Positions 1 through 64,000 of a stretch of DNA of 64,000 nt are shown here, piece after piece. Each line of letters begins with the position of its first letter. Position 1 is the stretch's first letter. This DNA is from Salinibacter grassmerensis (GTDB lineage Bacteria; Bacteroidota; Rhodothermia; Rhodothermales; Salinibacteraceae): contig NZ_CAMTTF010000004.1 of NCBI RefSeq assembly GCF_947077765.1, forward strand, positions 238,012-302,011. Reading direction: 5' to 3'. The notes beneath the pieces are model-generated. The model had not been told where the DNA came from, ran no database searches, and saw nothing but the letters and a program-made list of their open reading frames with translations. The translations under genes and the position numbers were made by a program.

Positions 1-2
1 GC

Positions 3-515
3 AAGACCACCCCCCGCGTTGACCCCAGTGACGAGGTGTATGACGTCGACCAGGAACGGGTGCCCTACGAGTCGGAGGCGAAGCGCGAGATTCTGGAGGG
101 CCCCGGCATCATGGTCGTCAGCAGCGGCATGATGATCGAGCCGACCCTGTCGAACGTCCTGGCCCGGCGCATTGTCGAAAATGAGGACGACGCCGTGCTG
201 CTGGTGGGACACCCGGCAGAGGGGACACCCGCGCGTCGCTTGCAGGACGCCGCCGCCGAAGGGGATGGAGCCCCGGTGATGCTGGCGGATGGACACGGCC
301 CACAGCCCGTGTACTGCACGGTCGAGCGCTTTCGCTTCTCCGGCCACAGCGACCGGCGCGACCTTCTTTCCCTCGTCGACCGGATGGACCCGGAGACGGT
401 ACTCCTCATCCACGGCGACCCCGAGGCCAAGAATTGGATGGCCGAGCACATCAAGAACGGCCACCCGGAGACGGAGGTGCACCGCCCTGACTGGGGCAGC
501 GTGATTGAGGTTTAG
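3..515 (+). CDS. beta-CASP/RMMBL metallo-beta-lactamase-fold ribonuclease, 3' part of gene
   Basis: Only the C-terminal 170 residues are present; the frame is open to the left edge, so the start lies outside the window (the GTG at 36 is probably internal). The segment GIMVVSSGMMIEPTLSN is the end of a beta-CASP domain. FSGHSDRRDLL followed by LLIHGDPEA is the C-terminal RMMBL motif, whose His residues complete the dinuclear zinc site. The family (COG1236, CPSF-100/RNase J-like) comprises metal-dependent RNA endo/exonucleases acting in the cytoplasm. The exact substrate cannot be read from this fragment. The family call is firm; no gene symbol can be assigned. Confidence 0.85.
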   Translation, partial: KTTPRVDPSDEVYDVDQERVPYESEAKREILEGPGIMVVSSGMMIEPTLSNVLARRIVENEDDAVLLVGHPAEGTPARRLQDAAAEGDGAPVMLADGHGPQPVYCTVERFRFSGHSDRRDLLSLVDRMDPETVLLIHGDPEAKNWMAEHIKNGHPETEVHRPDWGSVIEV

Positions 516-882
516 CCGCCCGGGGAGGGCCCCGTTGCCCCCCGTGTCCGGCACCCTGAGCCGGAGGGACACGGGCGGCGCGCCGCCGTCAGGAATGCGC
601 TTCCCGCACGGGCACGACTCCCCTCCCCCCTGCACGGACTGGGACACACTGTACAATCACATGATCTTGAAATAACAGGTTGGAGAGCGAATCAGCCGAT
701 CGCGCCGCGTGTCAAAAAGGTGCGTCTCCGCGGTGAATGCGCAAGGAGACAAACGACGACGCCCAGAGATGGGTGATCGGGGAAGGGCCGAGACAGAAAG
801 ACCGACAGGTGAGACCCTGCTCAGGCCCTCTCCCGCCTTCAGAGACGAAAGCCCGCCCTCCCAAACCAGGTCGCACTCCCGC
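516..882. other. intergenic region upstream of the FAD/Fe-S dehydrogenase
   Basis: This 367-base gap holds the hairpin and palindrome described at 541-587, then a less GC-rich stretch around 650-690 that is the likeliest place for the promoter of the dehydrogenase gene. The frame of the downstream gene is open back to a GTG at 709, but residues coded by 709-882 are low-complexity and precede the conserved domain. No other gene is supported. Confidence 0.4.
541..575. terminator. GC-rich hairpin after the beta-CASP gene
   Basis: CCCGTGTC (541-548) pairs with GACACGGG (568-575), with an inner CGGC/GCCG pairing and a four-base bulge. It lies 26 bases after the stop of the preceding gene. No T-tract follows, so it is a structure of terminator size but not a canonical intrinsic terminator. 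A 14-bp palindrome, GGCGGCGCGCCGCC, follows at 574-587. Confidence 0.35.
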
Positions 883-3840
883 ATGCCTGACTCTTCTGCC
901 TTGCCCGCCCAGACGGCCACGCTCGCGGAGACCCTCCGCCCGCGCATCTCAGGCACGATCCACACCGACGAGATGACGCGAGCACTGTACGCGACGGACG
1001 CGAGCATGTACGCAATGTCGCCTGTCGCCGTCCTCGTTCCCGAGACGAGAGCGGACGTCCAGACGGCCCTGACGGTTGCTCACGAGCAGGGCGTGCCTGT
1101 TCTGCCTCGCGGGGGCGGATCCTCGCTCGCTGGACAGGGCGTCAACGAGGCCCTGGTGGTGGACTTCACGAACCACCTCAACCGCATCCTCGAGATTGAC
1201 CCGGAGGCCCGGACGGCCCGGGTGGAGCCCGGCGTGACGCTCGACGCGCTCAATCGCGCCGCCGCCGAGCACGGCCTCATGGTGGGCCCGGACCCCGCAA
1301 GCGCCAACCGTGCCACCCTGGGCGGCATGCTTGCCAACAACTCGACCGGCACCCACTCCATCGCGTACGGCAACTTTATCCACCACGTCCGCGAGGCCGA
1401 GGTCCTGCTGGCCGACGGCACCGCCACGACCGTCGGCCCCACCGACCCTGCCACTTGGCAGGAGAAGATGCGGGACGGTGGGCTGGAGGGCGCCATCTAC
1501 CGCGGCCTGAAGGCGCTTCTCGCCGACGGCGGACGCGAAACGATCCGAACGGACACCCCCAGCCACTGGCGCCGCAACAACGGCTACCGCCTGGAGGCGC
1601 TGCTAGACGAGGCGCCCAACCTTGCCAAGCTGCTCTGCGGCAGCGAAGGCACCCTGGCCATCACCACCGAGCTGACCTGTGACCTCGTGGAGAAGCCCGC
1701 CACCACCGGCCTCGGCGTGGTCCACTTCGAATCGCGCGACGACGCGCTGCGGGCCGTGACGACCGTCCTCGACACCGACCCGTCGGCCGTGGAGCTGTTC
1801 GACGGCGTCGCCATTGAGCGCACCCAGCAGACGCCCGGCTACGCCGAGCGCCTCACCTTTCTGGAAGGGACGCCCGGCTCCGTCCTCATCACCGAGTACT
1901 CCGGCGACACGGACGCCGAGATCGACGCGGCCCTCGACGCCCTCGAACAGACGATGGCGGAAAGGAGCCGCGGCTACGCCACCGTGCGCGTGACCGAGCC
2001 GGACGCGATCAAGAACGTCTGGTCCATCCGCAAGGAAGGACTGGGCCTCCTCATGGGCGTGGAGGGGGACTACAAGCCATGGGCCTTCATCGAGGACGCC
2101 TCCGTGCCCGTCGAAAACCTGGCCGACTACATCGACGAGCTCTCTACGTTCGTCGACGCCACCGACACGCGCGCCGCCTACTACGCCCACGCCTCCGCCG
2201 GCTGTCTCCACATACGCCCCTTCGTCAACACCAAGGACGAGACGGAGGTGGAGAAGATGACAGACATCGCGAAGGAGTCGCTCGATCTCGTCATGAAGTA
2301 CGGGGGCGTCGTCTCCTCGGAGCACGGCGATGGCATCGCCCGGGGTTGGGCCAACCCCCACATCCTCGGCGAGGACCTGTACGATCTCTGCCGGGAGACC
2401 AAGGCGCTCTTCGATCCGGACGGCATTCTCAATCCCGGCAAGGTCGTCGACGCGCCGCCGATGGACGAGAATCTGCGGATGGGCCCGAAGTACGAGACCG
2501 ACCCGTTCCGCACGGAGCTCGACTTCTCCGAGGACGGCGGCTTTACCGGGGCCATCGAGAAGTGCAACGGCAATGGCGCGTGTCGCAAGCTGCGGGCCGG
2601 CACCATGTGCCCCAGCTTCATGGCCACCCGGGAAGAGCCGGATTCCACCCGGGGGCGGGCCAACGCGCTCCGGAGCGCCCTGGCCGGCGACCTCTCGCAG
2701 GACGCCATGACGGGCGACGACATGCACGAGGTGATGGACCTCTGCATCCAGTGCAAGGCCTGCAAGACGGAGTGCCCGTCGAACGTCGACATGGCCAAGA
2801 TCAAAACCGAGTGGCTCCACCACTACTGGGACGACAACGGGATGCCGCTCCGCACCCGTTTGTTCGCCCGCCAGCCCGACGCGGCCCAGTGGATCAGCGG
2901 CACCCCCCTGGCGTCGCTCGTCAACTGGGCGAGCGACCAGTCTGTCCTCCGCCGGGCGGGCGAGGCCCTCTTGGGCGTCAGTGCGGAGCGGCCCTTGCCG
3001 CCGTTCGCCCGCCAAACGTTCCGCCAGTGGTTCCAGAACCAACAAGGCCACGTTGGCGGGGACGGAGCGAGGAGGCCGCGCGTCGTTCTCTTTCCGGACG
3101 CGTTCAACGCCTACCACACGCCGGCCCCGCTTCAGGCAGCCACCCGCGTTATGCAGGCCACCGGGCACCGTGTCGAACTTCCCCCGCCGGCCGTTGGGAG
3201 CGGGCGCACACTTCTATCGAAGGGCCTCGTTCCGCAGGCAAAGCGCCGGGCCCGCCAGACCGTCGACGCGCTGCACTCGTACGCTGAAGCGGATGTGCCC
3301 GTCGTAGGGCTGGAGCCCAGCTCCATTCTCACTCTGCGGGACGAGTTCTTGGACCTTCTTCCCAACGATTCACGCGCCGAGGCCGTCGCGGACACCGCCT
3401 ACACCTTTGAGGAGTACCTGGCCGAGCGGGCCGAGGACGGCATGTTCGACACAGAATCGTGGCAGGGTAGCGGCGACGTGCTGCTACATGGGCACTGCCA
3501 TCAGAAGGCCCTGATCGGCACGGCAGCGACAGAACAAGCCCTATCTCTGGCCGGGTACGACGTGACGGCCGTCGACGCCGGGTGCTGCGGCATGGCGGGG
3601 GCCTTCGGCTACGAGGCCGAGCACGTAGACGTCTCGAAGCAGATGGCTGAACTTCGCCTCGCCCCTGCCGTGCGTCAGACCAATGCGGACACGCGAGTGG
3701 CTGCCCCCGGCTTCTCGTGCCGTTCTCAAATCAAGGACGTCACGCCCCGCACGGCCCAGCATCCCGCCGAGTTGCTCTGGGACGCCCTCGAGCACACCCG
3801 TTCTTCAGAAGCAGCCCTTCCGTCCCAGCCCGCCCGCTAG
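883..3840 (+). CDS. FAD-linked oxidase / 4Fe-4S dehydrogenase fusion (D-lactate or glycolate dehydrogenase type)
   Basis: 985 aa from ATG 883. The N-terminal half is an FAD-binding PCMH domain (LPRGGGSSLAGQGV near residue 70, PDPASANRATLGGMLANNS near 140) plus the FAD-oxidase C-terminal cap with SSEHGDGIARGW. It is followed by a ferredoxin-like region with CNGNGACRK and CIQCKACKTECPSNVD, each rich in cluster cysteines. The C-terminal region carries CCG-type motifs (HGHCHQKAL, GCCGMAGAFGYE). This is a one-polypeptide equivalent of GlcD plus GlcF and resembles FAD/Fe-S D-2-hydroxyacid dehydrogenases that pass electrons to the quinone pool at the membrane. The substrate is probably D-lactate or another D-2-hydroxyacid. 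An upstream GTG at 709 would add 58 low-complexity residues and is less likely. Confidence 0.85.
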   Translation: MPDSSALPAQTATLAETLRPRISGTIHTDEMTRALYATDASMYAMSPVAVLVPETRADVQTALTVAHEQGVPVLPRGGGSSLAGQGVNEALVVDFTNHLNRILEIDPEARTARVEPGVTLDALNRAAAEHGLMVGPDPASANRATLGGMLANNSTGTHSIAYGNFIHHVREAEVLLADGTATTVGPTDPATWQEKMRDGGLEGAIYRGLKALLADGGRETIRTDTPSHWRRNNGYRLEALLDEAPNLAKLLCGSEGTLAITTELTCDLVEKPATTGLGVVHFESRDDALRAVTTVLDTDPSAVELFDGVAIERTQQTPGYAERLTFLEGTPGSVLITEYSGDTDAEIDAALDALEQTMAERSRGYATVRVTEPDAIKNVWSIRKEGLGLLMGVEGDYKPWAFIEDASVPVENLADYIDELSTFVDATDTRAAYYAHASAGCLHIRPFVNTKDETEVEKMTDIAKESLDLVMKYGGVVSSEHGDGIARGWANPHILGEDLYDLCRETKALFDPDGILNPGKVVDAPPMDENLRMGPKYETDPFRTELDFSEDGGFTGAIEKCNGNGACRKLRAGTMCPSFMATREEPDSTRGRANALRSALAGDLSQDAMTGDDMHEVMDLCIQCKACKTECPSNVDMAKIKTEWLHHYWDDNGMPLRTRLFARQPDAAQWISGTPLASLVNWASDQSVLRRAGEALLGVSAERPLPPFARQTFRQWFQNQQGHVGGDGARRPRVVLFPDAFNAYHTPAPLQAATRVMQATGHRVELPPPAVGSGRTLLSKGLVPQAKRRARQTVDALHSYAEADVPVVGLEPSSILTLRDEFLDLLPNDSRAEAVADTAYTFEEYLAERAEDGMFDTESWQGSGDVLLHGHCHQKALIGTAATEQALSLAGYDVTAVDAGCCGMAGAFGYEAEHVDVSKQMAELRLAPAVRQTNADTRVAAPGFSCRSQIKDVTPRTAQHPAELLWDALEHTRSSEAALPSQPAR

Positions 3841-3859
3841 TGCGTTGCCGCGGGCGGGC
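3828..3859. terminator. hairpin between convergent genes
   Basis: GCCCGCCCGC (3828-3837) and GCGGGCGGGC (3850-3859) form a perfect 10-bp stem with a 12-base loop that overlaps the stop codon of the dehydrogenase gene. It sits in the 34-base gap between two convergent genes, so it could stop transcription from both sides. There is no T-tract on either strand. Confidence 0.4.
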
Positions 3860-3874
3860 AGCCGGTCGACGGCA

Positions 3875-5557
3875 CTAGTTCTGCCGGATCCCCGGCGCGG
3901 CCGTCTTCGAGTGGTAGGCCGCCAGGTCCTGAGAGGACGGCCACAGCGACATGGCTTCTTGGAAGATCGGGTCGGCCCGGTTCAGGATGGGCCGTGCCAC
4001 CCCACGTCCGTATATCAGACGCGCCAGGTAGCCCTTCACCCGGGTGGCGACAAACTCCCGCTCTTCTTGGGCCGTCTGTGCTGCGTAAACGCGCTCCGCA
4101 GTGTCGACCGAGTCCGGATTCTCCGTGATCTCGACGCCATTTTCCTCCGCGAACGACCAGAAGGAGTCGACCATCTCCTCGGACGGCTCGAAGGAGGACT
4201 GGAATTCTTCGGGGCGGTCCTGCCACGTCCCCCGAAGGTCAGTCTCGTTCTGCGTGAACCACTTGCGCGCAAAGGCATAGTCGAGCCCACTCTGCACGAG
4301 GTGGGTCAGCGCCGTGGTGTCCGGCTGTACCACGTAGTCCGGGAGAATGCCACCGCCGCCAAACACCGTCCGGCCGTGGTCAGTCTGATACGCTAGCGAG
4401 TCCGGAATGCTCTCGCGGTACTCGTTGAGATGATAGGTCGCTTGGTTGATCGTGGAGAACTTTTCCTGATAGTAGTTCTCCCGATTGCCCCGCTCGTAAG
4501 GCGACTGGATGAGACGGCCCACCGGCGTGTAGTACCGGCCCACCGTCATCTGCAGCACGCTCTTGTCGCCGAGGTCAAACTGCTTCTGGATCAGCCCCTT
4601 GCCGAACGTGCGCCGGCCCACGATAAAGGCCCGGTCGTGGTCCTGCAGGGCCCCACTCAGGATCTCACTTGCCGACGCCGACCCGCGGTTCACGAGAACG
4701 ATAACGGGCTGATCCGCGATCATGCCCCCGGGCCGGGCCGAAATGGTCCGGTTCATCTGCTCACTCCGGCCCTTCGTCTCCACGATTGTCATCTCCTCCC
4801 CCAGCATCTCGTTCGCAATCTGCCAGGAGGAGCGCATGACACCGCCCGGGTTGCCCCGAAGGTCGAGGACGAGCCGCTCCATGCCCTGGTTGAGCAACGT
4901 CGACGCTGCCTTTCGGAATTCGTCGTGGGTTTTCATGGTGAACCGGGTGATGTTGATGTACCCGGTCTGGTCATCGACCATGTACGGCGACCGCACGGAC
5001 TGCGTCTCGATCTCTTCCCGCGTGAGGGTGAAGTCGAGACGATCGTCCATCGTGGGCCGGTACACGGTAATCCGTACCTCCGTCCCAATCTCCCCCTTGA
5101 GACTATTCTGAATTTCGTTGGAGGAGAGCCCAACGGCAGACGAGTCTTCGATGCCGACGATGCGGTCGCCGGCCATCACACCCATTTCCTCGCTGGGCCC
5201 CCCCGCTACCGGCGAGATGACGCGCGCCGTGTCATTCGGCACCTCGAAGACGATCCCGATGCCCCCAAACGAGCCCTGATATTGGTCCTTCACGTCTTCG
5301 GCCCGGTCGGCGGGAATGTATGTGGAGTGTGGGTCCAGGCTACCGATCATTCCCTCAATGCCTTCCTCCGCCACGTCGCCCGCATCCAGCGGGTCCACGT
5401 ACTCCTTGTTCATGACGACGAGGGCCTGCCGCATCTTATCGAGTTGCGTGCCCAGATCTTCGTCGGTCAGATAGGTGTCAATCTGCACGCCGAGCACCGC
5501 CCCGAAGGCAATGAGGAGAACGGCCGGAAGAATGTGGTACTTGCTGAGACGCTTCAT
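3875..5557 (-). CDS. S41 family C-terminal processing peptidase
   Basis: 560 aa. The N-terminal hydrophobic segment (residues 10-25) is a signal anchor, placing the enzyme in the periplasm. A PDZ domain spans roughly residues 90-170 (GSFGGIGIVFEV, MAGDRIVGIEDSSAVG). The S41 catalytic core follows, with LDLRGNPGG near 232 and GSASASEILSGALQD near 292. By comparison with Prc, Ser295 and Lys320 (TFGKG) form the Ser/Lys dyad. Family members (CtpA/Prc) trim C-terminal tails of exported proteins. The C-terminal 200 residues after the catalytic domain fit the longer Bacteroidota members. It is transcribed alone, convergent with the dehydrogenase gene. Confidence 0.92.
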   Translation of the reverse strand: MKRLSKYHILPAVLLIAFGAVLGVQIDTYLTDEDLGTQLDKMRQALVVMNKEYVDPLDAGDVAEEGIEGMIGSLDPHSTYIPADRAEDVKDQYQGSFGGIGIVFEVPNDTARVISPVAGGPSEEMGVMAGDRIVGIEDSSAVGLSSNEIQNSLKGEIGTEVRITVYRPTMDDRLDFTLTREEIETQSVRSPYMVDDQTGYINITRFTMKTHDEFRKAASTLLNQGMERLVLDLRGNPGGVMRSSWQIANEMLGEEMTIVETKGRSEQMNRTISARPGGMIADQPVIVLVNRGSASASEILSGALQDHDRAFIVGRRTFGKGLIQKQFDLGDKSVLQMTVGRYYTPVGRLIQSPYERGNRENYYQEKFSTINQATYHLNEYRESIPDSLAYQTDHGRTVFGGGGILPDYVVQPDTTALTHLVQSGLDYAFARKWFTQNETDLRGTWQDRPEEFQSSFEPSEEMVDSFWSFAEENGVEITENPDSVDTAERVYAAQTAQEEREFVATRVKGYLARLIYGRGVARPILNRADPIFQEAMSLWPSSQDLAAYHSKTAAPGIRQN

Positions 5558-5850
5558 AGAATCGTCGGAGAGATCCGTGTCAAACGACAGCGCGCGAACA
5601 GGTTGAGTAGTCTAGAGGATCCCAGTCGATCTCATCCCCCGTGAGCGACTTCTGGGGAGATCCCCGGCGGTGGCACTAACTTCTTTCTCATATTTGAGCC
5701 GGACGGCTTTGTTGCAGACTGCGTCCTTGTGTTACCAAGCGGAGAACGTTTTGCAGGAATCCGCTTATCATTGAGGCGTCAGTTTATGCGGAAAACGTAT
5801 CCAACCCTTCCTCAAGGCTAAAAACGGGGTCTTATTCCCCAAAACACAGG

Positions 5851-6381
5851 ATGTCGGACACAAAGGCGGAGCAGTACTACTATATTTTCGACAGTCGTAC
5901 TCATCGTCCGCTCGTGCTGGATCGGGCGACGGGGGAACATTACGCCTCCGGATCCGACCCGCGGAGGCCACTTATTGATCACGTCGCGGCTCAGCGGGAA
6001 GCAGGGGTGTTACGCCAGTTCGCACGTTGGTGTGCACAGCAGGTTGATCCCAATGGGGTGTCGGCTCACACCGCCGCCGGACGGCTCTGGGCTGCCGCCC
6101 AGCGAGACGCCCCGGAGGCCTGGCAGCGCGTGCGGCATGAGACCGCCGATGCGGCCATGCTGGCCATGTCACTCGGCTTGCCACAGCGTGAGCCCCGGGC
6201 CGCTCGGCTTCTCACCCTCCAGGCCTGCACGCACCCGGAGGCACAGCAGGCGGCCCGCGATGCCGCCCACATGAGCGAGCGATGGGCCGAGTTCAGCGCC
6301 CCGTCCGCCTCAACAGAAGAGGCACAGGCAATGCGGGCACGTCATGTCAATTGGCTTCTCGACCAGGTGTCCACTCCGTAG
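5851..6381 (+). CDS. hypothetical protein, 176 aa
   Basis: I recognise no family. The predicted product is soluble, Ala/Arg-rich and mostly helical after a short N-terminal strand region (YYYIFDSRTHRPLVLD). There is no signal peptide or membrane segment. The codon third positions are GC-rich like the neighbours, and no long competing frame covers the same DNA convincingly. The gene stands alone: the divergent S41 protease gene lies 293 bases to the left and the convergent pcm gene 122 bases to the right. A function cannot be proposed. Confidence 0.65.
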   Translation: MSDTKAEQYYYIFDSRTHRPLVLDRATGEHYASGSDPRRPLIDHVAAQREAGVLRQFARWCAQQVDPNGVSAHTAAGRLWAAAQRDAPEAWQRVRHETADAAMLAMSLGLPQREPRAARLLTLQACTHPEAQQAARDAAHMSERWAEFSAPSASTEEAQAMRARHVNWLLDQVSTP

Positions 6382-6503
6382 ATTAGGGAACCGTGTCGGT
6401 TTCTCCATCCGGCCCGTCCAGGCCGGTCGTATGCGTTTTTTTACCATTGGGATGAGGATGCGACCCTCCGCACGCGCTCGATACTCAGCATCAAGGCCCC
6501 GTC

Positions 6504-7196
6504 TCACCCGCTCTTCTCGTCCTCGTCGACCAGCGGCACGAAGCGGAACGAGTGAAATTCCTCTCGCTGGTAGTCATGCGGGCCCGAGCCGGTTCGGGTG
6601 ATGCGCGTCATGGTCTGTCCTCCGCGCCCCCCGATCGGGATTACGAGACGCCCCCCCGAGCCGTCGTCCTCGCCGGACGGCTCGCGGAGCTGGTGTAGGA
6701 GCGGGGCGGGAATCTCGGACGCCCCCGCGGTCACCACGATTCCATCGTACGGCCCGAAGGCGGGCCACCCCTTCGTTCCGTCCCCGTGCTGCGTCCGTGC
6801 GTCGTAGCCGAGCTCGTCGAGCACGGAGCGGGCCCGCCGAAGAAGGTCTTCGTGGCGCTCGATTGAGAAGACCCGCGCACCCATCTCGCATAGCACGGCG
6901 GCCTGAAACCCACTGCCCGTGCCCACCTCCAGGATGCGGTCGTCCGGCTGCACGCCCAGCAACGCGGTCTGGTACGCCACCGTGAAGGGCTGGGAGATGG
7001 TCTGATTGAGCCCAATCGGGAGGGCTTCGTCGGCATAGGCCCGGTCCCGGAGGGCCGCGTCCACAAAGGCATGACGGGCCACTGCCCCGACTGCCGACAG
7101 GACTCGTTCGTCGTGAATGCCCCGTTCGCGCAGGGTCTCGACGAGCCGCTCACGCTGGTGGCGGTATTTCCGGTCGTCCGATGGAGTGGCGGCCAT
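6504..7196 (-). CDS. pcm: protein-L-isoaspartate O-methyltransferase
   Basis: 230 aa from ATG 7196. It transfers a methyl group from S-adenosylmethionine to L-isoaspartyl residues, starting their repair to aspartate. The PCMT signature is present: LNQTISQPFTVA (residues 63-74) before the SAM site LEVGTGSGFQAA (89-100), acidic SIERHEDL near 111-118, then GPYDGIVVTAGASEIP. The open frame extends upstream to 7493, but those residues overlap the cdaA gene and have no family similarity, so 7196 is preferred. It is last in a folP-cdaA-pcm group, 41 bases after cdaA. Confidence 0.92.
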   Translation of the reverse strand: MAATPSDDRKYRHQRERLVETLRERGIHDERVLSAVGAVARHAFVDAALRDRAYADEALPIGLNQTISQPFTVAYQTALLGVQPDDRILEVGTGSGFQAAVLCEMGARVFSIERHEDLLRRARSVLDELGYDARTQHGDGTKGWPAFGPYDGIVVTAGASEIPAPLLHQLREPSGEDDGSGGRLVIPIGGRGGQTMTRITRTGSGPHDYQREEFHSFRFVPLVDEDEKSG

Positions 7197-7237
7197 GGCG
7201 GCAACAGGGAAACCTTCGTGGGGAGACAGCGCCTCTC

Positions 7238-8038
7238 TCAGGCCGAGGCGGGGACCGTCGCGCTCGCCTGCGAGGTGGACTGCCCTGTGAGGGCGCTCGT
7301 GAGGTACGTCCGCAGTTCCTCGGGGGTGATGTTGGAAATGAGAGCCCCATCGCGCGAGACGCTGATGTCCCCGGTCTCCTCCGATACGACCACTACGAAC
7401 GCGTCGGTCTGCTCGGTGAGGCCCACGGCGGCACGGTGGCGAAGGCCGAGTTGGGGGCTCAGCTTCATGCTCGTCGAGACGGGGAGGATGCACCGGGCGG
7501 CCTCCACGCGACGGTTGTTGACGATGACGGCCCCGTCGTGCAGGGGATTCTGGCCGTAAAAGATCGTAAGCAGCAGGTCGCGCGACACCTCTGCCTCCAG
7601 CAGCTTGCCCGTCTCCACGTAGCTCCGAAGGCCGGTACTGCGCTGGAAGGCGATGAGGGCCCCGATCTGCTGTTGGCTCATTTCCTCCACCGCCCCCACC
7701 GTTTCATCAATGATCTGAGTCTGATCGGTCGTGCTAACAAAGCGCCGCACGATCGGATTCTTGCCCAGCAGCAGGAGCAGCCGGCGGATTTCGGGCTGGA
7801 AAATGATGATGACCGCCAGCACAAAGACCTGATTGAAGTAGCTGAAGACGGTCGTCAGCACCGTCATGTCGGCCAGTTCAACCACGAACTGGATCAGGAA
7901 GAGCGCCCCGAGGCCGAGGGCAATCTGCACGGCGATCGTCCCGCGCATGAGCCGGTAGAGCTGGTACAGGATGTAGGCGACGACGACGATCTCGAAGGCG
8001 TCGCCAATCCCGAAGCCGATAATCTCGAAGACCTTCAC
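7238..8038 (-). CDS. cdaA: diadenylate cyclase CdaA (c-di-AMP synthase)
   Basis: 266 aa, the usual CdaA length. It makes cyclic di-AMP from two ATP molecules. Three transmembrane helices occupy about residues 12-30, 36-54 and 60-80. The DAC domain follows, with the catalytic DGA motif at 168-170 (NPLHDGAVIV) and the nucleotide-binding RHR motif at 200-202 (LGLRHRAAVG). In other bacteria c-di-AMP controls potassium and osmolyte transport, which would matter to a halophile. It lies 60 bases downstream of folP and 41 upstream of pcm. The common Firmicutes partners cdaR and glmM are not adjacent. Confidence 0.95.
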   Translation of the reverse strand: MKVFEIIGFGIGDAFEIVVVAYILYQLYRLMRGTIAVQIALGLGALFLIQFVVELADMTVLTTVFSYFNQVFVLAVIIIFQPEIRRLLLLLGKNPIVRRFVSTTDQTQIIDETVGAVEEMSQQQIGALIAFQRSTGLRSYVETGKLLEAEVSRDLLLTIFYGQNPLHDGAVIVNNRRVEAARCILPVSTSMKLSPQLGLRHRAAVGLTEQTDAFVVVVSEETGDISVSRDGALISNITPEELRTYLTSALTGQSTSQASATVPASA

Positions 8039-8098
8039 GAATCGGTTCGGCCGGATGCGAAGAGAGACACGGAAGCGAGGGTGCCAGCGGCACGAGCG

Positions 8099-9025
8099 CT
8101 AGCGTTGGCGAAGGGTGGCCCCAAGAACCGTGAGCATCTCGACAGTGGGAGCGATGTCGTGGGTGCGCACAATGGTGGCCCCTCGCGCCACGGCCGCCGC
8201 CGTGGCCCCGAGCGACCCGAAGAGGCGCTCGTCCACGGGAGCGGGGTCGTCGGGCGTGCCCAGGGTGGCCCCAATCGTGCTCTTGCGGGAGACGCCCACG
8301 AGCACGGGGCAGTTGAGGGTGAGAAGCTCGTCGATCTCGTTGAGCAGGCGGAAATTCTCGGTGTCGGACTTGCCGAAGCCGAAGCCCGGGTCGATGATGA
8401 TCTGCTCCACACCGGCCTGCTTCGCCGTCTCCACCGTCCGGGCCAGTTCGTCGCGCACCTGAGCCGTCACGTCGTCGTACTCCCGGGGCCGCGTGAGGTC
8501 GCCGGGCTCGCCCTCCGAATGCATCAGCATGAGGGGCGCTTTCCAGTCGGCGGCCGCCTCGGCCATTTCAGGATCGTGCCCCAGGCCGGTGACGTCGTTC
8601 ACGATGTCCGCCCCGGCGGCGAGGGACGCCCGGGCCACGTCGGGCTTGTAGGTGTCGACCGACACCACCGCCTCGGGGAACCGATCTGTAAGGGCGTCGA
8701 TGACGGGCACCACTCGGTCGCGCTCGTCTTCTTTCGAGACGGGATCCGCCCCGGGCCGGGTCGACTCGCCCCCCACGTCGATAATTGAGGCCCCCTCACT
8801 CAACATCTCGGCGGCCCGCGACATGGCCTTCTCGACGGTCACGTACTGGCCGCCGTCGGAAAAGGAGTCGGGGGTGACGTTCAGCACCCCCATCACATGC
8901 GCCCCCATAGCCTCCGGGCTGCCGGGCCGACAGTCGAGCGTGTAGTCGTCCCCGCGGAGCACGAACCGGTCGGCGGGAAAGTCGTCGGGATTCAGCGATG
9001 GGGTTGAGCGCGACAGGCGAGGCAT
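8099..9025 (-). CDS. folP: dihydropteroate synthase
   Basis: 308 aa. It condenses p-aminobenzoate with dihydropterin pyrophosphate in folate synthesis and is the sulfonamide target. Signatures: MGVLNVTPDSFSDGG (about residues 45-59), IIDVGGESTRPGA, VVSVDTYKPDVARASL, the pterin-site IIIDPGFGFGKS, VLVGVSRKSTIG and the C-terminal IVRTHDIAPTVEM. It is the first gene of the leftward group with cdaA and pcm and is divergent from the GH3 gene across a 180-base gap. Confidence 0.95.
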   Translation of the reverse strand: MPRLSRSTPSLNPDDFPADRFVLRGDDYTLDCRPGSPEAMGAHVMGVLNVTPDSFSDGGQYVTVEKAMSRAAEMLSEGASIIDVGGESTRPGADPVSKEDERDRVVPVIDALTDRFPEAVVSVDTYKPDVARASLAAGADIVNDVTGLGHDPEMAEAAADWKAPLMLMHSEGEPGDLTRPREYDDVTAQVRDELARTVETAKQAGVEQIIIDPGFGFGKSDTENFRLLNEIDELLTLNCPVLVGVSRKSTIGATLGTPDDPAPVDERLFGSLGATAAAVARGATIVRTHDIAPTVEMLTVLGATLRQR

Positions 9026-9205
9026 AGGGGAGCGGGACAGCGCGTTTTAAGAAGTGGAGATTCGCGAACATTCGTTGAGACAAGGTATACACAGAGCGCT
9101 GTCGGAACGAGATCCATCGCCCGTTTTTGTGGAAACTTTCCGACCGCTCGGTGTGCCCTGTGGGGGGGTTTGTAAAGCGGCTTTCACGACCTTTCTTTTT
9201 CGTCG

Positions 9206-10747
9206 ATGGACGACATCGTACGCTCGGCCCTGCAGTGGATGGGTCCCCTCCGGCGGGTAAAGGAATTCAAGTCCCGCCCCGTCGCCACGCAGCGCTCTCT
9301 GCTTCGCCGCCTGCTTCGTCGCGCCGCCGACACCGAATGGGGACGTCGGTTCGGGTTTTCTGAGATCGCCGAGGCGTCCGACGTTGTACAGGCCTATCAG
9401 AACCGCGTGCCGCTGCACACCTACGCGGACATCGCGGAGGATGCGGAGCGAATTCGGAACGGCGCCGCCGATGTGATGTGGCCCGGCACCATCACCAACT
9501 TCGCCGTCTCCAGCGGCACCGTCTCCGACGGCAAGGTGATTCCCATCAGCGACGAGACGATCGATCACAACCGGTCGTTCAGTGTAGGCACCGGCGTGAA
9601 CTACCTCAAGGAGAGCCTCGACCCGAGCTTCTTCGGCGGCAGCCACCTGACCCTGCCGGGGCGCGTCGAGGAGGATCCCAACTACCCGGGCACGAAGGCG
9701 GGCGAGATCAGCGGCATCCTCGCAGAAAACGCCCCTGGGTTCTTCCGGGCGCTCTTCCAGGCCGTCCCCAACGAGGTGACCTTCCTTCCCAGTTGGGAGG
9801 AGAAGCTTCAGGCCGTTGCCGAGCGGACGGTCGACAAGGACATCCGCCTTCTCGTGATGGTGCCCACCTGGGCGCTTAACCTGTTCGATCTGCTGATCGA
9901 TCTGCACAACGAGCGACATGGCGACACGGCCACGACCGTGGGCGAGGTGTGGCCCAACCTGCAGGTGTTCGTCTCGGGCGGGGTCGCCCTTCGGTCGTAC
10001 CGCGACCTGATCGAGGAGAAGATCGGACACGACATCGACTTCGTCGAGACCTACGGCGCATCCGAGGGCTTTTTCTCCTTCCAGGACGAGCTCGACGACC
10101 CGTCGATGCTGCTACACCTCGACAACGGGGTCTTCTACGAGTTCGTGCCGCTCAGTGAGCGTGGTGACGAGGCCCCAGCCCGCCATACGATTGCCGATGT
10201 AGAGCCCGGCGTGCGCTACTCCCTGCACGTAACCTCCTGCAGCGGGCTCTGGGCCTACGAGGTGGGCGACGTCGTCCGGTTCACGCAGACCTTCCCACAC
10301 AAGATCACCGTGGCGGGCCGCACGAGCGACATGATCGACGAGTACGGCGAGGCCATCTACGGGGATGAGGTCCGCGCCGCCCTGAAGTCGGCCTGCGAGG
10401 CCACCGGGGCGCACGTGTCCGACTATCACGTAGCCCCGCGCCCCTCGGCCAACGGCACGCAGCCGGGGCACGAGTGGCTCATTGAGTTTGAACACCCTCC
10501 GGGCACCCTGGCGGCCTTCGAACGCGCCCTCGACGAGCACTTGCAGGAGGTGAACCGGCACTACTACATCCGCCGGGAGGGCGACGCCCTCGACGGCCCG
10601 GACGTGTCGTCCCTTCCGAAAGGAACGTTTTACCGCTGGCTCCAAGCGACCAACGACGACATCAGCGGCCAGACGAAGGTCCCACGCATGAGCGACACCC
10701 GCGAGGTCGCCGATGGCGTGCTCGCGGCCGCTGAGCAGGGTCGTTGA
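9206..10747 (+). CDS. GH3 family acyl-adenylate/amide synthetase-like protein
   Basis: 513 aa covering the whole GH3 domain: N-terminal FKSRPVATQRSLLRRLLRRA, a P-loop-like TNFAVSSGTVSDGKVIP (about residue 100), the acyl-site region VETYGASEGFFSFQ (about 280) and YEVGDVVRFTQTFPHKITV plus GRTSDMIDEYGE near 365-395. The superfamily (ANL) adenylates a carboxylate and, in plant GH3 enzymes, joins it to an amino acid. Bacteroidota homologues are of unknown substrate. No signal peptide. It is probably cytoplasmic and transcribed alone, divergent from folP. Confidence 0.9.
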   Translation: MDDIVRSALQWMGPLRRVKEFKSRPVATQRSLLRRLLRRAADTEWGRRFGFSEIAEASDVVQAYQNRVPLHTYADIAEDAERIRNGAADVMWPGTITNFAVSSGTVSDGKVIPISDETIDHNRSFSVGTGVNYLKESLDPSFFGGSHLTLPGRVEEDPNYPGTKAGEISGILAENAPGFFRALFQAVPNEVTFLPSWEEKLQAVAERTVDKDIRLLVMVPTWALNLFDLLIDLHNERHGDTATTVGEVWPNLQVFVSGGVALRSYRDLIEEKIGHDIDFVETYGASEGFFSFQDELDDPSMLLHLDNGVFYEFVPLSERGDEAPARHTIADVEPGVRYSLHVTSCSGLWAYEVGDVVRFTQTFPHKITVAGRTSDMIDEYGEAIYGDEVRAALKSACEATGAHVSDYHVAPRPSANGTQPGHEWLIEFEHPPGTLAAFERALDEHLQEVNRHYYIRREGDALDGPDVSSLPKGTFYRWLQATNDDISGQTKVPRMSDTREVADGVLAAAEQGR

Positions 10748-10995
10748 GGGCGCCTCTACACGGATCTCCCACCATTTTTCCCGCCGCTGCCCCTGGAACA
10801 ACCGGTCACGTCGCTCGTGATGGCTTTTCGGAGCGCAAATTGCATCCTCCGTGGACTCGGTACCGGTTGAGCTTCGGCGCTCTCTAATCCCGGTTGGAAG
10901 CGCACGCCTCCCCGACTGCCCCCCGATCGTTCCCGGGGACGTGCCGTTCTCACCATCACTTCTACCGTTCATCACCCACAACCCGACAGGACCAT

Positions 10996-11835
10996 ATGCA
11001 AGTTTCTCGCGAACAACGGATGCTGGACCAGTATCTCCAGGAGATCGGGAAAATCGACCTTCTCGAGCCGGAGGAGGAGGTCGAGCTGGCACGACGCATT
11101 GAGGATGATGACGAAGAGGCTCTTCACAAGCTCTGTCGCGCCAACCTGCGATTCGTCGTCTCGGTCGCGAAGAAGTATCAGGGACAGGGCCTGTCGCTGG
11201 CCGACCTCATCAACGAGGGCAACTACGGCCTCATCAAGGCCGCTAAACGGTTCGACGAGACCCGTGGCTTCAAGTTTATCTCCTACGCCGTCTGGTGGAT
11301 TCGGCAGGCCATCCTGCAGGCCCTTGCGGAGCAGAGCCGCGTAGTGCGTCTGCCTCTCAACCGCATCGGCACCATCTCGAAGATCCGGAAGGCCAGTGCC
11401 CGCCTGCAGCAGGATCTCGACCGCAAGCCCAATATCGAAGAGCTGGCCGAGGAGCTTGAGATCGATGTCCAGAAGGTGCGCGAGGCAATGAAGCACACCA
11501 GTCGCCACCTGTCGATGGACGCGCCGTTCAACGAGGAGGACGACAACAGCCTCCTCGACGTACTGCCGGACGAGGACAATGACTCTCCGGACGAGGAGAT
11601 GCTCTCCGAATCGGTCAAGATCGACATCGAGCGCGCCCTCAGCGCCCTGCACGACCGGGAGGCCGAGATCACGCGCCTCTACTTCGGCATCGGGCGCGAG
11701 CACCCGCTTACCCTTGAGGAGATCGGCAAGCGCTTCGACCTCACGCGGGAGCGCGTCCGCCAGATTAAGGAGAAGGCCCTTCGGAAGCTCCGCCAGCGTC
11801 ACAACCGTCAAGACCTTCAGCCTCACACTGATTAG
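10996..11835 (+). CDS. rpoD: RNA polymerase primary sigma factor (sigma-70 family, Bacteroidota type)
   Basis: 279 aa from ATG 10996, the size of primary sigma factors in Bacteroidota, which lack the long region 1.1. Region 1.2 is [15 protein letters not shown]; region 2 holds [35 protein letters not shown] and [15 protein letters not shown]; region 3 includes [16 protein letters not shown]; region 4.2 is [20 protein letters not shown] for -35 recognition. An in-frame extension to 10894 lacks family similarity. An intrinsic terminator lies 48 bases downstream. This is either the housekeeping factor or a very close group 2 paralogue. Confidence 0.92.
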
Positions 11836-11882
11836 TACCGATACGGCCCCTCCTCCCGATTCATCCCTGCGATGAACGATCC

Positions 11883-11919
11883 GGGCGCGTCCCGACTTCT
11901 GTCGGGGTGCGCCCGTTTT
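11883..11919 (+). terminator. intrinsic terminator of the sigma factor gene
   Basis: GGGCGCGTCCCGAC (11883-11896) pairs over 14 positions, two of them G-U wobbles, with GTCGGGGTGCGCCC (11901-11914) around a TTCT loop, and GTTTT follows. It begins 48 bases after the sigma factor stop codon. It also argues against the upstream in-frame ATG at 11872 as the start of the next gene. Confidence 0.8.
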
Positions 11920-11961
11920 CGTTGGGGGCTGCCGGACCCGATCGAGCCACCCGTGTCATCC

Positions 11962-12690
11962 ATGTCGCTTCTGCCGTTTCGCCCTTCCTGCTCCCTTCAG
12001 GCCACGGTCCAGAACCGGGTGGTCTTCGGGTACGAGGTGTCCCCTGATCAGGTGACCCCCTTTCTGCCCGAGAAGCTCGTGCCGGTTGAGCGGAACGGGA
12101 CGGCATGCGTCAGCCTCGTGGGGGGGGAGCTGACGAGAATGCGGGTGTTCGGGGTTGTGTCCCTTGGACTTCGGCGGGTGCCCACGGTCGAACTGCAGGT
12201 GCACGTGCATCCGGCGGGTGCCCCCGAGAAGGAGGGGACGTGGACGGTGCAGGCACATACGCCGCGGCGTCTCGTGGCGTGGGGGGCTCAGGCGCTCTAC
12301 GGTGAGCGGGTGGAGATAACGTCCATGCAGCCCATTCGGCGAGAACCAGCCGACCATGTGGAGGTGACCTACCGCTTCGATTGGAAGGGACGCGAGCAGC
12401 GAGTCCGGGCGCGGGGGGAGCCCTCTCCTGTGACACCCTCCCCCAACGCTCATGCCCATTCCCTGCTCGGCCCCAACTGGCGATTCAGCACCGCACGGGA
12501 TGGCACGCTACTGCGAACCTACATCGACCGCTCGGCAGTGCCCATCTGCCGTGTACAGGAGCATCACGTCACCATGCAGTGGTCAGCCGCCTACGGGGAA
12601 ATCGGAGAACTCCTCCAAGACCAGTCCCCGTTCCATGTCCTTCTCTCTCTCAGATCGCCCGTGGCCCTGCACTGGCCCGCACGGACGTAA
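11962..12690 (+). CDS. DUF2071 (YqjF-like) family protein
   Basis: 242 aa from ATG 11962. The N-terminal segment with VFGYEVSPDQVTPFLPEKLV and the following strand-rich region match the DUF2071/YqjF family, which shares the acetoacetate-decarboxylase-like fold but has no assigned activity. SLLGPNWRFSTARDG and MQWSAAYGEIGEL are in the C-terminal part. The longer start at 11872 would run through the upstream terminator hairpin and is rejected. No signal peptide. It probably has its own promoter. Confidence 0.7.
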   Translation: MSLLPFRPSCSLQATVQNRVVFGYEVSPDQVTPFLPEKLVPVERNGTACVSLVGGELTRMRVFGVVSLGLRRVPTVELQVHVHPAGAPEKEGTWTVQAHTPRRLVAWGAQALYGERVEITSMQPIRREPADHVEVTYRFDWKGREQRVRARGEPSPVTPSPNAHAHSLLGPNWRFSTARDGTLLRTYIDRSAVPICRVQEHHVTMQWSAAYGEIGELLQDQSPFHVLLSLRSPVALHWPART

Positions 12691-12920
12691 CGCACGGCCT
12701 CTGTGGTTGCATTTTGCCCCCGCCGTTAATACACTCTTTACCCGAAGGGCAAATGTCTTCTTGATACGTGTCCATTCTTCCTGATCGTTTTTGATCACCC
12801 TTCCGTCTCCGATCCCGGCGGAAGATGCTGGAAGCCCTTTTTCGCGAAGTGTGTTCTTCGTACTGGGCGGGTGACTGCCCTTCCGTTCGCCGCTGGCCTC
12901 GTCTCCCCCTGCCTCCATTC

Positions 12921-14384
12921 ATGCTTCTTCCTCGTCTCCGTGCCCTCTATCTGACCCTCGCCATGTTTGTGGTCGCCGGACTATGGGCCCCGTCTCTCGT
13001 GCAGGCTCAGGGGTTCGGGGTCTACGAGCAGGGCTCATGCGCAATGGCTCGGGCGGGCGCCACCGTGGCGAACGGCTGCGGCGACGGGTCGTCGATCTAC
13101 TTCAACCCGGCGAACGTAGCCGGTGCCGAGGGCGTGACCGCCTCAGTAGGGGCCACCCTCATCGACGCGAACGGGGAGTTTACGTACGACTACACGGTCC
13201 GTGCTCCGTACACGGGCACGGAGGTCTCCCTTCAAAATGACCCGATCCCTGTTCCGCACGGCTACGTCACGTACGGGCTTTCCGAACGGGCTGGGGTTGG
13301 GGTCGGCCTGTACGTCCCATACGGCCTGGAGACGAACTGGCCCACACAGCTGTCGGACGGCACCTACTTCGACGGCGCCTTCGAAGGGTCCAGAAGTCGC
13401 ATTCAGAATATTTACGTGCAGCCGACCACTGCCTACCAGATTACTCCGAGGCTACGCGTGGGATCCGGGCCCATCTTCGCCATTTCAGTGGTCGAGCTCA
13501 ACCAGCTCCTGGATCTATCACAGCAGTCGACCCCCGACGGACCTACGTTCGGTCAACTGGGCATTCCCTTCCACACGGCCTTTGCTCGGGTGGAACTCGA
13601 AAGCAGCAACGAGCTCGGGATTGGCGCCAATTTCGGACTCTCGTACCAGGCCACAGACCGGATCTCCATCGGCGCCCGCTTCACAACGCCCATCACGGTG
13701 TCGTACGAGGGCACCGCGGAGTTTGAGCAGATCCAGACCGAGCTGACAGTTCCCGCTGATATTGTCCGAGACGGAGAAGTAGTAATCCCAGCAGGAAAGG
13801 ATATTGATGACATCGTAGGACCGCAATTTCAGCCTGGTCAGCAATCTGAAAACGATCAAGACCGTCTCACAGAGCAACGCGTTGAAACAGAAATCACCTT
13901 TCCCCTCCAGCTCGTCGGGGGCCTCAGCGTCCAGGCCACCGGGAGACTGTTGCTGCTCGCCGACTACCAGTTCACCGGTTGGTCCTCCTTCGACGAGATC
14001 GCACTCGACTTCGAGAATCTGGGCGAGCGCGTCCGGGAAGAGAACTACGATGACACGCACGCCCTCCGCCTCGGCGCGGAGTACGACGTTCTCGAACAGT
14101 TGACGGCCCGCCTCGGCTACCTCTACAACACCGCCGCCGCCCCGGACGAGACGGTGACCCCGCTGCTCCCAGAGTCGAACCGCAACCAATTCACCGTAGG
14201 AATCGGCTGGCGCCCCACGGACACGATAGAGTTGAACGCGTCCTACCAGCTCCTCCAGCAGAACGACCGGCGGGGGCGGGTCCGCGGCACGCTGCCCGGT
14301 GAGTCTCTCTCGACGGACCTCAACCAGGGCCTTTATGGCTTCGGCGCCAACCTCTTCGGCACGACCCTCACACTCCACCTCTGA
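12921..14384 (+). CDS. OmpP1/FadL family outer-membrane transporter
   Basis: 487 aa from ATG 12921. A Sec signal peptide (hydrophobic residues about 8-25, ending SLVQAQ) is followed by the FadL N-terminus GFGVYEQGSCAMARAGAT and the family's NPA motif in SIYFNPANVAGAEG. The rest is beta-strand-rich and ends in a hydrophobic residue-rich strand (LFGTTLTLHL) as outer-membrane barrels do. Family members import hydrophobic substrates such as long-chain fatty acids. The GDSL lipoprotein gene starts 7 bases after its stop, so the two are almost certainly co-transcribed and may act together on lipids or esters. Confidence 0.9.
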   Translation: MLLPRLRALYLTLAMFVVAGLWAPSLVQAQGFGVYEQGSCAMARAGATVANGCGDGSSIYFNPANVAGAEGVTASVGATLIDANGEFTYDYTVRAPYTGTEVSLQNDPIPVPHGYVTYGLSERAGVGVGLYVPYGLETNWPTQLSDGTYFDGAFEGSRSRIQNIYVQPTTAYQITPRLRVGSGPIFAISVVELNQLLDLSQQSTPDGPTFGQLGIPFHTAFARVELESSNELGIGANFGLSYQATDRISIGARFTTPITVSYEGTAEFEQIQTELTVPADIVRDGEVVIPAGKDIDDIVGPQFQPGQQSENDQDRLTEQRVETEITFPLQLVGGLSVQATGRLLLLADYQFTGWSSFDEIALDFENLGERVREENYDDTHALRLGAEYDVLEQLTARLGYLYNTAAAPDETVTPLLPESNRNQFTVGIGWRPTDTIELNASYQLLQQNDRRGRVRGTLPGESLSTDLNQGLYGFGANLFGTTLTLHL

Positions 14385-14391
14385 GACTATC

Positions 14392-15717
14392 ATGAAGCGC
14401 CCCTCTCTCCCCCGCGTGCTCTCCGCCGGGGCCATCCTGCTTCTCGTCTTCACTGCCCCCCTGCTCACGGGGTGTGATGACGAGTCGCTGACCGCGCCGG
14501 AGATTCAGACTAACCTGTTCAACAGCTACGTGGCTCTCGGCAATAGTCTTACGGCTGGCTTCCAGTCTAGCGGCATCAACGAGAACACCCAGCGGGATTC
14601 CTATGCCTTCCTTCTCTCAGAGCAGATGGGAACGCAGTTCACCCTTCCTGTGCTTTCGAATCCTGGATGTCCTCCGCCTCTGTCTCAGGTTCTTCCTCCT
14701 CAACGCATCTCCGACGAACCCTGTGCATTCCGGGCTCAGCCGTCCTCTCCCACGATTAACAACGTGGCCGTCCCGGGCGCAGCAACAATTGACGTTCTCA
14801 GCAACCGCCGCTCGCTCGCTGATCCCAGTGCCCTCACGCAGTTCATTCTCGGAGGAAAAACCCAGATCGAAGCCGCCAAGCAGGCCAATCCGACCTTCGC
14901 TACCGTATGGATTGGCAACAACGATGTCCTAGACGGCGCAGTAATGGGCGATACTACTCTCGTGACTTCTGTAGACTCGTTTGAGACCCGTTACACGCAG
15001 TTGGTGAATCAACTTGAGTCAATCAACACCTTAGAAGGAGCCGTCTTTCTCGGAGTGGCGGACGTGACCCTCATCCCTCACTTCTCACGTGGGGCCGCTT
15101 ACCGACAGGCAATCGGTGTCGGGCAGAGTGCGGGAGTGCTGCCCCCGAATCTAGAAGTTACGTCCTGCGCCCCCTCGGAGTCTGGCACCGTCCTCATTCC
15201 CTTCCAGCACGGTGCAGCCCTGGTAGAAACCGCCCTTGGCCTGCGAGAGCGACTCGGAAGTCTGGCCCCGACTATCACGATTGATTGCTCCGAAGACCGA
15301 ACTGTGGAGGAAGCCATCCGACAGAACGTTCCCGATGACCTCGAAGACACAGTCGTAAGTCAGATCGACGAAGACGTCCGACCAGTCTCTTTTCTCACTC
15401 CTCCTGAAATCTCATTCCTGCAGGACCGCGTTGCAACCTTCAACGAGCAGGTAATCCGGGAGAAGGTCAACGACGACTACGGGTACGTGAACCCAAATAC
15501 TCTCTTCCAGAGCAACATCGAGCAGATTCCGGTCTTCCCGGAGCTGTTCGAGAATCCCGAGACTCCTTGGGGCACCGATCAGCCGTTCGGACCGCTGTTC
15601 AGCCTCGATGGCATTCACCCGAGTACAACTACCCATCACCTAGTCGCCAACGCTCTCATCGACGAGATTAACAACACCTACGACGACGCCCAGCTCTCCC
15701 CCGTGTCCACGCCGTAG
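14392..15717 (+). CDS. SGNH/GDSL hydrolase lipoprotein
   Basis: 441 aa from ATG 14392. A lipoprotein signal with lipobox LLTGC (Cys26) anchors it, probably at the outer membrane. Block I is VALGNSLTAG, carrying the nucleophile Ser; block III is WIGNNDVLDG; block V DGIHPSTTTHH supplies the Asp/His pair. It is predicted to cleave an ester (lipase or esterase). Substrate unknown. It follows the FadL-type gene by 7 bases and is convergent with the DUF4097 gene, whose stop lies only 6 bases away. Confidence 0.88.
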   Translation: MKRPSLPRVLSAGAILLLVFTAPLLTGCDDESLTAPEIQTNLFNSYVALGNSLTAGFQSSGINENTQRDSYAFLLSEQMGTQFTLPVLSNPGCPPPLSQVLPPQRISDEPCAFRAQPSSPTINNVAVPGAATIDVLSNRRSLADPSALTQFILGGKTQIEAAKQANPTFATVWIGNNDVLDGAVMGDTTLVTSVDSFETRYTQLVNQLESINTLEGAVFLGVADVTLIPHFSRGAAYRQAIGVGQSAGVLPPNLEVTSCAPSESGTVLIPFQHGAALVETALGLRERLGSLAPTITIDCSEDRTVEEAIRQNVPDDLEDTVVSQIDEDVRPVSFLTPPEISFLQDRVATFNEQVIREKVNDDYGYVNPNTLFQSNIEQIPVFPELFENPETPWGTDQPFGPLFSLDGIHPSTTTHHLVANALIDEINNTYDDAQLSPVSTP

Positions 15718-15723
15718 CAAAGT

Positions 15724-16716
15724 TTAGGGGTTTGCCGAGACGGTATCCCGATCCATCGTGGTCGTGTCGGCCTGCATCGTATCGGGATTCGTCGTCTCAA
15801 CAGTATCCGCATCTACCTGTGGGGCCACGATGGTGTCGGACGACGGGACGGTGGCCGGCACCCGCGTCGACGTGGTGTCTGTCGCGCTCGTGTCGGCGGC
15901 CTCAATCACGATGGACCCGTTCTGGGTGCGCAGCTCGACGGTGGGCCCGCCCTCACCCATCTGGGCGTCGTAGCGCGCCCCAGCGTTGACCGGGGCGAAC
16001 CGCTCGGCGGTGAAGGCCAGGCCCTGCGTCCGGATGGTGCCCACGTCGGTTTGGGCGTCGACCTGTGCCGCGGCGTCGGCCGGAAGGCGGAGGTGGATGT
16101 CGCCATTGGCCGTCTTCAACAACAGGCCCCCGTCCGCCGGAACGCGCTGGACGTCCACCTGCAGATCGCCGTTGCGGATTGTCGCCTCGACGGGCGCGGC
16201 CGCCTGCTGGACACTCACGTCCCCATGTCGGTGATCGATGGTCAAGCCCCCCTCCACCCCGTCGATACGAACGGACCCACTTAACCGATCGATGCGAAGA
16301 GCGGACGCGCGAGGGACCCGTCCCTGGATGTCCACGGCCGCGTAGTCGTTCTCCTCGGCCTCTAAGGTGTACGTGTACTCGGCCTCCGTGCCGCTTTCGG
16401 TAATCGAGATGCCGTCCAGCACCGACCGGCCGGCCGGCCGCGACTCTCCCCGCCCCCGCCGCACGAACGAGAGGTCCGCAGTTGACCGGTCGGCGCCCGT
16501 TACGTGCACCGAGCCCCGCAGCCCCTCGAGGACGAGGGGGCGTCCGGTGGGGGCCACGGCCCGGGCCACCGTGTCGACCACCTCTACATTTCCGAGCCGC
16601 AACACGCCGTCACTCGTCCGGGCCACGTCCGACTCTTCTGAGCGCTGGCAGGCCCCTCCTACCGCCGCCAGCCCGAGGATGCCGAAGATAACGAAGATCT
16701 GCGAGAGCCGACACAT
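15724..16716 (-). CDS. DUF4097-type beta-helical lipoprotein
   Basis: 330 aa from ATG 16716. It has a lipoprotein signal with VGGAC as the lipobox. The centre shows repeated short strands (ALRIDRLSGSVRIDGVEGG, LTIDHRHGDVSVQQA, TIRNGDLQVDV, LLKTANGDIHLRLP, VELRTQNGSIVIEA), the pattern of DUF4097/adhesin-like beta-solenoids. The last 60 residues are a Thr/Asp/Ser-rich tail, probably disordered. The role is unknown; such proteins sit in the periplasm or on the cell surface. It is downstream of ftsX by 41 bases on the same strand. Confidence 0.7.
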   Translation of the reverse strand: MCRLSQIFVIFGILGLAAVGGACQRSEESDVARTSDGVLRLGNVEVVDTVARAVAPTGRPLVLEGLRGSVHVTGADRSTADLSFVRRGRGESRPAGRSVLDGISITESGTEAEYTYTLEAEENDYAAVDIQGRVPRASALRIDRLSGSVRIDGVEGGLTIDHRHGDVSVQQAAAPVEATIRNGDLQVDVQRVPADGGLLLKTANGDIHLRLPADAAAQVDAQTDVGTIRTQGLAFTAERFAPVNAGARYDAQMGEGGPTVELRTQNGSIVIEAADTSATDTTSTRVPATVPSSDTIVAPQVDADTVETTNPDTMQADTTTMDRDTVSANP

Positions 16717-16757
16717 GGCGCTGAGGGGGGACGTGAGAGTTCGAGCGAAGGATGGGG

Positions 16758-17633
16758 TCAGTGGAGCTCGATGTTTTGGATGAACCGACGGGCGGCAAAG
16801 TAGGACCCGAGCCACCCGAGCAGAACGCCCCCCCCGACGAGGCCGCCAAAGAACAGAAGCTCCATGTAGAGCGACGGGGGCGCCCGATCAATCTGCTGAA
16901 AAAACAGCCGGTAGAGCCCCCACACAACGCCCCCGGCAATGGCTCCTCCGGCGAACCCTTGCGTAATCCCCTCGACGAGGAAGGGACGCCGCACGAAGCG
17001 GTCCGTGGCCCCTACCAGCTTCATCGTTCGGATGAGCAGCCGCCGGGCATAGATGGTGAGCCGAATCGTGTTGGCCACGAGGAAAATGGCCGCGAGCACG
17101 ACAATGCCCCCCAGCGACAGCCCAATGGCGTTGATGAGTTGCCGGTTCTGCGCCACCCGCGTGAGCAGGTCCCGGTTGAGCACGACCTCTTCCGCCCCTC
17201 GCCACTCGTTGATGACGTCCGCGGCACGGGCCATGCTGTCCGGGTGGGCGTGGCTCGGAGCCATTTCGATCTTGATCGAGGCAGGAAGAAAGGTTGGGTC
17301 CTCGAAGGCGGAGGCTCCTTCCCCGAACTCCTCCCGGAAAATCCTAGCGGCCTCTTCGTGGGAGATAAACTCGGTTTGCGCCACCCCCGGCCTCGTCTGA
17401 ACGCGGGCGTGGAGGGCCTCCTGGACGTCTTTCGTCGCGTCCTGCTCGATGAACACCTCCATCTGGCTGGCCTGCTCACGCAACATTTCCGACACGACCG
17501 AGGCCTCGTACCCCACAATGCCGAATACGCCCACTAGCACCAGGGCCACCGCAATGGCACTCGTAGACGCCACGGCCGAGAACGTGGCGCGTCGAAGGTT
17601 GGCAAAGCCTTCCCGGATGAAGTACGGCAGCAC
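16758..17633 (-). CDS. ftsX: cell division protein FtsX
   Basis: 291 aa from GTG 17633. FtsX is the membrane part of FtsEX, which controls peptidoglycan hydrolases at the septum. TM1 (about residues 18-42, SAIAVALVLVGVFGIVGYEA) is followed by a periplasmic loop and three more helices (GLSLGGIVVLAAIFLVANTI, FAGGAIAGGVVWGLYRLFF, LLFFGGLVGGGVLLGWLGSY). LLIRTMKLVGATDRFVRRPF is the conserved cytoplasmic loop. The frame is open to ATG 17765, but the GTG start gives the usual short FtsX N-terminus (LPYFIREGFANLRR), so the start is uncertain. ftsE is not in the window. Confidence 0.88.
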   Translation of the reverse strand: MLPYFIREGFANLRRATFSAVASTSAIAVALVLVGVFGIVGYEASVVSEMLREQASQMEVFIEQDATKDVQEALHARVQTRPGVAQTEFISHEEAARIFREEFGEGASAFEDPTFLPASIKIEMAPSHAHPDSMARAADVINEWRGAEEVVLNRDLLTRVAQNRQLINAIGLSLGGIVVLAAIFLVANTIRLTIYARRLLIRTMKLVGATDRFVRRPFLVEGITQGFAGGAIAGGVVWGLYRLFFQQIDRAPPSLYMELLFFGGLVGGGVLLGWLGSYFAARRFIQNIELH

Positions 17634-17783
17634 GGCGGGAGGGGTGGATTGCGTAGGAGAATAGCCGTAGAAGCAACCTACGAAGACCGGGCCGGAAAGA
17701 ACAAGCGGGGGCTCCCCAACACGTTGGGGACCGGACTCCGGACTGTCCCACTCCGATCTCCGCATCCGGCGCCGGGAGGGGGC

Positions 17784-18644
17784 CTACCGCTCAGCCCCTT
17801 CAGGATACGTCGCCCCGCGGGGGTAGGAACCGAGCACCTGAAGAGCCATCGTGATTTCTCGGAGGTGGTCCAGCGCCCGTGCCACGGCCTCGTCCTCCAC
17901 GTCCCCGTGCACGTCGAGGTAAAACCGGTAGCGGCCCGGCTGCCCCACCAGGGGGCGGCTTTCAATCTTAGCCAGGTCCAATTCGCGGAGCGCAAAGACA
18001 GCGAGGCTCTTGAAGAGGGCCCCCGGCACGTTGTCCTGCAGGACGAACGTGACGGATGTCTTCGGCGCGCCGGAGCCCACCGGGGACGCATCCGTGTCCT
18101 CCGGGGCGAGCACGAGAAAGCGGGTGAAGTTTTGTTCGTTGTCCTGGAGTCCCTCGGCGAGGACCTCGAGCCCATACCGCTCGGCGGCCCGTCGGGAGGC
18201 CACCGCCGCCGTCGTCGGGTCCCGAGTCTCCGCCACGACCCGGGCCGCCCCGGCCGTATCCGGCGTGGCCTCGGGCGTCGCGCCCGGAACGTGGGTACGA
18301 AGCCAGTCTCGGCACTGCCCGAGTGCCTGCTGATGGGACCGTACGACCTCCAGCCCGTCGATCGTCGCCTCCCGCGGCGCCATGAGGCAGTGGTGAATGC
18401 GCAACTGGAGCTCTCCGATGATCGTGACGGCGTGCGTGCGGAGGTGATCGTAGTTGACGCGCACGCTGCCAAACACCGCGTTTTCGATGGGGATCACCGC
18501 ACGGCCCACCGCGTCTCTCTCGACCGCCTCAAAGACGTCCTCGAACGTGGCGGACGGGTGCACCTCTGCGTCGTCGAAGACGCACCGGACGGCTTCCTCG
18601 CTGAAGGCACCAGGCTCTCCCTGGAAGGCGACGTGATGGGCCAT
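17784..18644 (-). CDS. pheA: prephenate dehydratase
   Basis: 286 aa, the length of monofunctional enzymes. It converts prephenate to phenylpyruvate in phenylalanine synthesis. The catalytic domain starts VAFQGEPGAFSEEA and contains VIPIENAVFGSV and NFTRFLVLA, where the Thr of TRF is catalytic. The C-terminal ACT domain carries VLQDNVPGALFKSLAVFALR and the ESRP motif (KIESRPLVGQPGRYRFYLDV region) that binds phenylalanine for feedback inhibition. It lies upstream of ftsX on the same strand. Confidence 0.95.
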   Translation of the reverse strand: MAHHVAFQGEPGAFSEEAVRCVFDDAEVHPSATFEDVFEAVERDAVGRAVIPIENAVFGSVRVNYDHLRTHAVTIIGELQLRIHHCLMAPREATIDGLEVVRSHQQALGQCRDWLRTHVPGATPEATPDTAGAARVVAETRDPTTAAVASRRAAERYGLEVLAEGLQDNEQNFTRFLVLAPEDTDASPVGSGAPKTSVTFVLQDNVPGALFKSLAVFALRELDLAKIESRPLVGQPGRYRFYLDVHGDVEDEAVARALDHLREITMALQVLGSYPRGATYPEGAER

Positions 18645-18742
18645 CGTCGTACGAACCGCTGCGGGTGGAGACGTGAGACCGGAGAGAAATGAATCGGCAG
18701 TCCCACGCTCGCAACGGCCCTGCGTTCCGTTCCATACGGGAT

Positions 18743-18786
18743 AAAAGAAAACGCCTGACCGGACCCCATGTGGCCCGACCAGGCGT
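18743..18786 (-). terminator. intrinsic terminator downstream of hsp20
   Basis: Read on the minus strand, ACGCCTG (18786-18780) pairs with CAGGCGT (18757-18751) around a GC-rich loop and is followed by TTTTCTTTT. It lies about 100 bases after the hsp20 stop and before pheA, so it separates the two units. Confidence 0.7.
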
Positions 18787-18884
18787 CACGATGCGCTTCT
18801 CGTCCAGCGGTGCGGGCGATCTTGTCACTGCCCTACGCCAGACCTCCGCCAGCGGGAGAGAACAAAGGGCGCCGGAGACGTGCG

Positions 18885-19322
18885 CTACTTGATCTCAATC
18901 TGACGGCGCGTGCTCTTCTCCGTCTTTGGGACATTGATTGTCAGCACCCCCTCATCGTAGGTGGCCTCCACACGCTCCGGATCCACCGCGTTGGGCAGGG
19001 TGAACGTCCGGTGGAAGTTGCCGAAGGCGCGCTCCACGCGCACATACTCTTCGCCTTCCTCCTGGCGCTCACTGGAGCGCTCGCCGCTGACAGTCAGCGT
19101 GTTGTTCTGGAGATTGATGGCAATGTCGTCCTTCGTCATCCCGGGCACGTCGAGGCGGATGCGGAACGCGTCGTCCGTCTCCGACAGGTCCGTTCGGGGA
19201 GCCCAGACGGTCGACGTATCGTCGTCGCTTCCCCGACCGAAGAACTGGTCGAAGATGCTGTCCACTTCACGCTGGAGGTCGCGAACTGCGCGGTTCGGGG
19301 TGCGGCGTGTGAGCTGTGTCAT
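18885..19322 (-). CDS. Hsp20/alpha-crystallin family small heat-shock protein
   Basis: 145 aa. It is an ATP-independent holdase chaperone that forms oligomers. The alpha-crystallin domain covers about residues 45-135: DAFRIRLDVPGMTKDDIAIN, LTVSGERSSE, VRVERAFGNFHRTFTLPNAV, and the final GVLTINVPK that holds the conserved I-x-V-type strand. It has a strong ribosome binding site, unusual for this genome, and its own terminator, so it is a single-gene unit. Confidence 0.93.
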   Translation of the reverse strand: MTQLTRRTPNRAVRDLQREVDSIFDQFFGRGSDDDTSTVWAPRTDLSETDDAFRIRLDVPGMTKDDIAINLQNNTLTVSGERSSERQEEGEEYVRVERAFGNFHRTFTLPNAVDPERVEATYDEGVLTINVPKTEKSTRRQIEIK

Positions 19323-19326
19323 GGTT

Positions 19327-19335
19327 GATCACCTC
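19327..19335 (-). promoter_or_regulatory. strong Shine-Dalgarno sequence of hsp20
   Basis: The minus strand reads GAGGTGATC, followed by AACC and the ATG at 19322. It matches the end of 16S rRNA over nine bases. Most genes in this window have no such match, so the hsp20 message is probably translated by a stronger, SD-dependent route. Confidence 0.7.
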
Positions 19336-19543
19336 TGTGCGGATTGGATTCGGTAGTCTCACGAACATGTCAACCACAGGGCGTCACGCAACGCCCCGTT
19401 GCTTACCAGTGCATCCACGCAGCGCCTCAAGACGTGTACCAGCCGGCGTCCCCGCCGTTGCCGACCGAAATTTCGACAAGCCGTCCCTGTCGTCGTGACA
19501 GTCGCCTGTAGATGTGACGGTCCCGCAACGCGTTCTGCGCTCT

Positions 19544-21133
19544 CTACCGCGGGGCCACGTCAATCACGACAGGGAGGTGATCGGACGCCGTTGGCGTATC
19601 ACCCGCCCGAAGCCCGTGGGCCGATCGTACGTCGGCCGGCAATGCCGGGGTGTGCAGCACGAACTCGTGGACGACCTCCAGCACGCTGTCGGTGACAAAC
19701 GCATAGTCGAGCCGCCCCGGCGGAAACGAACTGCCGGGTGCGATCCAGGTGGTGTGCAGGGGCGTCGCCGCCTGGCGCGGGTTGGTGTCGAGCAGAGGCG
19801 ATCCGTCCCAGTCCGGCGCCGCCGCCGATCCGTAACGGCCGGTATTCATGATTTCTCCGGTGCGCAGCGTCCGCGGCTGCTGGGCGTCCCCGACGAAGTT
19901 CATGTCCCCGAGCACCACAATCGGGGTCTCCGGCGGGACGTCGAACGGCCCCTCCCCCTGCTTCACCTCTCGGAGGAACGCCACCACGCCGTCCACGACC
20001 CGTTGCCGCTGTGCGTTGCGGGAGGGCTCGCCATCGTCGGGGCCGTAGTTGCAGCAGGGCGGGTGCATGTTGACCACCAGAAGATCCGTCCCCAGAGCAT
20101 CGTCCGCGTCGAGCAGGAAGGCGCCACTTACGTTGTTCTCGTACCCTGGAATGGTGTGGGTGTCAAGAATGGGGTATCGGCTGCCGAGGACGAGATCCTG
20201 GCCCTCCTTGGCCCATTCCCATCCACTTGGCAGCCCGAGCGCCTCGTTGGCGACCGTCGCCACCTGGTCGGCGGTCTGGTCGTAGACCTCTTGGAACGCA
20301 ACAACCCCCGGATCGGTGGCGCCGAAGATGCGGCGGAAGCTCGGCTGGCGATCGTCCAGAAAGATCGCGCTCCGTCCACGGTCAAAGTCGTTGACCGAAT
20401 TGTACGAGAGCATCCGGAGGGCCGAGGCGTTCGGCTTGTCGATGGACGGCGCGTCGAGGGGCGTGTCGGCGTCCGAAAGGACGTATCCGAGCCCGCCGTC
20501 GGCGTCCGGCAGCCGGTCCGCGTCGGTCGACAGTCCCACCCGGAGACTGTCCCCCAAGAACAGGGACCCGTCGTCAGTGGGGGTCGCCGACCGGTCGAAG
20601 GCCACCTCGAACGTCTCGGACGTTACTGTAGGCAGGGACGTGAACCCGAGGGCCGCGTGCGTCACCTCTTTCGCGTCTCCGTTCCGAACCACCCGCCTGG
20701 ACCGCTCGCCGAACGTCCAGACGAGCTCCGCCCCCATCCCCAACGCCTGCTGCCCCGTACCGGGGTTGTTGTCCGTATCGAGATAGAGCGTCAGGTCGTT
20801 GCCTTCTTGAAGGTTGACAGCCTCCCCGAGCTCAAGACGGAGGAAAAGATGGTCGTCATCGTGGGCGACCGATACACGTTCGAGGTCGACGCCCTCTTCG
20901 TCGTCGGGCGCATCGGTGTAACGGACCGGAAGCTCCGCCCAATCGTCATAGTCTCCGTCCACGTAGATGCGCGCCGGGTGCGAGGCGTACCCGTCCACCG
21001 GCGCGGCTGTCGGGGTGGTGTCCTCCGGCGGCGACTCGGCGCCCCCTTCACCGGCGGTTCTGTTCAGCCCCCCACATCCCCCGACGACGAAAAGAAACAA
21101 CAGAGCAAAAGAAAGCAGCAGACGCCTGGACAT
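19544..21133 (-). CDS. endonuclease/exonuclease/phosphatase lipoprotein with N-terminal CBM9-like domain
   Basis: 529 aa. It has a lipoprotein signal with lipobox VVGGC (Cys20). Residues about 50-210 form a CBM9/DOMON-like beta-sandwich (IYVDGDYDDWAELPVRYTDA, then LFLRLELGEAVNLQ and LTLYLDTDNNPGTG). Residues 235-529 are an EEP phosphatase/nuclease domain: MLSYNSVNDFDRG, VVAFQEVYDQ, LLVVNMHPPC, VVLGDMNFVGD, RLDYAFVTD and TASDHLPVVIDV give the metal-binding Glu, the catalytic His/Asp pair and the final SDH motif. It is predicted to be a surface or periplasmic phosphodiesterase or nuclease of unknown substrate. Confidence 0.85.
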   Translation of the reverse strand: MSRRLLLSFALLFLFVVGGCGGLNRTAGEGGAESPPEDTTPTAAPVDGYASHPARIYVDGDYDDWAELPVRYTDAPDDEEGVDLERVSVAHDDDHLFLRLELGEAVNLQEGNDLTLYLDTDNNPGTGQQALGMGAELVWTFGERSRRVVRNGDAKEVTHAALGFTSLPTVTSETFEVAFDRSATPTDDGSLFLGDSLRVGLSTDADRLPDADGGLGYVLSDADTPLDAPSIDKPNASALRMLSYNSVNDFDRGRSAIFLDDRQPSFRRIFGATDPGVVAFQEVYDQTADQVATVANEALGLPSGWEWAKEGQDLVLGSRYPILDTHTIPGYENNVSGAFLLDADDALGTDLLVVNMHPPCCNYGPDDGEPSRNAQRQRVVDGVVAFLREVKQGEGPFDVPPETPIVVLGDMNFVGDAQQPRTLRTGEIMNTGRYGSAAAPDWDGSPLLDTNPRQAATPLHTTWIAPGSSFPPGRLDYAFVTDSVLEVVHEFVLHTPALPADVRSAHGLRAGDTPTASDHLPVVIDVAPR

Positions 21134-21277
21134 TGGAAATGGGGACGTTTTGGATGGACCACGCGGGAGAGGGAGGCGCTATATTGCGTGCTTCAGGAGA
21201 GGTTCAGGGGACGAAAACGCACAGAACCGCGGTCGCCCCAATCGTCGTGCTTTTTCATATCCGTCGTCACGAAACGA

Positions 21278-21925
21278 ATGCAGACCCTCTGGCTCGCCCG
21301 CCACGCCAACCGCCAGGATTTTGCGGACCCGGACTGGGCGGCGACGGCCGACTGGCCCGATGACCCCGGCCTGTCGCCGGACGGCGTCCAGCAGGCCAAG
21401 CGACTGGGCCGCCGCGTCGATGCCCTCAACGTCGACCGGATCATCGCGTCTCCGTACCTCCGCACCGTGCAGACGGCCCATCACATCGCCGAGACGACCG
21501 GCCACGATGTTCTTCTGGAACCGGGGTTGGGAGAATGGGTCAACGACGACTGGTTCGACGGCCTTCCGGACACGCGCCCTCCTGCTGCACTTGCCGATCA
21601 GTTCGGGTCGGTGCGCCCATTCTCAGGGCCCCCTTGCCGAGAGCCCACCTATCCAGAGTCGAGGCACCGGGCCCTCGCCCGCCTTGGGGCCACCGGAACG
21701 TGCCTCGCCGACCGGCACGCCGACGAAACGCTGCTCCTCGTGGGCCACGGCATCACGGTGCAGGGCGTCCTGCACGGCCTGCTGGGCGCGGACGTGCCCG
21801 ATCCGGGGTGCCCCCTCGCCAGCCTCACAAAGGCCGAGCGGCGAGACGACACCTGGAGCATTTTCCTCCGGAACGATACGACCCACCTCGAGGATGGCAC
21901 CCGCGCCCCCGACCGACTTGCCTAG
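21278..21925 (+). CDS. histidine phosphatase family protein
   Basis: 215 aa from ATG 21278. The N-terminal LARHANRQDF holds the phospho-accepting RH motif. ASPYLRTVQTAHHIAE gives the second Arg, and LLLVGHGITVQGVLHGLL the second catalytic His. Members are phosphoglycerate-mutase-like phosphatases acting on small phosphate esters or phosphoproteins; the substrate here is unknown. The same frame stays open far upstream across the opposite-strand EEP gene, but that part is antisense noise. Confidence 0.88.
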   Translation: MQTLWLARHANRQDFADPDWAATADWPDDPGLSPDGVQQAKRLGRRVDALNVDRIIASPYLRTVQTAHHIAETTGHDVLLEPGLGEWVNDDWFDGLPDTRPPAALADQFGSVRPFSGPPCREPTYPESRHRALARLGATGTCLADRHADETLLLVGHGITVQGVLHGLLGADVPDPGCPLASLTKAERRDDTWSIFLRNDTTHLEDGTRAPDRLA

Positions 21926-21986
21926 TTCAGCGAGAGGTGTGGCTCCGAGACCGCACACGACCTCTACGTACGAAACACCCGGCTTT

Positions 21987-22823
21987 TCAGGAGCCCCCGG
22001 ACAGGGCGATGCGCGTCCAGAGGTCCAGAGTCGGCCGTTCGGGGGCCGGGACTGAGGGCTGCTGCCTTTGCCGTCGCTGGCGCCCGCGTCGCCGCCCCCG
22101 CGGAGAACGCCGCCGTCCCCCGCGTCCCGTCACCGACGGAATGCCCTGTGAGGACGGCGTCACGAGATCGGTCTCGTCCGGGTCTGGGGTCTGGAGCCCA
22201 ACCGCGACGGTGCCGCTCGGTCGCGAGTGCAGGCCGTGTGCCCAGCGGTCGCCCGTCGTCGCCGATCGGGACGGGGACACGGGCACGGCCACTTCGTAGA
22301 TAAGCGATCCGGTGTCGAGCGTGGCCTGTGCCTTCAGGGCCGACGACAGGCCCGCAGGCATTCGGTAGCGGACCGTGTCGTTTCGAATGACGGCAAGGTC
22401 CGACGGAAACAGGTCCTCAAGGGGCGATGCCTCTCGCGGCGCGTCGCTCCCGGCCGCCCCGCCCCTTGTCCCCGCTCCGGCCTGCTGGGCCCGACGCCCG
22501 AGCGGATACCGCACCCCGTAGGTGTGCTGCTCTTCGCCCGCCGGGTCGACCCACACGATGAGCCCGTTCTCGGCCACGGACCGGATGAGATCACGGTCCG
22601 GAATCACGATGGCCAGGTATAGCAGACTGTCGGTCGGCGCGGCGCTCATGGACACGGAGCGGCCGTCCACTCGGGTGAGCGTCCCGCCCCACTCCGAAAG
22701 CGCCCCATCGACGGCCGGAGCCTGGGACAACGAGTGTGACTGCAGCGTGGTCGGGCTACTGCAGGCCCCCACGGAGAGACTCGCGAGAACCATCAGGGCG
22801 AAGCCGAACCAAACTCTGTACAT
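21987..22823 (-). CDS. lipoprotein with CBM9/DOMON-like domain, unknown function
   Basis: 278 aa. The lipoprotein signal ends in SVGAC (Cys21). AVDGALSEWGGTLTRVDGRS and LLYLAIVIPDRDL resemble the opening of a CBM9-like beta-sandwich, as in the EEP lipoprotein 0.9 kb away. The C-terminal region (about residues 230-262) is extremely Arg/Gly/Gln-rich, a basic low-complexity tail unusual among acidic proteins of a halophile. The function is unknown. It is divergent from the outer-membrane barrel gene across 406 bases. Confidence 0.7.
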   Translation of the reverse strand: MYRVWFGFALMVLASLSVGACSSPTTLQSHSLSQAPAVDGALSEWGGTLTRVDGRSVSMSAAPTDSLLYLAIVIPDRDLIRSVAENGLIVWVDPAGEEQHTYGVRYPLGRRAQQAGAGTRGGAAGSDAPREASPLEDLFPSDLAVIRNDTVRYRMPAGLSSALKAQATLDTGSLIYEVAVPVSPSRSATTGDRWAHGLHSRPSGTVAVGLQTPDPDETDLVTPSSQGIPSVTGRGGRRRSPRGRRRGRQRRQRQQPSVPAPERPTLDLWTRIALSGGS

Positions 22824-23229
22824 AGACGAGTTTCTTCGATGCGAAAGAGGCGGTTCTCATTTCTGCGCCACGCTTTTTGCCGTCCGAGTACGAAAAGTAT
22901 CTACACCGACCGCGAATTGCCAACCGGCGGGGGCGATCTGAGCGAGGCGCTGCGTCTTTTTGCCCCAGGCTCCCCCAACAGACCTCATCGGCGAAAGTGC
23001 CTCGTATCCGTCCGGTCGGCCCGTCGCGTGGGCGGAAAAAGCAAGGAGAACGCGTCACATACCTCGATGCAGCGTTCCCAACATCGCGCCAGCCCCAAAC
23101 AATATTCTTTGTATTACATTTAAAACAAATAATCTCAACTTGTAACAGACAAGGGGTACAGTGCCGTCGTGTCGGTGAGATGACGTGTGTACAAACCGCT
23201 CACATCCAATACAGTGTTCTCGCGTCGCC
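22824..23229. other. divergent intergenic region with AT-rich promoter island
   Basis: This 406-base gap contains no ORF with protein-like composition. Bases 23095-23160 form an island much richer in A+T than the surroundings (TATTCTTTGTATTACATTT and AAACAAATAATCTCAACTTG). It includes a TTTG suited to the -33 element of Bacteroidota promoters and probably holds the promoter of the rightward barrel gene. An exact -7 element could not be assigned. Confidence 0.4.
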
Positions 23230-24534
23230 ATGCTATATTCTCGGACTTTGAGTTGGACTGTACTTCTTCTCTTCTTGGTCTCGTGTGCCTCCGCCCAGCC
23301 CACGACCAATTCTTCGCCATCTTCTTCGGCTCCGCACGCGGCTTTTGATAGTGATAGTACCGATGCTGAAGCCCCGGCCCCCGAAGAGACGCCGTGGGAC
23401 CGTACCGAAGCGTACGTGAACGACCACGCAGGGGACTATGTCGGCACGACTGAGGGATGGACGAGTCCGTTCGGGCAGGAGTCTGCCGTATACCGGGCGG
23501 CGCCGCCGCTCCGCTACAACCGCGTCGAGGGGCTTGTGCTGGGCCTTCGACGCAGCCCGCTCTCGCTCCGCGACCCGGACGACACGGCGCGCATTTACGG
23601 CCAACTCGGCTATGCCTTTGCGTTGGGGGACCTGCGGTATACGATCGGGGTCGAGTCGAAACTGATTCGCGACGAGGAGACGGGACTGAAGATCGGGATG
23701 TCCTACGAGGAGCAGACCCTGACGCCCGACCGCTGGAAGACATCGTACGCGGAAAATTCGCTCGGCGGCGTCGGGCTCGGGTACGACTTCTTCGACTACT
23801 ACGAGGGCGAGGGGCTCTCCGTCTACGCGGTCCAGGCCCTCCCCTCTACATTCCAGTTAACCGCCGGATTTCGGGCCGAAGCGCACCGTCCGCTCTCGCA
23901 AAATACCAACTGGTCCCTCTTTGACGCGGCCACGTTCCGCCCGAACCCCGCGGCCGAAGCGGGCCGCCTGCACGCCGGCATGGTTAGCCTCGAGGGCGGG
24001 CGGATCAAAGACCGCGACGGCCTTCCCACGGGCATGGCCTTCCGGGCGACGGCGACTATCGGGACGGCCTTCGGCGGCGACTTCCGGGCCAATCGCTACG
24101 AGGTGGACGGACGTGCCTTTCTCCCACTCTCGGCCGACACGCGCCTCGGGCTTCGTCTCCGCGGGGGATACGCGACGAACGACGCCCCGCCCCAGCAGCA
24201 GTTCACGCTTGGCGGCATCGGGTCCGTCCGGAGCTACGACCAAAACGCGCTCCGTGGCACCCGCATGCTGCTGGGCAACGTCGAGTACATCATCGACGGT
24301 GCCACGCTGGACGACGATTTCCTCGACGACCTCTTCCTCGTAGGGCTGTTCGACGCCGGGTGGGTGGGGCAGCCCGGCACGCGGACCCGCACAGTCGATG
24401 TGCTGCCGTCCGCCGGGGTCGGAATCGGTCTGGACGAGCGGGAAGTGCGCCTGGACGTATCCTGGCCGCTCCGAACCGTGCCCGAGACGGGCTCTCGCCC
24501 CTCGATTTGGCTCCGGATCACCCCGAACTTTTAG
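23230..24534 (+). CDS. outer-membrane beta-barrel protein, BamA/TamA (bacterial surface antigen) C-terminal type
   Basis: 434 aa from ATG 23230. A signal sequence (SWTVLLLFLVSCASAQ) could be cut by signal peptidase I or, at VSC, II. A low-complexity Ser/Pro/Glu linker of about 50 residues follows, then a beta-barrel: RYNRVEGLVLGLRRSPLSL is a typical BamA-family first strand, FTLGGIGSVRSYDQNALRGT holds the G-S-[VL]-R-[SG]-Y loop-6-like motif, and LRLDV/WLRITPNF closes the barrel with a terminal Phe. No POTRA domains are visible. It is a short surface antigen-like protein, possibly involved in outer-membrane assembly or export. Confidence 0.75.
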   Translation: MLYSRTLSWTVLLLFLVSCASAQPTTNSSPSSSAPHAAFDSDSTDAEAPAPEETPWDRTEAYVNDHAGDYVGTTEGWTSPFGQESAVYRAAPPLRYNRVEGLVLGLRRSPLSLRDPDDTARIYGQLGYAFALGDLRYTIGVESKLIRDEETGLKIGMSYEEQTLTPDRWKTSYAENSLGGVGLGYDFFDYYEGEGLSVYAVQALPSTFQLTAGFRAEAHRPLSQNTNWSLFDAATFRPNPAAEAGRLHAGMVSLEGGRIKDRDGLPTGMAFRATATIGTAFGGDFRANRYEVDGRAFLPLSADTRLGLRLRGGYATNDAPPQQQFTLGGIGSVRSYDQNALRGTRMLLGNVEYIIDGATLDDDFLDDLFLVGLFDAGWVGQPGTRTRTVDVLPSAGVGIGLDEREVRLDVSWPLRTVPETGSRPSIWLRITPNF

Positions 24535-24565
24535 GGCGGGCCGTGCGCCGGCCTGGGCCCCTGGC

Positions 24566-25018
24566 CTACGCGGTCCCCGTCGAGCCGAAGCCGCCGGGCC
24601 CCCGCACGGTCTCTTCGAGGGCCTCCCGGTGTACCCATTCCACACGGGCGTGGCGGGCCACCACGAGCTGCGCAATGCGCATGCCCCGCTCAATCGAAAA
24701 TTGCTCGGCGCCGTGGTTGATGAGAAGCACCTTTACCTCTCCGCGGTAGTCCGCGTCGATGGTGCCCGGGCTGTTCAGGACGGTCACCCCATGGTCGTGA
24801 GCCAGTCCGCTTCGCGGTCGGACCTGGCCCTCGTGCCCGTCCGGCAGCGCGATTTGCAGGCCCGTATCCACGAGGGTCCGGGCGCCCGGATCCAGCGGCA
24901 CCGGGGCGTCCGCCGGAACCGCCGCCCGCAGGTCCATGCCCGCACTCGCGGATGTTTCGTAGCTCGGGAGGTCGAGGCCCTCGGCGTGGGGCAGGCGCGT
25001 GATGGAAACGTCAATCAT
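24566..25018 (-). CDS. dut: dUTP diphosphatase
   Basis: 150 aa, the normal size for the trimeric enzyme. It hydrolyses dUTP to dUMP and pyrophosphate. Motif 1 is [11 protein letters not shown]; motif 2 [11 protein letters not shown]; motif 3 [20 protein letters not shown] with the catalytic Asp; motif 4 [10 protein letters not shown]; and the C-terminal motif 5 [10 protein letters not shown] closes over the active site. All five motifs are intact. It lies downstream of the POT transporter by 63 bases on the same strand. Confidence 0.96.
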
Positions 25019-25081
25019 CGCAGCGTTCAGCGGAAAAAGGGAGGAGGATACGCAGGCAAACGGGCCCCGCCCGCTCAGTCG

Positions 25082-26998
25082 TTACTCGACGTCGCCCATG
25101 AGCCGCCGTACGGGCGGCGCGGCAAGCAGGGCGACCAGGCCACCACCGCCAATGATGAGGGCCACCGTCGTAAACAGTCCGGATGGGTCGAGGGTCTCAA
25201 GCCGGCCCGCAATGAGCCCGGCAAACAGGTTGCCCAGGGCCGTAGAGACGAACCAGACGCCCATCATCTGGCCCACGCGGTTCTCCGGCGCGAGCTTCGT
25301 CATCGACGACAGGCCAACTGGGGAGAGGGCCAGCTCGCCGCAGGTGTGCAGAAAGTACGTCACCACCAGCCAGTGGGCACCCACCGGATTCTCGGCGGTC
25401 GCCTGCGACGCCCCCCAGGCGATCACGAAGAAGCCCGCGGCCAAGCCAAGGAGCCCAAGCCCAAACTTGACGGGGATGGAGGGGTTGGCGTCGCGGTTGG
25501 CGAGCCACGTCCAGAACGACCCGAAGACGGGCGCGAGGAGGACAATAAACGTCGGGTTGATGTTCTGCAGCATGCTGGCCGGCATGGTCCACCCGCCCGC
25601 AATCTGGTAGGCCAGGTAGCCCAGGAAGCCGACCACGAGGGTGCCGAGCAGGGCCACGCCCGCCCGTCCCACCCACCAGAGGTTGTCGCGTCGAAACATG
25701 CGGTAGCCGACGTACGCCGCCGGCAGGCCAATCAGGACGATGGCCGCCATGAGGGCCGAGGTCTGTGAGAGCGCAAACGGGCCAAAGTCACGGGCCGTGA
25801 GGTCCCGGGCAAACAGGTTAAGCGAGGATCCCGCCTGTTCGAATCCGGACCAGAAGAGGGCCGACAGGAGAAACAGCCAGTAGATAACGAGGTACCGCCG
25901 TCGCTTCAGTGACACGTCGTATTGCGGAGCTGCGAGGCGGGCAATGCTCACCAGCACAAAGAACAGGACCGTTGCGCCCACCCCGATTTGGGAGGCCAGC
26001 GCCGCCCCGTCCACGAACTGATTCGTCACGAGGCTGGCCACGACGAAGAAGGCGGTCATTGCCCCCACACCCACCCACTCGAGCGTAAGGTAGGCAAAGA
26101 AGAGGAGCGTGACGAGAATGATGCCGATCCCCACCGCCTCGGCCACCTGGGTGAGCGTGATGCTAATCACCCCGGACGTGGCCAGAAACCCAAACGCCAC
26201 GATCAGGGCCGTCACCAGCGCCGTAAGGAGGTAGAAATTGCGACTCTTCTGTTGCACGGCCTCCTCGTCGTCCGCGTCGAGCAGCCCAGCCTCCCCAAGG
26301 TTGGGCGACCCCAGCCTGTAGGAAATGAGCCCCACCAGCATGCCGAACCCCGCCAGCGAGAAGCCCCAGTGCCAGCTGTAGTTCTCCCCCAACCACCCGC
26401 AGAGCGTCGGGCCCAGGATGGCCCCGAAGTTGATCCCCATGTAGAAGACCGAGAAGCCCGCATCGCGCCGGGCCCCGCCCTCCGGGTACAGGTCCCCGAC
26501 CATCGTGCTAATGTTGGGCTTCAGGAGGCCCGTGCCCACGACGATCAGAAACAGCCCAAGGTAGAAGAAGGACGCGTCCGGGAGGCCCAGCGCCGGCATC
26601 GCCAGGCTGAAGTGCCCCGCGGCGATGATGCAGCCGCCCACGAAGACCGACCGCCGCTGGCCCCAAATGTTGTCCGCCACCCAGCCGCCGGGCAGGGCCA
26701 ACAGGTAGACGAAGGCCGTATACAGGCCGTAGACCGCCGTTGCCTTTTCGGTGCCGAAGCCGAGCCCCGGGTTTGTCGCCGCCGCGCCGGCCGGGGCCGT
26801 CATGAACAGGACGAGGAGCGCCCGCAGTCCGTAGTAGCTGAACCGCTCCCACAGCTCCGTGAAGAAGAGCGTGGCGAGGCCACGCGGGTGCCCGAAAAAA
26901 TCCCGCCGATCGGCCACGGCCGCGGCCTCTCCTGCGGATGGCGCTCGAGCACCTCCATTCTGCATCGACTCATCGGATGAGGGACCGCTGGCTGCCAT
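25082..26998 (-). CDS. POT family proton-coupled peptide transporter
   Basis: 638 aa, longer than the usual 450-500. The ExxER motif and aromatic pair are in FFTELWERFSYYGLRALLV (TM1). GGWVADNIWGQRRSVFVGG is the TM2-3 signature and FYMGINFGAILGP a PTR2 signature in TM5. About 14 hydrophobic segments follow. The extra length comes from a longer middle region (SYRLGSPNLGEAGLLDADDE, then several inserted helices) and two C-terminal helices. It imports di- and tripeptides with protons across the inner membrane. It suits an organism with S46 dipeptidyl-peptidase homologues, which release dipeptides. Confidence 0.92.
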   Translation of the reverse strand: MAASGPSSDESMQNGGARAPSAGEAAAVADRRDFFGHPRGLATLFFTELWERFSYYGLRALLVLFMTAPAGAAATNPGLGFGTEKATAVYGLYTAFVYLLALPGGWVADNIWGQRRSVFVGGCIIAAGHFSLAMPALGLPDASFFYLGLFLIVVGTGLLKPNISTMVGDLYPEGGARRDAGFSVFYMGINFGAILGPTLCGWLGENYSWHWGFSLAGFGMLVGLISYRLGSPNLGEAGLLDADDEEAVQQKSRNFYLLTALVTALIVAFGFLATSGVISITLTQVAEAVGIGIILVTLLFFAYLTLEWVGVGAMTAFFVVASLVTNQFVDGAALASQIGVGATVLFFVLVSIARLAAPQYDVSLKRRRYLVIYWLFLLSALFWSGFEQAGSSLNLFARDLTARDFGPFALSQTSALMAAIVLIGLPAAYVGYRMFRRDNLWWVGRAGVALLGTLVVGFLGYLAYQIAGGWTMPASMLQNINPTFIVLLAPVFGSFWTWLANRDANPSIPVKFGLGLLGLAAGFFVIAWGASQATAENPVGAHWLVVTYFLHTCGELALSPVGLSSMTKLAPENRVGQMMGVWFVSTALGNLFAGLIAGRLETLDPSGLFTTVALIIGGGGLVALLAAPPVRRLMGDVE

Positions 26999-27230
26999 CT
27001 GTGGCCTGGAATCAATCGGAAAGACGCGTTGAGGATGAGGATACTGTTTGGTGGAGCTCTTACAGAATCCTCATGAACGCTGGGAATATAGCGGACACCC
27101 GTTGCTCTGTCTAATTCTATGTCTAAATTCACGGTGAGGACGAACCGGGGGTTGACTCTGCCGTTCGGGGTGACGGTCTTGAGTTACCTGTTCCTCCTCC
27201 ACCTCTCTCACTCGAACATCCGCGCCCATC

Positions 27231-29120
27231 ATGGAACGTTCTTCCCGCGCCGATCTCATTTCGGAGGACCCCCACCCCGCCCGCACCCACACCTGCGGCG
27301 ACCTCCGCGCCGACGACAACGGCGAAGCGGTCGTCCTCAAGGGATGGGTCGACACCCGGCGCGACCACGGCGGGCTGGTGTTCGTGGACCTGCGCGACCG
27401 CTACGGCCTCACCCAGGTCGTCTTTTCGCCACAGGACAACCAGACGGCCTACGAGGTGGCCGGACAGCTGCGCCGGGAGGACGTGATCAGTGTACAGGGG
27501 ACCGTCCGCCCGCGGGGCGACGAAGCCGCCAACCCCGACCTCCCGACTGGGGCCATCGAGGTTAGCGCCGATGACCTGGCGGTGCTTAATACCTCCGAGA
27601 CGCCGCCCTTCGTCGTGAGTGCCCACGAGGAGCGGCAGATGAATACGAATGAGGACCTGCGGCTCGAGCACCGCTACCTGGACCTCCGACGGCCGGACCT
27701 GCAGGAAAACATCGAGCTGCGCCACCGGCTCTACCAGACGACCCACCGCTACTTCGACGACCACGACTTCCTGGAGGTGGAAACCCCGGTGCTCATGAAG
27801 TCCACCCCGGAGGGCGCACGCGACTTTCTCGTCCCCAGCCGCCTCCATCCGGGCCGCTTCTACGCGCTGCCACAGTCGCCGCAGACCTACAAGCAACTGC
27901 TCATGGTGGGCGGGCTCGACCGCTACGTCCAGATCGTGAAGTGCTTCCGCGACGAGGACCTGCGGGCCGACCGGCAGCCGGAGTTTACGCAGATCGACGT
28001 GGAGATGACGTTCGCCACCGAGGAGCAGGTCTATGAACTCACGGAAGGGCTCATGGCCGACCTCTGGGACACCCTGGAGGACACTCGACTGGAGACGCCC
28101 TTCCCCCGCATGACCTACGACGAGGCGCTGCGCACCTACGGCACCGACAAGCCGGACCTGCGCTTCGACCTGAAGCTGCACGACGTGAGCGACTGCTTCG
28201 CCGGAAGCGGCTTCCGCGTCTTCGAATCGATCGTGGACAGCGGCGGGCACATCGTGGCCCTTCGGGTGCCGGGCGAGGGCGACCGGGGGCGCGCCGCGAT
28301 GGACCGGCTGGAGGAGCATGTGACCGATGAGATCGGTGCCGCCGGTCTCATCTACTTCCAGCTGCCGTCCGACGGCTCCGGGATCGAGCAGAACCTGAGC
28401 AGCGACGCCCTGCCCCACGAGTACGGACGGGCCGCCGCCGAGCAGGTGGGCGCGGAGGCGGGCGACTTAATTCTCACCCTGGCCGGCGATGCGCCCACCG
28501 TATACGAGCAGGCCGGCGACCTCCGCCTTTACATGGGCGAGGAGCTCGGCCTGCGCCCGCCCGCCGACGAGGGCGAGGACGCGTTCCTCTGGGTCACCGA
28601 CTTTCCACTGATGGAGCACGACGAGGAGGCCGGACGGCCCGTCTCGATGCACCACCCCTTCACGGCGCCTCACCCCGACGACCTCGACGCTCTCGCCGAC
28701 GACCCCACGCAGGTGCAGGCACGGGCCTACGACCTCGTGCTCAACGGCAACGAGATCGGCGGCGGCTCCATCCGCATCCACAACCACGAGACGCAGATGA
28801 AGGTCTTCGACGTCCTCGGGATCGACGAGGAGGAGGCCCAGGACCGATTCGGGTTCTTGCTCGACGCCCTCCGTTACGGCGCGCCGCCGCACGGGGGCAT
28901 TGCACTTGGGCTCGACCGCCTCGTCATGCTGCTGGCCGGGGCCGATTCACTCCGCGACGTCATCGCCTTCCCCAAGACCCAGAGTGGCAAGGAGCCGATG
29001 GTGAAGTCGCCCGACTGGGTCGACCCCGAGCAGCTGGAAACCCTGGCCCTCCGTCTCGACCTGCCCCCCGACGTGGAGCCGCCCGCCCGGATCGCCCAAC
29101 GCAAGCGTCTGGCGTCGTAG
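27231..29120 (+). CDS. aspS: aspartyl-tRNA synthetase
   Basis: 629 aa, slightly longer than typical bacterial enzymes (about 590). The OB-fold anticodon domain carries [20 protein letters not shown]. The class II catalytic core has motif 1 ([11 protein letters not shown] region), motif 2 [18 protein letters not shown] and motif 3 [11 protein letters not shown]. The bacterial GAD insertion spans about residues 310-420. The protein is very rich in Asp and Glu, as expected for a cytoplasm with high salt. It charges tRNA-Asp; discrimination against tRNA-Asn cannot be judged here. Confidence 0.96.
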
Positions 29121-29206
29121 CAGGCCTGCATGCGTACACTGGAAAATTCCTGAGGCGTATCCTCACGGAGTTCCTCCCTCCCCTTTGTCGCTCCGAGCTC
29201 GATTTG

Positions 29207-29239
29207 GAGCCCAAAATCCGTGTGCCCGGATGGGCTCCA
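29207..29239. terminator. hairpin between aspS and the pyrophosphatase-like gene
   Basis: GGAGCCCA (29207-29214) and TGGGCTCC (29232-29239) form a perfect 8-bp stem with an inner TCCG/CGGA pairing. It lies 86 bases after the aspS stop and 60 before the next start. No T-tract follows, so termination is possible but unproven; a leader structure of the next gene is the alternative. Confidence 0.35.
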
Positions 29240-29299
29240 GACTGAGGTCTAGGCGATGCCTCCCCCCACGCACTTGTGCCGGTCCAGCAGGATTGTGCC

Positions 29300-29728
29300 A
29301 TGCCCGAGTCGGTTTTGCCCCCCCTGAACCTCCAAGCCCTTCGTCCGGCGGTCCGTGCGTGCCTTGACTGGGGGGCATGGGCGCAGTGCATCGAGAGCAA
29401 CGGGATCACGATCGAGCGGCCCCGTGCAACCGCCCACCCCGACCATCCGTCCATCGTCTATCCGATCGACTACGGCTACGTCAACGGCACGCGGGGCGGC
29501 GACGGGGACGCGCTCGACGTGTTCGTGGGCCACAGCACGACCGGCCTCGTTGGGGCCATCCTGACGACCGACTACCAGCAGCGGGACCGGGAGGCCAATC
29601 TGCTCTACGACTGTACGCCTACCGAGGTCTACACGGCCCATGGCTTCATGAACTACGACCGCACCCTGTTGGAGGGGGTGCTCGTGCTGCGTCATGAGAT
29701 GCGGGCGCTCTGGGATGCGGTCGACTGA
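29300..29728 (+). CDS. inorganic pyrophosphatase-like protein
   Basis: 142 aa from ATG 29300, with GTG 29276 as an alternative. IVYPIDYGYVNGTRGGDGDA followed by LDVFVG matches the family I soluble pyrophosphatase signature, including the three metal-binding Asp residues of DGDALD. The rest is much shorter than the usual 170-220 aa: the region after ANLLYD that carries the third set of metal ligands and catalytic Lys residues is reduced. It may be a compact pyrophosphatase or a related phosphohydrolase with another substrate. Confidence 0.75.
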   Translation: MPESVLPPLNLQALRPAVRACLDWGAWAQCIESNGITIERPRATAHPDHPSIVYPIDYGYVNGTRGGDGDALDVFVGHSTTGLVGAILTTDYQQRDREANLLYDCTPTEVYTAHGFMNYDRTLLEGVLVLRHEMRALWDAVD

Positions 29729-29775
29729 CCGGCTTCAACCTCAGTGCAGCGACCGTGGACGGGGCTCATGTCCCC

Positions 29776-30126
29776 CTACCCCCGCCGGATCGTCACCGTG
29801 GCCCCGACGCGTGCGGCGAGCGCCCGCAACTGGGACGTCGTCACGCCAATGTAGATCGTGTCAACGCCGGTGCATTCCGGGTGCTCGTCGGAGCGCGTTC
29901 GGTTCGTCGAGCCGCCGGCGTGGTCCGTGCCGCGGTGTCCGTTGACCATCATGAGCGTCTCGACGGCGTCTTCCCCGTCCACCGCCCGGATAATCTCGGC
30001 GCGGGAGGCCTTCAGGGCCTGGGAGTAGATGTAGGCGGAGCCACAGATGATGCCCCCAAATCGCTTCAAGCGGCCCGGCGGGCCCGACGACCGGTCCGCA
30101 GGGTCATCTGCAGATTCGTAATGCAT
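29776..30126 (-). CDS. hypothetical protein, about 116 aa
   Basis: No family recognised. From ATG 30126 the product has a mixed alpha/beta look (FGGIICGSAYIYSQALKASR, TIYIGVTTSQLRALAARVGA) and no signal or membrane segment. The central GHRGTDHAGGSTNRTRSDE is polar. The frame is open upstream to 30243 but those residues are Arg/Pro-rich and improbable. It lies downstream of the fused E1 gene on the same strand, 120 bases away. Whether it is a real gene needs conservation data. Confidence 0.45.
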   Translation of the reverse strand: MHYESADDPADRSSGPPGRLKRFGGIICGSAYIYSQALKASRAEIIRAVDGEDAVETLMMVNGHRGTDHAGGSTNRTRSDEHPECTGVDTIYIGVTTSQLRALAARVGATVTIRRG

Positions 30127-30246
30127 CCTGTTTTGTCTTCGCGGTACTTGTTCTAAACACATCAGCAGTGGACGGAGCCGGCACGGCGGGCGTTTTCGGC
30201 GGTCCTCCTCCGGCGAAGGCGTCCGATTCATGACGGCTCCCACGCC

Positions 30247-32244
30247 CTAAAATGCAAGCAGGTCTTCCACCTTCGGCCGCAGCCGCGCCTTCGCCGAGAA
30301 GATCTCATCTTCCAGCGGCTTGGCGTTGGGCACCGGGAGGTCCTCGGCCGCCACCCGCGTGATGGGAGCGTCGAGCAGCTCAAACCCGATCTCCCCCAGC
30401 TCCGCGGCCAGCTCCGCCCCGAAGCCCGCCGTGCGGCTTGCCTCGTGCAGCACGAGCAGCCGGTTCGTCTTGTCCAGGGACTGCCGCACCGTCTCACGGT
30501 CCCAGGGGACGAGCGTGCGCAGGTCCACCACCTCCAGGTCCGCCCCGTTCGCCTCGGCCTGATGCTCCGCCTCCGCCAGCGCCCAGTGCACGCCGACGCC
30601 GTAGGTAACGATTGTCGCGTCGTTTCCTGTTCGTGCAACCCGGGCCTCCCCGAACGGCAGCGTGTACTCTTCCGTCGGCACCTCGCCGCGGATGGACCGG
30701 TAGAGCTTCTTGTGCTCAAAGAAGAGGACCGGGTTGGGGTCGGCCAGGGCGGTGCGAAGGAGCCCTTTCACGTCGTGGGGGGTGGCGGGCACCACGACCT
30801 TGAGGCCCGGTGTGTGGGCGAACCAGGCCTCCCGCGACTGGGAGTGGAACGGCCCGGCCCCGATGCCGCCGCCGAAGGGCGCACGAATTGTCACGTTGAC
30901 CGGCTGTCCCCACCGGTAGTGCGTCGTCGCCAGGTTGTTGACGGTCTGGTTGAAGCCGCACGAGATGAAGTCGGCGTACTGCATCTCCACGACCGCCGGG
31001 AGGTCGTCGATCGCCAGCCCCATCCCGGCCCCGAGGGCCCCGTCCTCGATGATGGGGGTGTTGCGGACGCGCTCGTCGCCAAACTCGTCGACGAAGCCGT
31101 CGGTCACCTTGAAGGCCCCGCCGTACTCGGCAATGTCCTGCCCCATCACGATTATCTCGTCGTCGTCCTGCATCGCCGCCCAGAGGCCGTCCTGAATGGC
31201 GTCGATGAGGCGCGTCTCCTCCGTCTCAACGTCGGGCGACGGCGGGTCGGGATCGGGCGACGGGGCAAAGACCGCGTTGCGCTCCGCCTCCGGGGTGCTG
31301 GTTACCTCTGGCCGGTCGAGGGCCCACTCCGCCAGCTCGTCGACCGTGGATTCGAGCTCGGCCCGGATGTCCTTGATCTCGTCGGCTCCGAGCAGCCCTT
31401 CCTCCCGAACCCGATCAGCAAAGCGGTCGATTGGGTCCTTCTCTTTCCACTCCTCGATGAGCTCGTCCGGGACGTACGCGGTGCCGGAGGCCTCCTCGTG
31501 GCCCCGCACGCGGAACGTCTTCATTTCCAGCAGCACCGGGCCCTCAGCGCGGGCGTGTGATCGCGCCTCCCGGACCGCGTCGATGACCTCGAACACGTCG
31601 TTGCCGTCCACGACCCTCCCCGGCATGTCGTAGCCGGCGGCCGCGTCGGCAATGTCGTCGGGCGCCACCGCCTCGTCGGTGGGCGTCGAGAGGCCGTAGC
31701 CGTTGTTCTCCACCAGGAAGAGAACCGGCAGGTCCCACACCGACGCGAGGTTGAGCGCCTCGTGAAAGTCGCCCTCGCGGGTGCCGCCATCGCCGCAGAA
31801 CGCGCAGGCGACCCGGTCCGCATCCCGGTACCGGAAGGCCTGCCCCAGCCCGCACGCCACCGGCAGCATGGCGGCCATGTGCGAGATCATGCCCACGAGG
31901 TTCTTCTCGGGCAGCCCGAAATGGAAGGTGCGGTCTCGGCCGTTCGTAAAGCCCCCCTTCTTTCCCATCAACTGGCAAAAAAGGCGCTCCCGGTCGACAT
32001 CGCGCGTGGTCCACACGCCCAAGTTGCGGTGCATGGGCAGGATGTAGTCTCGGTCGTCCAGCGCCCACGTGGTGCCCGCGGCGACGGCCTCCTGTCCGTA
32101 CCCGCTGAACCACTTTGCGATGCGCCCCTGCCGGATGAGCGTCAGCATCTTCTCTTCGATGACGCGGGGCTCTAGGAGCGCTCGGTAGAGCGCCTCGGCA
32201 TCAAGGTCAGGAACCGTGTCGACGGGCGAATCTGGGGAAGGCAT
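30247..32244 (-). CDS. fused alpha/beta 2-oxoacid dehydrogenase E1 (branched-chain type)
   Basis: 665 aa. Residues 1-330 are an E1 alpha chain with the thiamine diphosphate motif CGDGGTREGDFHEALNLAS ending near VENNGYGLS. An acidic/Pro linker (about 335-355) joins it to an E1 beta chain (355-665) with IVMGQDIAEYGGAFKVTDG, FGDERVRNTPIIEDGALGAG, FHSQSREAWFAHTPGLKVVV and the C-terminal transketolase domain. In most bacteria the two chains are separate genes. The sequence is closer to 2-oxoisovalerate-type E1 than to pyruvate E1. It decarboxylates a 2-oxoacid and passes the acyl group to a lipoylated E2. The only E2 nearby is the one at 34006. Confidence 0.9.
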   Translation of the reverse strand: MPSPDSPVDTVPDLDAEALYRALLEPRVIEEKMLTLIRQGRIAKWFSGYGQEAVAAGTTWALDDRDYILPMHRNLGVWTTRDVDRERLFCQLMGKKGGFTNGRDRTFHFGLPEKNLVGMISHMAAMLPVACGLGQAFRYRDADRVACAFCGDGGTREGDFHEALNLASVWDLPVLFLVENNGYGLSTPTDEAVAPDDIADAAAGYDMPGRVVDGNDVFEVIDAVREARSHARAEGPVLLEMKTFRVRGHEEASGTAYVPDELIEEWKEKDPIDRFADRVREEGLLGADEIKDIRAELESTVDELAEWALDRPEVTSTPEAERNAVFAPSPDPDPPSPDVETEETRLIDAIQDGLWAAMQDDDEIIVMGQDIAEYGGAFKVTDGFVDEFGDERVRNTPIIEDGALGAGMGLAIDDLPAVVEMQYADFISCGFNQTVNNLATTHYRWGQPVNVTIRAPFGGGIGAGPFHSQSREAWFAHTPGLKVVVPATPHDVKGLLRTALADPNPVLFFEHKKLYRSIRGEVPTEEYTLPFGEARVARTGNDATIVTYGVGVHWALAEAEHQAEANGADLEVVDLRTLVPWDRETVRQSLDKTNRLLVLHEASRTAGFGAELAAELGEIGFELLDAPITRVAAEDLPVPNAKPLEDEIFSAKARLRPKVEDLLAF

Positions 32245-32335
32245 GAGGCTCAGAGTTCAGTGGAGAGAGCGCAATCGCAGAAGCAGGACGACGGCGAGAC
32301 GCATGGGTGCGGTGGCTTGCCCCCTAGGTTCGCCC

Positions 32336-33049
32336 CTACTCCAACCGGAAGGTGAAGGTGATCGTACCGGTCTGAGTTTCCTGGGGAGCCCCCGGCGGCA
32401 GCGCGTTAAAGCGCCACTGTTGTAGGGCGTCCATGACGGCGGCCTCCAGCTTGGGGCTGCCCTTGAGGAGGGGCACACGCCGCACGATGCGCCCCTCCGG
32501 ATTGACGGTGATCTGAATCCGAATGCGGGCATTCACCTTCTCGGCGTACTGCGGAAGCGGCGCCCGCTCGGGATCGCGGTCCAGTCCCTCAATGTCGTAG
32601 GGCGCGGCGGCCTCCTCCTCCGTGCCCGCCCCCGGGTCGCCCGACTCCTCCCCGGGCTCCGCGCTCGGCTCCTGCTGGTCGGCCTGCTGGTCCGTTTCGG
32701 GCTGGGCCTCAGCCTCCGGCACGGTCGTCTCCTCCTCGGTCGGCGGCACGGACTCCTCACTCCGCTCCTCGTCCGGGAGGTTGACCGGCTCCGACTCGGG
32801 CTCCTCCGCCGTTTCGTCGGGCTCGGTCTCCGGCTCGGGCGCCTCCTCCTGTGGCTCCGGGGTGGTCGTCTCCTCCACCTGCTCGGTGGCCTCCACCGGC
32901 TGCCCGGGCGAAAACTCGCCAAACTCCACCTCCACGTAGCCCAGTTGGGCGGGGCGGGGGCGCGACGCCGTCAGGAAGGCGAAGAGAAGGGCGAGCCCTC
33001 CATGGAGGATGACGGTGCTAGCAAACCCGATCCAGTCGCTACGGGACAT
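32336..33049 (-). CDS. TonB family energy-transducer protein
   Basis: 237 aa. One N-terminal transmembrane helix (about residues 8-28, FASTVILHGGLALLFAFL) is followed by a periplasmic arm of about 120 residues made mainly of Glu, Pro, Thr and Gln, then a TonB C-terminal domain (VNARIRIQITVNPEGRIVRR, AAVMDALQQWRFNALPPG). TonB proteins pass proton-motive force from ExbBD to outer-membrane receptors. The arm is acidic, unlike the Pro-Lys/Arg arm of classical TonB. No exbB or exbD lies nearby. It is set between the metallophosphoesterase and fused E1 genes on the same strand. Confidence 0.85.
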   Translation of the reverse strand: MSRSDWIGFASTVILHGGLALLFAFLTASRPRPAQLGYVEVEFGEFSPGQPVEATEQVEETTTPEPQEEAPEPETEPDETAEEPESEPVNLPDEERSEESVPPTEEETTVPEAEAQPETDQQADQQEPSAEPGEESGDPGAGTEEEAAAPYDIEGLDRDPERAPLPQYAEKVNARIRIQITVNPEGRIVRRVPLLKGSPKLEAAVMDALQQWRFNALPPGAPQETQTGTITFTFRLE

Positions 33050-33168
33050 GGGGCATACCCGGTTGGGGAGGTAGGAGAGCGATCAGTGTTGCCCATTGTA
33101 GGGACGTTGGACGGCCTTGGCCCGACAAAAGTTCGTCGCGGCAGCCTCCCTCTTCTCCTCAAATCCCC

Positions 33169-33972
33169 TCAATTTACACGCTCGAAGCGCGTCACGCCGT
33201 CGCGGACGAAGCGGCCCTCGTCGGGGATGTACCGCCGTTCTTTGACGGAGAAGGCATCCGGCTCGATGGAGATGACATTGTAGAAATTGATCGGGCCCGC
33301 CGGTTCGCGCCAGCGGTTGCTCGTCGCCGTGCCCGCACTGGCAACGACGATGCGCGGCGTGCCCGGGATGATTTCGAGGGGCTGGATGGCGGAGATGTGG
33401 AGGTGTCCGCAGAGAACAAGGTCAACGCCCACCTCCCCAGCCACCGCGAGGGTGTTCTGAGCCTGCTGGGCCACGGGGTGCGGGCTGATGGGCCCGATGA
33501 CCGTGGGGTGGAGCTGATGGTGCACCACAAGCACCTTGAAGCAGTCGCTCCCCTTCTCCGAGAAAAACTCACGCATCGCGGCCCGGTCGGCCGGGCCGAT
33601 GCGCCCGCCTTTGATCGACGGCCCGTAGGCGGACGTAAGACCGATCGCGGCCACGCCGTCGGCCTCGAAGGTGGGGGCAAGGTCGTCCGTGATGAACTGT
33701 TTGTACCGCTCCAGGGGGGCTCGGAGGCGCTTCACAGGACGCCACCACGGATAGACGTCGTGGTTGCCCGCCACGACGAGGGTGGGCGGATCAAGGGCCT
33801 CGAGCAGGGTTCGCGCCGCCGCGTACTCCGCCGGACGGGCCCGCTGTGTAAGGTCGCCGCTCACCGCGACGAGGTCAACATCCGCCGCGTTGATTTCGTC
33901 TAGCAGCGCCTCCACCACCCCGGAATCCGCAATGCGTCCGAAGTGGAGGTCGGAGATGTGCGCGATGGTCAT
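33169..33972 (-). CDS. calcineurin-like metallophosphoesterase
   Basis: 267 aa. The five metal-binding blocks are in order: ISDLHFG (residues 5-11), VSGDLTQRA, VVAGNHDVYPW, VVHHQLHP and LCGHLHIS. Members of this class III cyclase-phosphodiesterase-like group hydrolyse cyclic nucleotides or other phosphodiesters; the substrate here is unknown. No signal peptide, so it is cytoplasmic. It starts 33 bases after the E2 gene's stop, so it is probably translated from the same mRNA as the pyruvate dehydrogenase genes. Confidence 0.88.
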   Translation of the reverse strand: MTIAHISDLHFGRIADSGVVEALLDEINAADVDLVAVSGDLTQRARPAEYAAARTLLEALDPPTLVVAGNHDVYPWWRPVKRLRAPLERYKQFITDDLAPTFEADGVAAIGLTSAYGPSIKGGRIGPADRAAMREFFSEKGSDCFKVLVVHHQLHPTVIGPISPHPVAQQAQNTLAVAGEVGVDLVLCGHLHISAIQPLEIIPGTPRIVVASAGTATSNRWREPAGPINFYNVISIEPDAFSVKERRYIPDEGRFVRDGVTRFERVN

Positions 33973-34005
33973 AGCGCCGAACGCGAGCCTCGTAACCGTT
34001 CAACG

Positions 34006-35454
34006 CTACAGCAACAGGTTCATCGGTTCCTCCAGGTAGGACTTCACCGTGTCGAGGAAGTGGGCCCCCTTCGCCCCGTCCACGACGCGGTGGTCACAGG
34101 AGAGGGTCACCTTCATGCGCTTGCCGGGCACCACTTCGCCGTCCTCCACGACAGGCGTGTCGCGGATCTCGCCAATGGCCAGGATGGCCGAATTGGGCGG
34201 GTTGATGATGGCCGTAAACTCTTCGATACCGAACATGCCGAGGTTGCTCGTGGTGAAGGTGGCTCCCTCGAACTCCTCCGGCTCCAGGTCCCGATCGCGG
34301 GCCCGCTCGGCCAGCTTCCGCGTCTCGCGGGCGAGCTCCGAGAGCCCCTTCCGGTCCGCGTCGTGCAGGACCGGCGTGATAAGCCCTTCGTCGATGGCAA
34401 CGGCGATGCCGATGTGCACGCGGTTGTGCTTGTGGATTTCGCCCTCGTCGGGGCGGTAGGCGGCGTTGACGTACGGGTGGTCGTGCAACGAGAGGGCACA
34501 TGCCTTCGTGATGAAGTCGTTGAAGGAGATCTTCGCGCGCCCCTGCTCCTCCGCCAGCTCGTTGAGGTCTTCGCGGACCTCGATCGCCCGCTCTACGTCG
34601 ATGTCGACCGTGAGGTAGTAGTGCGGGGCCGAGTACTTGCTCTCCGCAAGGCGCCGGGCGATGGTCTTCCGCATCTGCGTGATGTCCTCGGACTCGTACG
34701 CGGCCTCCTCGTCCGGCATCGCGTAGGACGGCGCCTCCGGAACGGACGGCTCGGGCTGGGGCGCTGACTCCGGGGTTGGCTCCGGGTCGGGCGTCGGCTC
34801 GGGGTCGGGCGTCGGCTCGGGGTCGGGCGTCGGCTCCGATTCAGGAGTTGGCTCCGGCGCAGCCTCCTGCTCTTCAATGTGGGTCTCCACGTCCCGACGC
34901 ACGATGCGTCCCTCGGGCCCCGATCCGTCGACCTGCGCCAGCTCCACGTCGTGGTCCTGCGCGATGCGGCGCGCCAGGGGAGACGCCTTGACGCGGCGTC
35001 CCTCCGCGTCGGTCTCGGCGGGCACCGGCTCCGGCGTCCGCTCGGACAGCTGCCCGTCGCCGCTCGGCTCTGGGGCCGGGTCGGGCTCCACCTCCGGCTC
35101 CGGAGCGGGCGCGGCCGACGCCTCTTCGGCGTCATCGTCCTCAGTGTCGGCCTCGGGCTCGGCGGTTGCGGCCCCGTCGCCCCCGGCATCGCCCACGAGA
35201 TCGGAAATGTCCTCCCCGGCCTCTCCAATCACGGCAATTAGCTCCCCGATGGGCACGGCGTCCCCCGCCTCAATCACTTGTTTGAGCAACACCCCCTCGT
35301 CGAAGGCCTCCAGGTCCATCGTGGCCTTGTCGGTTTCGACCTGTGCCAGCACGTCGCCCGCCGACACCTCCTCGCCCTCGTCCACGAGCCAGGCGGAAAG
35401 CACCCCCTCCTCCATGGTGTCGCTCAGCTTGGGCATTTCGATTGGAATCGCCAT
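34006..35454 (-). CDS. dihydrolipoamide acyltransferase (E2) of the pyruvate dehydrogenase complex
   Basis: 482 aa. One lipoyl domain (residues 1-80) has the lipoylation site ETDKATMDLEAF with its Lys. A Glu/Pro/Ala linker leads to the E1/E3-binding domain (about 155-195, SPLARRIAQDHDVELAQVDG). A second linker of hexapeptide repeats EPTPDP (about 200-235) follows, then the catalytic acyltransferase core ending with DHRVVDGAKGAHFL, whose His and Asp are catalytic. It forms the core of the complex, moving the acetyl group to CoA. It lies 95 bases after E1 beta on the same strand. No E3 gene is nearby. Confidence 0.93.
   Translation of the reverse strand: MAIPIEMPKLSDTMEEGVLSAWLVDEGEEVSAGDVLAQVETDKATMDLEAFDEGVLLKQVIEAGDAVPIGELIAVIGEAGEDISDLVGDAGGDGAATAEPEADTEDDDAEEASAAPAPEPEVEPDPAPEPSGDGQLSERTPEPVPAETDAEGRRVKASPLARRIAQDHDVELAQVDGSGPEGRIVRRDVETHIEEQEAAPEPTPESEPTPDPEPTPDPEPTPDPEPTPESAPQPEPSVPEAPSYAMPDEEAAYESEDITQMRKTIARRLAESKYSAPHYYLTVDIDVERAIEVREDLNELAEEQGRAKISFNDFITKACALSLHDHPYVNAAYRPDEGEIHKHNRVHIGIAVAIDEGLITPVLHDADRKGLSELARETRKLAERARDRDLEPEEFEGATFTTSNLGMFGIEEFTAIINPPNSAILAIGEIRDTPVVEDGEVVPGKRMKVTLSCDHRVVDGAKGAHFLDTVKSYLEEPMNLLL
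34760..34849. repeat. five 18-bp tandem repeats inside the E2 gene
   Basis: Units of the form GGCTCSGGGTCGGGCGTC (plus strand) run from 34760 to 34849; the middle three are nearly identical and the outer two diverge. On the coding (minus) strand they specify the flexible EPTPDP linker. Whole-codon units mean that copy number could change without a frameshift. Confidence 0.8.
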
Positions 35455-35463
35455 GGGTCAGTA

Positions 35464-35499
35464 TCGAGTTTCGGAGTGTAGTACAAATGTCGAATGTGG
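35464..35499 (-). repeat. leader repeat upstream of the E2 gene
   Basis: The minus strand contains CATTCGACATTTGTACTACA followed by CTCCGAAACTCGATAC just before the E2 start. It resembles the leader of pdhB at 36543-36570 in the same position relative to the start codon. Both are in about 95-base gaps of one operon. Confidence 0.4.
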
Positions 35500-35549
35500 A
35501 CCGGCACGGGCCCCGGGTGCCCGGGCCGAGCGCCGGGGCTCGCGGGACG

Positions 35550-36533
35550 TTACTCGGCGTAGAGGACCCGGAGGCACTTGTCAACCGTCTCGTCGACGCC
35601 CGGCATGTACTCGTCCATGAGGTTCGGCGCGTACGGGGCCGGGGTGTCGGGGGCCGTCACGCGCAGGATGGGCGCGTCGAGGTAGTCGAAGGCGCGGTCC
35701 TGCACCTGATGCGTAATTTCCGAGGCCACGCTGGTAAAGGGGGTGCTCTCGTCGATCACGACCAGTCGGTTTGTCTTGACGACCGACTCCACGATCGTCT
35801 CAATGTCGAGCGGCTTAATGGTGCGCGGGTCGATTACTTCGGCCTCGTAGCCCTGCTCTTCGAGCGCCTCCGCGGCATCCATCGCGATGTGATAGCTCTT
35901 GCTGTGCGCCACGATCGTTACGTCGTCGCCCTCCCGCCCCACGCGGGCCGAGCCGATCGGGATCGTGTAGTCGCTTTCCTCACTCACCTCCCGCTGCATG
36001 CCGTACATCAGCTCGCTCTCGAGAAAGACCACCGGGTCGTCATCCCGGATGGCCGTCTTGAGCAGTCCCTTGCCGTCGTCGGGCACGGACGGCGACACAA
36101 CCTTGAGGCCGGGGATGTTCGAGTATAGCGCCTCCGTGGAGTTGGAGTGGGTGGCCCCGAGCTGGCCGGCCGCCCCGTTGGGGCCCCGGAAGACAATCGG
36201 GATGTCGAACTGGCCGCCCGACATGTAGCGCATGTTGGGAGCGTTGTTGATGACCTGGTCGAAGGCCACGAACGAGAAGTTGAACGTCATGAACTCGACG
36301 ATGGGCCGGAGCCCGTTCATCGCCGCCCCGATGCCGAGCCCCGCGAACCCGAGCTCGCTGATGGGCGAGTCGATGACCCGGTCGGACCCAAAGTGATCGA
36401 GCATGCCCTTGCTCACCTTGTAGGCGCCGTCGTACTCGGCCACCTCTTCCCCGATGAGGAAGATATCGTCGTCGCGCTCCATCTCTTCGGTCATTGCGTC
36501 CCGGAGCGCCGTGCGGAATTCCAGCGTAGCCAT
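35550..36533 (-). CDS. pdhB: pyruvate dehydrogenase E1 component, beta subunit
   Basis: 327 aa from ATG 36533. ATLEFRTALRDAMTEEMERD opens the chain. IFLIGEEVAEYDGAYKVSKG, DRVIDSPISELGFAGLGIGA, MSGGQFDIPIVFRGPNG and LGATHSNSTEALYSNIPGLK are standard beta-subunit blocks, with the Glu that activates thiamine diphosphate in GEEVAEYDG. It pairs with the alpha subunit encoded 96 bases upstream. The frame opens further upstream, but that part is leader DNA. Confidence 0.94.
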   Translation of the reverse strand: MATLEFRTALRDAMTEEMERDDDIFLIGEEVAEYDGAYKVSKGMLDHFGSDRVIDSPISELGFAGLGIGAAMNGLRPIVEFMTFNFSFVAFDQVINNAPNMRYMSGGQFDIPIVFRGPNGAAGQLGATHSNSTEALYSNIPGLKVVSPSVPDDGKGLLKTAIRDDDPVVFLESELMYGMQREVSEESDYTIPIGSARVGREGDDVTIVAHSKSYHIAMDAAEALEEQGYEAEVIDPRTIKPLDIETIVESVVKTNRLVVIDESTPFTSVASEITHQVQDRAFDYLDAPILRVTAPDTPAPYAPNLMDEYMPGVDETVDKCLRVLYAE

Positions 36534-36542
36534 ATTCAAGTG

Positions 36543-36570
36543 CGAGTTTCGAAGTGCAAATGGCGAATGG
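36543..36570 (-). repeat. leader repeat upstream of pdhB
   Basis: The minus strand reads CATTCGCCATTTGCACTTCG then AAACTCGC, ten bases before the pdhB ATG. It shares CATTCG-CATTTG-ACT and CGAAACTCG blocks with the E2 leader at 35464-35499. Confidence 0.4.
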
Positions 36571-36629
36571 GCGAAGCGGAGAGTGCCGGGCAGTCGACCC
36601 GAGCCCCGACACTCAAAAACCAACAGGGC

Positions 36630-38042
36630 CTAAGCGATGAAGGGGTAGTCCTCCTGCGTATAGATGTCGTCGTAGATGGCCTCCTCGTCCGGGAAGGGCG
36701 CCTCGTTCGCCGCGTCGATGGCGTCCTTGACCCGCTGCTTCACCTCCTCGTCGATCGTCTCCATGTCGGCCTCGGTGGCCAGGCCCCGTTCGAGGATGTA
36801 GTCCTGGAGGCGATTGATGGCGTCCTGGCTCTGGCGCTGGTCGAGCTCGCCCTCCCCCCGGTATTCGGCCGGGTCGGTGATGGAGTGGCCCTGATAGCGG
36901 TACGTGCGCACCTCAAGGAGCGACGGCTGATCGTTGCGGGCGTAGTTCTCCACGTGGTCCTGCACGGCCTTGTTGACGCTGAACACGTCCATGCCGCTGG
37001 CCAGGGACGCGGGGAAGTCGAAGTTGTAGCCGTGCTTGAAGAGGTCGGGCTTGCTGAAGGCGCGGTCCACCGCCGTGCCCATCGCGTACTGGTTGTTTTC
37101 GCAGACAAAGACGATGGGCAGTTCGTAGATGCCGGCCAGGTTGCACGCCTCGCGGAACGCCCCCTGGTGCATCGCCCCGTCGCCGAAGAAGCACAGGCAA
37201 ACGTTGTCCTCGTCCCGATACTTGTGCGCGAAGGCGAGGCCCGCACCAAGCGGCAGGTGGGCCCCCACGATGGCGTGCCCCCCCATCATCTTCTTCTCGG
37301 CGTCAAAGAAGTGCATCGATCCGCCCTTGCCCTTGGAGGAGCCCGTCTCTTTCCCAAACAATTCCGCCATCGCCTCCTCCGGCGTGATGCCCATTGCCAG
37401 TCCCATGCCGTGGTCACGGTACGCCGTGATGACCGAGTCGTCCCCGAGCTCGATGGCGTTGACGCTGCCGGTCGAGACTGCTTCCTGCCCAATGTAGAGG
37501 TGCAGGAAGCCGGAGATCTTCTGCCGCTGGTACATCTGGCGGCACCGGTTCTCGAAGCGTCGCTGCAGCAGCATGTCGCGGAGCAGGTCGACCACCTCGT
37601 CGTCGGCAATGCCGAGCTCATCGTGCCCGTACGTGTCGGCGGGATAGGTCTCGTAGGTGATCGTTTCCTCGATCGGCCCCTCGGGAATGTCAATGGTCTG
37701 CTGCGTGGCCGCCCCGTCCCCGGACATCTCGGATTCGTCTTCCGAGAGGGGGCTCGGGCGCTTCTCGGTGGTCGCGGCCTCGGTCGAGGTGCCGTTGGCA
37801 TTTTCTCCGTTCGAGGCGCCCGTGCCGGATCCCTCCAGGGCGCTCTGGATATCTTGTGCGTAGGCCGGGCCGATGCCGGACAGATCTTCCAGCGATTCCA
37901 CGTTTTGCAGGTCGGCCAGGCTCGTGACGCCGGCCTCCTTCAATCGAGACGCGTGGGGGAACCCCTCTGGGAAATCGGCGCCGCCGTTGAGGCTTCCATT
38001 CGAACCGGAATTGGAATCAGGGGCCGAGGTGTGGTCAGCCAT
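36630..38042 (-). CDS. pdhA: pyruvate dehydrogenase E1 component, alpha subunit, with N-terminal helix-hairpin-helix extension
   Basis: 470 aa, over 100 residues longer than the usual E1 alpha (about 330-370). The catalytic chain starts near residue 125 (ADDEVVDLLRDMLLQRRFEN) and holds the thiamine diphosphate motif FGDGAMHQGAFREACNLAG through CENNQYAMGT. The N-terminal 110 residues contain RLKEAGVTSLADLQNVESLE then DLSGIGPAYAQDIQSALEGS, which looks like a helix-hairpin-helix of the kind in DUF4332 or DNA-binding proteins, followed by a Ser/Thr/Gly-rich linker. This extension is not part of normal E1 alpha and its role is unknown. First gene of the operon. Confidence 0.93.
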   Translation of the reverse strand: MADHTSAPDSNSGSNGSLNGGADFPEGFPHASRLKEAGVTSLADLQNVESLEDLSGIGPAYAQDIQSALEGSGTGASNGENANGTSTEAATTEKRPSPLSEDESEMSGDGAATQQTIDIPEGPIEETITYETYPADTYGHDELGIADDEVVDLLRDMLLQRRFENRCRQMYQRQKISGFLHLYIGQEAVSTGSVNAIELGDDSVITAYRDHGMGLAMGITPEEAMAELFGKETGSSKGKGGSMHFFDAEKKMMGGHAIVGAHLPLGAGLAFAHKYRDEDNVCLCFFGDGAMHQGAFREACNLAGIYELPIVFVCENNQYAMGTAVDRAFSKPDLFKHGYNFDFPASLASGMDVFSVNKAVQDHVENYARNDQPSLLEVRTYRYQGHSITDPAEYRGEGELDQRQSQDAINRLQDYILERGLATEADMETIDEEVKQRVKDAIDAANEAPFPDEEAIYDDIYTQEDYPFIA

Positions 38043-38386
38043 GACATGCGACGAGGTTGGGTGAGTAGAACCATGCGTCGGCGAGCACCGGCTTCGTCAG
38101 TCAGGGTCAACACCGGATGGGCGCCGCGTGGAGCTGGACAGGATCAACAGTGCCAGCTAAAAGAGTAATTTTACCAAGCCCTTGTATCTCAGTATTCCCC
38201 CTCGGTTTCGACACATCCACGGCCGCCGAAACCCGTTTTCCATTAAAACCTGCCGGCGGACTCGGAAATGCCTCGGTGCATCATTTATGTAGGGGCCCAC
38301 GTTGATGAACGGTCTATCAACGACCGTCCCGTCCCAGCGGCCGATTCCGTACCTTCATCGTTTCTCACTCTCCCTCCTCCTCGTCG
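38043..38386. other. divergent promoter region between pdhA and the glycosyltransferase
   Basis: This 344-base gap separates divergent genes. It has a relatively AT-rich part at 38155-38250 (AAAAGAGTAATTTTACCAAG and CCCGTTTTCCATTAAAACCT), likely to hold one or both promoters. No gene is supported. Confidence 0.35.
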
Positions 38387-39148
38387 GTGTCCGATCCGTC
38401 TCCGTCCACCTCCGATGCAGCTCCCTCCGACGCCCTGGTCATCGTTCCTACCTACAACGAGGCCGACAACATCAGCCCGGTGATTGAGCAGGTGCTGGAG
38501 CAGTCGCCTCCCCTTTCCGTCCTCGTCGTGGACGACAACTCGACGGACGGGACCGCCGACCTCGTGCGGTCGAAGAAGACGGACGCGCCCGACCGGGTTC
38601 ACCTGATCGAGCGAAGCGGCAAGCTCGGCCTGGGCACCGCCTACCTCCGCGGCTTCCGGTACGCCCTGGCGCAGGACTACACCTATATCTGCGAGATGGA
38701 CGCCGACCTCTCCCACGATCCCAATGACCTGCCGCGCCTCATCGCGCCGGTACGAGAGGGAGAGGTAGACCTCGCCATCGGGTCGCGGTACGTGGAAGGG
38801 GTCCGCGTGATCAACTGGCCGCTCTCCCGGCTCGTCCTCTCCTACGGGGCCGGCGTCTACACCCGTGCCATTACCCGCCTGCCCCTCTTGGACGTGACCG
38901 CCGGGTTCAAGTGCTTCCACCGGCGCGTGCTGGAGACCCTGCCGCTCGACCACGTCAACTCCGACGGGTACGCCTTTCAGGTCGAGATGCACTACCGTAC
39001 CTGGCGGGCAGGCTTCCAGTTTAAGGAAGTGCCGGTCGTCTTCACGGAGCGGACCGAGGGCCAGTCGAAGATGCGACGCGAAATCGTGGCGGAGGCGGCC
39101 CTGAAGGTGTGGGAGCTGCGGCTCCAGGATCTCCTCGGACGACTGTAG
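38387..39148 (+). CDS. polyprenol monophosphomannose synthase-like glycosyltransferase (GT2)
   Basis: 253 aa, starting at GTG 38387. The GT-A fold signature is complete: VIVPTYNEADNI, VLVVDDNSTDGTADLV, the metal-binding DADLSHDP and AIGSRYVEGVRVINWPLSR. VTAGFKCFHRRVLE and FKEVPVVFTERTEGQSKMR match dolichol-phosphate mannosyltransferase-type enzymes that move a sugar from a nucleotide to a polyprenyl phosphate at the inner membrane. No C-terminal membrane domain is present, so it is the soluble short form. Transcribed before icd. Confidence 0.9.
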   Translation: MSDPSPSTSDAAPSDALVIVPTYNEADNISPVIEQVLEQSPPLSVLVVDDNSTDGTADLVRSKKTDAPDRVHLIERSGKLGLGTAYLRGFRYALAQDYTYICEMDADLSHDPNDLPRLIAPVREGEVDLAIGSRYVEGVRVINWPLSRLVLSYGAGVYTRAITRLPLLDVTAGFKCFHRRVLETLPLDHVNSDGYAFQVEMHYRTWRAGFQFKEVPVVFTERTEGQSKMRREIVAEAALKVWELRLQDLLGRL

Positions 39149-39293
39149 CACGCGGTCGACGGGGCCTACGCGCTTCCTCGTTTTTTCGGTTTCCTGGTGG
39201 CGGGAGTCGCCACTGCGTTTTACTTTAGAACATTGAGCCACGTCTGCCGCTTCCGTTTGTTCATCTTCTCTCGTTCAACAACTTGACCCAACC

Positions 39294-40529
39294 ATGAGCA
39301 CCTCCGGCGAACGCATCACACGAGAGGGCGACGCCCTTCACGTCCCCGACGTCCCCGTTATCCCTTACATCGAAGGCGACGGCGTGGGGGCCGACATCTG
39401 GGCCGCGACCCGTCCGGTGTTCGACGCCGCCGTGGAGACGGCCTACGACGGCGAGCGCGCCGTCGAGTGGACCGAAGTCTTGGCCGGCGAGAAGGCCAAG
39501 GAGCACACCGGTGAGCTTCTCCCCGAAAACACAGTGGAGACCATCCGCGAGCACCGCGTCGCCATCAAGGGCCCCCTCACGACCCCCGTGGGCGCCGGCT
39601 TCCGGTCGCTGAACGTCGCCCTGCGCCAGAAGCTGGACCTCTACGCCAACGTCCGCCCTACCTACTACATCGACGGCGTGCCCTCGCCGATGAAAAATCC
39701 GGAGCAGATGGACATGGTCACGTTCCGGGAAAACACCGAGGACGTGTACGCCGGCATCGAGTGGGAGGCCGAGACCGAGGGCGCAGAGCAGGTTCGAGCA
39801 TTCGTCGAGGAGCAGATGGGCTTCGACGACACCATCCACGATGGCCCGGTCGGGATCGGGATCAAGCCGATCACGGAGTTCGGAACCAAGCGACTCGTCC
39901 GCGAGGCTATCGACTACGCCCTGGAGTCCGACGGGCACCAGTTTGTCACCCTCGTCCACAAGGGCAACATCATGAAGTTTACCGAGGGCGCCTTCCGCGA
40001 CTGGGGCTACGAGGTGGCCGAGTCGGAGTACGGCGACGAGGTGATCACCGAAGACACGCTCTGGGAGGAGCGCGACGGCGACCCGCCCGAGGATGCGGTC
40101 GTGGTCAACGACCGGATCGCCGACAACATGCTGCAGCAGGTGCAGACGCGGACCGACCAGTACGACGTGCTGGCGATGCCGAACCTCAACGGCGACTACC
40201 TGTCGGACGCCTGCGGGGCCCAGATTGGCGGCCTCGGCGTGGCGCCGGGCGCCAACTTCGGCGACGCCGCCTGCCTGGCCGAGCCCGTTCACGGCTCCGC
40301 CAACAAATACGCCGGCCAGGACAAGGTCAACCCGTCCGCACTCATTCTTTCGGGCCGCCTCATGTTCGAGTACATGGGCTGGGAGGAGGCCTCCGAGGTC
40401 ATTCTCGAGGGCCTGGCGAAAACGATCCAGCAGAAGCGCGTGACGTACGACTTCGAGCGCAACCTGGAGGATGCCGAGCTGCTCAAGTGCAGCGAGTTCG
40501 GGCAGGCCGTGGTGGACAACATGGGATAA
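39294..40529 (+). CDS. icd: isocitrate dehydrogenase, NADP-dependent
   Basis: 411 aa, usual length for the E. coli-like dimeric enzyme. It converts isocitrate to 2-oxoglutarate in the TCA cycle. VIPYIEGDGVGADIW opens the fold; GFRSLNVALRQKLDLYANVR holds the substrate-binding Ser/Arg cluster; TFRENTEDVYAGIEW and NLNGDYLSDACGAQIGGLG supply metal and substrate ligands. HGSANKYAGQDKVNPSALIL retains the Lys-Tyr pair that selects NADP in E. coli Icd. It follows the glycosyltransferase by 145 bases. Confidence 0.96.
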   Translation: MSTSGERITREGDALHVPDVPVIPYIEGDGVGADIWAATRPVFDAAVETAYDGERAVEWTEVLAGEKAKEHTGELLPENTVETIREHRVAIKGPLTTPVGAGFRSLNVALRQKLDLYANVRPTYYIDGVPSPMKNPEQMDMVTFRENTEDVYAGIEWEAETEGAEQVRAFVEEQMGFDDTIHDGPVGIGIKPITEFGTKRLVREAIDYALESDGHQFVTLVHKGNIMKFTEGAFRDWGYEVAESEYGDEVITEDTLWEERDGDPPEDAVVVNDRIADNMLQQVQTRTDQYDVLAMPNLNGDYLSDACGAQIGGLGVAPGANFGDAACLAEPVHGSANKYAGQDKVNPSALILSGRLMFEYMGWEEASEVILEGLAKTIQQKRVTYDFERNLEDAELLKCSEFGQAVVDNMG

Positions 40530-40633
40530 TCGTTCCGGACGCCCGGCTCCCCCACAGCGAAAGAGCGGCATCGTGGCCCCCACGGTGCCGTTTCTCTGTT
40601 CGCCCCTCACCGTCCAGTGCACCGCATCGGCTC

Positions 40634-41281
40634 ATGGCCTTCTCGCTCTCCAGTCTTGCGCCCCGCCTTGCCGAACGCCTGGGCGGCCCGCTGCCGGGCC
40701 ATGAGGCCCACCTCCGCATGGCGCCCCGGTATCCGGCCCGGCAGGCCGACCTCTCGGTGGACACGCGAGACTGTCGGGAGGCCGGGGTGCTGGTGCTCTT
40801 GCGTCCAGACGACGCGGCCCCCTGTGTGGTGCTGACGGTCCGGCGCGACCATCTTCCCGACCATGCCGGTCAAATTTCGTTTCCGGGGGGCCGGCGGGAA
40901 CCCGACGAGTCGCTCTCGGGCACGGCCCTGCGGGAGGCGGAGGAAGAGATTGATCTGTCCCCGGCCTCCGTAGACGTGCTCGGCGCCCTGACGCCGCTCT
41001 TCATCCCGCCCTCCAACTTTTGCGTGCACCCGTTCGTGGGCCACGCTCCGTCCACCGCGTCCCTTCGCCCCACCGACGCGGAGGTTGGGCGGATTCTTCG
41101 GGTCCCCCTCGCTCATCTTCTGGACCCGGCCACCCGCACGACCGAGACGCGCCCCCTCAACGGGGCGGACGTGGACGTGCCGTACTACGACGTGGCCGGC
41201 CACACCGTGTGGGGGGCCACCGCCATGATGCTGGCCGAGTTCCTGGCCGTGGTGCGTGACGCGACGGGGGCGGCCGAGTAG
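40634..41281 (+). CDS. NUDIX hydrolase, CoA pyrophosphatase type
   Basis: 215 aa from ATG 40634. The NUDIX box is GGRREPDES then SGTALREAEEEIDL, with the metal-binding Glu residues in REAEEE. ISFPGG precedes it, and ALTPLFIPPSNFCVHPFVG after it resembles the UPF0035/CoA-pyrophosphatase group (NudL/PCD1), which cleave CoA and derivatives. The frame is open upstream through icd, but only because of antisense-type GC-rich openness. It is convergent with the oxidoreductase gene, 9 bases away. Confidence 0.88.
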   Translation: MAFSLSSLAPRLAERLGGPLPGHEAHLRMAPRYPARQADLSVDTRDCREAGVLVLLRPDDAAPCVVLTVRRDHLPDHAGQISFPGGRREPDESLSGTALREAEEEIDLSPASVDVLGALTPLFIPPSNFCVHPFVGHAPSTASLRPTDAEVGRILRVPLAHLLDPATRTTETRPLNGADVDVPYYDVAGHTVWGATAMMLAEFLAVVRDATGAAE

Positions 41282-41290
41282 CCCCCCTCC

Positions 41291-42529
41291 CTATTCGTTG
41301 CCGTCGGGATCCGATGCCGCCTCGGCCGCCACCAGCGAGCGCCAGCCCGCTGCCCCCCACTGCTCCGGCGCGTAGCGCTGAATCCACCGCCGGTCGACCC
41401 AGTGCTTGAGCCGAAGGAACCACGAGCGGGCCATCCACAGGGGGCCCGCCGTCCAGATGGCACGGCGCGCTCCGGTTGAGAGCACCAGCGGCGCGACTGG
41501 GTACGGGCGAAAGGCGGTCAGGGCCGACGCGACCGGGGCCGAGCCGTCCTCGGCGAGCCGACGCAGGGTGGTGTCGAGATTCGTCCGGAGATCCGGCCCC
41601 TGCTTCACGGCGTGCACGCCCACCTTGTCCAGATTCAACTCCGGAATGGTCCCGCAATCGCCGGCGGCGAAGATGCGGGGATGGGTGGGGGTGCGCAGGC
41701 GACGGGTTGTGTGCAGAAAGCCTCGCTCGTCCGTCGACAGCCCGCTTTCACGGAGCAGGGGCGGTGCGACGGCCCCGGTGCTCCAGAGCACCGCGTCGGG
41801 GTGGACCGTGTCGTGTTCGCCCGTGCCCGTCCGCATGTCTACCTGCGTGCGGTCTCCATCAGCTCCGCGGACCTGGCCGACCGTCGTCGCCGTCCGGATG
41901 GTCGCGCCTCGTTCTCGGAGCAGCCGGGCTGCGTAGGCGCGCATGCCTTCGGGAAATCCCGGCAGAATCCTCCCCGACTGCTCAACAACCGTCAGCGAGA
42001 GATCCGCCGTCCGGCCGGCCCCGGCGAACCGTCCCGTGATGTTGAGGGCCACCTCTACTCCGGCCGCACCGCCCCCCACGATCGTCAGGCCCAGGGTCTC
42101 CGTCGGGGCGTCGAGCACCTGTTTCAAGTGAGGACTGAGGGCGCGGATGCGATAGATCGGCTTCGTGCCCACCGCAGCGTCGGGCAGGGCCGGGTTCACC
42201 CCTCCGACATCGATCGCCAGCACGTCGTAGGGGATGGTCTCCCCCTCATCCGTCGTGACCACGCGGGCCTCCGGGTCGAGGGCGGTGGCCCGCGCCGTCA
42301 CGTGCGTGGCACCTGCCCTATGGGCCAGCCTTCGCAGATCAACGCGAATATCGTCGACCGCGTACACCCCGCCCAGGTGCTCCGGCACCATGCCCGAGTA
42401 GTAGAGCCAGCGTTGGGGATCGATGAGGGTCACTTTGATCCCTGCATCGGTCCAGTCCTGGGCGTGGGCGAGACTGGGCAGCATGGCGTGCCCTCCCCCG
42501 ACAAGAACGATATGCAACGGCTCGGTCAT
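41291..42529 (-). CDS. FAD-dependent pyridine nucleotide-disulfide oxidoreductase (NDH-2-like / SelD-associated type)
   Basis: 412 aa from ATG 42529 (an ATG at 42544 is also possible). Two nucleotide-binding motifs are present: HIVLVGGGHAMLPSLA for FAD at the N-terminus and LTIVGGGAAGVEVALNI for NAD(P)H near residue 165. RIFAAGDCGTIPELNLDKVG is the second FAD contact. The opening GGGHA and overall spacing resemble the NDH-2-like family often found next to or fused with selenophosphate synthase; no selD is here. Its probable partner is the DUF2892 gene 74 bases upstream, under the TetR operator at 42876. It may be a quinone or sulfur-compound oxidoreductase. Confidence 0.82.
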   Translation of the reverse strand: MTEPLHIVLVGGGHAMLPSLAHAQDWTDAGIKVTLIDPQRWLYYSGMVPEHLGGVYAVDDIRVDLRRLAHRAGATHVTARATALDPEARVVTTDEGETIPYDVLAIDVGGVNPALPDAAVGTKPIYRIRALSPHLKQVLDAPTETLGLTIVGGGAAGVEVALNITGRFAGAGRTADLSLTVVEQSGRILPGFPEGMRAYAARLLRERGATIRTATTVGQVRGADGDRTQVDMRTGTGEHDTVHPDAVLWSTGAVAPPLLRESGLSTDERGFLHTTRRLRTPTHPRIFAAGDCGTIPELNLDKVGVHAVKQGPDLRTNLDTTLRRLAEDGSAPVASALTAFRPYPVAPLVLSTGARRAIWTAGPLWMARSWFLRLKHWVDRRWIQRYAPEQWGAAGWRSLVAAEAASDPDGNE

Positions 42530-42603
42530 CGGACTGCGATCCATCAAACATGAGAGTGGAGAGTGCTCGCGGCCAGGCGCACCGTCGGCAGGCAACCCCT
42601 CCA

Positions 42604-42813
42604 TCAGCTGCGCTGCTCACGCCGCGTCGAGAGGCCGAGGGGGAAGTACAAGGGACACGTTCCGACGAAACTCGTCAGGAGAAACGCCACGGCCCCAGCG
42701 CCGAGAACGAGTGCCGTGGTGCCACCGAGGACGCCGGTGGCGTACAGCATCCCTACCGAAAGGGCGGCGAGGGCTCGGAAGAGTCGGTCGAGGGATCCCA
42801 TGTTGTGCGTCAT
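42604..42813 (-). CDS. DUF2892 small membrane protein
   Basis: 69 aa from ATG 42813. Two hydrophobic helices (LFRALAALSVGMLYATGVLG, then TALVLGAGAVAFLLTSFVGT) precede CPLYFPLGLSTRRE, the DUF2892 (YgaP transmembrane-like) pattern with a Cys-Pro after the second helix. In other proteins this domain follows a rhodanese. The ORF extends upstream but would cross the palindromic operator at 42876-42893. A second DUF2892 protein closes the efflux operon at 50057. Confidence 0.82.
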   Translation of the reverse strand: MTHNMGSLDRLFRALAALSVGMLYATGVLGGTTALVLGAGAVAFLLTSFVGTCPLYFPLGLSTRREQRS

Positions 42814-42875
42814 GACGGGAGCGTGGATCGGAGAGGGACCGGGGAGAGCCGCATGATTGGGCAAGCGCGGCGTTG

Positions 42876-42893
42876 TGAGTGATTGATCACTCA
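42876..42893. promoter_or_regulatory. TetR operator 1 (upstream of the DUF2892/oxidoreductase genes)
   Basis: TGAGTGATTGATCACTCA: 8-bp perfect inverted arms with a 2-bp centre, 63 bases in front of the DUF2892 start. It is nearly identical to the sites at 43037 and 43805. Confidence 0.75.
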
Positions 42894-43036
42894 TTTCTGG
42901 CACCAGTGCCCAACCGGGAAGTTCCAGTGGAGACGTGCTGGTTGTTCGACACGCCGCTTGGCACGAGTACGTCCTGCTGTATTTGAACTCCCCGCGAACC
43001 GCCGAACTTGCAGGGGTGGCTGTCATAGACCTATTG

Positions 43037-43054
43037 TGAGTGATTACTCACTCA
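43037..43054. promoter_or_regulatory. TetR operator 2 (upstream of tetR)
   Basis: TGAGTGATTACTCACTCA: 7-bp inverted arms, 113 bases before the repressor start, fitting autoregulation. Confidence 0.72.
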
Positions 43055-43166
43055 TGACCCCTGGCTTGAGAGTGATGGCCGACTGCAGTGCCCAGCGCAC
43101 GATCAAGATTCCTCTAGCATTCACCAGCCTCCCACAGACGGGGCGTTTTTCCGTTCGCCTCCACCC

Positions 43167-43736
43167 ATGACCAAGCGAGACGACATTTGCGAGGCCGCCC
43201 TCACCCTCTTTGCCGAGAACGGCATCGAGGCCACTACGACTCGTGAAATTGCGGAGCACGCCGGGGCGGCCGAAGGCACGCTCTACCGCCATTTTGACGG
43301 AAAGGCCGACCTTGCTCAGTGGCTCTACCGGCGCTGCCTGAGTCAGCTTCGCGACACCCTCACGGACGCCGACGAGGAAACGTCCACCCCGACCGAGCGG
43401 CTGGAGGCCCTCGTGCGCGGGGTGTTCGATTTTTATTCCTCCCGGCCCGCTTCGTGCACCTACTTGCTCTCGGCCCGGAAGTCGGGCGTCGTGGGCACGA
43501 ACGGGAATGACGCTCCACCCTCCCCGATCCGGCTGTTTGCCAGTGTGCTCGACGAGGGTACGCAACAGGGCGTCTTTCGGGAGACGTCTTCCCTTCTCGT
43601 CGCCGGGTGGATTCTCGCGATGGTTCAGCGTACTGTCCTCTTCTTAAAGACCGATACCCTTCCTTTGCGCACACAGGACGCGATCGACCAGACAGTCGAT
43701 GCGGCCCGCCGACTGGCGATGGGCCGACCAGGCTGA
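43167..43736 (+). CDS. TetR/AcrR family transcriptional regulator
   Basis: 189 aa. The N-terminal DNA-binding domain has ALTLFAENGIEATTTREIAE and HAGAAEGTLYRHFDGKADLA, the TetR helix-turn-helix with its usual TLYxHF end. The helical C-terminal ligand domain is not diagnostic. The gene sits between a divergent membrane-protein/oxidoreductase pair and an RND efflux operon, and three copies of one palindrome flank these units. It is therefore probably the local repressor, released by a compound the pump exports. Confidence 0.93.
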   Translation: MTKRDDICEAALTLFAENGIEATTTREIAEHAGAAEGTLYRHFDGKADLAQWLYRRCLSQLRDTLTDADEETSTPTERLEALVRGVFDFYSSRPASCTYLLSARKSGVVGTNGNDAPPSPIRLFASVLDEGTQQGVFRETSSLLVAGWILAMVQRTVLFLKTDTLPLRTQDAIDQTVDAARRLAMGRPG

Positions 43737-43788
43737 CCCAACAGGTGTACCACACCAATTTCTCCACCACAAACCCGCCTAGTTATAT

Positions 43789-45201
43789 ATGTATCTCTCA
43801 GTTGTGAGCGAACGATCACTCACATCCGGGTGTCGAGCCGGGGGTGTGCCGTGGATGTTGATGCTCGGCATGGTTGTGCTTCTCCCTGTTCGTGGGATAG
43901 CGCAGCCGGCGCCAGCCGCCGACGAGGACACATCCGCCGTTTTGTCTCTGTCGCTGGACGAGACGCTGGCCCGGGCGCAGGAGGAGAGCTTCCCGGGCCG
44001 TTCGGCAGACGCGACCCGCCGCGCCGCAACGGCCCGCAAGCGGCAGTCGCTCGGCGTCTTTCTTCCCCGGATCACTGCACGCGAGCAGGGGCTCTTCACG
44101 ACCGACCCCGTCAATGCCTTCGGCAGCAAGCTGCGACAAGAGCGCTTTACACAGCAGGACTTTCAGGTAGGTGCCCTCAACACACCGGACCGTGTGGACC
44201 AGTTCGGCACGAAGTTGGAGGTCGAGCAGCCGATTCTGAACCTCGACGGCATCTTTGAGCGGCGCGCAGCGTCCGACGCGGCCCGCGCCGCCGGCCACCA
44301 GGCCGAGCGCACGGAGGCCGTCGTCGCGTTCCGGGTGAAGAAGGGCTACTACGGGCTGCTGCTGGCCGAACGGCGGGTGGGCGTGATCGACTCGGCCCTC
44401 GCCGCCGCCCGTGCCAACCGTGATCAGGCACAGGCCCTCTTCGACGAGGGCGTCATCAACCAGGCCGACCGGCTGGCGGCCGCGGTGCGCGTTTCAGAAT
44501 TGGAAAGCCAGCGCAGCGAGGCGGTCGCCCGACGCGACAACGCTGCCGATCGATTGCGGCTTCTCATTGGGCTGGAAGACGCCGTGCGCATCGCGCCCAC
44601 CGACTCGCTAACGCGCGAATCCGCCCTGGTGGGCGACGTGTCGCTCGAGGCCGTCAACCAGCGACGCTCCGACATGCAAGCCCTGCGCGCACAGGCCGAG
44701 GCGGCCCGTGAGAAGACCCGGTCCCGGTGGCTTGCCTTCGTGCCCACCCTGAACGCTCGCGGCACTACGGGCTGGTACGACGACACGCCCCTCGGCACCA
44801 ATGGACAGAGCTGGACGGCCGGCGTCTCGCTGTCGTGGAGCCTGTTCGAGGGGTTCCAGCAAATTGGGCAGGCCCAGGAGGCCGAGGCGCAGCGGCAACG
44901 TGCAGAGATTGCCCTGGAGCAGCAGGCCCTTGAGAACGACGTCGAGATTACGTCTGCTCGGCGCGACCTGCGGGCCGCCCAGGAGCGCATCGACCAGGCC
45001 CAGACGGCCGTGGCCCAGGCGGAAGAAAGCCTGCGCATCCGGGCCGACCGCTACGCTCAGGGTATGGCCCGCACCACGGATCTGCTCCAGGCCGAGGCCA
45101 CCCTCGCCGAGCGACGCCTCGCCTACCTTCGGGCCCTCTACCAGCACAACATCACGGTCTACCGCCTCGAGCTGCTCACGGAGCAGTCAATGACCCGATA
45201 A
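43789..45201 (+). CDS. TolC family outer-membrane efflux protein
   Basis: 470 aa from ATG 43789. A signal region (VPWMLMLGMVVLLPVRGIAQ) precedes two outer-membrane efflux (OEP) repeats: LSLSLDETLARAQEESFPG starts the first, with long coiled-coil helices, and SLSWSLFEGFQQIGQAQEAE the second. ADRYAQGMARTTDLLQAEAT is the family C-terminal block. The start is uncertain: operator 3 lies inside the first codons of this frame, so translation may begin at GTG 43846 or ATG 43855, although the longer start gives the more normal positively charged signal peptide. First gene of the efflux operon. Confidence 0.9.
   Translation: MYLSVVSERSLTSGCRAGGVPWMLMLGMVVLLPVRGIAQPAPAADEDTSAVLSLSLDETLARAQEESFPGRSADATRRAATARKRQSLGVFLPRITAREQGLFTTDPVNAFGSKLRQERFTQQDFQVGALNTPDRVDQFGTKLEVEQPILNLDGIFERRAASDAARAAGHQAERTEAVVAFRVKKGYYGLLLAERRVGVIDSALAAARANRDQAQALFDEGVINQADRLAAAVRVSELESQRSEAVARRDNAADRLRLLIGLEDAVRIAPTDSLTRESALVGDVSLEAVNQRRSDMQALRAQAEAAREKTRSRWLAFVPTLNARGTTGWYDDTPLGTNGQSWTAGVSLSWSLFEGFQQIGQAQEAEAQRQRAEIALEQQALENDVEITSARRDLRAAQERIDQAQTAVAQAEESLRIRADRYAQGMARTTDLLQAEATLAERRLAYLRALYQHNITVYRLELLTEQSMTR
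43805..43822. promoter_or_regulatory. TetR operator 3 (at the start of the efflux operon)
   Basis: TGAGCGAACGATCACTCA: arms TGAG-GA / TC-CTCA, with one outer mismatch relative to sites 1 and 2. An AT-rich TATATATG lies about 20 bases upstream and could be part of the promoter. Confidence 0.68.
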
Positions 45202-45223
45202 CTCCATATTGCTTCTCGTTCCC

Positions 45224-46345
45224 ATGGCTTCCCTCAACGCTCCTTTTCCGCCAATGACAGCACGTGGCTCTCTTCTCCTTCCGGTCCTTTTCGGTCTTCT
45301 CGCCTCTGCCTGTGTCGGGGGCGCCTCCTCGCCCCCCGCGGATGAGATGGATCCGGTCCCCGTAGAGACCGCCACCGCAGCGACGACGACCGCGGCTCAG
45401 GACGGACGCTACACTGGCACCATCCAGGGCGCGCGCCGGGTCCCTCTCTCCACCAAAATGATGGGCACCATCACACGCCTCTCGGTCGAGGAGGGCGACC
45501 GTGTGCAGGAGGGCGAGACGCTCGTCCGCATCCGCAGCCAGAACGTGGAGGCCCAGCGGGAGCAGGTGCAGGCCCGCCTGCGGGAGGCCCGCGCCGCCCG
45601 CGACAACGCCGAGACCCAGTTCGAGCGGATCCGGGCCCTCCGCGAGAGCGACAGTGCTACGGAGCAGGAGTTCGACAACGCGCAGACCGCCTACGAGCGG
45701 GCACAGGCGCAGGTGGAGGCCCTCGAAAGCCGCCTGGCGGAGACCGAGGACATGCTCGCCTACGCCACGCTGGAGGCGCCCATCGACGGCTACGTGGTCG
45801 AGAAGCGATCCGAGCAGGGGGCCCTGGCCGCCCCGGGTCGTCCGCTGCTCACCGTCGAGACGCTCGACGACCTGAAGGCCGTGGTGCAGGTGCCGTCGGA
45901 GGATGTGAACCAGTTCGCAGTGGGCGACAGCGCGACCGTCACGATCGGCGCGGCCGCCAACGTGCAGAAGCAAGGCGTGGTCACGCAGGTGAACCCGTCC
46001 GGCAACGCCGTGAGCCGACAGTTCACTGTGCAGGTGCGCCTGCCACGCGCGGCCCCGGACGACCGGACAGCCGCCACCGCCCTCAAGTCCGGAATGTACG
46101 CCGAGGTTCGTCACCAGACCGGGACCCGTTCGACGCTCACGGTCCCGCAGACCGCCCTCATCGAACGCGGCCAGCTGACCGGCCTCTACGCCGTGAGTGA
46201 TGACCACGCGCTGCTGCGCTGGGTACGGACCGGTTCGCAGCGTGGGGACCGCGTCGAGGTGCTTTCGGGCCTGCGGCCGGGCGAGACCTACGTCACCGAC
46301 GCCACGCCCCGTATCGCGGACGGGCAGCCCGTCCAGGCCGAGTAG
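45224..46345 (+). CDS. RND efflux periplasmic adaptor (membrane fusion) lipoprotein
   Basis: 373 aa from ATG 45224. It has a lipoprotein signal with lipobox LLASAC. Barrel-sandwich halves surround a coiled hairpin: LSTKMMGTITRLSVEEGDRV, then QREQVQARLREARAARDNAE and LEAPIDGYVVEKRSEQGALA. A beta-barrel (VVQVPSEDVNQFAVGDSATV) and a membrane-proximal domain with LTVPQTALIERGQLTGLYAV follow. It bridges the RND pump and TolC. It is 22 bases after tolC and 52 before the pump gene. Confidence 0.92.
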   Translation: MASLNAPFPPMTARGSLLLPVLFGLLASACVGGASSPPADEMDPVPVETATAATTTAAQDGRYTGTIQGARRVPLSTKMMGTITRLSVEEGDRVQEGETLVRIRSQNVEAQREQVQARLREARAARDNAETQFERIRALRESDSATEQEFDNAQTAYERAQAQVEALESRLAETEDMLAYATLEAPIDGYVVEKRSEQGALAAPGRPLLTVETLDDLKAVVQVPSEDVNQFAVGDSATVTIGAAANVQKQGVVTQVNPSGNAVSRQFTVQVRLPRAAPDDRTAATALKSGMYAEVRHQTGTRSTLTVPQTALIERGQLTGLYAVSDDHALLRWVRTGSQRGDRVEVLSGLRPGETYVTDATPRIADGQPVQAE

Positions 46346-46397
46346 CTCGCCGCCCTCCGCACGCCACCGTCGCTCCACGCATCAGTCGTTTTGTTCT

Positions 46398-49300
46398 ATG
46401 GCTACGACCTCCGGCATCGCGGGCCGCATCGCCCGCACATTTATCAACAGCAAGCTCACCCCCCTACTGATGGCGGCCTTTCTCGGCATCGGGCTCTACA
46501 GCGCCTGGGTGACACCGAAGGAGGAGGACCCCCAGATCAATGTCCCGATGATGGATATTGCCGTGCAGTACCCGGGCGCCACGCCGCAGGAGGTCAAGAG
46601 TCGCGTCGCGGAGCCGATCGAGCGGCTGGCCTCAAATATTGACGGCGTGGAGTACGTCTACTCGACGGCGATGCCGGGCCGGACGATGGTGTCGGTCCGC
46701 TACTACGTCGGCGAGGACCCGTCGACCAGCACCGTGAAGCTCTACGAGGAGCTTCTGAAAAACATGGACGAGATGCCGCCGGGGGCAAGCCAGCCCCTCA
46801 TCAAGAGCCGGGAGGTGGACGACGTACCCATCCTGACGCTCACCCTCCACAGTCAGACCACCGGCGACTATGAACTGCGCCGGATTGGGGAGGAGATGGC
46901 CGCCGACCTCAAAACGACCGACGGCGTGGCGGAGGTAAACGTGCACGGCGGCCGTCCCCGGCAGGTGCGCGTGGCACTTCAGCCGAACCAGCTGGCCGCC
47001 CACGAACTGGACCCGCCGTCCATCGCCAAGCAACTCCGGGCCGCCAACCAGCAGACCAACGCCGGGGCTTTTCAGCGAATGGACGAGTCCTACCTCGTAG
47101 AGACCGGCGGCTTCCTCCCCTCGGTGGACGCGGTGAAGAACCTCGTCGTGGGCATGCACCGGGGAAGCCCAGTCTATCTGAAGCAGGTGGCCACGGTCAC
47201 CGACGGGCCCGCCGAGCCCGACGACTACGCGTCCTTTTCCTACGGGGCGGGCACGCCGCGGCCCGACAGCCTGGCACAGGGCGGCACACGGCCGGCCGTC
47301 ACGGTCGCCGTCGCCAAGCGCAACGGCCGCGACGCCATGACCATCGCCGAGCACTCGCTCGACAAGCTGGGGACGCTGAAGCAGACCCTCGTGCCGGAGG
47401 ACGTGACCGTGAGCACGACGCGCAACTACGGCGAAACGGCCTCGGAGAAGACCAACGAGCTCATGCTCCACTTGCTCGCGGCCATCCTCGCCGTGACGTT
47501 CGTCGTGAGCCTCGCCATGGGCTGGCGCGGCGGCCTCGTGGTCTTTCTGTCCGTGCCCATCAGCTTTGCGCTCACGCTCTTCGTCTACTACTTCTTCGGC
47601 TATACACTGAACCGGATTACCCTCTTCGCGCTCATCTTCGTGACGGGGATCGTGGTGGACGACTCGATCATCGTGGCCGAAAACATCGAGCGCCACTTCA
47701 AGATGGGACAGTTGCCGAAGCTGCAGTCGGCCCTCGCCGCGGTCGACGAGGTGGGCAACCCCACCATTCTCGCCACGCTGACGGTCATCGCCGCCGTCCT
47801 GCCGATGGCGTTCGTGTCCGGCCTGATGGGGCCATACATGAGCCCGATGCCGATCGGGGCCTCGGTGGCGATGACGTTCTCGCTCGTGGTGGCCCTCGTG
47901 ATTGCGCCCTATCTGGCCTTCCGCCTGATCCCTTCGCACGAGGACCTCACCGGTGAGGAAGGCGGCAGGGACACGGGCGATGCGGAGAACGACTCCGAGT
48001 ACAAGCTCGAAGAGACGGCGGTCTACCGCACGTACGCCGCCACCATCGAACCTCTGCTCGACAGCGCCTGGAAGCGGTGGGCCTTTCTCGGGGGAACGGC
48101 CCTCCTGCTGCTCGGCTCGGTGTCTCTCTTCTACTTCCGGGCCGTCACGGTGAAAATGCTGCCCTTCGACGACAAGGACGAGTTCCAGGTCGTGGTGGAC
48201 ATGCCGGAGGGCACGCCGCTGGAGCGCACGAACGCGGTACTGCGCGAGATGGCCGCCGAGCTCACCGACCGCCCTGTCGTGACCGACGTGCAGACGTACG
48301 CCGGGGACGCCGCGCCGGTCAACCTGAACGGGCTCGTGCGCCACTACGACATGCGCTCGGCCCCGCACCAGGGCGACCTGCAGGTGAACCTGCGTGCGGC
48401 TGGGGACCGCGACCGCCAGAGCCACGCCATTGCAAAGGACCTGCGCGGCCCAGTTCAAGAAATCGGGGAGAAGCACGGGGCCACCGTCAAGATTGCGGAG
48501 GTGCCCCCAGGCCCCCCGGTGCGCGCCACGCTCGTGGCCGAAATCTACGGCCCGGACGTGAAGACGCAACGCGCCCTGGCCGACAGCGTCCGCCAGGCCT
48601 TCGAGGCCACCGAGGGCGTGGTGGACGTGGACTGGCGCGTGGAGGCCGATCAGACGAAGTATACCTTCACGGTCGACAAGGAGAAGGCCATGCGCGTCGG
48701 CGTGCCCACCGCCCGCGTCACCCAGACCATGAAGATGGCGCTTGGTGGCCGGAAGGTAACGACCCTGCACGACCCCGACGAGCGCGACCCCGTGGGCATA
48801 CAGCTTCGCCTCGGCGAAGAGCGCCGGGCGGGCCTTGCGGACCTAAGGAACGTGCCGGTCCGGTCACCGGCCGGTCCCACCGTCCCGATGGCCGACCTCG
48901 TCGAGGTGGAGAAGACGACACGGGACAAGCACATCGACCGGAAAAACCACCAGCGCGTCATCTATGTGACGGCCAACGTGGCCGGCGCCATCGAGAGCCC
49001 GGTCTACGCCATGCTCGACATGCAGGAGCGCCTGGACGCCATCGAAGCGCCGCCGGGCTACTCCTTCGACCAGCTGTACACCGGCCAGCCCGAGGCCCGC
49101 AGCAACTACGCACTGAAGTGGGACGGCGAATGGCGCGTCACCTACAAGGTCTTCCGTGACCTGGGCATCGCTTTCGCCATCGTGCTGCTGCTGATCTATA
49201 TCCTCATTGTGGGGTGGTTTCAGGACCTGACCGTGCCCCTAGTGATGATGATTGCCATTCCGTTGTCGCTCATCGGCATCGTACTGGGGCACTGGGTCCT

Positions 49301-49661
49301 AGGGGCGTTCTTCACCGCCACCTCCATGATCGGCTTCATTGCCTTAGCCGGGATCATGGTGCGCAACGGGGTCTTGCTGATCGACTTCGTAAACATCAGC
49401 CTCGACCAGGGCGCCTCACTCCGGCAGGCCGTCATTGAGGCCGGGGCCGTGCGGACACGCCCCATCCTGCTGACGGCCGGCACGGTGGTCATCGGGGCGA
49501 CGGTCATTCTGTTCGATCCCATCTTCCAGGGCCTGGCCATCTCGCTGATCGGGGGTGCAATCGCCTCCACGGCGCTCACGCTCCTGATCGTGCCGCTCGT
49601 CTACTACATGATCGAGCGGCGCCTGGCCGACTCGGCACTCACCGAGGACGGGACGGCATAG
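46398..49661 (+). CDS. RND efflux transporter permease, HAE-type
   Basis: 1087 aa from ATG 46398. Twelve transmembrane helices and two large periplasmic loops are expected. N-terminal KEEDPQINVPMMDIAVQYPG and ATPQEVKSRVAEPIE are typical. TM4 carries FVTGIVVDDSIIVAENIERH with the two Asp residues of the proton path. FIALAGIMVRNGVLLIDFVN is the TM10-11 counterpart. Substrate is probably an organic compound rather than a metal, but no specificity motif can be read. The in-frame ORF upstream to 46197 overlaps the adaptor gene and is rejected. Confidence 0.94.
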   Translation: MATTSGIAGRIARTFINSKLTPLLMAAFLGIGLYSAWVTPKEEDPQINVPMMDIAVQYPGATPQEVKSRVAEPIERLASNIDGVEYVYSTAMPGRTMVSVRYYVGEDPSTSTVKLYEELLKNMDEMPPGASQPLIKSREVDDVPILTLTLHSQTTGDYELRRIGEEMAADLKTTDGVAEVNVHGGRPRQVRVALQPNQLAAHELDPPSIAKQLRAANQQTNAGAFQRMDESYLVETGGFLPSVDAVKNLVVGMHRGSPVYLKQVATVTDGPAEPDDYASFSYGAGTPRPDSLAQGGTRPAVTVAVAKRNGRDAMTIAEHSLDKLGTLKQTLVPEDVTVSTTRNYGETASEKTNELMLHLLAAILAVTFVVSLAMGWRGGLVVFLSVPISFALTLFVYYFFGYTLNRITLFALIFVTGIVVDDSIIVAENIERHFKMGQLPKLQSALAAVDEVGNPTILATLTVIAAVLPMAFVSGLMGPYMSPMPIGASVAMTFSLVVALVIAPYLAFRLIPSHEDLTGEEGGRDTGDAENDSEYKLEETAVYRTYAATIEPLLDSAWKRWAFLGGTALLLLGSVSLFYFRAVTVKMLPFDDKDEFQVVVDMPEGTPLERTNAVLREMAAELTDRPVVTDVQTYAGDAAPVNLNGLVRHYDMRSAPHQGDLQVNLRAAGDRDRQSHAIAKDLRGPVQEIGEKHGATVKIAEVPPGPPVRATLVAEIYGPDVKTQRALADSVRQAFEATEGVVDVDWRVEADQTKYTFTVDKEKAMRVGVPTARVTQTMKMALGGRKVTTLHDPDERDPVGIQLRLGEERRAGLADLRNVPVRSPAGPTVPMADLVEVEKTTRDKHIDRKNHQRVIYVTANVAGAIESPVYAMLDMQERLDAIEAPPGYSFDQLYTGQPEARSNYALKWDGEWRVTYKVFRDLGIAFAIVLLLIYILIVGWFQDLTVPLVMMIAIPLSLIGIVLGHWVLGAFFTATSMIGFIALAGIMVRNGVLLIDFVNISLDQGASLRQAVIEAGAVRTRPILLTAGTVVIGATVILFDPIFQGLAISLIGGAIASTALTLLIVPLVYYMIERRLADSALTEDGTA

Positions 49662-49707
49662 CCCCACGACTCCCTCCTCACGTTCTCTCCACCGATTCTA
49701 TAGGACC

Positions 49708-50013
49708 ATGAAACTCGTGGCCATCATGAGCCTCGACACCTACCGCGGCGACATTCATGACCTGCTCCGCGAACGCGAGATCGAGGTCTTCAGCGAACTC
49801 GACATCGAGGGCCATCATCAGTCGTCCGCTGCGGGGGCGGCGCCCGCCTGGTTCGGCGGCGGCACGCCCCCTGCAGACTCGACGCTCACCTGGGCCTTCC
49901 TCGACGACGCCCCGGCCGGCCGCCTGCTCGACGCCATCGCGGACTTCAACGAGCGCCGCGACCTGGACCGTCCGGTCCGGGGATTCCAGATGAACGTTGG
50001 CCGGGCGGTTTGA
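49708..50013 (+). CDS. small PII-like (ferredoxin-fold) protein of the efflux operon
   Basis: 101 aa. The opening MKLVAIMSLDTYRGDIHDLL, REREIEVFSELDIEGHH and the later TLTWAFLDDAPAGRLLDAIA give a beta-alpha-beta/beta-alpha-beta pattern like PII/CutA-type regulators. The loop between (about residues 38-55) is Gly/Ala-rich, similar to a T-loop. It starts 46 bases after the RND gene, so it is the fourth gene of the operon. It may sense a ligand or modulate the pump; this is inference. Confidence 0.65.
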   Translation: MKLVAIMSLDTYRGDIHDLLREREIEVFSELDIEGHHQSSAAGAAPAWFGGGTPPADSTLTWAFLDDAPAGRLLDAIADFNERRDLDRPVRGFQMNVGRAV

Positions 50014-50056
50014 CCTCCCCACTCCGCCGCTCTTCTCCCTCAAAGACGAAAGCCCC

Positions 50057-50302
50057 ATGTCCACCCCCGCCTCCCCAAACCCCTCCGATGCCCCAACGTC
50101 CAGCGTCTGCCGCGTGCCCTCGACCGAGGAGAAACTCGTCCGCCTGCTGGCCGGGACCGTCTCACTCACGGGCCTCGCCCTCGGCTTTTTTGTGAGTCCC
50201 TGGTGGTATCTGCTGACGGTCTTCGCGGGGCTCAACGTCATCCAGAGTGCCTTCACCGGCTTCTGCCCCCCCGAGATCGTCTACCGCTGGACCCGACAGT
50301 AG
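50057..50302 (+). CDS. DUF2892 small membrane protein
   Basis: 81 aa from ATG 50057. Two hydrophobic helices (LLAGTVSLTGLALGFFVSPW, then YLLTVFAGLNVIQSAFTGF) are followed by CPPEIVYRW, the DUF2892 end seen after rhodanese domains. It is a paralogue of the protein at 42604, so the regulon has one DUF2892 protein on each side. It is 43 bases after the PII-like gene. Confidence 0.82.
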   Translation: MSTPASPNPSDAPTSSVCRVPSTEEKLVRLLAGTVSLTGLALGFFVSPWWYLLTVFAGLNVIQSAFTGFCPPEIVYRWTRQ

Positions 50303-50332
50303 CGAGACGTGTCGGGGTGGGCCCAGTGTGAT

Positions 50333-50348
50333 GCGGGCGGCAGCCCGC
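50333..50348. terminator. hairpin after the efflux operon
   Basis: GCGGGC (50333-50338) and GCCCGC (50343-50348) pair around GGCA, 30 bases after the last efflux-operon stop and between convergent units. There is no T-tract. Confidence 0.3.
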
Positions 50349-50454
50349 CCCGGTCGAGATGCCGGGGGCGACGCCAGGGGGCTGCTCGTAGACGAGCGGT
50401 CGGGCGGCGTCGGGCCTCGGCCCGGACGCAGAAGCGCGCACGGCGATGGGGCGC

Positions 50455-51075
50455 CTACGACGAGGACGGCCGGCGCCACACGAGACGGACCGTCGCCGCT
50501 GACCCCTGGTGCATGCCCTCGCTGAGGGTCGGCTCGGCCACCTCAAGATGCTCGATGCCCGCCGCGGCGAAATGCTCACGGAGCTCTTCGGCGGTCACCA
50601 TCATAGCCGGATCGGGCGGGCCGCCGCTCGTGTACCCGTCCGTGCGTTGCTCCGGACGGAACCACTCGGCCAAGAGGCGCCCACCGGGACGCACGCAGCG
50701 CTGGACGAGGCGGTATAGGCCCGGTCGCTCGTCGGCGGGAAGGTGGAGAAACGTGACGACGACCGCGTCCCACATCCGGACGGGCTCCCACTCGCGCACG
50801 TCGGCCTGGATTCTCTCGACATCCACCTCGGCCTCCCTCGCAAGGCGCTCCGTCTTGCGCAGCCCCTCCGCGGCGTAGTCGACCGCGGTCACCGTATGTC
50901 CCTCCCGGGCGAGGTGTACGGCATTGCGCCCCTCGCCCGCCCCGAGCAGAAGCACCTCCTCGGGGTGCGGCAGCCACGTCCGGGCGGCGCTAGCGACGAA
51001 GCGGTTGGGGGCCTCGCCGTACACGTACTCCTCGCTGGCAAAGCGGTCGTTCCAGAACGCAGCGGGCTTGGACAT
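50455..51075 (-). CDS. class I SAM-dependent methyltransferase
   Basis: 206 aa from ATG 51075. FWNDRFASEEYVYGEAPNRF is the opening shared with TehB/thiopurine-type methyltransferases. The SAM site is VLLLGAGEGRNAVHLAREGH followed by VTAVDYAAEGLRKTERLA. WDAVVVTFLHLPADERPGLY gives motif IV. The substrate is unknown; homologues of this shape act on small molecules, including metalloid compounds. The next gene on the same strand lies 43 bases upstream. Confidence 0.85.
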   Translation of the reverse strand: MSKPAAFWNDRFASEEYVYGEAPNRFVASAARTWLPHPEEVLLLGAGEGRNAVHLAREGHTVTAVDYAAEGLRKTERLAREAEVDVERIQADVREWEPVRMWDAVVVTFLHLPADERPGLYRLVQRCVRPGGRLLAEWFRPEQRTDGYTSGGPPDPAMMVTAEELREHFAAAGIEHLEVAEPTLSEGMHQGSAATVRLVWRRPSSS

Positions 51076-51118
51076 GGAGGCAATGGACGGATCGGATGCC
51101 AACAGACCGGAAGAAGAG

Positions 51119-51889
51119 CTACTCTCGTGTCAGGGACATCGTCACCGACCCAAAATTGACGCGGTCGGCGTCCTGAGCCATCACACGAAGGCGCGTGGCC
51201 CCGCCATCCGGAACCGGGACCGTGCCCGCGTACTCGTTGGTGGTGCCGGCGAACGAGAGCGGCCCCTCGGCCACGACAGCCCCGTCCCGAAGCAACTGCG
51301 CACGGATGGTGTACCCGTTCGCGTCCCACATCCCTCCCGGTTCCGTGGGACACCCACAGAGCATGCGCACCCGGGCCCGGACCGACAGCTCCGATCCGGA
51401 GGGCAACACCGCCTCTGAGGGCTCCAGCATTTCCACGATAAAGCCGTGCAGGGTGAGTGTGATGCCGTCGCCCCTAACGTCCTCCCCCGGCACGAGAAGC
51501 ACCGTTTTCGAGGCCGTCTGCGTCGCCTGGGGGTAGTCGAGCGGGCCCTCGGCAGTGACGCGGACGCGGGTCGGCTCGGTCAGGGCAAGGGTCGTTTCGT
51601 ACTGGGCCGCGCCGGGCACGTCGTAGATGGTGGCGCCGCGCTCGTGGGCCTGCCGGATGATTTTGTCGGTGCTGCCCGAGTCCCCCGTCTGGCGGCCCTC
51701 AGCAAGCACCGCCCCGGTGCGGGCGTGTTCGATCGTGATGCGGGCCCCACCCACCGGGTCCTGAATGAGCTTGGCGTCGTTCGAAACCGCCCGCACCACC
51801 ACCGTGGTGGGAACGGGCTCCTGCGCAACCGCCGGCGTGGCGAGCAGAAGCAAAAGAGGAACGACGGCACTCCATCGAAGACGACGCAT
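51119..51889 (-). CDS. secreted protein, unknown function
   Basis: 256 aa. A clear Sec signal (LRWSAVVPLLLLLATPAVAQ) points to the periplasm or outside. The mature part is strand-rich (VVVRAVSNDAKLIQDPVGGA, RITIEHARTGAVLAEG, LTLHGFIVEMLEPSEAVLP) and looks like Ig-like or carboxypeptidase-regulatory-like beta-sandwich modules. I cannot assign a family. It precedes the methyltransferase gene on the same strand. Confidence 0.7.
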   Translation of the reverse strand: MRRLRWSAVVPLLLLLATPAVAQEPVPTTVVVRAVSNDAKLIQDPVGGARITIEHARTGAVLAEGRQTGDSGSTDKIIRQAHERGATIYDVPGAAQYETTLALTEPTRVRVTAEGPLDYPQATQTASKTVLLVPGEDVRGDGITLTLHGFIVEMLEPSEAVLPSGSELSVRARVRMLCGCPTEPGGMWDANGYTIRAQLLRDGAVVAEGPLSFAGTTNEYAGTVPVPDGGATRLRVMAQDADRVNFGSVTMSLTRE

Positions 51890-52107
51890 GGGCAGAGCAC
51901 GAGATGTAGAACGGGCGCGGGATTGAGTTCTCTATATCTGCGACTCGGCGGACCGATCCCACGCCGTCCGCCTCCCTCGCTCCTCGATGTTTGGTTCCAA
52001 GGATGTACCACGACCATGCCGGGAAACCCCCTACAACAATCTAACTTGAAATATATGAAACTTATAGTGGCTCCTTTTCTCGCTCATCAACCAGACACAG
52101 TTCGATC

Positions 52108-52863
52108 ATGGACCGCGTAGACGGAAAGATCGCACTCATCACGGGCGGCGGAAGGGGAATTGGGCGGACCGTCGCCGAACTCCTCGCCGAGGAGGGGGCC
52201 CGGATCGCCATCACCGATATCGACGAAGAGGGCGGCGCAGCGACGGTCGAGCGCATCACCGAGGCCGGAGGCGAGGCCGCGTTCTTCGAGCACGACGTGA
52301 CCTCGGAGGGCGACTGGGAGCGCGTGGTCAACACCGTACAGAATACGTTTGGCGTGCCGGACGTCCTCGTCAACAACGCCGGCATCTACTACATCGAGCC
52401 GGTCGACGAGATAGACATCGACGACTGGAAGCACCTCATGGACATCAACGTCACCGGGGTGTTTCTGGGCCTGAAGCACTGCACGCCCCTCATGCGGGAG
52501 CAGGGACAGGGGTCCGTGATCAACCTGTCGTCCGTGGCGGGCCTCATCGGCCTATCCGGACACACCTGCTACGGGGCCAGCAAGGGTGCGGTGCGCACCA
52601 TGACGAAAGACGCAGCAATCGAACTGGCGGACGCCGGCGTCCGGGTCAACTCGCTCCACCCGGCCTACATCGACACCCAGATGGCCGACTACGGGGCCGA
52701 GGTGCAGGGGGCCTCGAAAGATGAGCTTGGCGCCATGCACCCGATCGGGCACATGGGCGAGCCGGAGGACGTGGCGTACGCGGTGCTTTACCTGGCCTCC
52801 GACGAATCGAAGTTCATGACCGGCTCGGAGATGGTCCTCGACGGCGGCCTCACGGCGCAGTAG
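52108..52863 (+). CDS. short-chain dehydrogenase/reductase (SDR)
   Basis: 251 aa, the classical SDR size. The Rossmann motif is ALITGGGRGIGRTVAELLAE; IAITDIDEEGG follows with an Asp at the end of strand 2, favouring NAD(H). VLVNNAGIYYIEPVD and INLSSVAG give the catalytic Asn and Ser, and CYGASKGAVRTMTKDAA the Tyr and Lys. GSEMVLDGGLTAQ is the usual end. The substrate is unknown; it resembles glucose-1-dehydrogenase/3-oxoacyl reductase-like enzymes. Followed after 64 bases by the universal stress protein gene. Confidence 0.92.
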   Translation: MDRVDGKIALITGGGRGIGRTVAELLAEEGARIAITDIDEEGGAATVERITEAGGEAAFFEHDVTSEGDWERVVNTVQNTFGVPDVLVNNAGIYYIEPVDEIDIDDWKHLMDINVTGVFLGLKHCTPLMREQGQGSVINLSSVAGLIGLSGHTCYGASKGAVRTMTKDAAIELADAGVRVNSLHPAYIDTQMADYGAEVQGASKDELGAMHPIGHMGEPEDVAYAVLYLASDESKFMTGSEMVLDGGLTAQ

Positions 52864-52927
52864 TCGACCGGGGCGCTTTTCCTCCCCCTTCACCCTCTCG
52901 TTCTGCTTACAACTCTCCATCCCGCTT

Positions 52928-53872
52928 ATGCTTTCTATCCGACGCGTTCTTTTTCCGACCGACTTTTCGGACGGGGCGAAGCGCGCCTTCCCCCAGGCCG
53001 CCTACCTCGCCGACTGGCACGACGCCGACCTGCACATTCTGAATGTGACCGGGCGGCACCGTCACGACTTCGAGGAGGCGAAGACGAACTTTCCCATTCC
53101 CACCGATCGGCTGACCGACTGGCTCCGCCGTCCCCATAAATCGATGACCAGTGCTGGCTGGCCGGACCTGGAGGCCCTCCCCATTACCCAGGAGCAGGTC
53201 GAGTCGGCCGAGCCCGCCGAGCGCATCCTGGCCTACGCCGAGGACGAGGCAGTCGACCTCATCGTGATGGGCACCCATGGCCGCCGTGGGGTCGACCGCA
53301 TGCTGTTCGGGAGCGTCACCGAAGAGGTGGTCCGCAAGGCCCCCTGCCCCACCCTCACCGTCCGGGCCGACGCAGACGTGGCGCCGGACCAGTCCGTCCG
53401 CCGTGTGCTCGCCCCGGTCGACTTCTCCGATGCCTCCCGGTCGGCGGTCCGGCACGCGAAAGAGATTGCTCTCACTTACGGGGCCGAGATCGACCTCCTG
53501 CACGTCGTGGAGGAGCCGTTTTACCCGCCGGCCTACGGCCTCGGCGAGATGGGCTTCCCGACTGATAAGGTGATTGGGAGCGTGGAGGAGGAACTGGCCG
53601 ACCTGGCCCGGTCGGAGATCGGCTACGAGCACGTAATGATCGAGGCCCGCACCGGCGAGCCGTCGCGCGAGATTCTCGACTATATCGACGCGAACGAGGT
53701 GGACCTCACCGTCATCGCCAGCCACGGGCGCACCGGCCTGGACCGCATGCTGATCGGGAGCGTGGCCGAACGGGTGGTGCGCCAGTCCCCCACCCCGGTG
53801 TTTGTCGCCAAGCCGGATCGCGCCTCGCTCGTGTCGTCGGACACCGCGGAGGCCGCTGCGGCCCGCGACTGA
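52928..53872 (+). CDS. tandem-domain universal stress protein
   Basis: 314 aa, two Usp domains. Domain 1 begins RRVLFPTDFSDGAKRAFPQA and ends with MGTHGRRGVDRMLFGSVTEE; domain 2 begins RRVLAPVDFSDASRSAVRHA and ends with ASHGRTGLDRMLIGSVAERV. Both keep the G-x2-G-x9-GS ATP-binding pattern. Such proteins bind ATP and help survival under stress; the exact role is undefined. Likely co-transcribed with the SDR gene. Confidence 0.92.
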   Translation: MLSIRRVLFPTDFSDGAKRAFPQAAYLADWHDADLHILNVTGRHRHDFEEAKTNFPIPTDRLTDWLRRPHKSMTSAGWPDLEALPITQEQVESAEPAERILAYAEDEAVDLIVMGTHGRRGVDRMLFGSVTEEVVRKAPCPTLTVRADADVAPDQSVRRVLAPVDFSDASRSAVRHAKEIALTYGAEIDLLHVVEEPFYPPAYGLGEMGFPTDKVIGSVEEELADLARSEIGYEHVMIEARTGEPSREILDYIDANEVDLTVIASHGRTGLDRMLIGSVAERVVRQSPTPVFVAKPDRASLVSSDTAEAAAARD

Positions 53873-54287
53873 GGTCAGGCGCGCTCATCCCCGTCGCCAT
53901 CTTCCAGTCGACCCTACTTCCCAGTCGGATCCGTCTCGCCCACCCTGACGGGCTTTGCCCAGACGTAACCCTGGATGACGGCGAGCCACCGGGACGGCTC
54001 AGCCGGCATCAGGGGGTGGGCGGGTTGCACAGCCCGATAGGGACGCTCCCGCAAATCGGGCAGACCGCACGAAGGCTCTTTCAGGACCGGAAGAAAATGA
54101 TCTCTAGCGAGGCGTCCGTCCGGTGCGACATCGTACGCCCCCGTACCGCTGAGCGCTATCCCTTGCGTCGCGTAGGGCCCGATCTCTTCTACAGCGTCGC
54201 GGCCATCGCCCGATTGAAAGGTAAAGTATTCTTACGCTGAGTACAGCAGTGGAACCCGTCTCGCCTAATCCCGGTCCCGCGTAAGGG
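53873..54287. other. intergenic region without supported gene
   Basis: This 415-base gap lies between two rightward genes. A 74-codon frame at 54016-54240 exists, but it has no signature and an odd composition, so it is not called. Bases 54215-54240 (GAAAGGTAAAGTATTCTTAC) form a small AT-rich stretch about 50 bases upstream of the next gene and may be its promoter. Confidence 0.4.
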
Positions 54288-55247
54288 ATGCGACAGTCTT
54301 TTCAGGGACCGAGCACTAGTGCCGTGCGACGGATTCTATTCGTCTTTCTGGACGGGATCGGACTGGGCCCGGCCGGACCGAAAAACCCGCTTTCGACCGA
54401 CGCCGGCGCCGCATTCCGGCGGCTGGCCGGCGGGGCGCCCTGGGTCCAGTCGCTCCCCGAACGGGCCACCTCCAATCACCTCGTCCGTCCCCTCGACGCC
54501 ACGCTGCAGATGGACGGACTGCCCCAGAGCGGCACCGGACAGGCCACCCTCTTCACCGGCGTAAATTGTGCCGAGCGAGTGGGACGTCACTTCGGGCCGT
54601 ATCCCCACTCCGCCACCCACGACGTTCTGGACCACGAGAACCTCTTCCATCGCGTGCAGGCCCTGCCGTCGGTCCCCGACGGGGGCGTCGCGTTCGCCAA
54701 CGCATTTCCGCCGCGGTTCTTCGAGGCCCCGTCGCGGCGGTGGACCGTCACGACACGCTGCTGCGCAGGGGCCGGCGTGTCCCTTCGCGACCTCGACGCC
54801 CTGCGGGCCCGCCGGGCCGTGGCCGCGGACCTGACGGCAGAGGGCTGGCGGGACGGCCTCCAGCTCGACGTGTCCGCCCGCACGCCCGCCGACGCTGCCC
54901 AGACCCTGTTTGCGACCCACCGCGACCACGTCCTCACCCTGTTTGAGTTTTTCCAGACGGACAAGGTGGGGCACCGGCGGATCGACCTTGCTCCGGGCGT
55001 GCTCCTGGAACGACTCGACAACTTCCTCGGACAGTTGCTCGACCTCCTCGATCCCGCACAGGACACCCTCGTCGTGACGAGTGACCACGGCAACCTGGAG
55101 GACACCAGCCACACCCAACACACCCGCAATCCCGTGCCGCTCCTGGCCTACGGGTGGGCCGCCTCGCACCTGGCCGATGCCCGCACGCTGGCCGGCGTGA
55201 CCCCCGGCATCGTCGAGGCGCTCCGGACCGGGCGCAACGACCGGTGA
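54288..55247 (+). CDS. phosphoglycerate mutase/alkaline phosphatase-superfamily metalloenzyme
   Basis: 319 aa. RRILFVFLDGIGLGPAG supplies the first metal Asp, SGTGQATLFTGVNCAER the phospho-accepting Ser/Thr region, DKVGHRRIDL and VTSDHGNLEDTSHTQHTRNP the remaining metal ligands. This is the core fold of cofactor-independent phosphoglycerate mutase and phosphopentomutase, but at 319 aa it lacks the second iPGM domain, so it is probably a smaller phosphatase or mutase of unknown substrate. Its stop is 3 bases from that of the convergent S46 peptidase gene. Confidence 0.82.
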   Translation: MRQSFQGPSTSAVRRILFVFLDGIGLGPAGPKNPLSTDAGAAFRRLAGGAPWVQSLPERATSNHLVRPLDATLQMDGLPQSGTGQATLFTGVNCAERVGRHFGPYPHSATHDVLDHENLFHRVQALPSVPDGGVAFANAFPPRFFEAPSRRWTVTTRCCAGAGVSLRDLDALRARRAVAADLTAEGWRDGLQLDVSARTPADAAQTLFATHRDHVLTLFEFFQTDKVGHRRIDLAPGVLLERLDNFLGQLLDLLDPAQDTLVVTSDHGNLEDTSHTQHTRNPVPLLAYGWAASHLADARTLAGVTPGIVEALRTGRNDR

Positions 55248-55250
55248 CCC

Positions 55251-57473
55251 TCACCCCTCGGGCCCGGTGCCTGTCGTAATTTCCTCCACGAGGCGATCGG
55301 CCTCGTAGACCGTGCGGAGGGCCTCCAGAATGCCCCGCCCGTCGACCGCCACCGCCCGGGCACCGGTTCGGCGGTACAGGTACTCGTTGGGCAGGGCCTC
55401 CATGTTGCTGTCGAAGACCACTCCTACGACTTCGAGGTCCTCGTTCAGCAGTGCCGACCCGGAACTGCCGCCCGAGATGTCGACGGTCGAGACGAGGTTG
55501 AGGGGGGTGTCGAGGTCGACTGAGTCAACCGCCGTCACCCACCGCGACGGGAGCGCCCACGCCTCCTCAGCGTGGGAAAAGTACTGGTTATACAGCCCAT
55601 GGAAGGTCGTGAAGGGCGGGGCCGTCGTTCCGTTGTACGAATACGACCGCACGCGGCCGTCCGAGAGCCGCAGCGAGCGCGTGGCGTCCGGCGGAAACGT
55701 GGTCCCGTAGATCGAAAGGCGGGCCCGCGAGAGGCGCGCATTGAGGGTTCGCTCCGACGCCCGCACGTCCTGCATCTGGCGGTTCGTGTTGAGGAACATG
55801 GGCGCCAGCGCCTCGATGACCGGCACCGACGGGTCGTCGCTCTTGCGGTACCCCTCGTCGAGCAGGTTGAGGAACTGGGTGGAGTCCATCAGTGCACTTT
55901 CTTCCACCAGACGGTCGGCCACCCCCCCCGGCGTGCGCGTCTTGAACAGTCGCTGGACGGTGGGATGATCGGCGCCGTAGGCCGCCCGGATTTCTTCAAA
56001 CTGCGCCACCAAGAACTCCTTCTCGAGCCCGGCGGGCCAGTTGGTCACCTGCTCGGCGTCCTCCCGGATGGCCTCCAGCCGATCGGGGGGAGCACCGCGC
56101 GTGCGCAGGAAGTCGTAGTAGTATCCGTGAAGCGCCCGCACCAGAATCCGGGACCCGAGCTCCAGGTTGGCGAACGTCGCGAAGGCCCCGGCCTTCTCCG
56201 CCATCACGACCTTGGACTGCTGGAGCCCCTCGATCCGTTCCACAATCGTCCCGTACGACTGCCGCAGCGAGTCGACGGCCCGGATGGAGTCCTGGAGGGC
56301 CTGAACGGCCGCGCCGCGCCGCGCCAGAAGGTACGAATCGCGGAGTCCTCGAAGCTGACCCGTCTGTCCTTTGATCGTGTTCTCGATCGAGAAATAGGTA
56401 TTCCGAAGGTCGTATCGGTCGGACGAGTCGGGGTTACTGCGAATGTAGGTCTCGAGCAGGTCGCCCCGCGTTCGGAGGGTCTCCAGGCGACGGGGAAGCT
56501 CGTGGTCTCGCTGATACTCGAGCTGAGACCTCATTTCGAAGCGACTCGTAGAGCCCGGGTGGCCCACGGCAAAAACCGACTCGTTGGGCTGGGCGCCCTC
56601 CGTAGCCCACGAGAAGTGGTGCTCAGGGCGGAGGGGGTCGCCCGCCGAGGTGTATACCCGAAAAAAAGCCACGTCCAGCGCGTAGCGGGGATACGTGAAG
56701 TTATCCTCCGTCCCCCCGAAATACCCGAGCTGCAGCTCCGGGGCCATCACAAGCCGGACGTCCTCGTACCGGCGGTACGTGTAGGCTGTGTACCGCGCTC
56801 CCTGGTACAGCGCCTTAATTTCCACACGAAGCGAACTGTCCCGCTTGCTGGCCTCAGCCGTCAACTGTTCTTGGAGCGACTGGACGCGCTGCTCGCGGGC
56901 CTGCGCCTCGGCCTCTCGCCCCTGGCGGAGCCCACCGTAGACCGTACCGGTGACGTTCTCCGCCTCGACGAGTTGGTCGACGTACAGATCGGAAGCTCGG
57001 CGTTCTTCGCCGCGCGACGCCGCGTAGAATCCATTTTCAAGGAGGGCCTCTTCGTCCCGACGGACGTCCGTAATGTGCTCCCGCGCACAGTGGTGATTGG
57101 TCATCACGAGGCCCTTCGACGACACGAAGGACGCCGAGCACCCACTGCCAAACCGCAGCGCGCCGCGCCGCGCCTTCGTGCGCCACTCCTCATCGGGGGT
57201 AAAGCCGTGGGTCTCCCGCAAATACGACGTGGGCAGGTTCTCAAACGCCCACATCCGCCCGCGGTCGAACCGCTGGGCCTGGACGGTGTCATAGGGCGAC
57301 GGGGTCGGCACCGCCTCCGTGGCGGTCGCCTCCACCGTATCGTCCACAGATTCGGTCTCGTCGGGGCGCTCCACGACGGGGACCGACACGGTGCCCCCGC
57401 TCCCCCCACAGCCCGTGAGGAGGGCGGCCCCTATTCCCAAAATTGCGACGAGACGCCCAACAGAAGTGCGCAT
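55251..57473 (-). CDS. S46 family dipeptidyl-peptidase (DPP7/DPP11-like), active form
   Basis: 740 aa from ATG 57473. A lipoprotein signal with LLTGC (Cys22) anchors it, in contrast to the soluble periplasmic DPP7/DPP11. A Glu/Thr/Pro-rich spacer precedes RMWAFENLPTSYLRETHG and the serine-protease fold. The catalytic His is in KGLVMTNHHCAREHI (about 120-134), Asp in YPRYALDVAFFRVYTSAG and Ser in DISGGSSGSALL. A helical domain lies between the halves. The family removes dipeptides from peptide N-termini. At the position of Porphyromonas DPP11 Arg673 / DPP7 Gly673 this protein has Ser (VVFDSNMEA), so its specificity is unclear. Confidence 0.92.
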   Translation of the reverse strand: MRTSVGRLVAILGIGAALLTGCGGSGGTVSVPVVERPDETESVDDTVEATATEAVPTPSPYDTVQAQRFDRGRMWAFENLPTSYLRETHGFTPDEEWRTKARRGALRFGSGCSASFVSSKGLVMTNHHCAREHITDVRRDEEALLENGFYAASRGEERRASDLYVDQLVEAENVTGTVYGGLRQGREAEAQAREQRVQSLQEQLTAEASKRDSSLRVEIKALYQGARYTAYTYRRYEDVRLVMAPELQLGYFGGTEDNFTYPRYALDVAFFRVYTSAGDPLRPEHHFSWATEGAQPNESVFAVGHPGSTSRFEMRSQLEYQRDHELPRRLETLRTRGDLLETYIRSNPDSSDRYDLRNTYFSIENTIKGQTGQLRGLRDSYLLARRGAAVQALQDSIRAVDSLRQSYGTIVERIEGLQQSKVVMAEKAGAFATFANLELGSRILVRALHGYYYDFLRTRGAPPDRLEAIREDAEQVTNWPAGLEKEFLVAQFEEIRAAYGADHPTVQRLFKTRTPGGVADRLVEESALMDSTQFLNLLDEGYRKSDDPSVPVIEALAPMFLNTNRQMQDVRASERTLNARLSRARLSIYGTTFPPDATRSLRLSDGRVRSYSYNGTTAPPFTTFHGLYNQYFSHAEEAWALPSRWVTAVDSVDLDTPLNLVSTVDISGGSSGSALLNEDLEVVGVVFDSNMEALPNEYLYRRTGARAVAVDGRGILEALRTVYEADRLVEEITTGTGPEG

Positions 57474-57528
57474 GCAGATGGGTCTCACAACACAGAAGAG
57501 AACGCAATGCAACGCCGAAGCGTGCCCG

Positions 57529-59604
57529 TCAGGGCGAACGGCCGGACGAGCGGCCCCCGAATAGTTCGTCGACCAGCGCGTCCGCCCCGTACACCGCCGT
57601 CAGGGCCTCGCGCAGGCCGCGCACGTCCGTCCCCACGGTCCGCATCCGCTCCGGCAGGAAGAGGTACGTGCCCGCCACGCCTTGAATGTTGGCCTCCGCG
57701 GCGACTCCCACCAGCTCCAGGGATTGGGTGAGGAGCGGCGCTCCATCGTTACTGACCGCCCCGTCGACGGAGGCCACGAAGGTGAGGGGCACCGAGCGAT
57801 CCATGCCCGCTGCCTCTTGCCACCGCTCCGGCAGGGCCCGCGGTTCGTCCCTGCCGAACGCGCGGTTCTGGTCGTAGAGGCCGAAGACGGTGGTGAAGGG
57901 CGGGGCCGTCGTGCCGTTGTACGGGTAGCCGCGGACGCGCCCGTCCGTCAGCCGGGGGGCGCGTCCGCCCGTCAACACTGGGACCGACCGGACGGCGCGA
58001 CGAGCTTCGGCGAGACGCCGGGTGAGACGCCGTTCGGTCTGTGTGAGGTTTCGCCACTGCTCGTGAAACGAGCGGGCCCGCGACCCGACCGCATCGGCCA
58101 CACTGGCCGCGGGGCCGTCGGTGGGGAATGTGTTCGTTCCTCCCGCCGAGGGCGACGCCAGCTGCTCAATGACCGAGGCGGCGCGCTCCGCGGGCGGCTG
58201 CCCGCCGAGGAGCCGATCTATGGCGGCGGTGTCCGGGCGGAGGTGCCGCTGCAGGGCCTCGAGCCGGGCGGCCAGCAGGGCAGTCTCGACCGGAGGACCC
58301 GGCGAAGACTGGCGGGAATCCGCAGTGGCCGTTGAGGCATGCGAGGATGCTGTGCGCGCCGGGGGCTCCTGCTCCCCTCGAAGCAGCCGGCGGTACGTCG
58401 ACGAGCCGTACGCGCCCCCCTTGGCGTCCCCGAAGGCCCGGTAGGCGGCCCCATACGTCCGTTTTGCGTTCTGAATCGCAGCCAGGCTGTCCAGCAGCCC
58501 CCCGAACTGCCGCTGGAGGGCCGGGTCTTGGCGCAGAGCGTGCCGGAGCCAAGCGTCTCGCTGCTCGAGACGGGCCCGGACGTACTCGTTCCGAAGGGCC
58601 TCCAGGCGTACCCGGGTCTGTTTCAGGGCCCGCTCAGCGTCTCGGAGGGCCCTGCGCGACGCGGGCATCGCCTCAGCAGTATCGAGATGAGCCCGTAAGG
58701 CTTGGGCCCGCGTCTCCAGGCGGTCGCGCCGCTCCGGAAGCACCAGGTCCCGCCGCACGGCAAGCTGCGCCGCACTTTCCGCACGGCGGGTGGCCGTGGG
58801 CGGCCCGGCCGAGAACACGGCGTCTCCGGGACGCACCCCCTGCGTAGAGGGTTCGAAAAAGTGGTCGGGGGCCAACGGCCGCCCCTCCGACGTGTAAACG
58901 CGCAGCAGGGCAACATCGAAGGCCGGCCGCGGGTACGTCAGCGCCGCGTCGGTGCCCCCGAACGCACTGATCCGCCGGTCCGGCAGAAAGGCAACGCGCA
59001 CATCCCCGTGTCGCTGATAGGTATACGCCGTGTATGCACCGTTTCCGTCCGTCGCCACCTCCACGTGCCGACGCGCCTCGGTCTCCGACTGGAGCCGCCG
59101 CTGGACCGCGGAGACCGCAGCCGCCTCGGCGGTATCCTTCCGAGCCGCCCGCACCTCCATCGTCACGTCGCTCGTCCGGACCAGGCGGTCTGCATGCAGG
59201 GCCGGCACGGCGCGCTCATCGGCGGGCCGCTCAGCCACGACGGCAGTGTCACGTTGCGCGTCCAGATGCTGTCGCACACAGCGGGCCGTCGTGAGGGCGA
59301 GCCCGTTCGCCGAGACCAGCGCCCCTGTGCACCCCGGAAGCCGCAGGACGCCTCGGCGCAGGTGGGTCGCCCAGGCGCTGTCCACCTCCATCCCGTACCG
59401 CTTCACAAGCCGATCGGCCGGCGGCGCGACGAGGCTCCAGATCCGCCCCGCATCCGACGCCTCCGCTGCGACCGTGTCGCCCGGCGCGGGCGGGCCAAAC
59501 CGCGGTGCCCCCCGGTCCTGCGCCTGCGCCTCCGGCCCGGCCACGGGGCCGCCCCACAGCAGACTCGCCACGCCAATAAGAAGTGCGATGCCTCGGAGCG
59601 TCAT
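57529..59604 (-). CDS. degenerate S46 peptidase paralogue, catalytic His and Ser lost
   Basis: 691 aa, full length, with a Sec signal (ALLIGVASLLWGGPVAGP, cut near AQAQ). It aligns with the upstream S46 protein throughout: RIWSLVAPPADRLVKRYGM, YPRPAFDVALLRVYTSEGRP, APRLTDGRVRGYPYNGTTAP. The active site has gone: NHHC is TARC (GLALTTARCVRQHL), and the Ser motif GGSSGS is AVSNDGA (Ser replaced by Asp). Only the Asp is left. The frame is intact with no stop, so it is not an ordinary pseudogene. It probably has a non-catalytic role such as binding peptides or partnering the active enzyme encoded 55 bases downstream. Confidence 0.88.
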   Translation of the reverse strand: MTLRGIALLIGVASLLWGGPVAGPEAQAQDRGAPRFGPPAPGDTVAAEASDAGRIWSLVAPPADRLVKRYGMEVDSAWATHLRRGVLRLPGCTGALVSANGLALTTARCVRQHLDAQRDTAVVAERPADERAVPALHADRLVRTSDVTMEVRAARKDTAEAAAVSAVQRRLQSETEARRHVEVATDGNGAYTAYTYQRHGDVRVAFLPDRRISAFGGTDAALTYPRPAFDVALLRVYTSEGRPLAPDHFFEPSTQGVRPGDAVFSAGPPTATRRAESAAQLAVRRDLVLPERRDRLETRAQALRAHLDTAEAMPASRRALRDAERALKQTRVRLEALRNEYVRARLEQRDAWLRHALRQDPALQRQFGGLLDSLAAIQNAKRTYGAAYRAFGDAKGGAYGSSTYRRLLRGEQEPPARTASSHASTATADSRQSSPGPPVETALLAARLEALQRHLRPDTAAIDRLLGGQPPAERAASVIEQLASPSAGGTNTFPTDGPAASVADAVGSRARSFHEQWRNLTQTERRLTRRLAEARRAVRSVPVLTGGRAPRLTDGRVRGYPYNGTTAPPFTTVFGLYDQNRAFGRDEPRALPERWQEAAGMDRSVPLTFVASVDGAVSNDGAPLLTQSLELVGVAAEANIQGVAGTYLFLPERMRTVGTDVRGLREALTAVYGADALVDELFGGRSSGRSP

Positions 59605-59723
59605 GAACCGGAAAAGGGATCAGCAACAGACAGGGTGGGTGGATTGGACATGACGCCCGTACAGCCCGGCGCCGACGCAGATCCACCGGAACCTCGGTCC
59701 CATGTTACGATTCCCATTTTTGG

Positions 59724-59738
59724 CAGGTGCAACACCTG
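59724..59738. promoter_or_regulatory. inverted repeat upstream of the tRNA-Leu fragment
   Basis: CAGGTGCAACACCTG has perfect 6-bp arms around CAA and ends 11 bases before the tRNA. It could be part of the tRNA promoter or a protein-binding site; neither is proven. Confidence 0.4.
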
Positions 59739-59749
59739 ACACCCCGCAC

Positions 59750-59795
59750 GCGAAAGTGGCGGAATTGGTAGACGCGCGAGACTTAGGATCTCTTC
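59750..59795 (+). tRNA. tRNA-Leu(UAG), 5' half only; element attachment junction
   Basis: GCGAAAG (acceptor 5' strand, 59750-59756), TG, the D-arm with GGTAGA and the anticodon arm CGAGA-CTTAGGA-TCTC follow the normal tRNA-Leu layout with anticodon TAG. Similarity stops after the anticodon stem: no long variable arm, no GGTTCRA T-loop and no CTTTCGC acceptor strand can be found in the next 300 bases. The nearest gene downstream is a tyrosine integrase. The symmetrical anticodon arm is a common crossover site for such enzymes, so this is probably attL, with the 3' half of the tRNA at the far end of the element. Confidence 0.75.
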
Positions 59796-59802
59796 AAGCT
59801 CG

Positions 59803-59909
59803 CCCGAAATCTACCTTAGCGCCGCCTGAGGGCACTTTTTGACCCGAATTGGCGACTTGGTGTGTACAACCCTGTGACCAATCGCCGCTAAACACCTCTT
59901 GATTTCGGG
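59803..59909. repeat. 9-bp inverted repeat next to the junction
   Basis: CCCGAAATC (59803-59811) and GATTTCGGG (59901-59909) are perfect inverted copies 89 bases apart, just inside the presumed left end of the element. They may be integrase arm sites. Confidence 0.4.
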
Positions 59910-59939
59910 TCGGTAGAGCTCATCCGTAAAGGTCAGCAG

Positions 59940-60029
59940 TCATCTGCGCCGAGCAAGCCCTTCGTACCGGGCGACCCTCTTGCGCTGGGTGAACCTCCTG
60001 TGCTGGATGAGCCTCTTGTGCTGGGCAAG
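59940..60029. repeat. five degenerate 18-bp tandem repeats
   Basis: Units at 59940, 59958, 59976, 59994 and 60012 follow the consensus CCTCTTGYGCTGGGCAAG, the last three most alike. On the minus strand they can be read as repeated PAQE-H peptides in a 63-codon frame, but that frame is not convincing as a gene. They lie between the tRNA junction and the integrase start and end about 70 bases before it. Confidence 0.7.
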
Positions 60030-60100
60030 CCCGCGCTACATCCCAGGCTGCGTCCCAGCCAGTGCCATGTCTTGGTGCCATAGGTCCCCTACCTCTACCT

Positions 60101-61228
60101 ATGGCCTCCATCTACAGACGCAACGACACCTACTACGCGAAATTCCACGACTCCTCTCGGGAGCCAACCGATAAGCGGTTCTCCCTCCGCACCTCCGAAA
60201 GAGACGAGGCGCGCCACCTCCTCACCGATCTGGAGCGGGCCATTGGGAATGGGAACTTCGACCCGTGGCGACACGACCCCTTCGAGACCGTCTTCGCCCC
60301 AGAGGAGGGCGATCCCCAAACTCCCGAGACTACCTCCTTCACTCTGAGTGAGGTGATCGAGGCGTTCTCTCAGGCGAAGAGACAGCAGGGACGAGCCGAG
60401 TCCACGATTCGGAAGTACAGGGACATCTGGCGCATCCTGAAGCGACGAGCCGGACCCGATACGGACCTCAGTAAACTGACCCCCAACCAGATCCGGGGAT
60501 TTGTTTATGACTCGTCGATCAAGCCCACGACCCAGAAGACAAGGTACCGCCACATTCGGGCAGTCCTCCGGTGGGCAGGCGAAGGAGACGTTCTAAGCGA
60601 GGTCGAGGAGCCCCGCGCTGGCAAGAAGCTCCCGAAAGCCGTCCGCGCCGAGGAGCTTGACATGATCTGCCAGTCGGTCGTGAAGGGCTACCAAGAGAAG
60701 CGAAGGGGAGGCGGGTGCCGCCCTCGCGAGATTCTTTGGCTGATCCCGCTCTTCCGCTTTGCCTACTTCACGGGCCTACGAGGGTCCGAGCTCGGTCGTC
60801 TCCGATGGACGCACATCGACCTTAAGCGCCAGCGCCTGACCGTCTACGAACAGAAGAGTGGCAACGAGGACACAATTCCCCTCGTGGAGCCCGCTGTGGC
60901 CCTCCTACAGGCCCTCGACACAGATGACAAGAGCAGCAGGGCATTTGTCTTTCACTCCCCCTCAGGGAACCGGTGGGACCGCTCATCGAAGCGATTCAGG
61001 GAGCACGTCAGCCGCCAGTTCGCAACGTACCGAGACAAGGCAGGGGTGCGCCCGACCCTCACCCTGCACGGACTTCGGCACGGGTTCGCAACCCGATTAG
61101 CCGAGAATGGCGCCTCAGCAATCGTCATCAAGGGGGCCATGCGTCACAGCAGCATCAGCACATCGATGAAGTACGTGCACCTCGCCAACGGGCGCCTTCA
61201 GGAGGAGCTAAACGGGGCATTCTCGTAG
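60101..61228 (+). CDS. tyrosine recombinase/integrase
   Basis: 375 aa from ATG 60101. An N-terminal arm-binding region (MASIYRRNDTYYAKFHDSSR) and a SAM-like core-binding domain (about 80-165, SEVIEAFSQAKRQQGRAEST) precede the catalytic domain. Catalytic residues: Arg227 (TGLRGSELGRLRW), Lys252 (YEQKSGNEDTIP), His323 and Arg326 (LHGLRHGFATRL), His349 (MRHSSISTS) and nucleophile Tyr358 (MKYVHL), all present. It is directed away from the truncated tRNA-Leu, the standard arrangement of a tRNA-targeted element, so it is the likely enzyme that inserted it. Confidence 0.93.
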   Translation: MASIYRRNDTYYAKFHDSSREPTDKRFSLRTSERDEARHLLTDLERAIGNGNFDPWRHDPFETVFAPEEGDPQTPETTSFTLSEVIEAFSQAKRQQGRAESTIRKYRDIWRILKRRAGPDTDLSKLTPNQIRGFVYDSSIKPTTQKTRYRHIRAVLRWAGEGDVLSEVEEPRAGKKLPKAVRAEELDMICQSVVKGYQEKRRGGGCRPREILWLIPLFRFAYFTGLRGSELGRLRWTHIDLKRQRLTVYEQKSGNEDTIPLVEPAVALLQALDTDDKSSRAFVFHSPSGNRWDRSSKRFREHVSRQFATYRDKAGVRPTLTLHGLRHGFATRLAENGASAIVIKGAMRHSSISTSMKYVHLANGRLQEELNGAFS

Positions 61229-61526
61229 CACCAGTCCCTTACTCCTTCACAGGGCACCCGTGCCTCTCTTAGCTGCACACGCTCAGCCTCTGCGCACTGT
61301 CAGGCTTCACGCAATCCCAGAGGATCCGTGTCTGAATATAGCGGATCACCCCCCTGGACGGCACGAGCTTCAGCAGCAGGGATCAGCTTCAGGGACCTAG
61401 ACTACGCCGGTACATCCCTATCCTTATTCTTCATTTACGACTATACCACAAACCGGTTGCGGGGTCGAGAAGGAGCCCGTATCCAGAAGTGTATCGTTTT
61501 CCTTCATTCAGAAACCCCGCCCCGCG
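61229..61526. other. gap between integrase and exonuclease genes
   Basis: 298 bases with no supported gene. GGCAC-CC-GTGCC (61253-61264) followed by TCTCTT is a weak hairpin that could end the integrase transcript. The part at 61420-61510 is AT-richer (CCTTATTCTTCATTTACGAC) and probably holds the promoter of the exonuclease gene. Confidence 0.35.
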
Positions 61527-62201
61527 ATGCGCTATCTCTTCTTCGACACTGAGACAACCGGACTGCTGCCCAAGCCCAAGCCTCCAGTAACCGACACCGA
61601 CAAATGGCCCCGTGTCGTACAGATTGCGTGGTCCCATCTGTCCATCGACCCATACAGCATTGACAGGTCACTTAGCTACATCATCCGCCCCGACGGGTTT
61701 ACCATCCCGCAAGACGCTGCGGCGGTGCACGGCATCACCACCGAACGCGCCGAGGCAGAAGGCTACCCACGAGGTGAGGTGCTGGAGGCATTCAGCAAGG
61801 CTGTAAGCGCCTCGGATGTGCTCGTGGCCCACAGCATGTCCTTCGACCGTCCCGTCGTTCGCGCGGAGCTGGTGCGCCTGGGAATTCCGGATGTCCTCCA
61901 GGATGCAACTACCCTTTGCACCAAAAAGGCGTCCACCGACTACTGCAAGATCCCGTTTCCCAACGGGGGATACGGATACAAGTGGCCCTCTCTCCAAGAG
62001 CTTCACGAGAAGCTTTTCAGGAGTGGATTTGACGATGCCCACGACGCAGGGACAGACGTGAAGGCAGGAGCCCGATGCTTTCTCGAACTGTCGAGGCGGG
62101 GTATAATCTCAGCATCGGACTGTGTCTCCCACCCCTCTGAACAAGAGGCAAATCTCTTTTCCTGCGAAAACACCTCAGTGGGGGGCAACTCACCCTTCTG
62201 A
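61527..62201 (+). CDS. stand-alone DEDDh 3'-5' exonuclease (DnaQ/PolIII epsilon-like)
   Basis: 224 aa. ExoI is YLFFDTETTGLLP (Asp7, Glu9), ExoII VAHSMSFDRPVVRAE and ExoIII HDAGTDVKA with the His and Asp of the DEDDh type. YIIRPDGFTIPQDAAAVHGI and TTERAEAEG match the DnaQ spacing. This would be a proofreading-type 3'-5' DNA (or RNA) exonuclease. It is convergent with the PolA-like gene, whose stop lies 31 bases away. It is part of the mobile element rather than the host replisome set, since no polymerase III gene is near. Confidence 0.9.
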   Translation: MRYLFFDTETTGLLPKPKPPVTDTDKWPRVVQIAWSHLSIDPYSIDRSLSYIIRPDGFTIPQDAAAVHGITTERAEAEGYPRGEVLEAFSKAVSASDVLVAHSMSFDRPVVRAELVRLGIPDVLQDATTLCTKKASTDYCKIPFPNGGYGYKWPSLQELHEKLFRSGFDDAHDAGTDVKAGARCFLELSRRGIISASDCVSHPSEQEANLFSCENTSVGGNSPF

Positions 62202-62232
62202 GATGTACTTCTTTCGAGGCATTCAGCCGCCT

Positions 62233-63876
62233 TCAATCACCAAACTCGTCCTTCGGGAAGCCCACCTCCAATCGGGTGTGATAGTCTCCGACAGCACTGT
62301 TCACCGCCTCCTGAAAGCGCTCTACGTAGGTAGCCCTCCTGCTACGGTCCCTAACATGGATAGAAAATCCATCATGTTGCCAAAGCACAATCCAAAATCG
62401 GGGGCTTTCTCCTGCCTCATCAGCCCTTTGAAGCTCACTCTCCGCTACGTCCAGGGCAGGGAGAAGCAACTTCAACTCCTTCGACTGAGCGAGTTGCGCA
62501 AGCACGCTCAGGGCATCAGTGTCACTGCTAAGCCTGATTTCTCGTCCAAAGGTATCCGTTGCCCTCCCTTGGTCTTCTATCTGGGCAATCTGGCTCTCGC
62601 GCTCTCGTAGCAGTTGCTCAATAAAAGAGTGCGAGAAGATCCTTGAAAAGAATTTGTTGCTGACTGAAGGACCCACCCCTTTTGAATATTTTTCCTCCAT
62701 CACTTCCAAAGTTTTGGGCTTGCCTCCCCCGTAAACAATAGCATAGAGTCCTTTCTTGAGACAAGGCTTGGCGACCTCTATCGGGACACCGCCCTTGTGT
62801 CCCTTCCACCCCATAAAGTCGTAGAGGCTCTGCCAAATGCTCTTTTCCTCCTGGAGGAACTCCTCGATTTCAGTCAGCCCCCAATCATGTGCTACGATTG
62901 CGAGCTGTGCCGAGGCAAGATCGAGCTCGATCCAGTCCGGCTGCAGGGTCCGACGTAGCTTCTTGTTGATGTTGCAGTAGGAGTACCCGGAGGTGAATAC
63001 CCGAACGGTGTTGCCGAAATAGGAGGGCTTGTAGCGCGGGACAGGGTCGTAATCTATTGCTGTGAGTTGGGCGCGAGCAATGGTCAGGGCACGTATGGAC
63101 TTCGACTGTTCAGTGACCAAACGGTGTGCACACTCAAGGTCATCCTTGTCGGGTCTGAACTTACTGCTACGGTTTCCCCTTCCTACCTCGTTGAGGTACT
63201 TCAGCAGGCGCTTCTGCGGGCTACAGAGAGCCCGTTTGATCCACTTCTCTTGCTCCGTTTCATCTTTCTTTTTGACCCTACTTCGAGACGTAGGATTGAC
63301 ATTTTTGATTGGGTAATCGAAATATACTTCATCATCCTCACTATTAGGCTTCAGGGCTTCGACTCGCCTCTTCAACAGCCCATCCGGTAGCGCCTCCGGT
63401 ACGCCCACCAGTTCGCGTGCAAGACCCTTGCTGTAGCTGGGATCCAGAATCTCAACGCCAGGAAGCACCTCCTCCAAGAACCGTCTCAGTATCTTACCAG
63501 TGGCGTTCTCGCCCTGCAAATAGTTGCGGTTGCGTAAATCCCACTCCATCCCCGCACACTCCGCGACTCGCTCAAACGGAATAGCGATGTGCTGGTCTGG
63601 ATCACTGTGCTCCACGGACATCAGGAGTGTAATGGAGAGCCTGAAGTGCGTCGTGTCTTCCTGTGGAGGCTTTCTTTTCGAAGTATCAAGCTCCAGAAAG
63701 GCACAAATCTCCTCACAAAACGAACGAGGGACGACGCGGCGCCAGGGTTCGGAGGCTGCCAGTGTCGCCTCCCCCTTCTCCAGCAGTCGGGAATTCTCCT
63801 CTGGCGCAGAGTCGATCTTCGAGAAGCCAGTTAAGTCTGCTTCTGATTTTGTGCCGACGTTTTCAGTTCTTGCCAT
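62233..63876 (-). CDS. divergent family A (PolA-like) DNA polymerase palm protein without exonuclease domain
   Basis: 547 aa. The palm/fingers motifs of family A polymerases are in order: NTVRVFTSGYSYCNINKK (about 289-306) at the T-G-R-x-S position; motif A WIELDLASAQLAIVAHDWG (Asp319) matching DYSQIELRVLAHLS; motif B with Lys374 and YAIVYGG (Tyr382, eight residues after the Lys as in PolA); TDTFGREIRL (441-450) matching ETLFGRR; motif C WQHDGF (His501-Asp502), where PolA has HDE. The N-terminal 200 residues match nothing I recognise and may contain a winged-helix-like region (80-140). No 5' or 3' exonuclease is fused. Base composition is visibly AT-richer than the host (24 G+C in 62641-62700). 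Function in replication of the element is inferred. Confidence 0.78.
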   Translation of the reverse strand: MARTENVGTKSEADLTGFSKIDSAPEENSRLLEKGEATLAASEPWRRVVPRSFCEEICAFLELDTSKRKPPQEDTTHFRLSITLLMSVEHSDPDQHIAIPFERVAECAGMEWDLRNRNYLQGENATGKILRRFLEEVLPGVEILDPSYSKGLARELVGVPEALPDGLLKRRVEALKPNSEDDEVYFDYPIKNVNPTSRSRVKKKDETEQEKWIKRALCSPQKRLLKYLNEVGRGNRSSKFRPDKDDLECAHRLVTEQSKSIRALTIARAQLTAIDYDPVPRYKPSYFGNTVRVFTSGYSYCNINKKLRRTLQPDWIELDLASAQLAIVAHDWGLTEIEEFLQEEKSIWQSLYDFMGWKGHKGGVPIEVAKPCLKKGLYAIVYGGGKPKTLEVMEEKYSKGVGPSVSNKFFSRIFSHSFIEQLLRERESQIAQIEDQGRATDTFGREIRLSSDTDALSVLAQLAQSKELKLLLPALDVAESELQRADEAGESPRFWIVLWQHDGFSIHVRDRSRRATYVERFQEAVNSAVGDYHTRLEVGFPKDEFGD

Positions 63877-64000
63877 GCTTCAGGTACCGTACATCAGGAA
63901 GAATTGCCTGCTCTTTGCCACACAAGGCAGGTGAAGAAGAGGGGGACACCTCCATCGGATACGCAACAATGGTGAGTGGTGTGTGTGGTGGGGGGGGTGG
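63877..64000. other. right edge of window, upstream of the PolA-like gene
   Basis: 124 bases that probably hold the leader or promoter of the leftward PolA-like gene. The final bases are a G/T-rich simple stretch (GGTGAGTGGTGTGTGTGGTG then a run of eight G). No gene is supported, and the element continues beyond the window. Confidence 0.35.

Follow-up and report, generated by a model that had tools for sequence, protein, structure and literature searches.

A predicted TV-Pol-like family A polymerase at one end of a tRNA-Leu(TAG) insertion in Salinibacter grassmerensis, likely to replicate the excised element

The DNA analysed here (the window, 64,000 nucleotides) is the terminal part of contig C4 of a Salinibacter grassmerensis genome of 3.78 Mb in 19 contigs. 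Beyond a tRNA fragment at 59744-59792, and up to where the contig stops, it encodes an integrase, a DEDDh exonuclease and a 547-residue protein. The latter two correspond to open reading frames singled out in an initial annotation; both are real and they are convergent. The G+C content drops from about 0.65-0.70 to 0.60 and then to 0.535 in the last two 2-kb bins. The features are as follows.

59744-59792, + strand: left attachment repeat, 49 bp, of which 59750-59792 is the tRNA half
59793-64000: visible part of the insertion, 4.2 kb, running to the contig end
60062-61228, + strand: tyrosine integrase (Phage_integrase, 6.8e-28; phrog_1 integrase, 3.8e-52), 388 residues counted from the first GTG
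61527-62201, + strand: stand-alone DEDDh (RNase_T) exonuclease, 224 residues (PF00929, 7e-12; phrog_192, 4e-33; PADLOC DEDDh, 8.5e-26)
62233-63876, - strand: predicted family A (TV-Pol-like) polymerase, 547 residues (fold model, profile comparison, motifs)

The 49-bp repeat reproduces, without mismatch, the 5' half of the sole intact tRNA-Leu(TAG) gene in the genome plus the six bases upstream of it, and its core has only two copies in the genome, one in the window and the other at C2:738996-739026. The intact gene is located on that other contig (C2:738952-739038), where type I CRISPR genes and another integrase adjoin it. In three congeners (G147, G195 and G199), the left flank of the window (86%, 84% and 77% identical, respectively), an intact tRNA-Leu(TAG) and the right flank found on C2 are contiguous, that is, the site is empty. 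Therefore, window positions 59793-64000 and a further 13.9 kb at C2:739039-752931 are both parts of an insertion of at least 18.1 kb, the middle of which is unassembled. The integrase, the attachment repeat derived from a tRNA gene and the empty site in relatives, which together mark a tRNA-targeting integrative element, support the early proposal that the polymerase resides on mobile DNA.

The C2 part of the insertion contains the second integrase, Cas3, a CRISPR array, Cas7-, Cas8b- and Cas6-like genes and a WYL regulator. Because two integrases lie inside, the insertion may correspond to two elements in tandem. The second integrase (L065:5540-7400) adjoins the intact tRNA-Leu(TAG), on whose other side about 1.7 kb (L090:18036-19733) has no match in G147, G195 or G199, and both observations could possibly reflect stacked insertions. 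The CRISPR array (L065:10135-13100; G000:C2, about 743600-746600), placed between Cas3 and the Cas7/Cas8b/Cas6-like genes, has about 40 repeats spaced by about 66 nt and strongly degenerate, with copies 60-86% identical to a reference copy; the scan of genes at this contig end showed neither Cas1 nor Cas2. To the left of the tRNA fragment, two adjacent - strand genes (window 55251-57512 and 57529-59604) encode proteins that look like paralogues of one family, with similar segments such as YNGTTAPPFTT, and in relatives a short stretch of one paralogue-like gene also matches upstream of the other.

The 547-residue protein matched no Pfam family in hmmscan at E <= 1. It did not reach E 0.001 with PF00476, a search of its own genome finding only the housekeeping PolA on C9. 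Structural modelling predicted a family A polymerase fold, with thumb, palm and fingers at residues ~199-547 and a separate N-terminal domain at residues ~40-195, which is predicted with low confidence to be of mixed alpha/beta type and is possibly, albeit weakly, winged-helix-like. The comparison of profiles by hhalign gave a probability of 87.7% (E 3.4e-6) with the host's own PolA and of 1.1% with the integrase of the window, used as a control, and family A polymerases of the PDB were matched at E about 0.01. Across 20 aligned rows of the family, D319, R292 and K374 are invariant and D502 is present in at least 90% (row L020 ends at a contig end ahead of this residue). R292 is flanked in the model by strands 281-284 and 293-296, and the position of the Arg in the RxxxK motif of the fingers is occupied by Lys370 in at least 90% of the rows and by Glu in L026. 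Pol I presents HDE at motif C and a Glu at the steric gate. The protein thus shares with bacterial DNA polymerase I (PolA) the polymerase fold, the catalytic Asp pair and the motif B Lys/Tyr, but it lacks both nuclease domains, has HDG in place of HDE and carries a Gln instead of the steric-gate Glu. The initial annotation had recognised the landmarks of a family A polymerase on a chain devoid of an exonuclease domain and with Gly replacing Glu after HD; the structure prediction and the match to PolA sustained the first point, and the other two held as well.

The closest known kin are found elsewhere, as the sequence groups with the TV-Pol (transposon/virus polymerase) family described in 2008 (Iyer, Abhiman and Aravind, PMC2579912). 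The family alignment (A2) matched four TV-Pol-like proteins with a probability of 98.2% (E 3.3e-14, 188 columns, hhalign), while those four rows alone failed to match the host PolA by the same method (0.3%). They comprise MAP_030 of cyanophage Ma-LMM01, one Calothrix protein and two Polaromonas plasmid proteins, all complete except the Calothrix row, which is cut at the start of its record; the Calothrix and Polaromonas rows were obtained by tblastn with MAP_030 or the Polaromonas row. We infer that MAP_030 is the TV-Pol meant in PMC2579912, since the passage concerned mentions the phage, along with an integrated element, without giving a gene name. QHDG at motif C is common to the polymerase family and all three complete TV-Pol-like rows, and the steric-gate position holds Q or H in 4/4. 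The Polaromonas plasmids also encode a 'recombinase family protein', and the sections of PMC2579912 on these polymerases describe such a recombinase/mobile-element setting.

According to the same sections, which predicted TV-Pols to be primase-polymerases of mobile elements, several traits are shared with the family studied here: a family A core containing an Asp pair and an invariant Arg, the latter located on a beta-hairpin ahead of motif A, the stand-alone form with an extra N-terminal domain, the lambda-type integrase or resolvase neighbours, the hot spots with restriction-modification genes, and the sporadic occurrence. In contrast, the D5-like helicase described there was not seen among the genes scanned in two fully bounded 6-kb elements found here (L021 and L026), the N-terminal domain, where present all-helical there, is here predicted with low confidence to be mixed alpha/beta, and Lys replaces the Arg of RxxxK. 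Moreover, the elements reported here are bounded by tRNA repeats, and that of the window also has an exonuclease neighbour. This kind of polymerase is already known and is not a split PolA; what is new is the lineage and the compact architecture. Among the matches listed in a literature search, no publication dealt with such elements in this group.

Matches to the polymerase were found in 13 of 114 genomes of the host's order (7 of 49 genera), in 6 of the 13 genomes of its genus and, with a narrower profile, in 8 of 395 genomes drawn from its phylum. The phylum of a Chloroflexales locus yielded 2/350 matches, one being that same genome and the other a match of 43 residues, and that of a cyanobacterial locus 2/339, one of them again that genome. 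A tyrosine integrase was found less than 10 kb from the polymerase at no fewer than 11 of 21 loci, G822 included, with about 1.2 expected if positions were random and independent (binomial 4e-9). Among 336 called genes at the 21 loci, the polymerase was found at 20 loci, the integrase at 10 and the next family, HsdS, at 3, so that polymerase and integrase are the only genes recurring in more than three neighbourhoods. Among the matches listed, 10 of the 21 loci lack a confidently identified integrase in this 10-kb range: G195:C2, G401, G1119:C271, G402 and G404, all close to contig ends; G147, G309 and a Deinococcus plasmid, away from them; and the two loci of G399, one of which has a weak integrase-like gene nearby. 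Distances between polymerases and between integrases are uncorrelated (9 pairs, Mantel r 0.085, p 0.34); therefore, the two genes are not one inherited pair.

The notion that the polymerase and the DEDDh exonuclease are the halves of a split PolA was put forward in the initial annotation. Read as a functional pair, a proofreading polymerase on two chains, it draws on the fact that the genes are adjacent and convergent, that both catalytic sets are complete, and that the polymerase chain has no exonuclease domain of its own. However, the genes lie on opposite strands, and no PF00929 (RNase_T) gene was found within 10 kb of the polymerase at any of the 20 other family loci, in a survey that extended to 10 kb or the contig end (several loci being near contig ends, with less than 10 kb visible on one side) and that covered loci outside the subclade of the closest homologues, P0002-P0010 (46-75% identical). 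The exonuclease also occurs on its own: its relatives at E <= 1e-8 include 131 phage and 7 plasmid records, the best listed phage matches showing 36-44% identity, and no family A polymerase was annotated beside them in the three regions opened. One phage annotates the exonuclease-related gene itself as 'DNA polymerase'. TV-Pols were never linked to nucleases according to the sections of PMC2579912 devoted to them; in our set the RNase_T gene of the window is the single case, and restriction enzymes appear among the payload. The survey and the phage and plasmid relatives do not support the proposed unit, and a functional pair seems very improbable; the exonuclease is probably an acquired accessory gene inside the insertion.

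Further insight came from four related elements bounded by tRNA repeats. In the 6,108-bp L021 (6.1 kb), the 5' half of tRNA-Leu(TAA) is repeated over 37 identical bp, in the arrangement seen in the window. Inside are an integrase gene, an 85-residue ORF, the polymerase gene and one for a PARIS-like AriAB. The 6,562-bp L026 (6.6 kb), with a 53-bp repeat at tRNA-Lys, combines the polymerase and an integrase with an Mrr-like gene and small ORFs. L022 (9.4 kb) and L023 (14.8 kb) are inserted at tRNA-Leu genes, with a 69-bp repeat at 97% and a 29-bp repeat, respectively. The boundaries of L022 are two tRNA-Leu(CAG) copies, one of which is broken up by additional sequence close to its 5' part (L022:15050-15190). 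In L023, a Pol III alpha-like protein (finger and NTPase domains) with a LAGLIDADG intein (L023:4487-7927) adjoins the TV-Pol-like gene, and at another locus an RNase H1 gene (L025:8236-9159) lies directly 3' of the polymerase on the same strand. No helicase gene was found in L021 or L026 (gene calls of at least 70 residues, Pfam scan), the small ORFs next to the polymerase in L021, L022, L026, L066 and L068 had no Pfam match, and a non-exhaustive search revealed no helicase, iteron array or SSB partner. Upstream of the polymerase of the window, 124 bp are left to the contig end.

The payload of these neighbourhoods is variable and includes PARIS-like AriAB, type IIG, type IV Mrr, type I R-M, BrxA, SIR2 with a short pAgo, and type I CRISPR. 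As a raw count, for 10 of the 15 loci of the host's order the scan of nearby genes gave at least one match to a defence or restriction-modification family (G000, G219, G231, G388, G1113, two in G1119, two in G195, and G309), although one of these matches is a C5 methyltransferase only, another rests on BLAST to a neighbour locus, and the scans covered part of the genes, with G147 and G399 the least scanned. Inside proven ends, a defence-like gene was found in L021, L026 and L023 only. At another locus, genes for a SIR2-type protein and a short prokaryotic Argonaute (L066:5360-8538; PADLOC 2e-176 and 3.8e-186) adjoin the polymerase and integrase at tRNA-Arg.

These counts, made on partial scans, would suit a polymerase that itself defends against phages and simply adds to the payload of a defence island, and the pertinent part of Rice 2023 (PMC10061031) leaves a defence role possible for PolA-SSB primases. 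However, the payload changes while the polymerase stays, no PADLOC model matched the polymerase, and it is the sole candidate replication gene of the two 6-kb elements, so that we regard such a role as unlikely. The earlier suggestion of a defence module built on a polymerase is weakened accordingly: defence-like neighbours do exist, but they vary, and only the polymerase and the integrase recur widely. A different task within the element, namely making the second strand or repairing gaps at single-strand entry or integration instead of replicating a circle, would agree with the fact that L021 and L026 have no other transfer or replication gene, and the portion of PMC10061031 dealing with SCC primases proposes a second-strand role for them. 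Since host PolA can fill gaps, and no transfer function was seen in the element of the window, this explanation also appears rather doubtful.

Considering that the polymerase is constant, the integrase frequent, the payload variable and the ends exact, the polymerase most likely serves the element by replicating it after excision. The overall reading, in which window 59744-64000 is one end of a tRNA-Leu(TAG) insertion whose TV-Pol-like polymerase likely replicates the excised element, with the exonuclease as a probable accessory, is given a probability of roughly 0.6. In the mechanism proposed, the integrase would recombine within the 5'/anticodon half of the tRNA and, as the element carries a copy of this half, a complete tRNA would persist at one of the ends. 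The excised element would then be bound through the N-terminal domain and copied by the polymerase domain, either from host primers or self-primed, as may be the case by analogy with CcPol-MP. Copying would keep the circle from being lost before reintegration or transfer, and the defence-like genes would be a payload favouring retention of the element.

Integrative elements with their own polymerase are likewise known in casposons and polintons, but these encode family B polymerases and unrelated integrases. Another parallel is that of CcPol-MP and the PolA-SSB primases of SCC-like elements, described in the pertinent parts of PMC7581432 and PMC10061031 as family A polymerases on integrative islands whose conflict genes vary; CcPol-MP needs no primer to start a DNA strand (PMC7581432). 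There, genes for an OB-fold partner and a helicase accompany that of the polymerase, mostly together with large serine recombinases, whereas here the integrases are of the tyrosine type, neither a partner nor a helicase was recognised, and the polymerase has no Pfam match. With the exception of CcPol, no TV-Pol member had been characterised to the knowledge of the authors of PMC7581432, as the text concerned states in 2020.

The 6.1-kb and 6.6-kb elements, with exact ends and one candidate replication gene each, therefore offer a small and clean test of whether one family A chain starts and copies an element. A more tentative idea, which we hold to be possible but do not favour, is that tRNA-gene elements of ~6 kb are minimal self-copying carriers of anti-phage defence genes, with no gene in common but those for a tyrosine integrase and a family A polymerase that would, as a single chain, prime itself and recognise its own origin via the N-terminal domain. 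Defence-like systems here travel with a candidate replication module that differs from the usual primases, for which P4-like and SaPI-type satellites provide the comparison.
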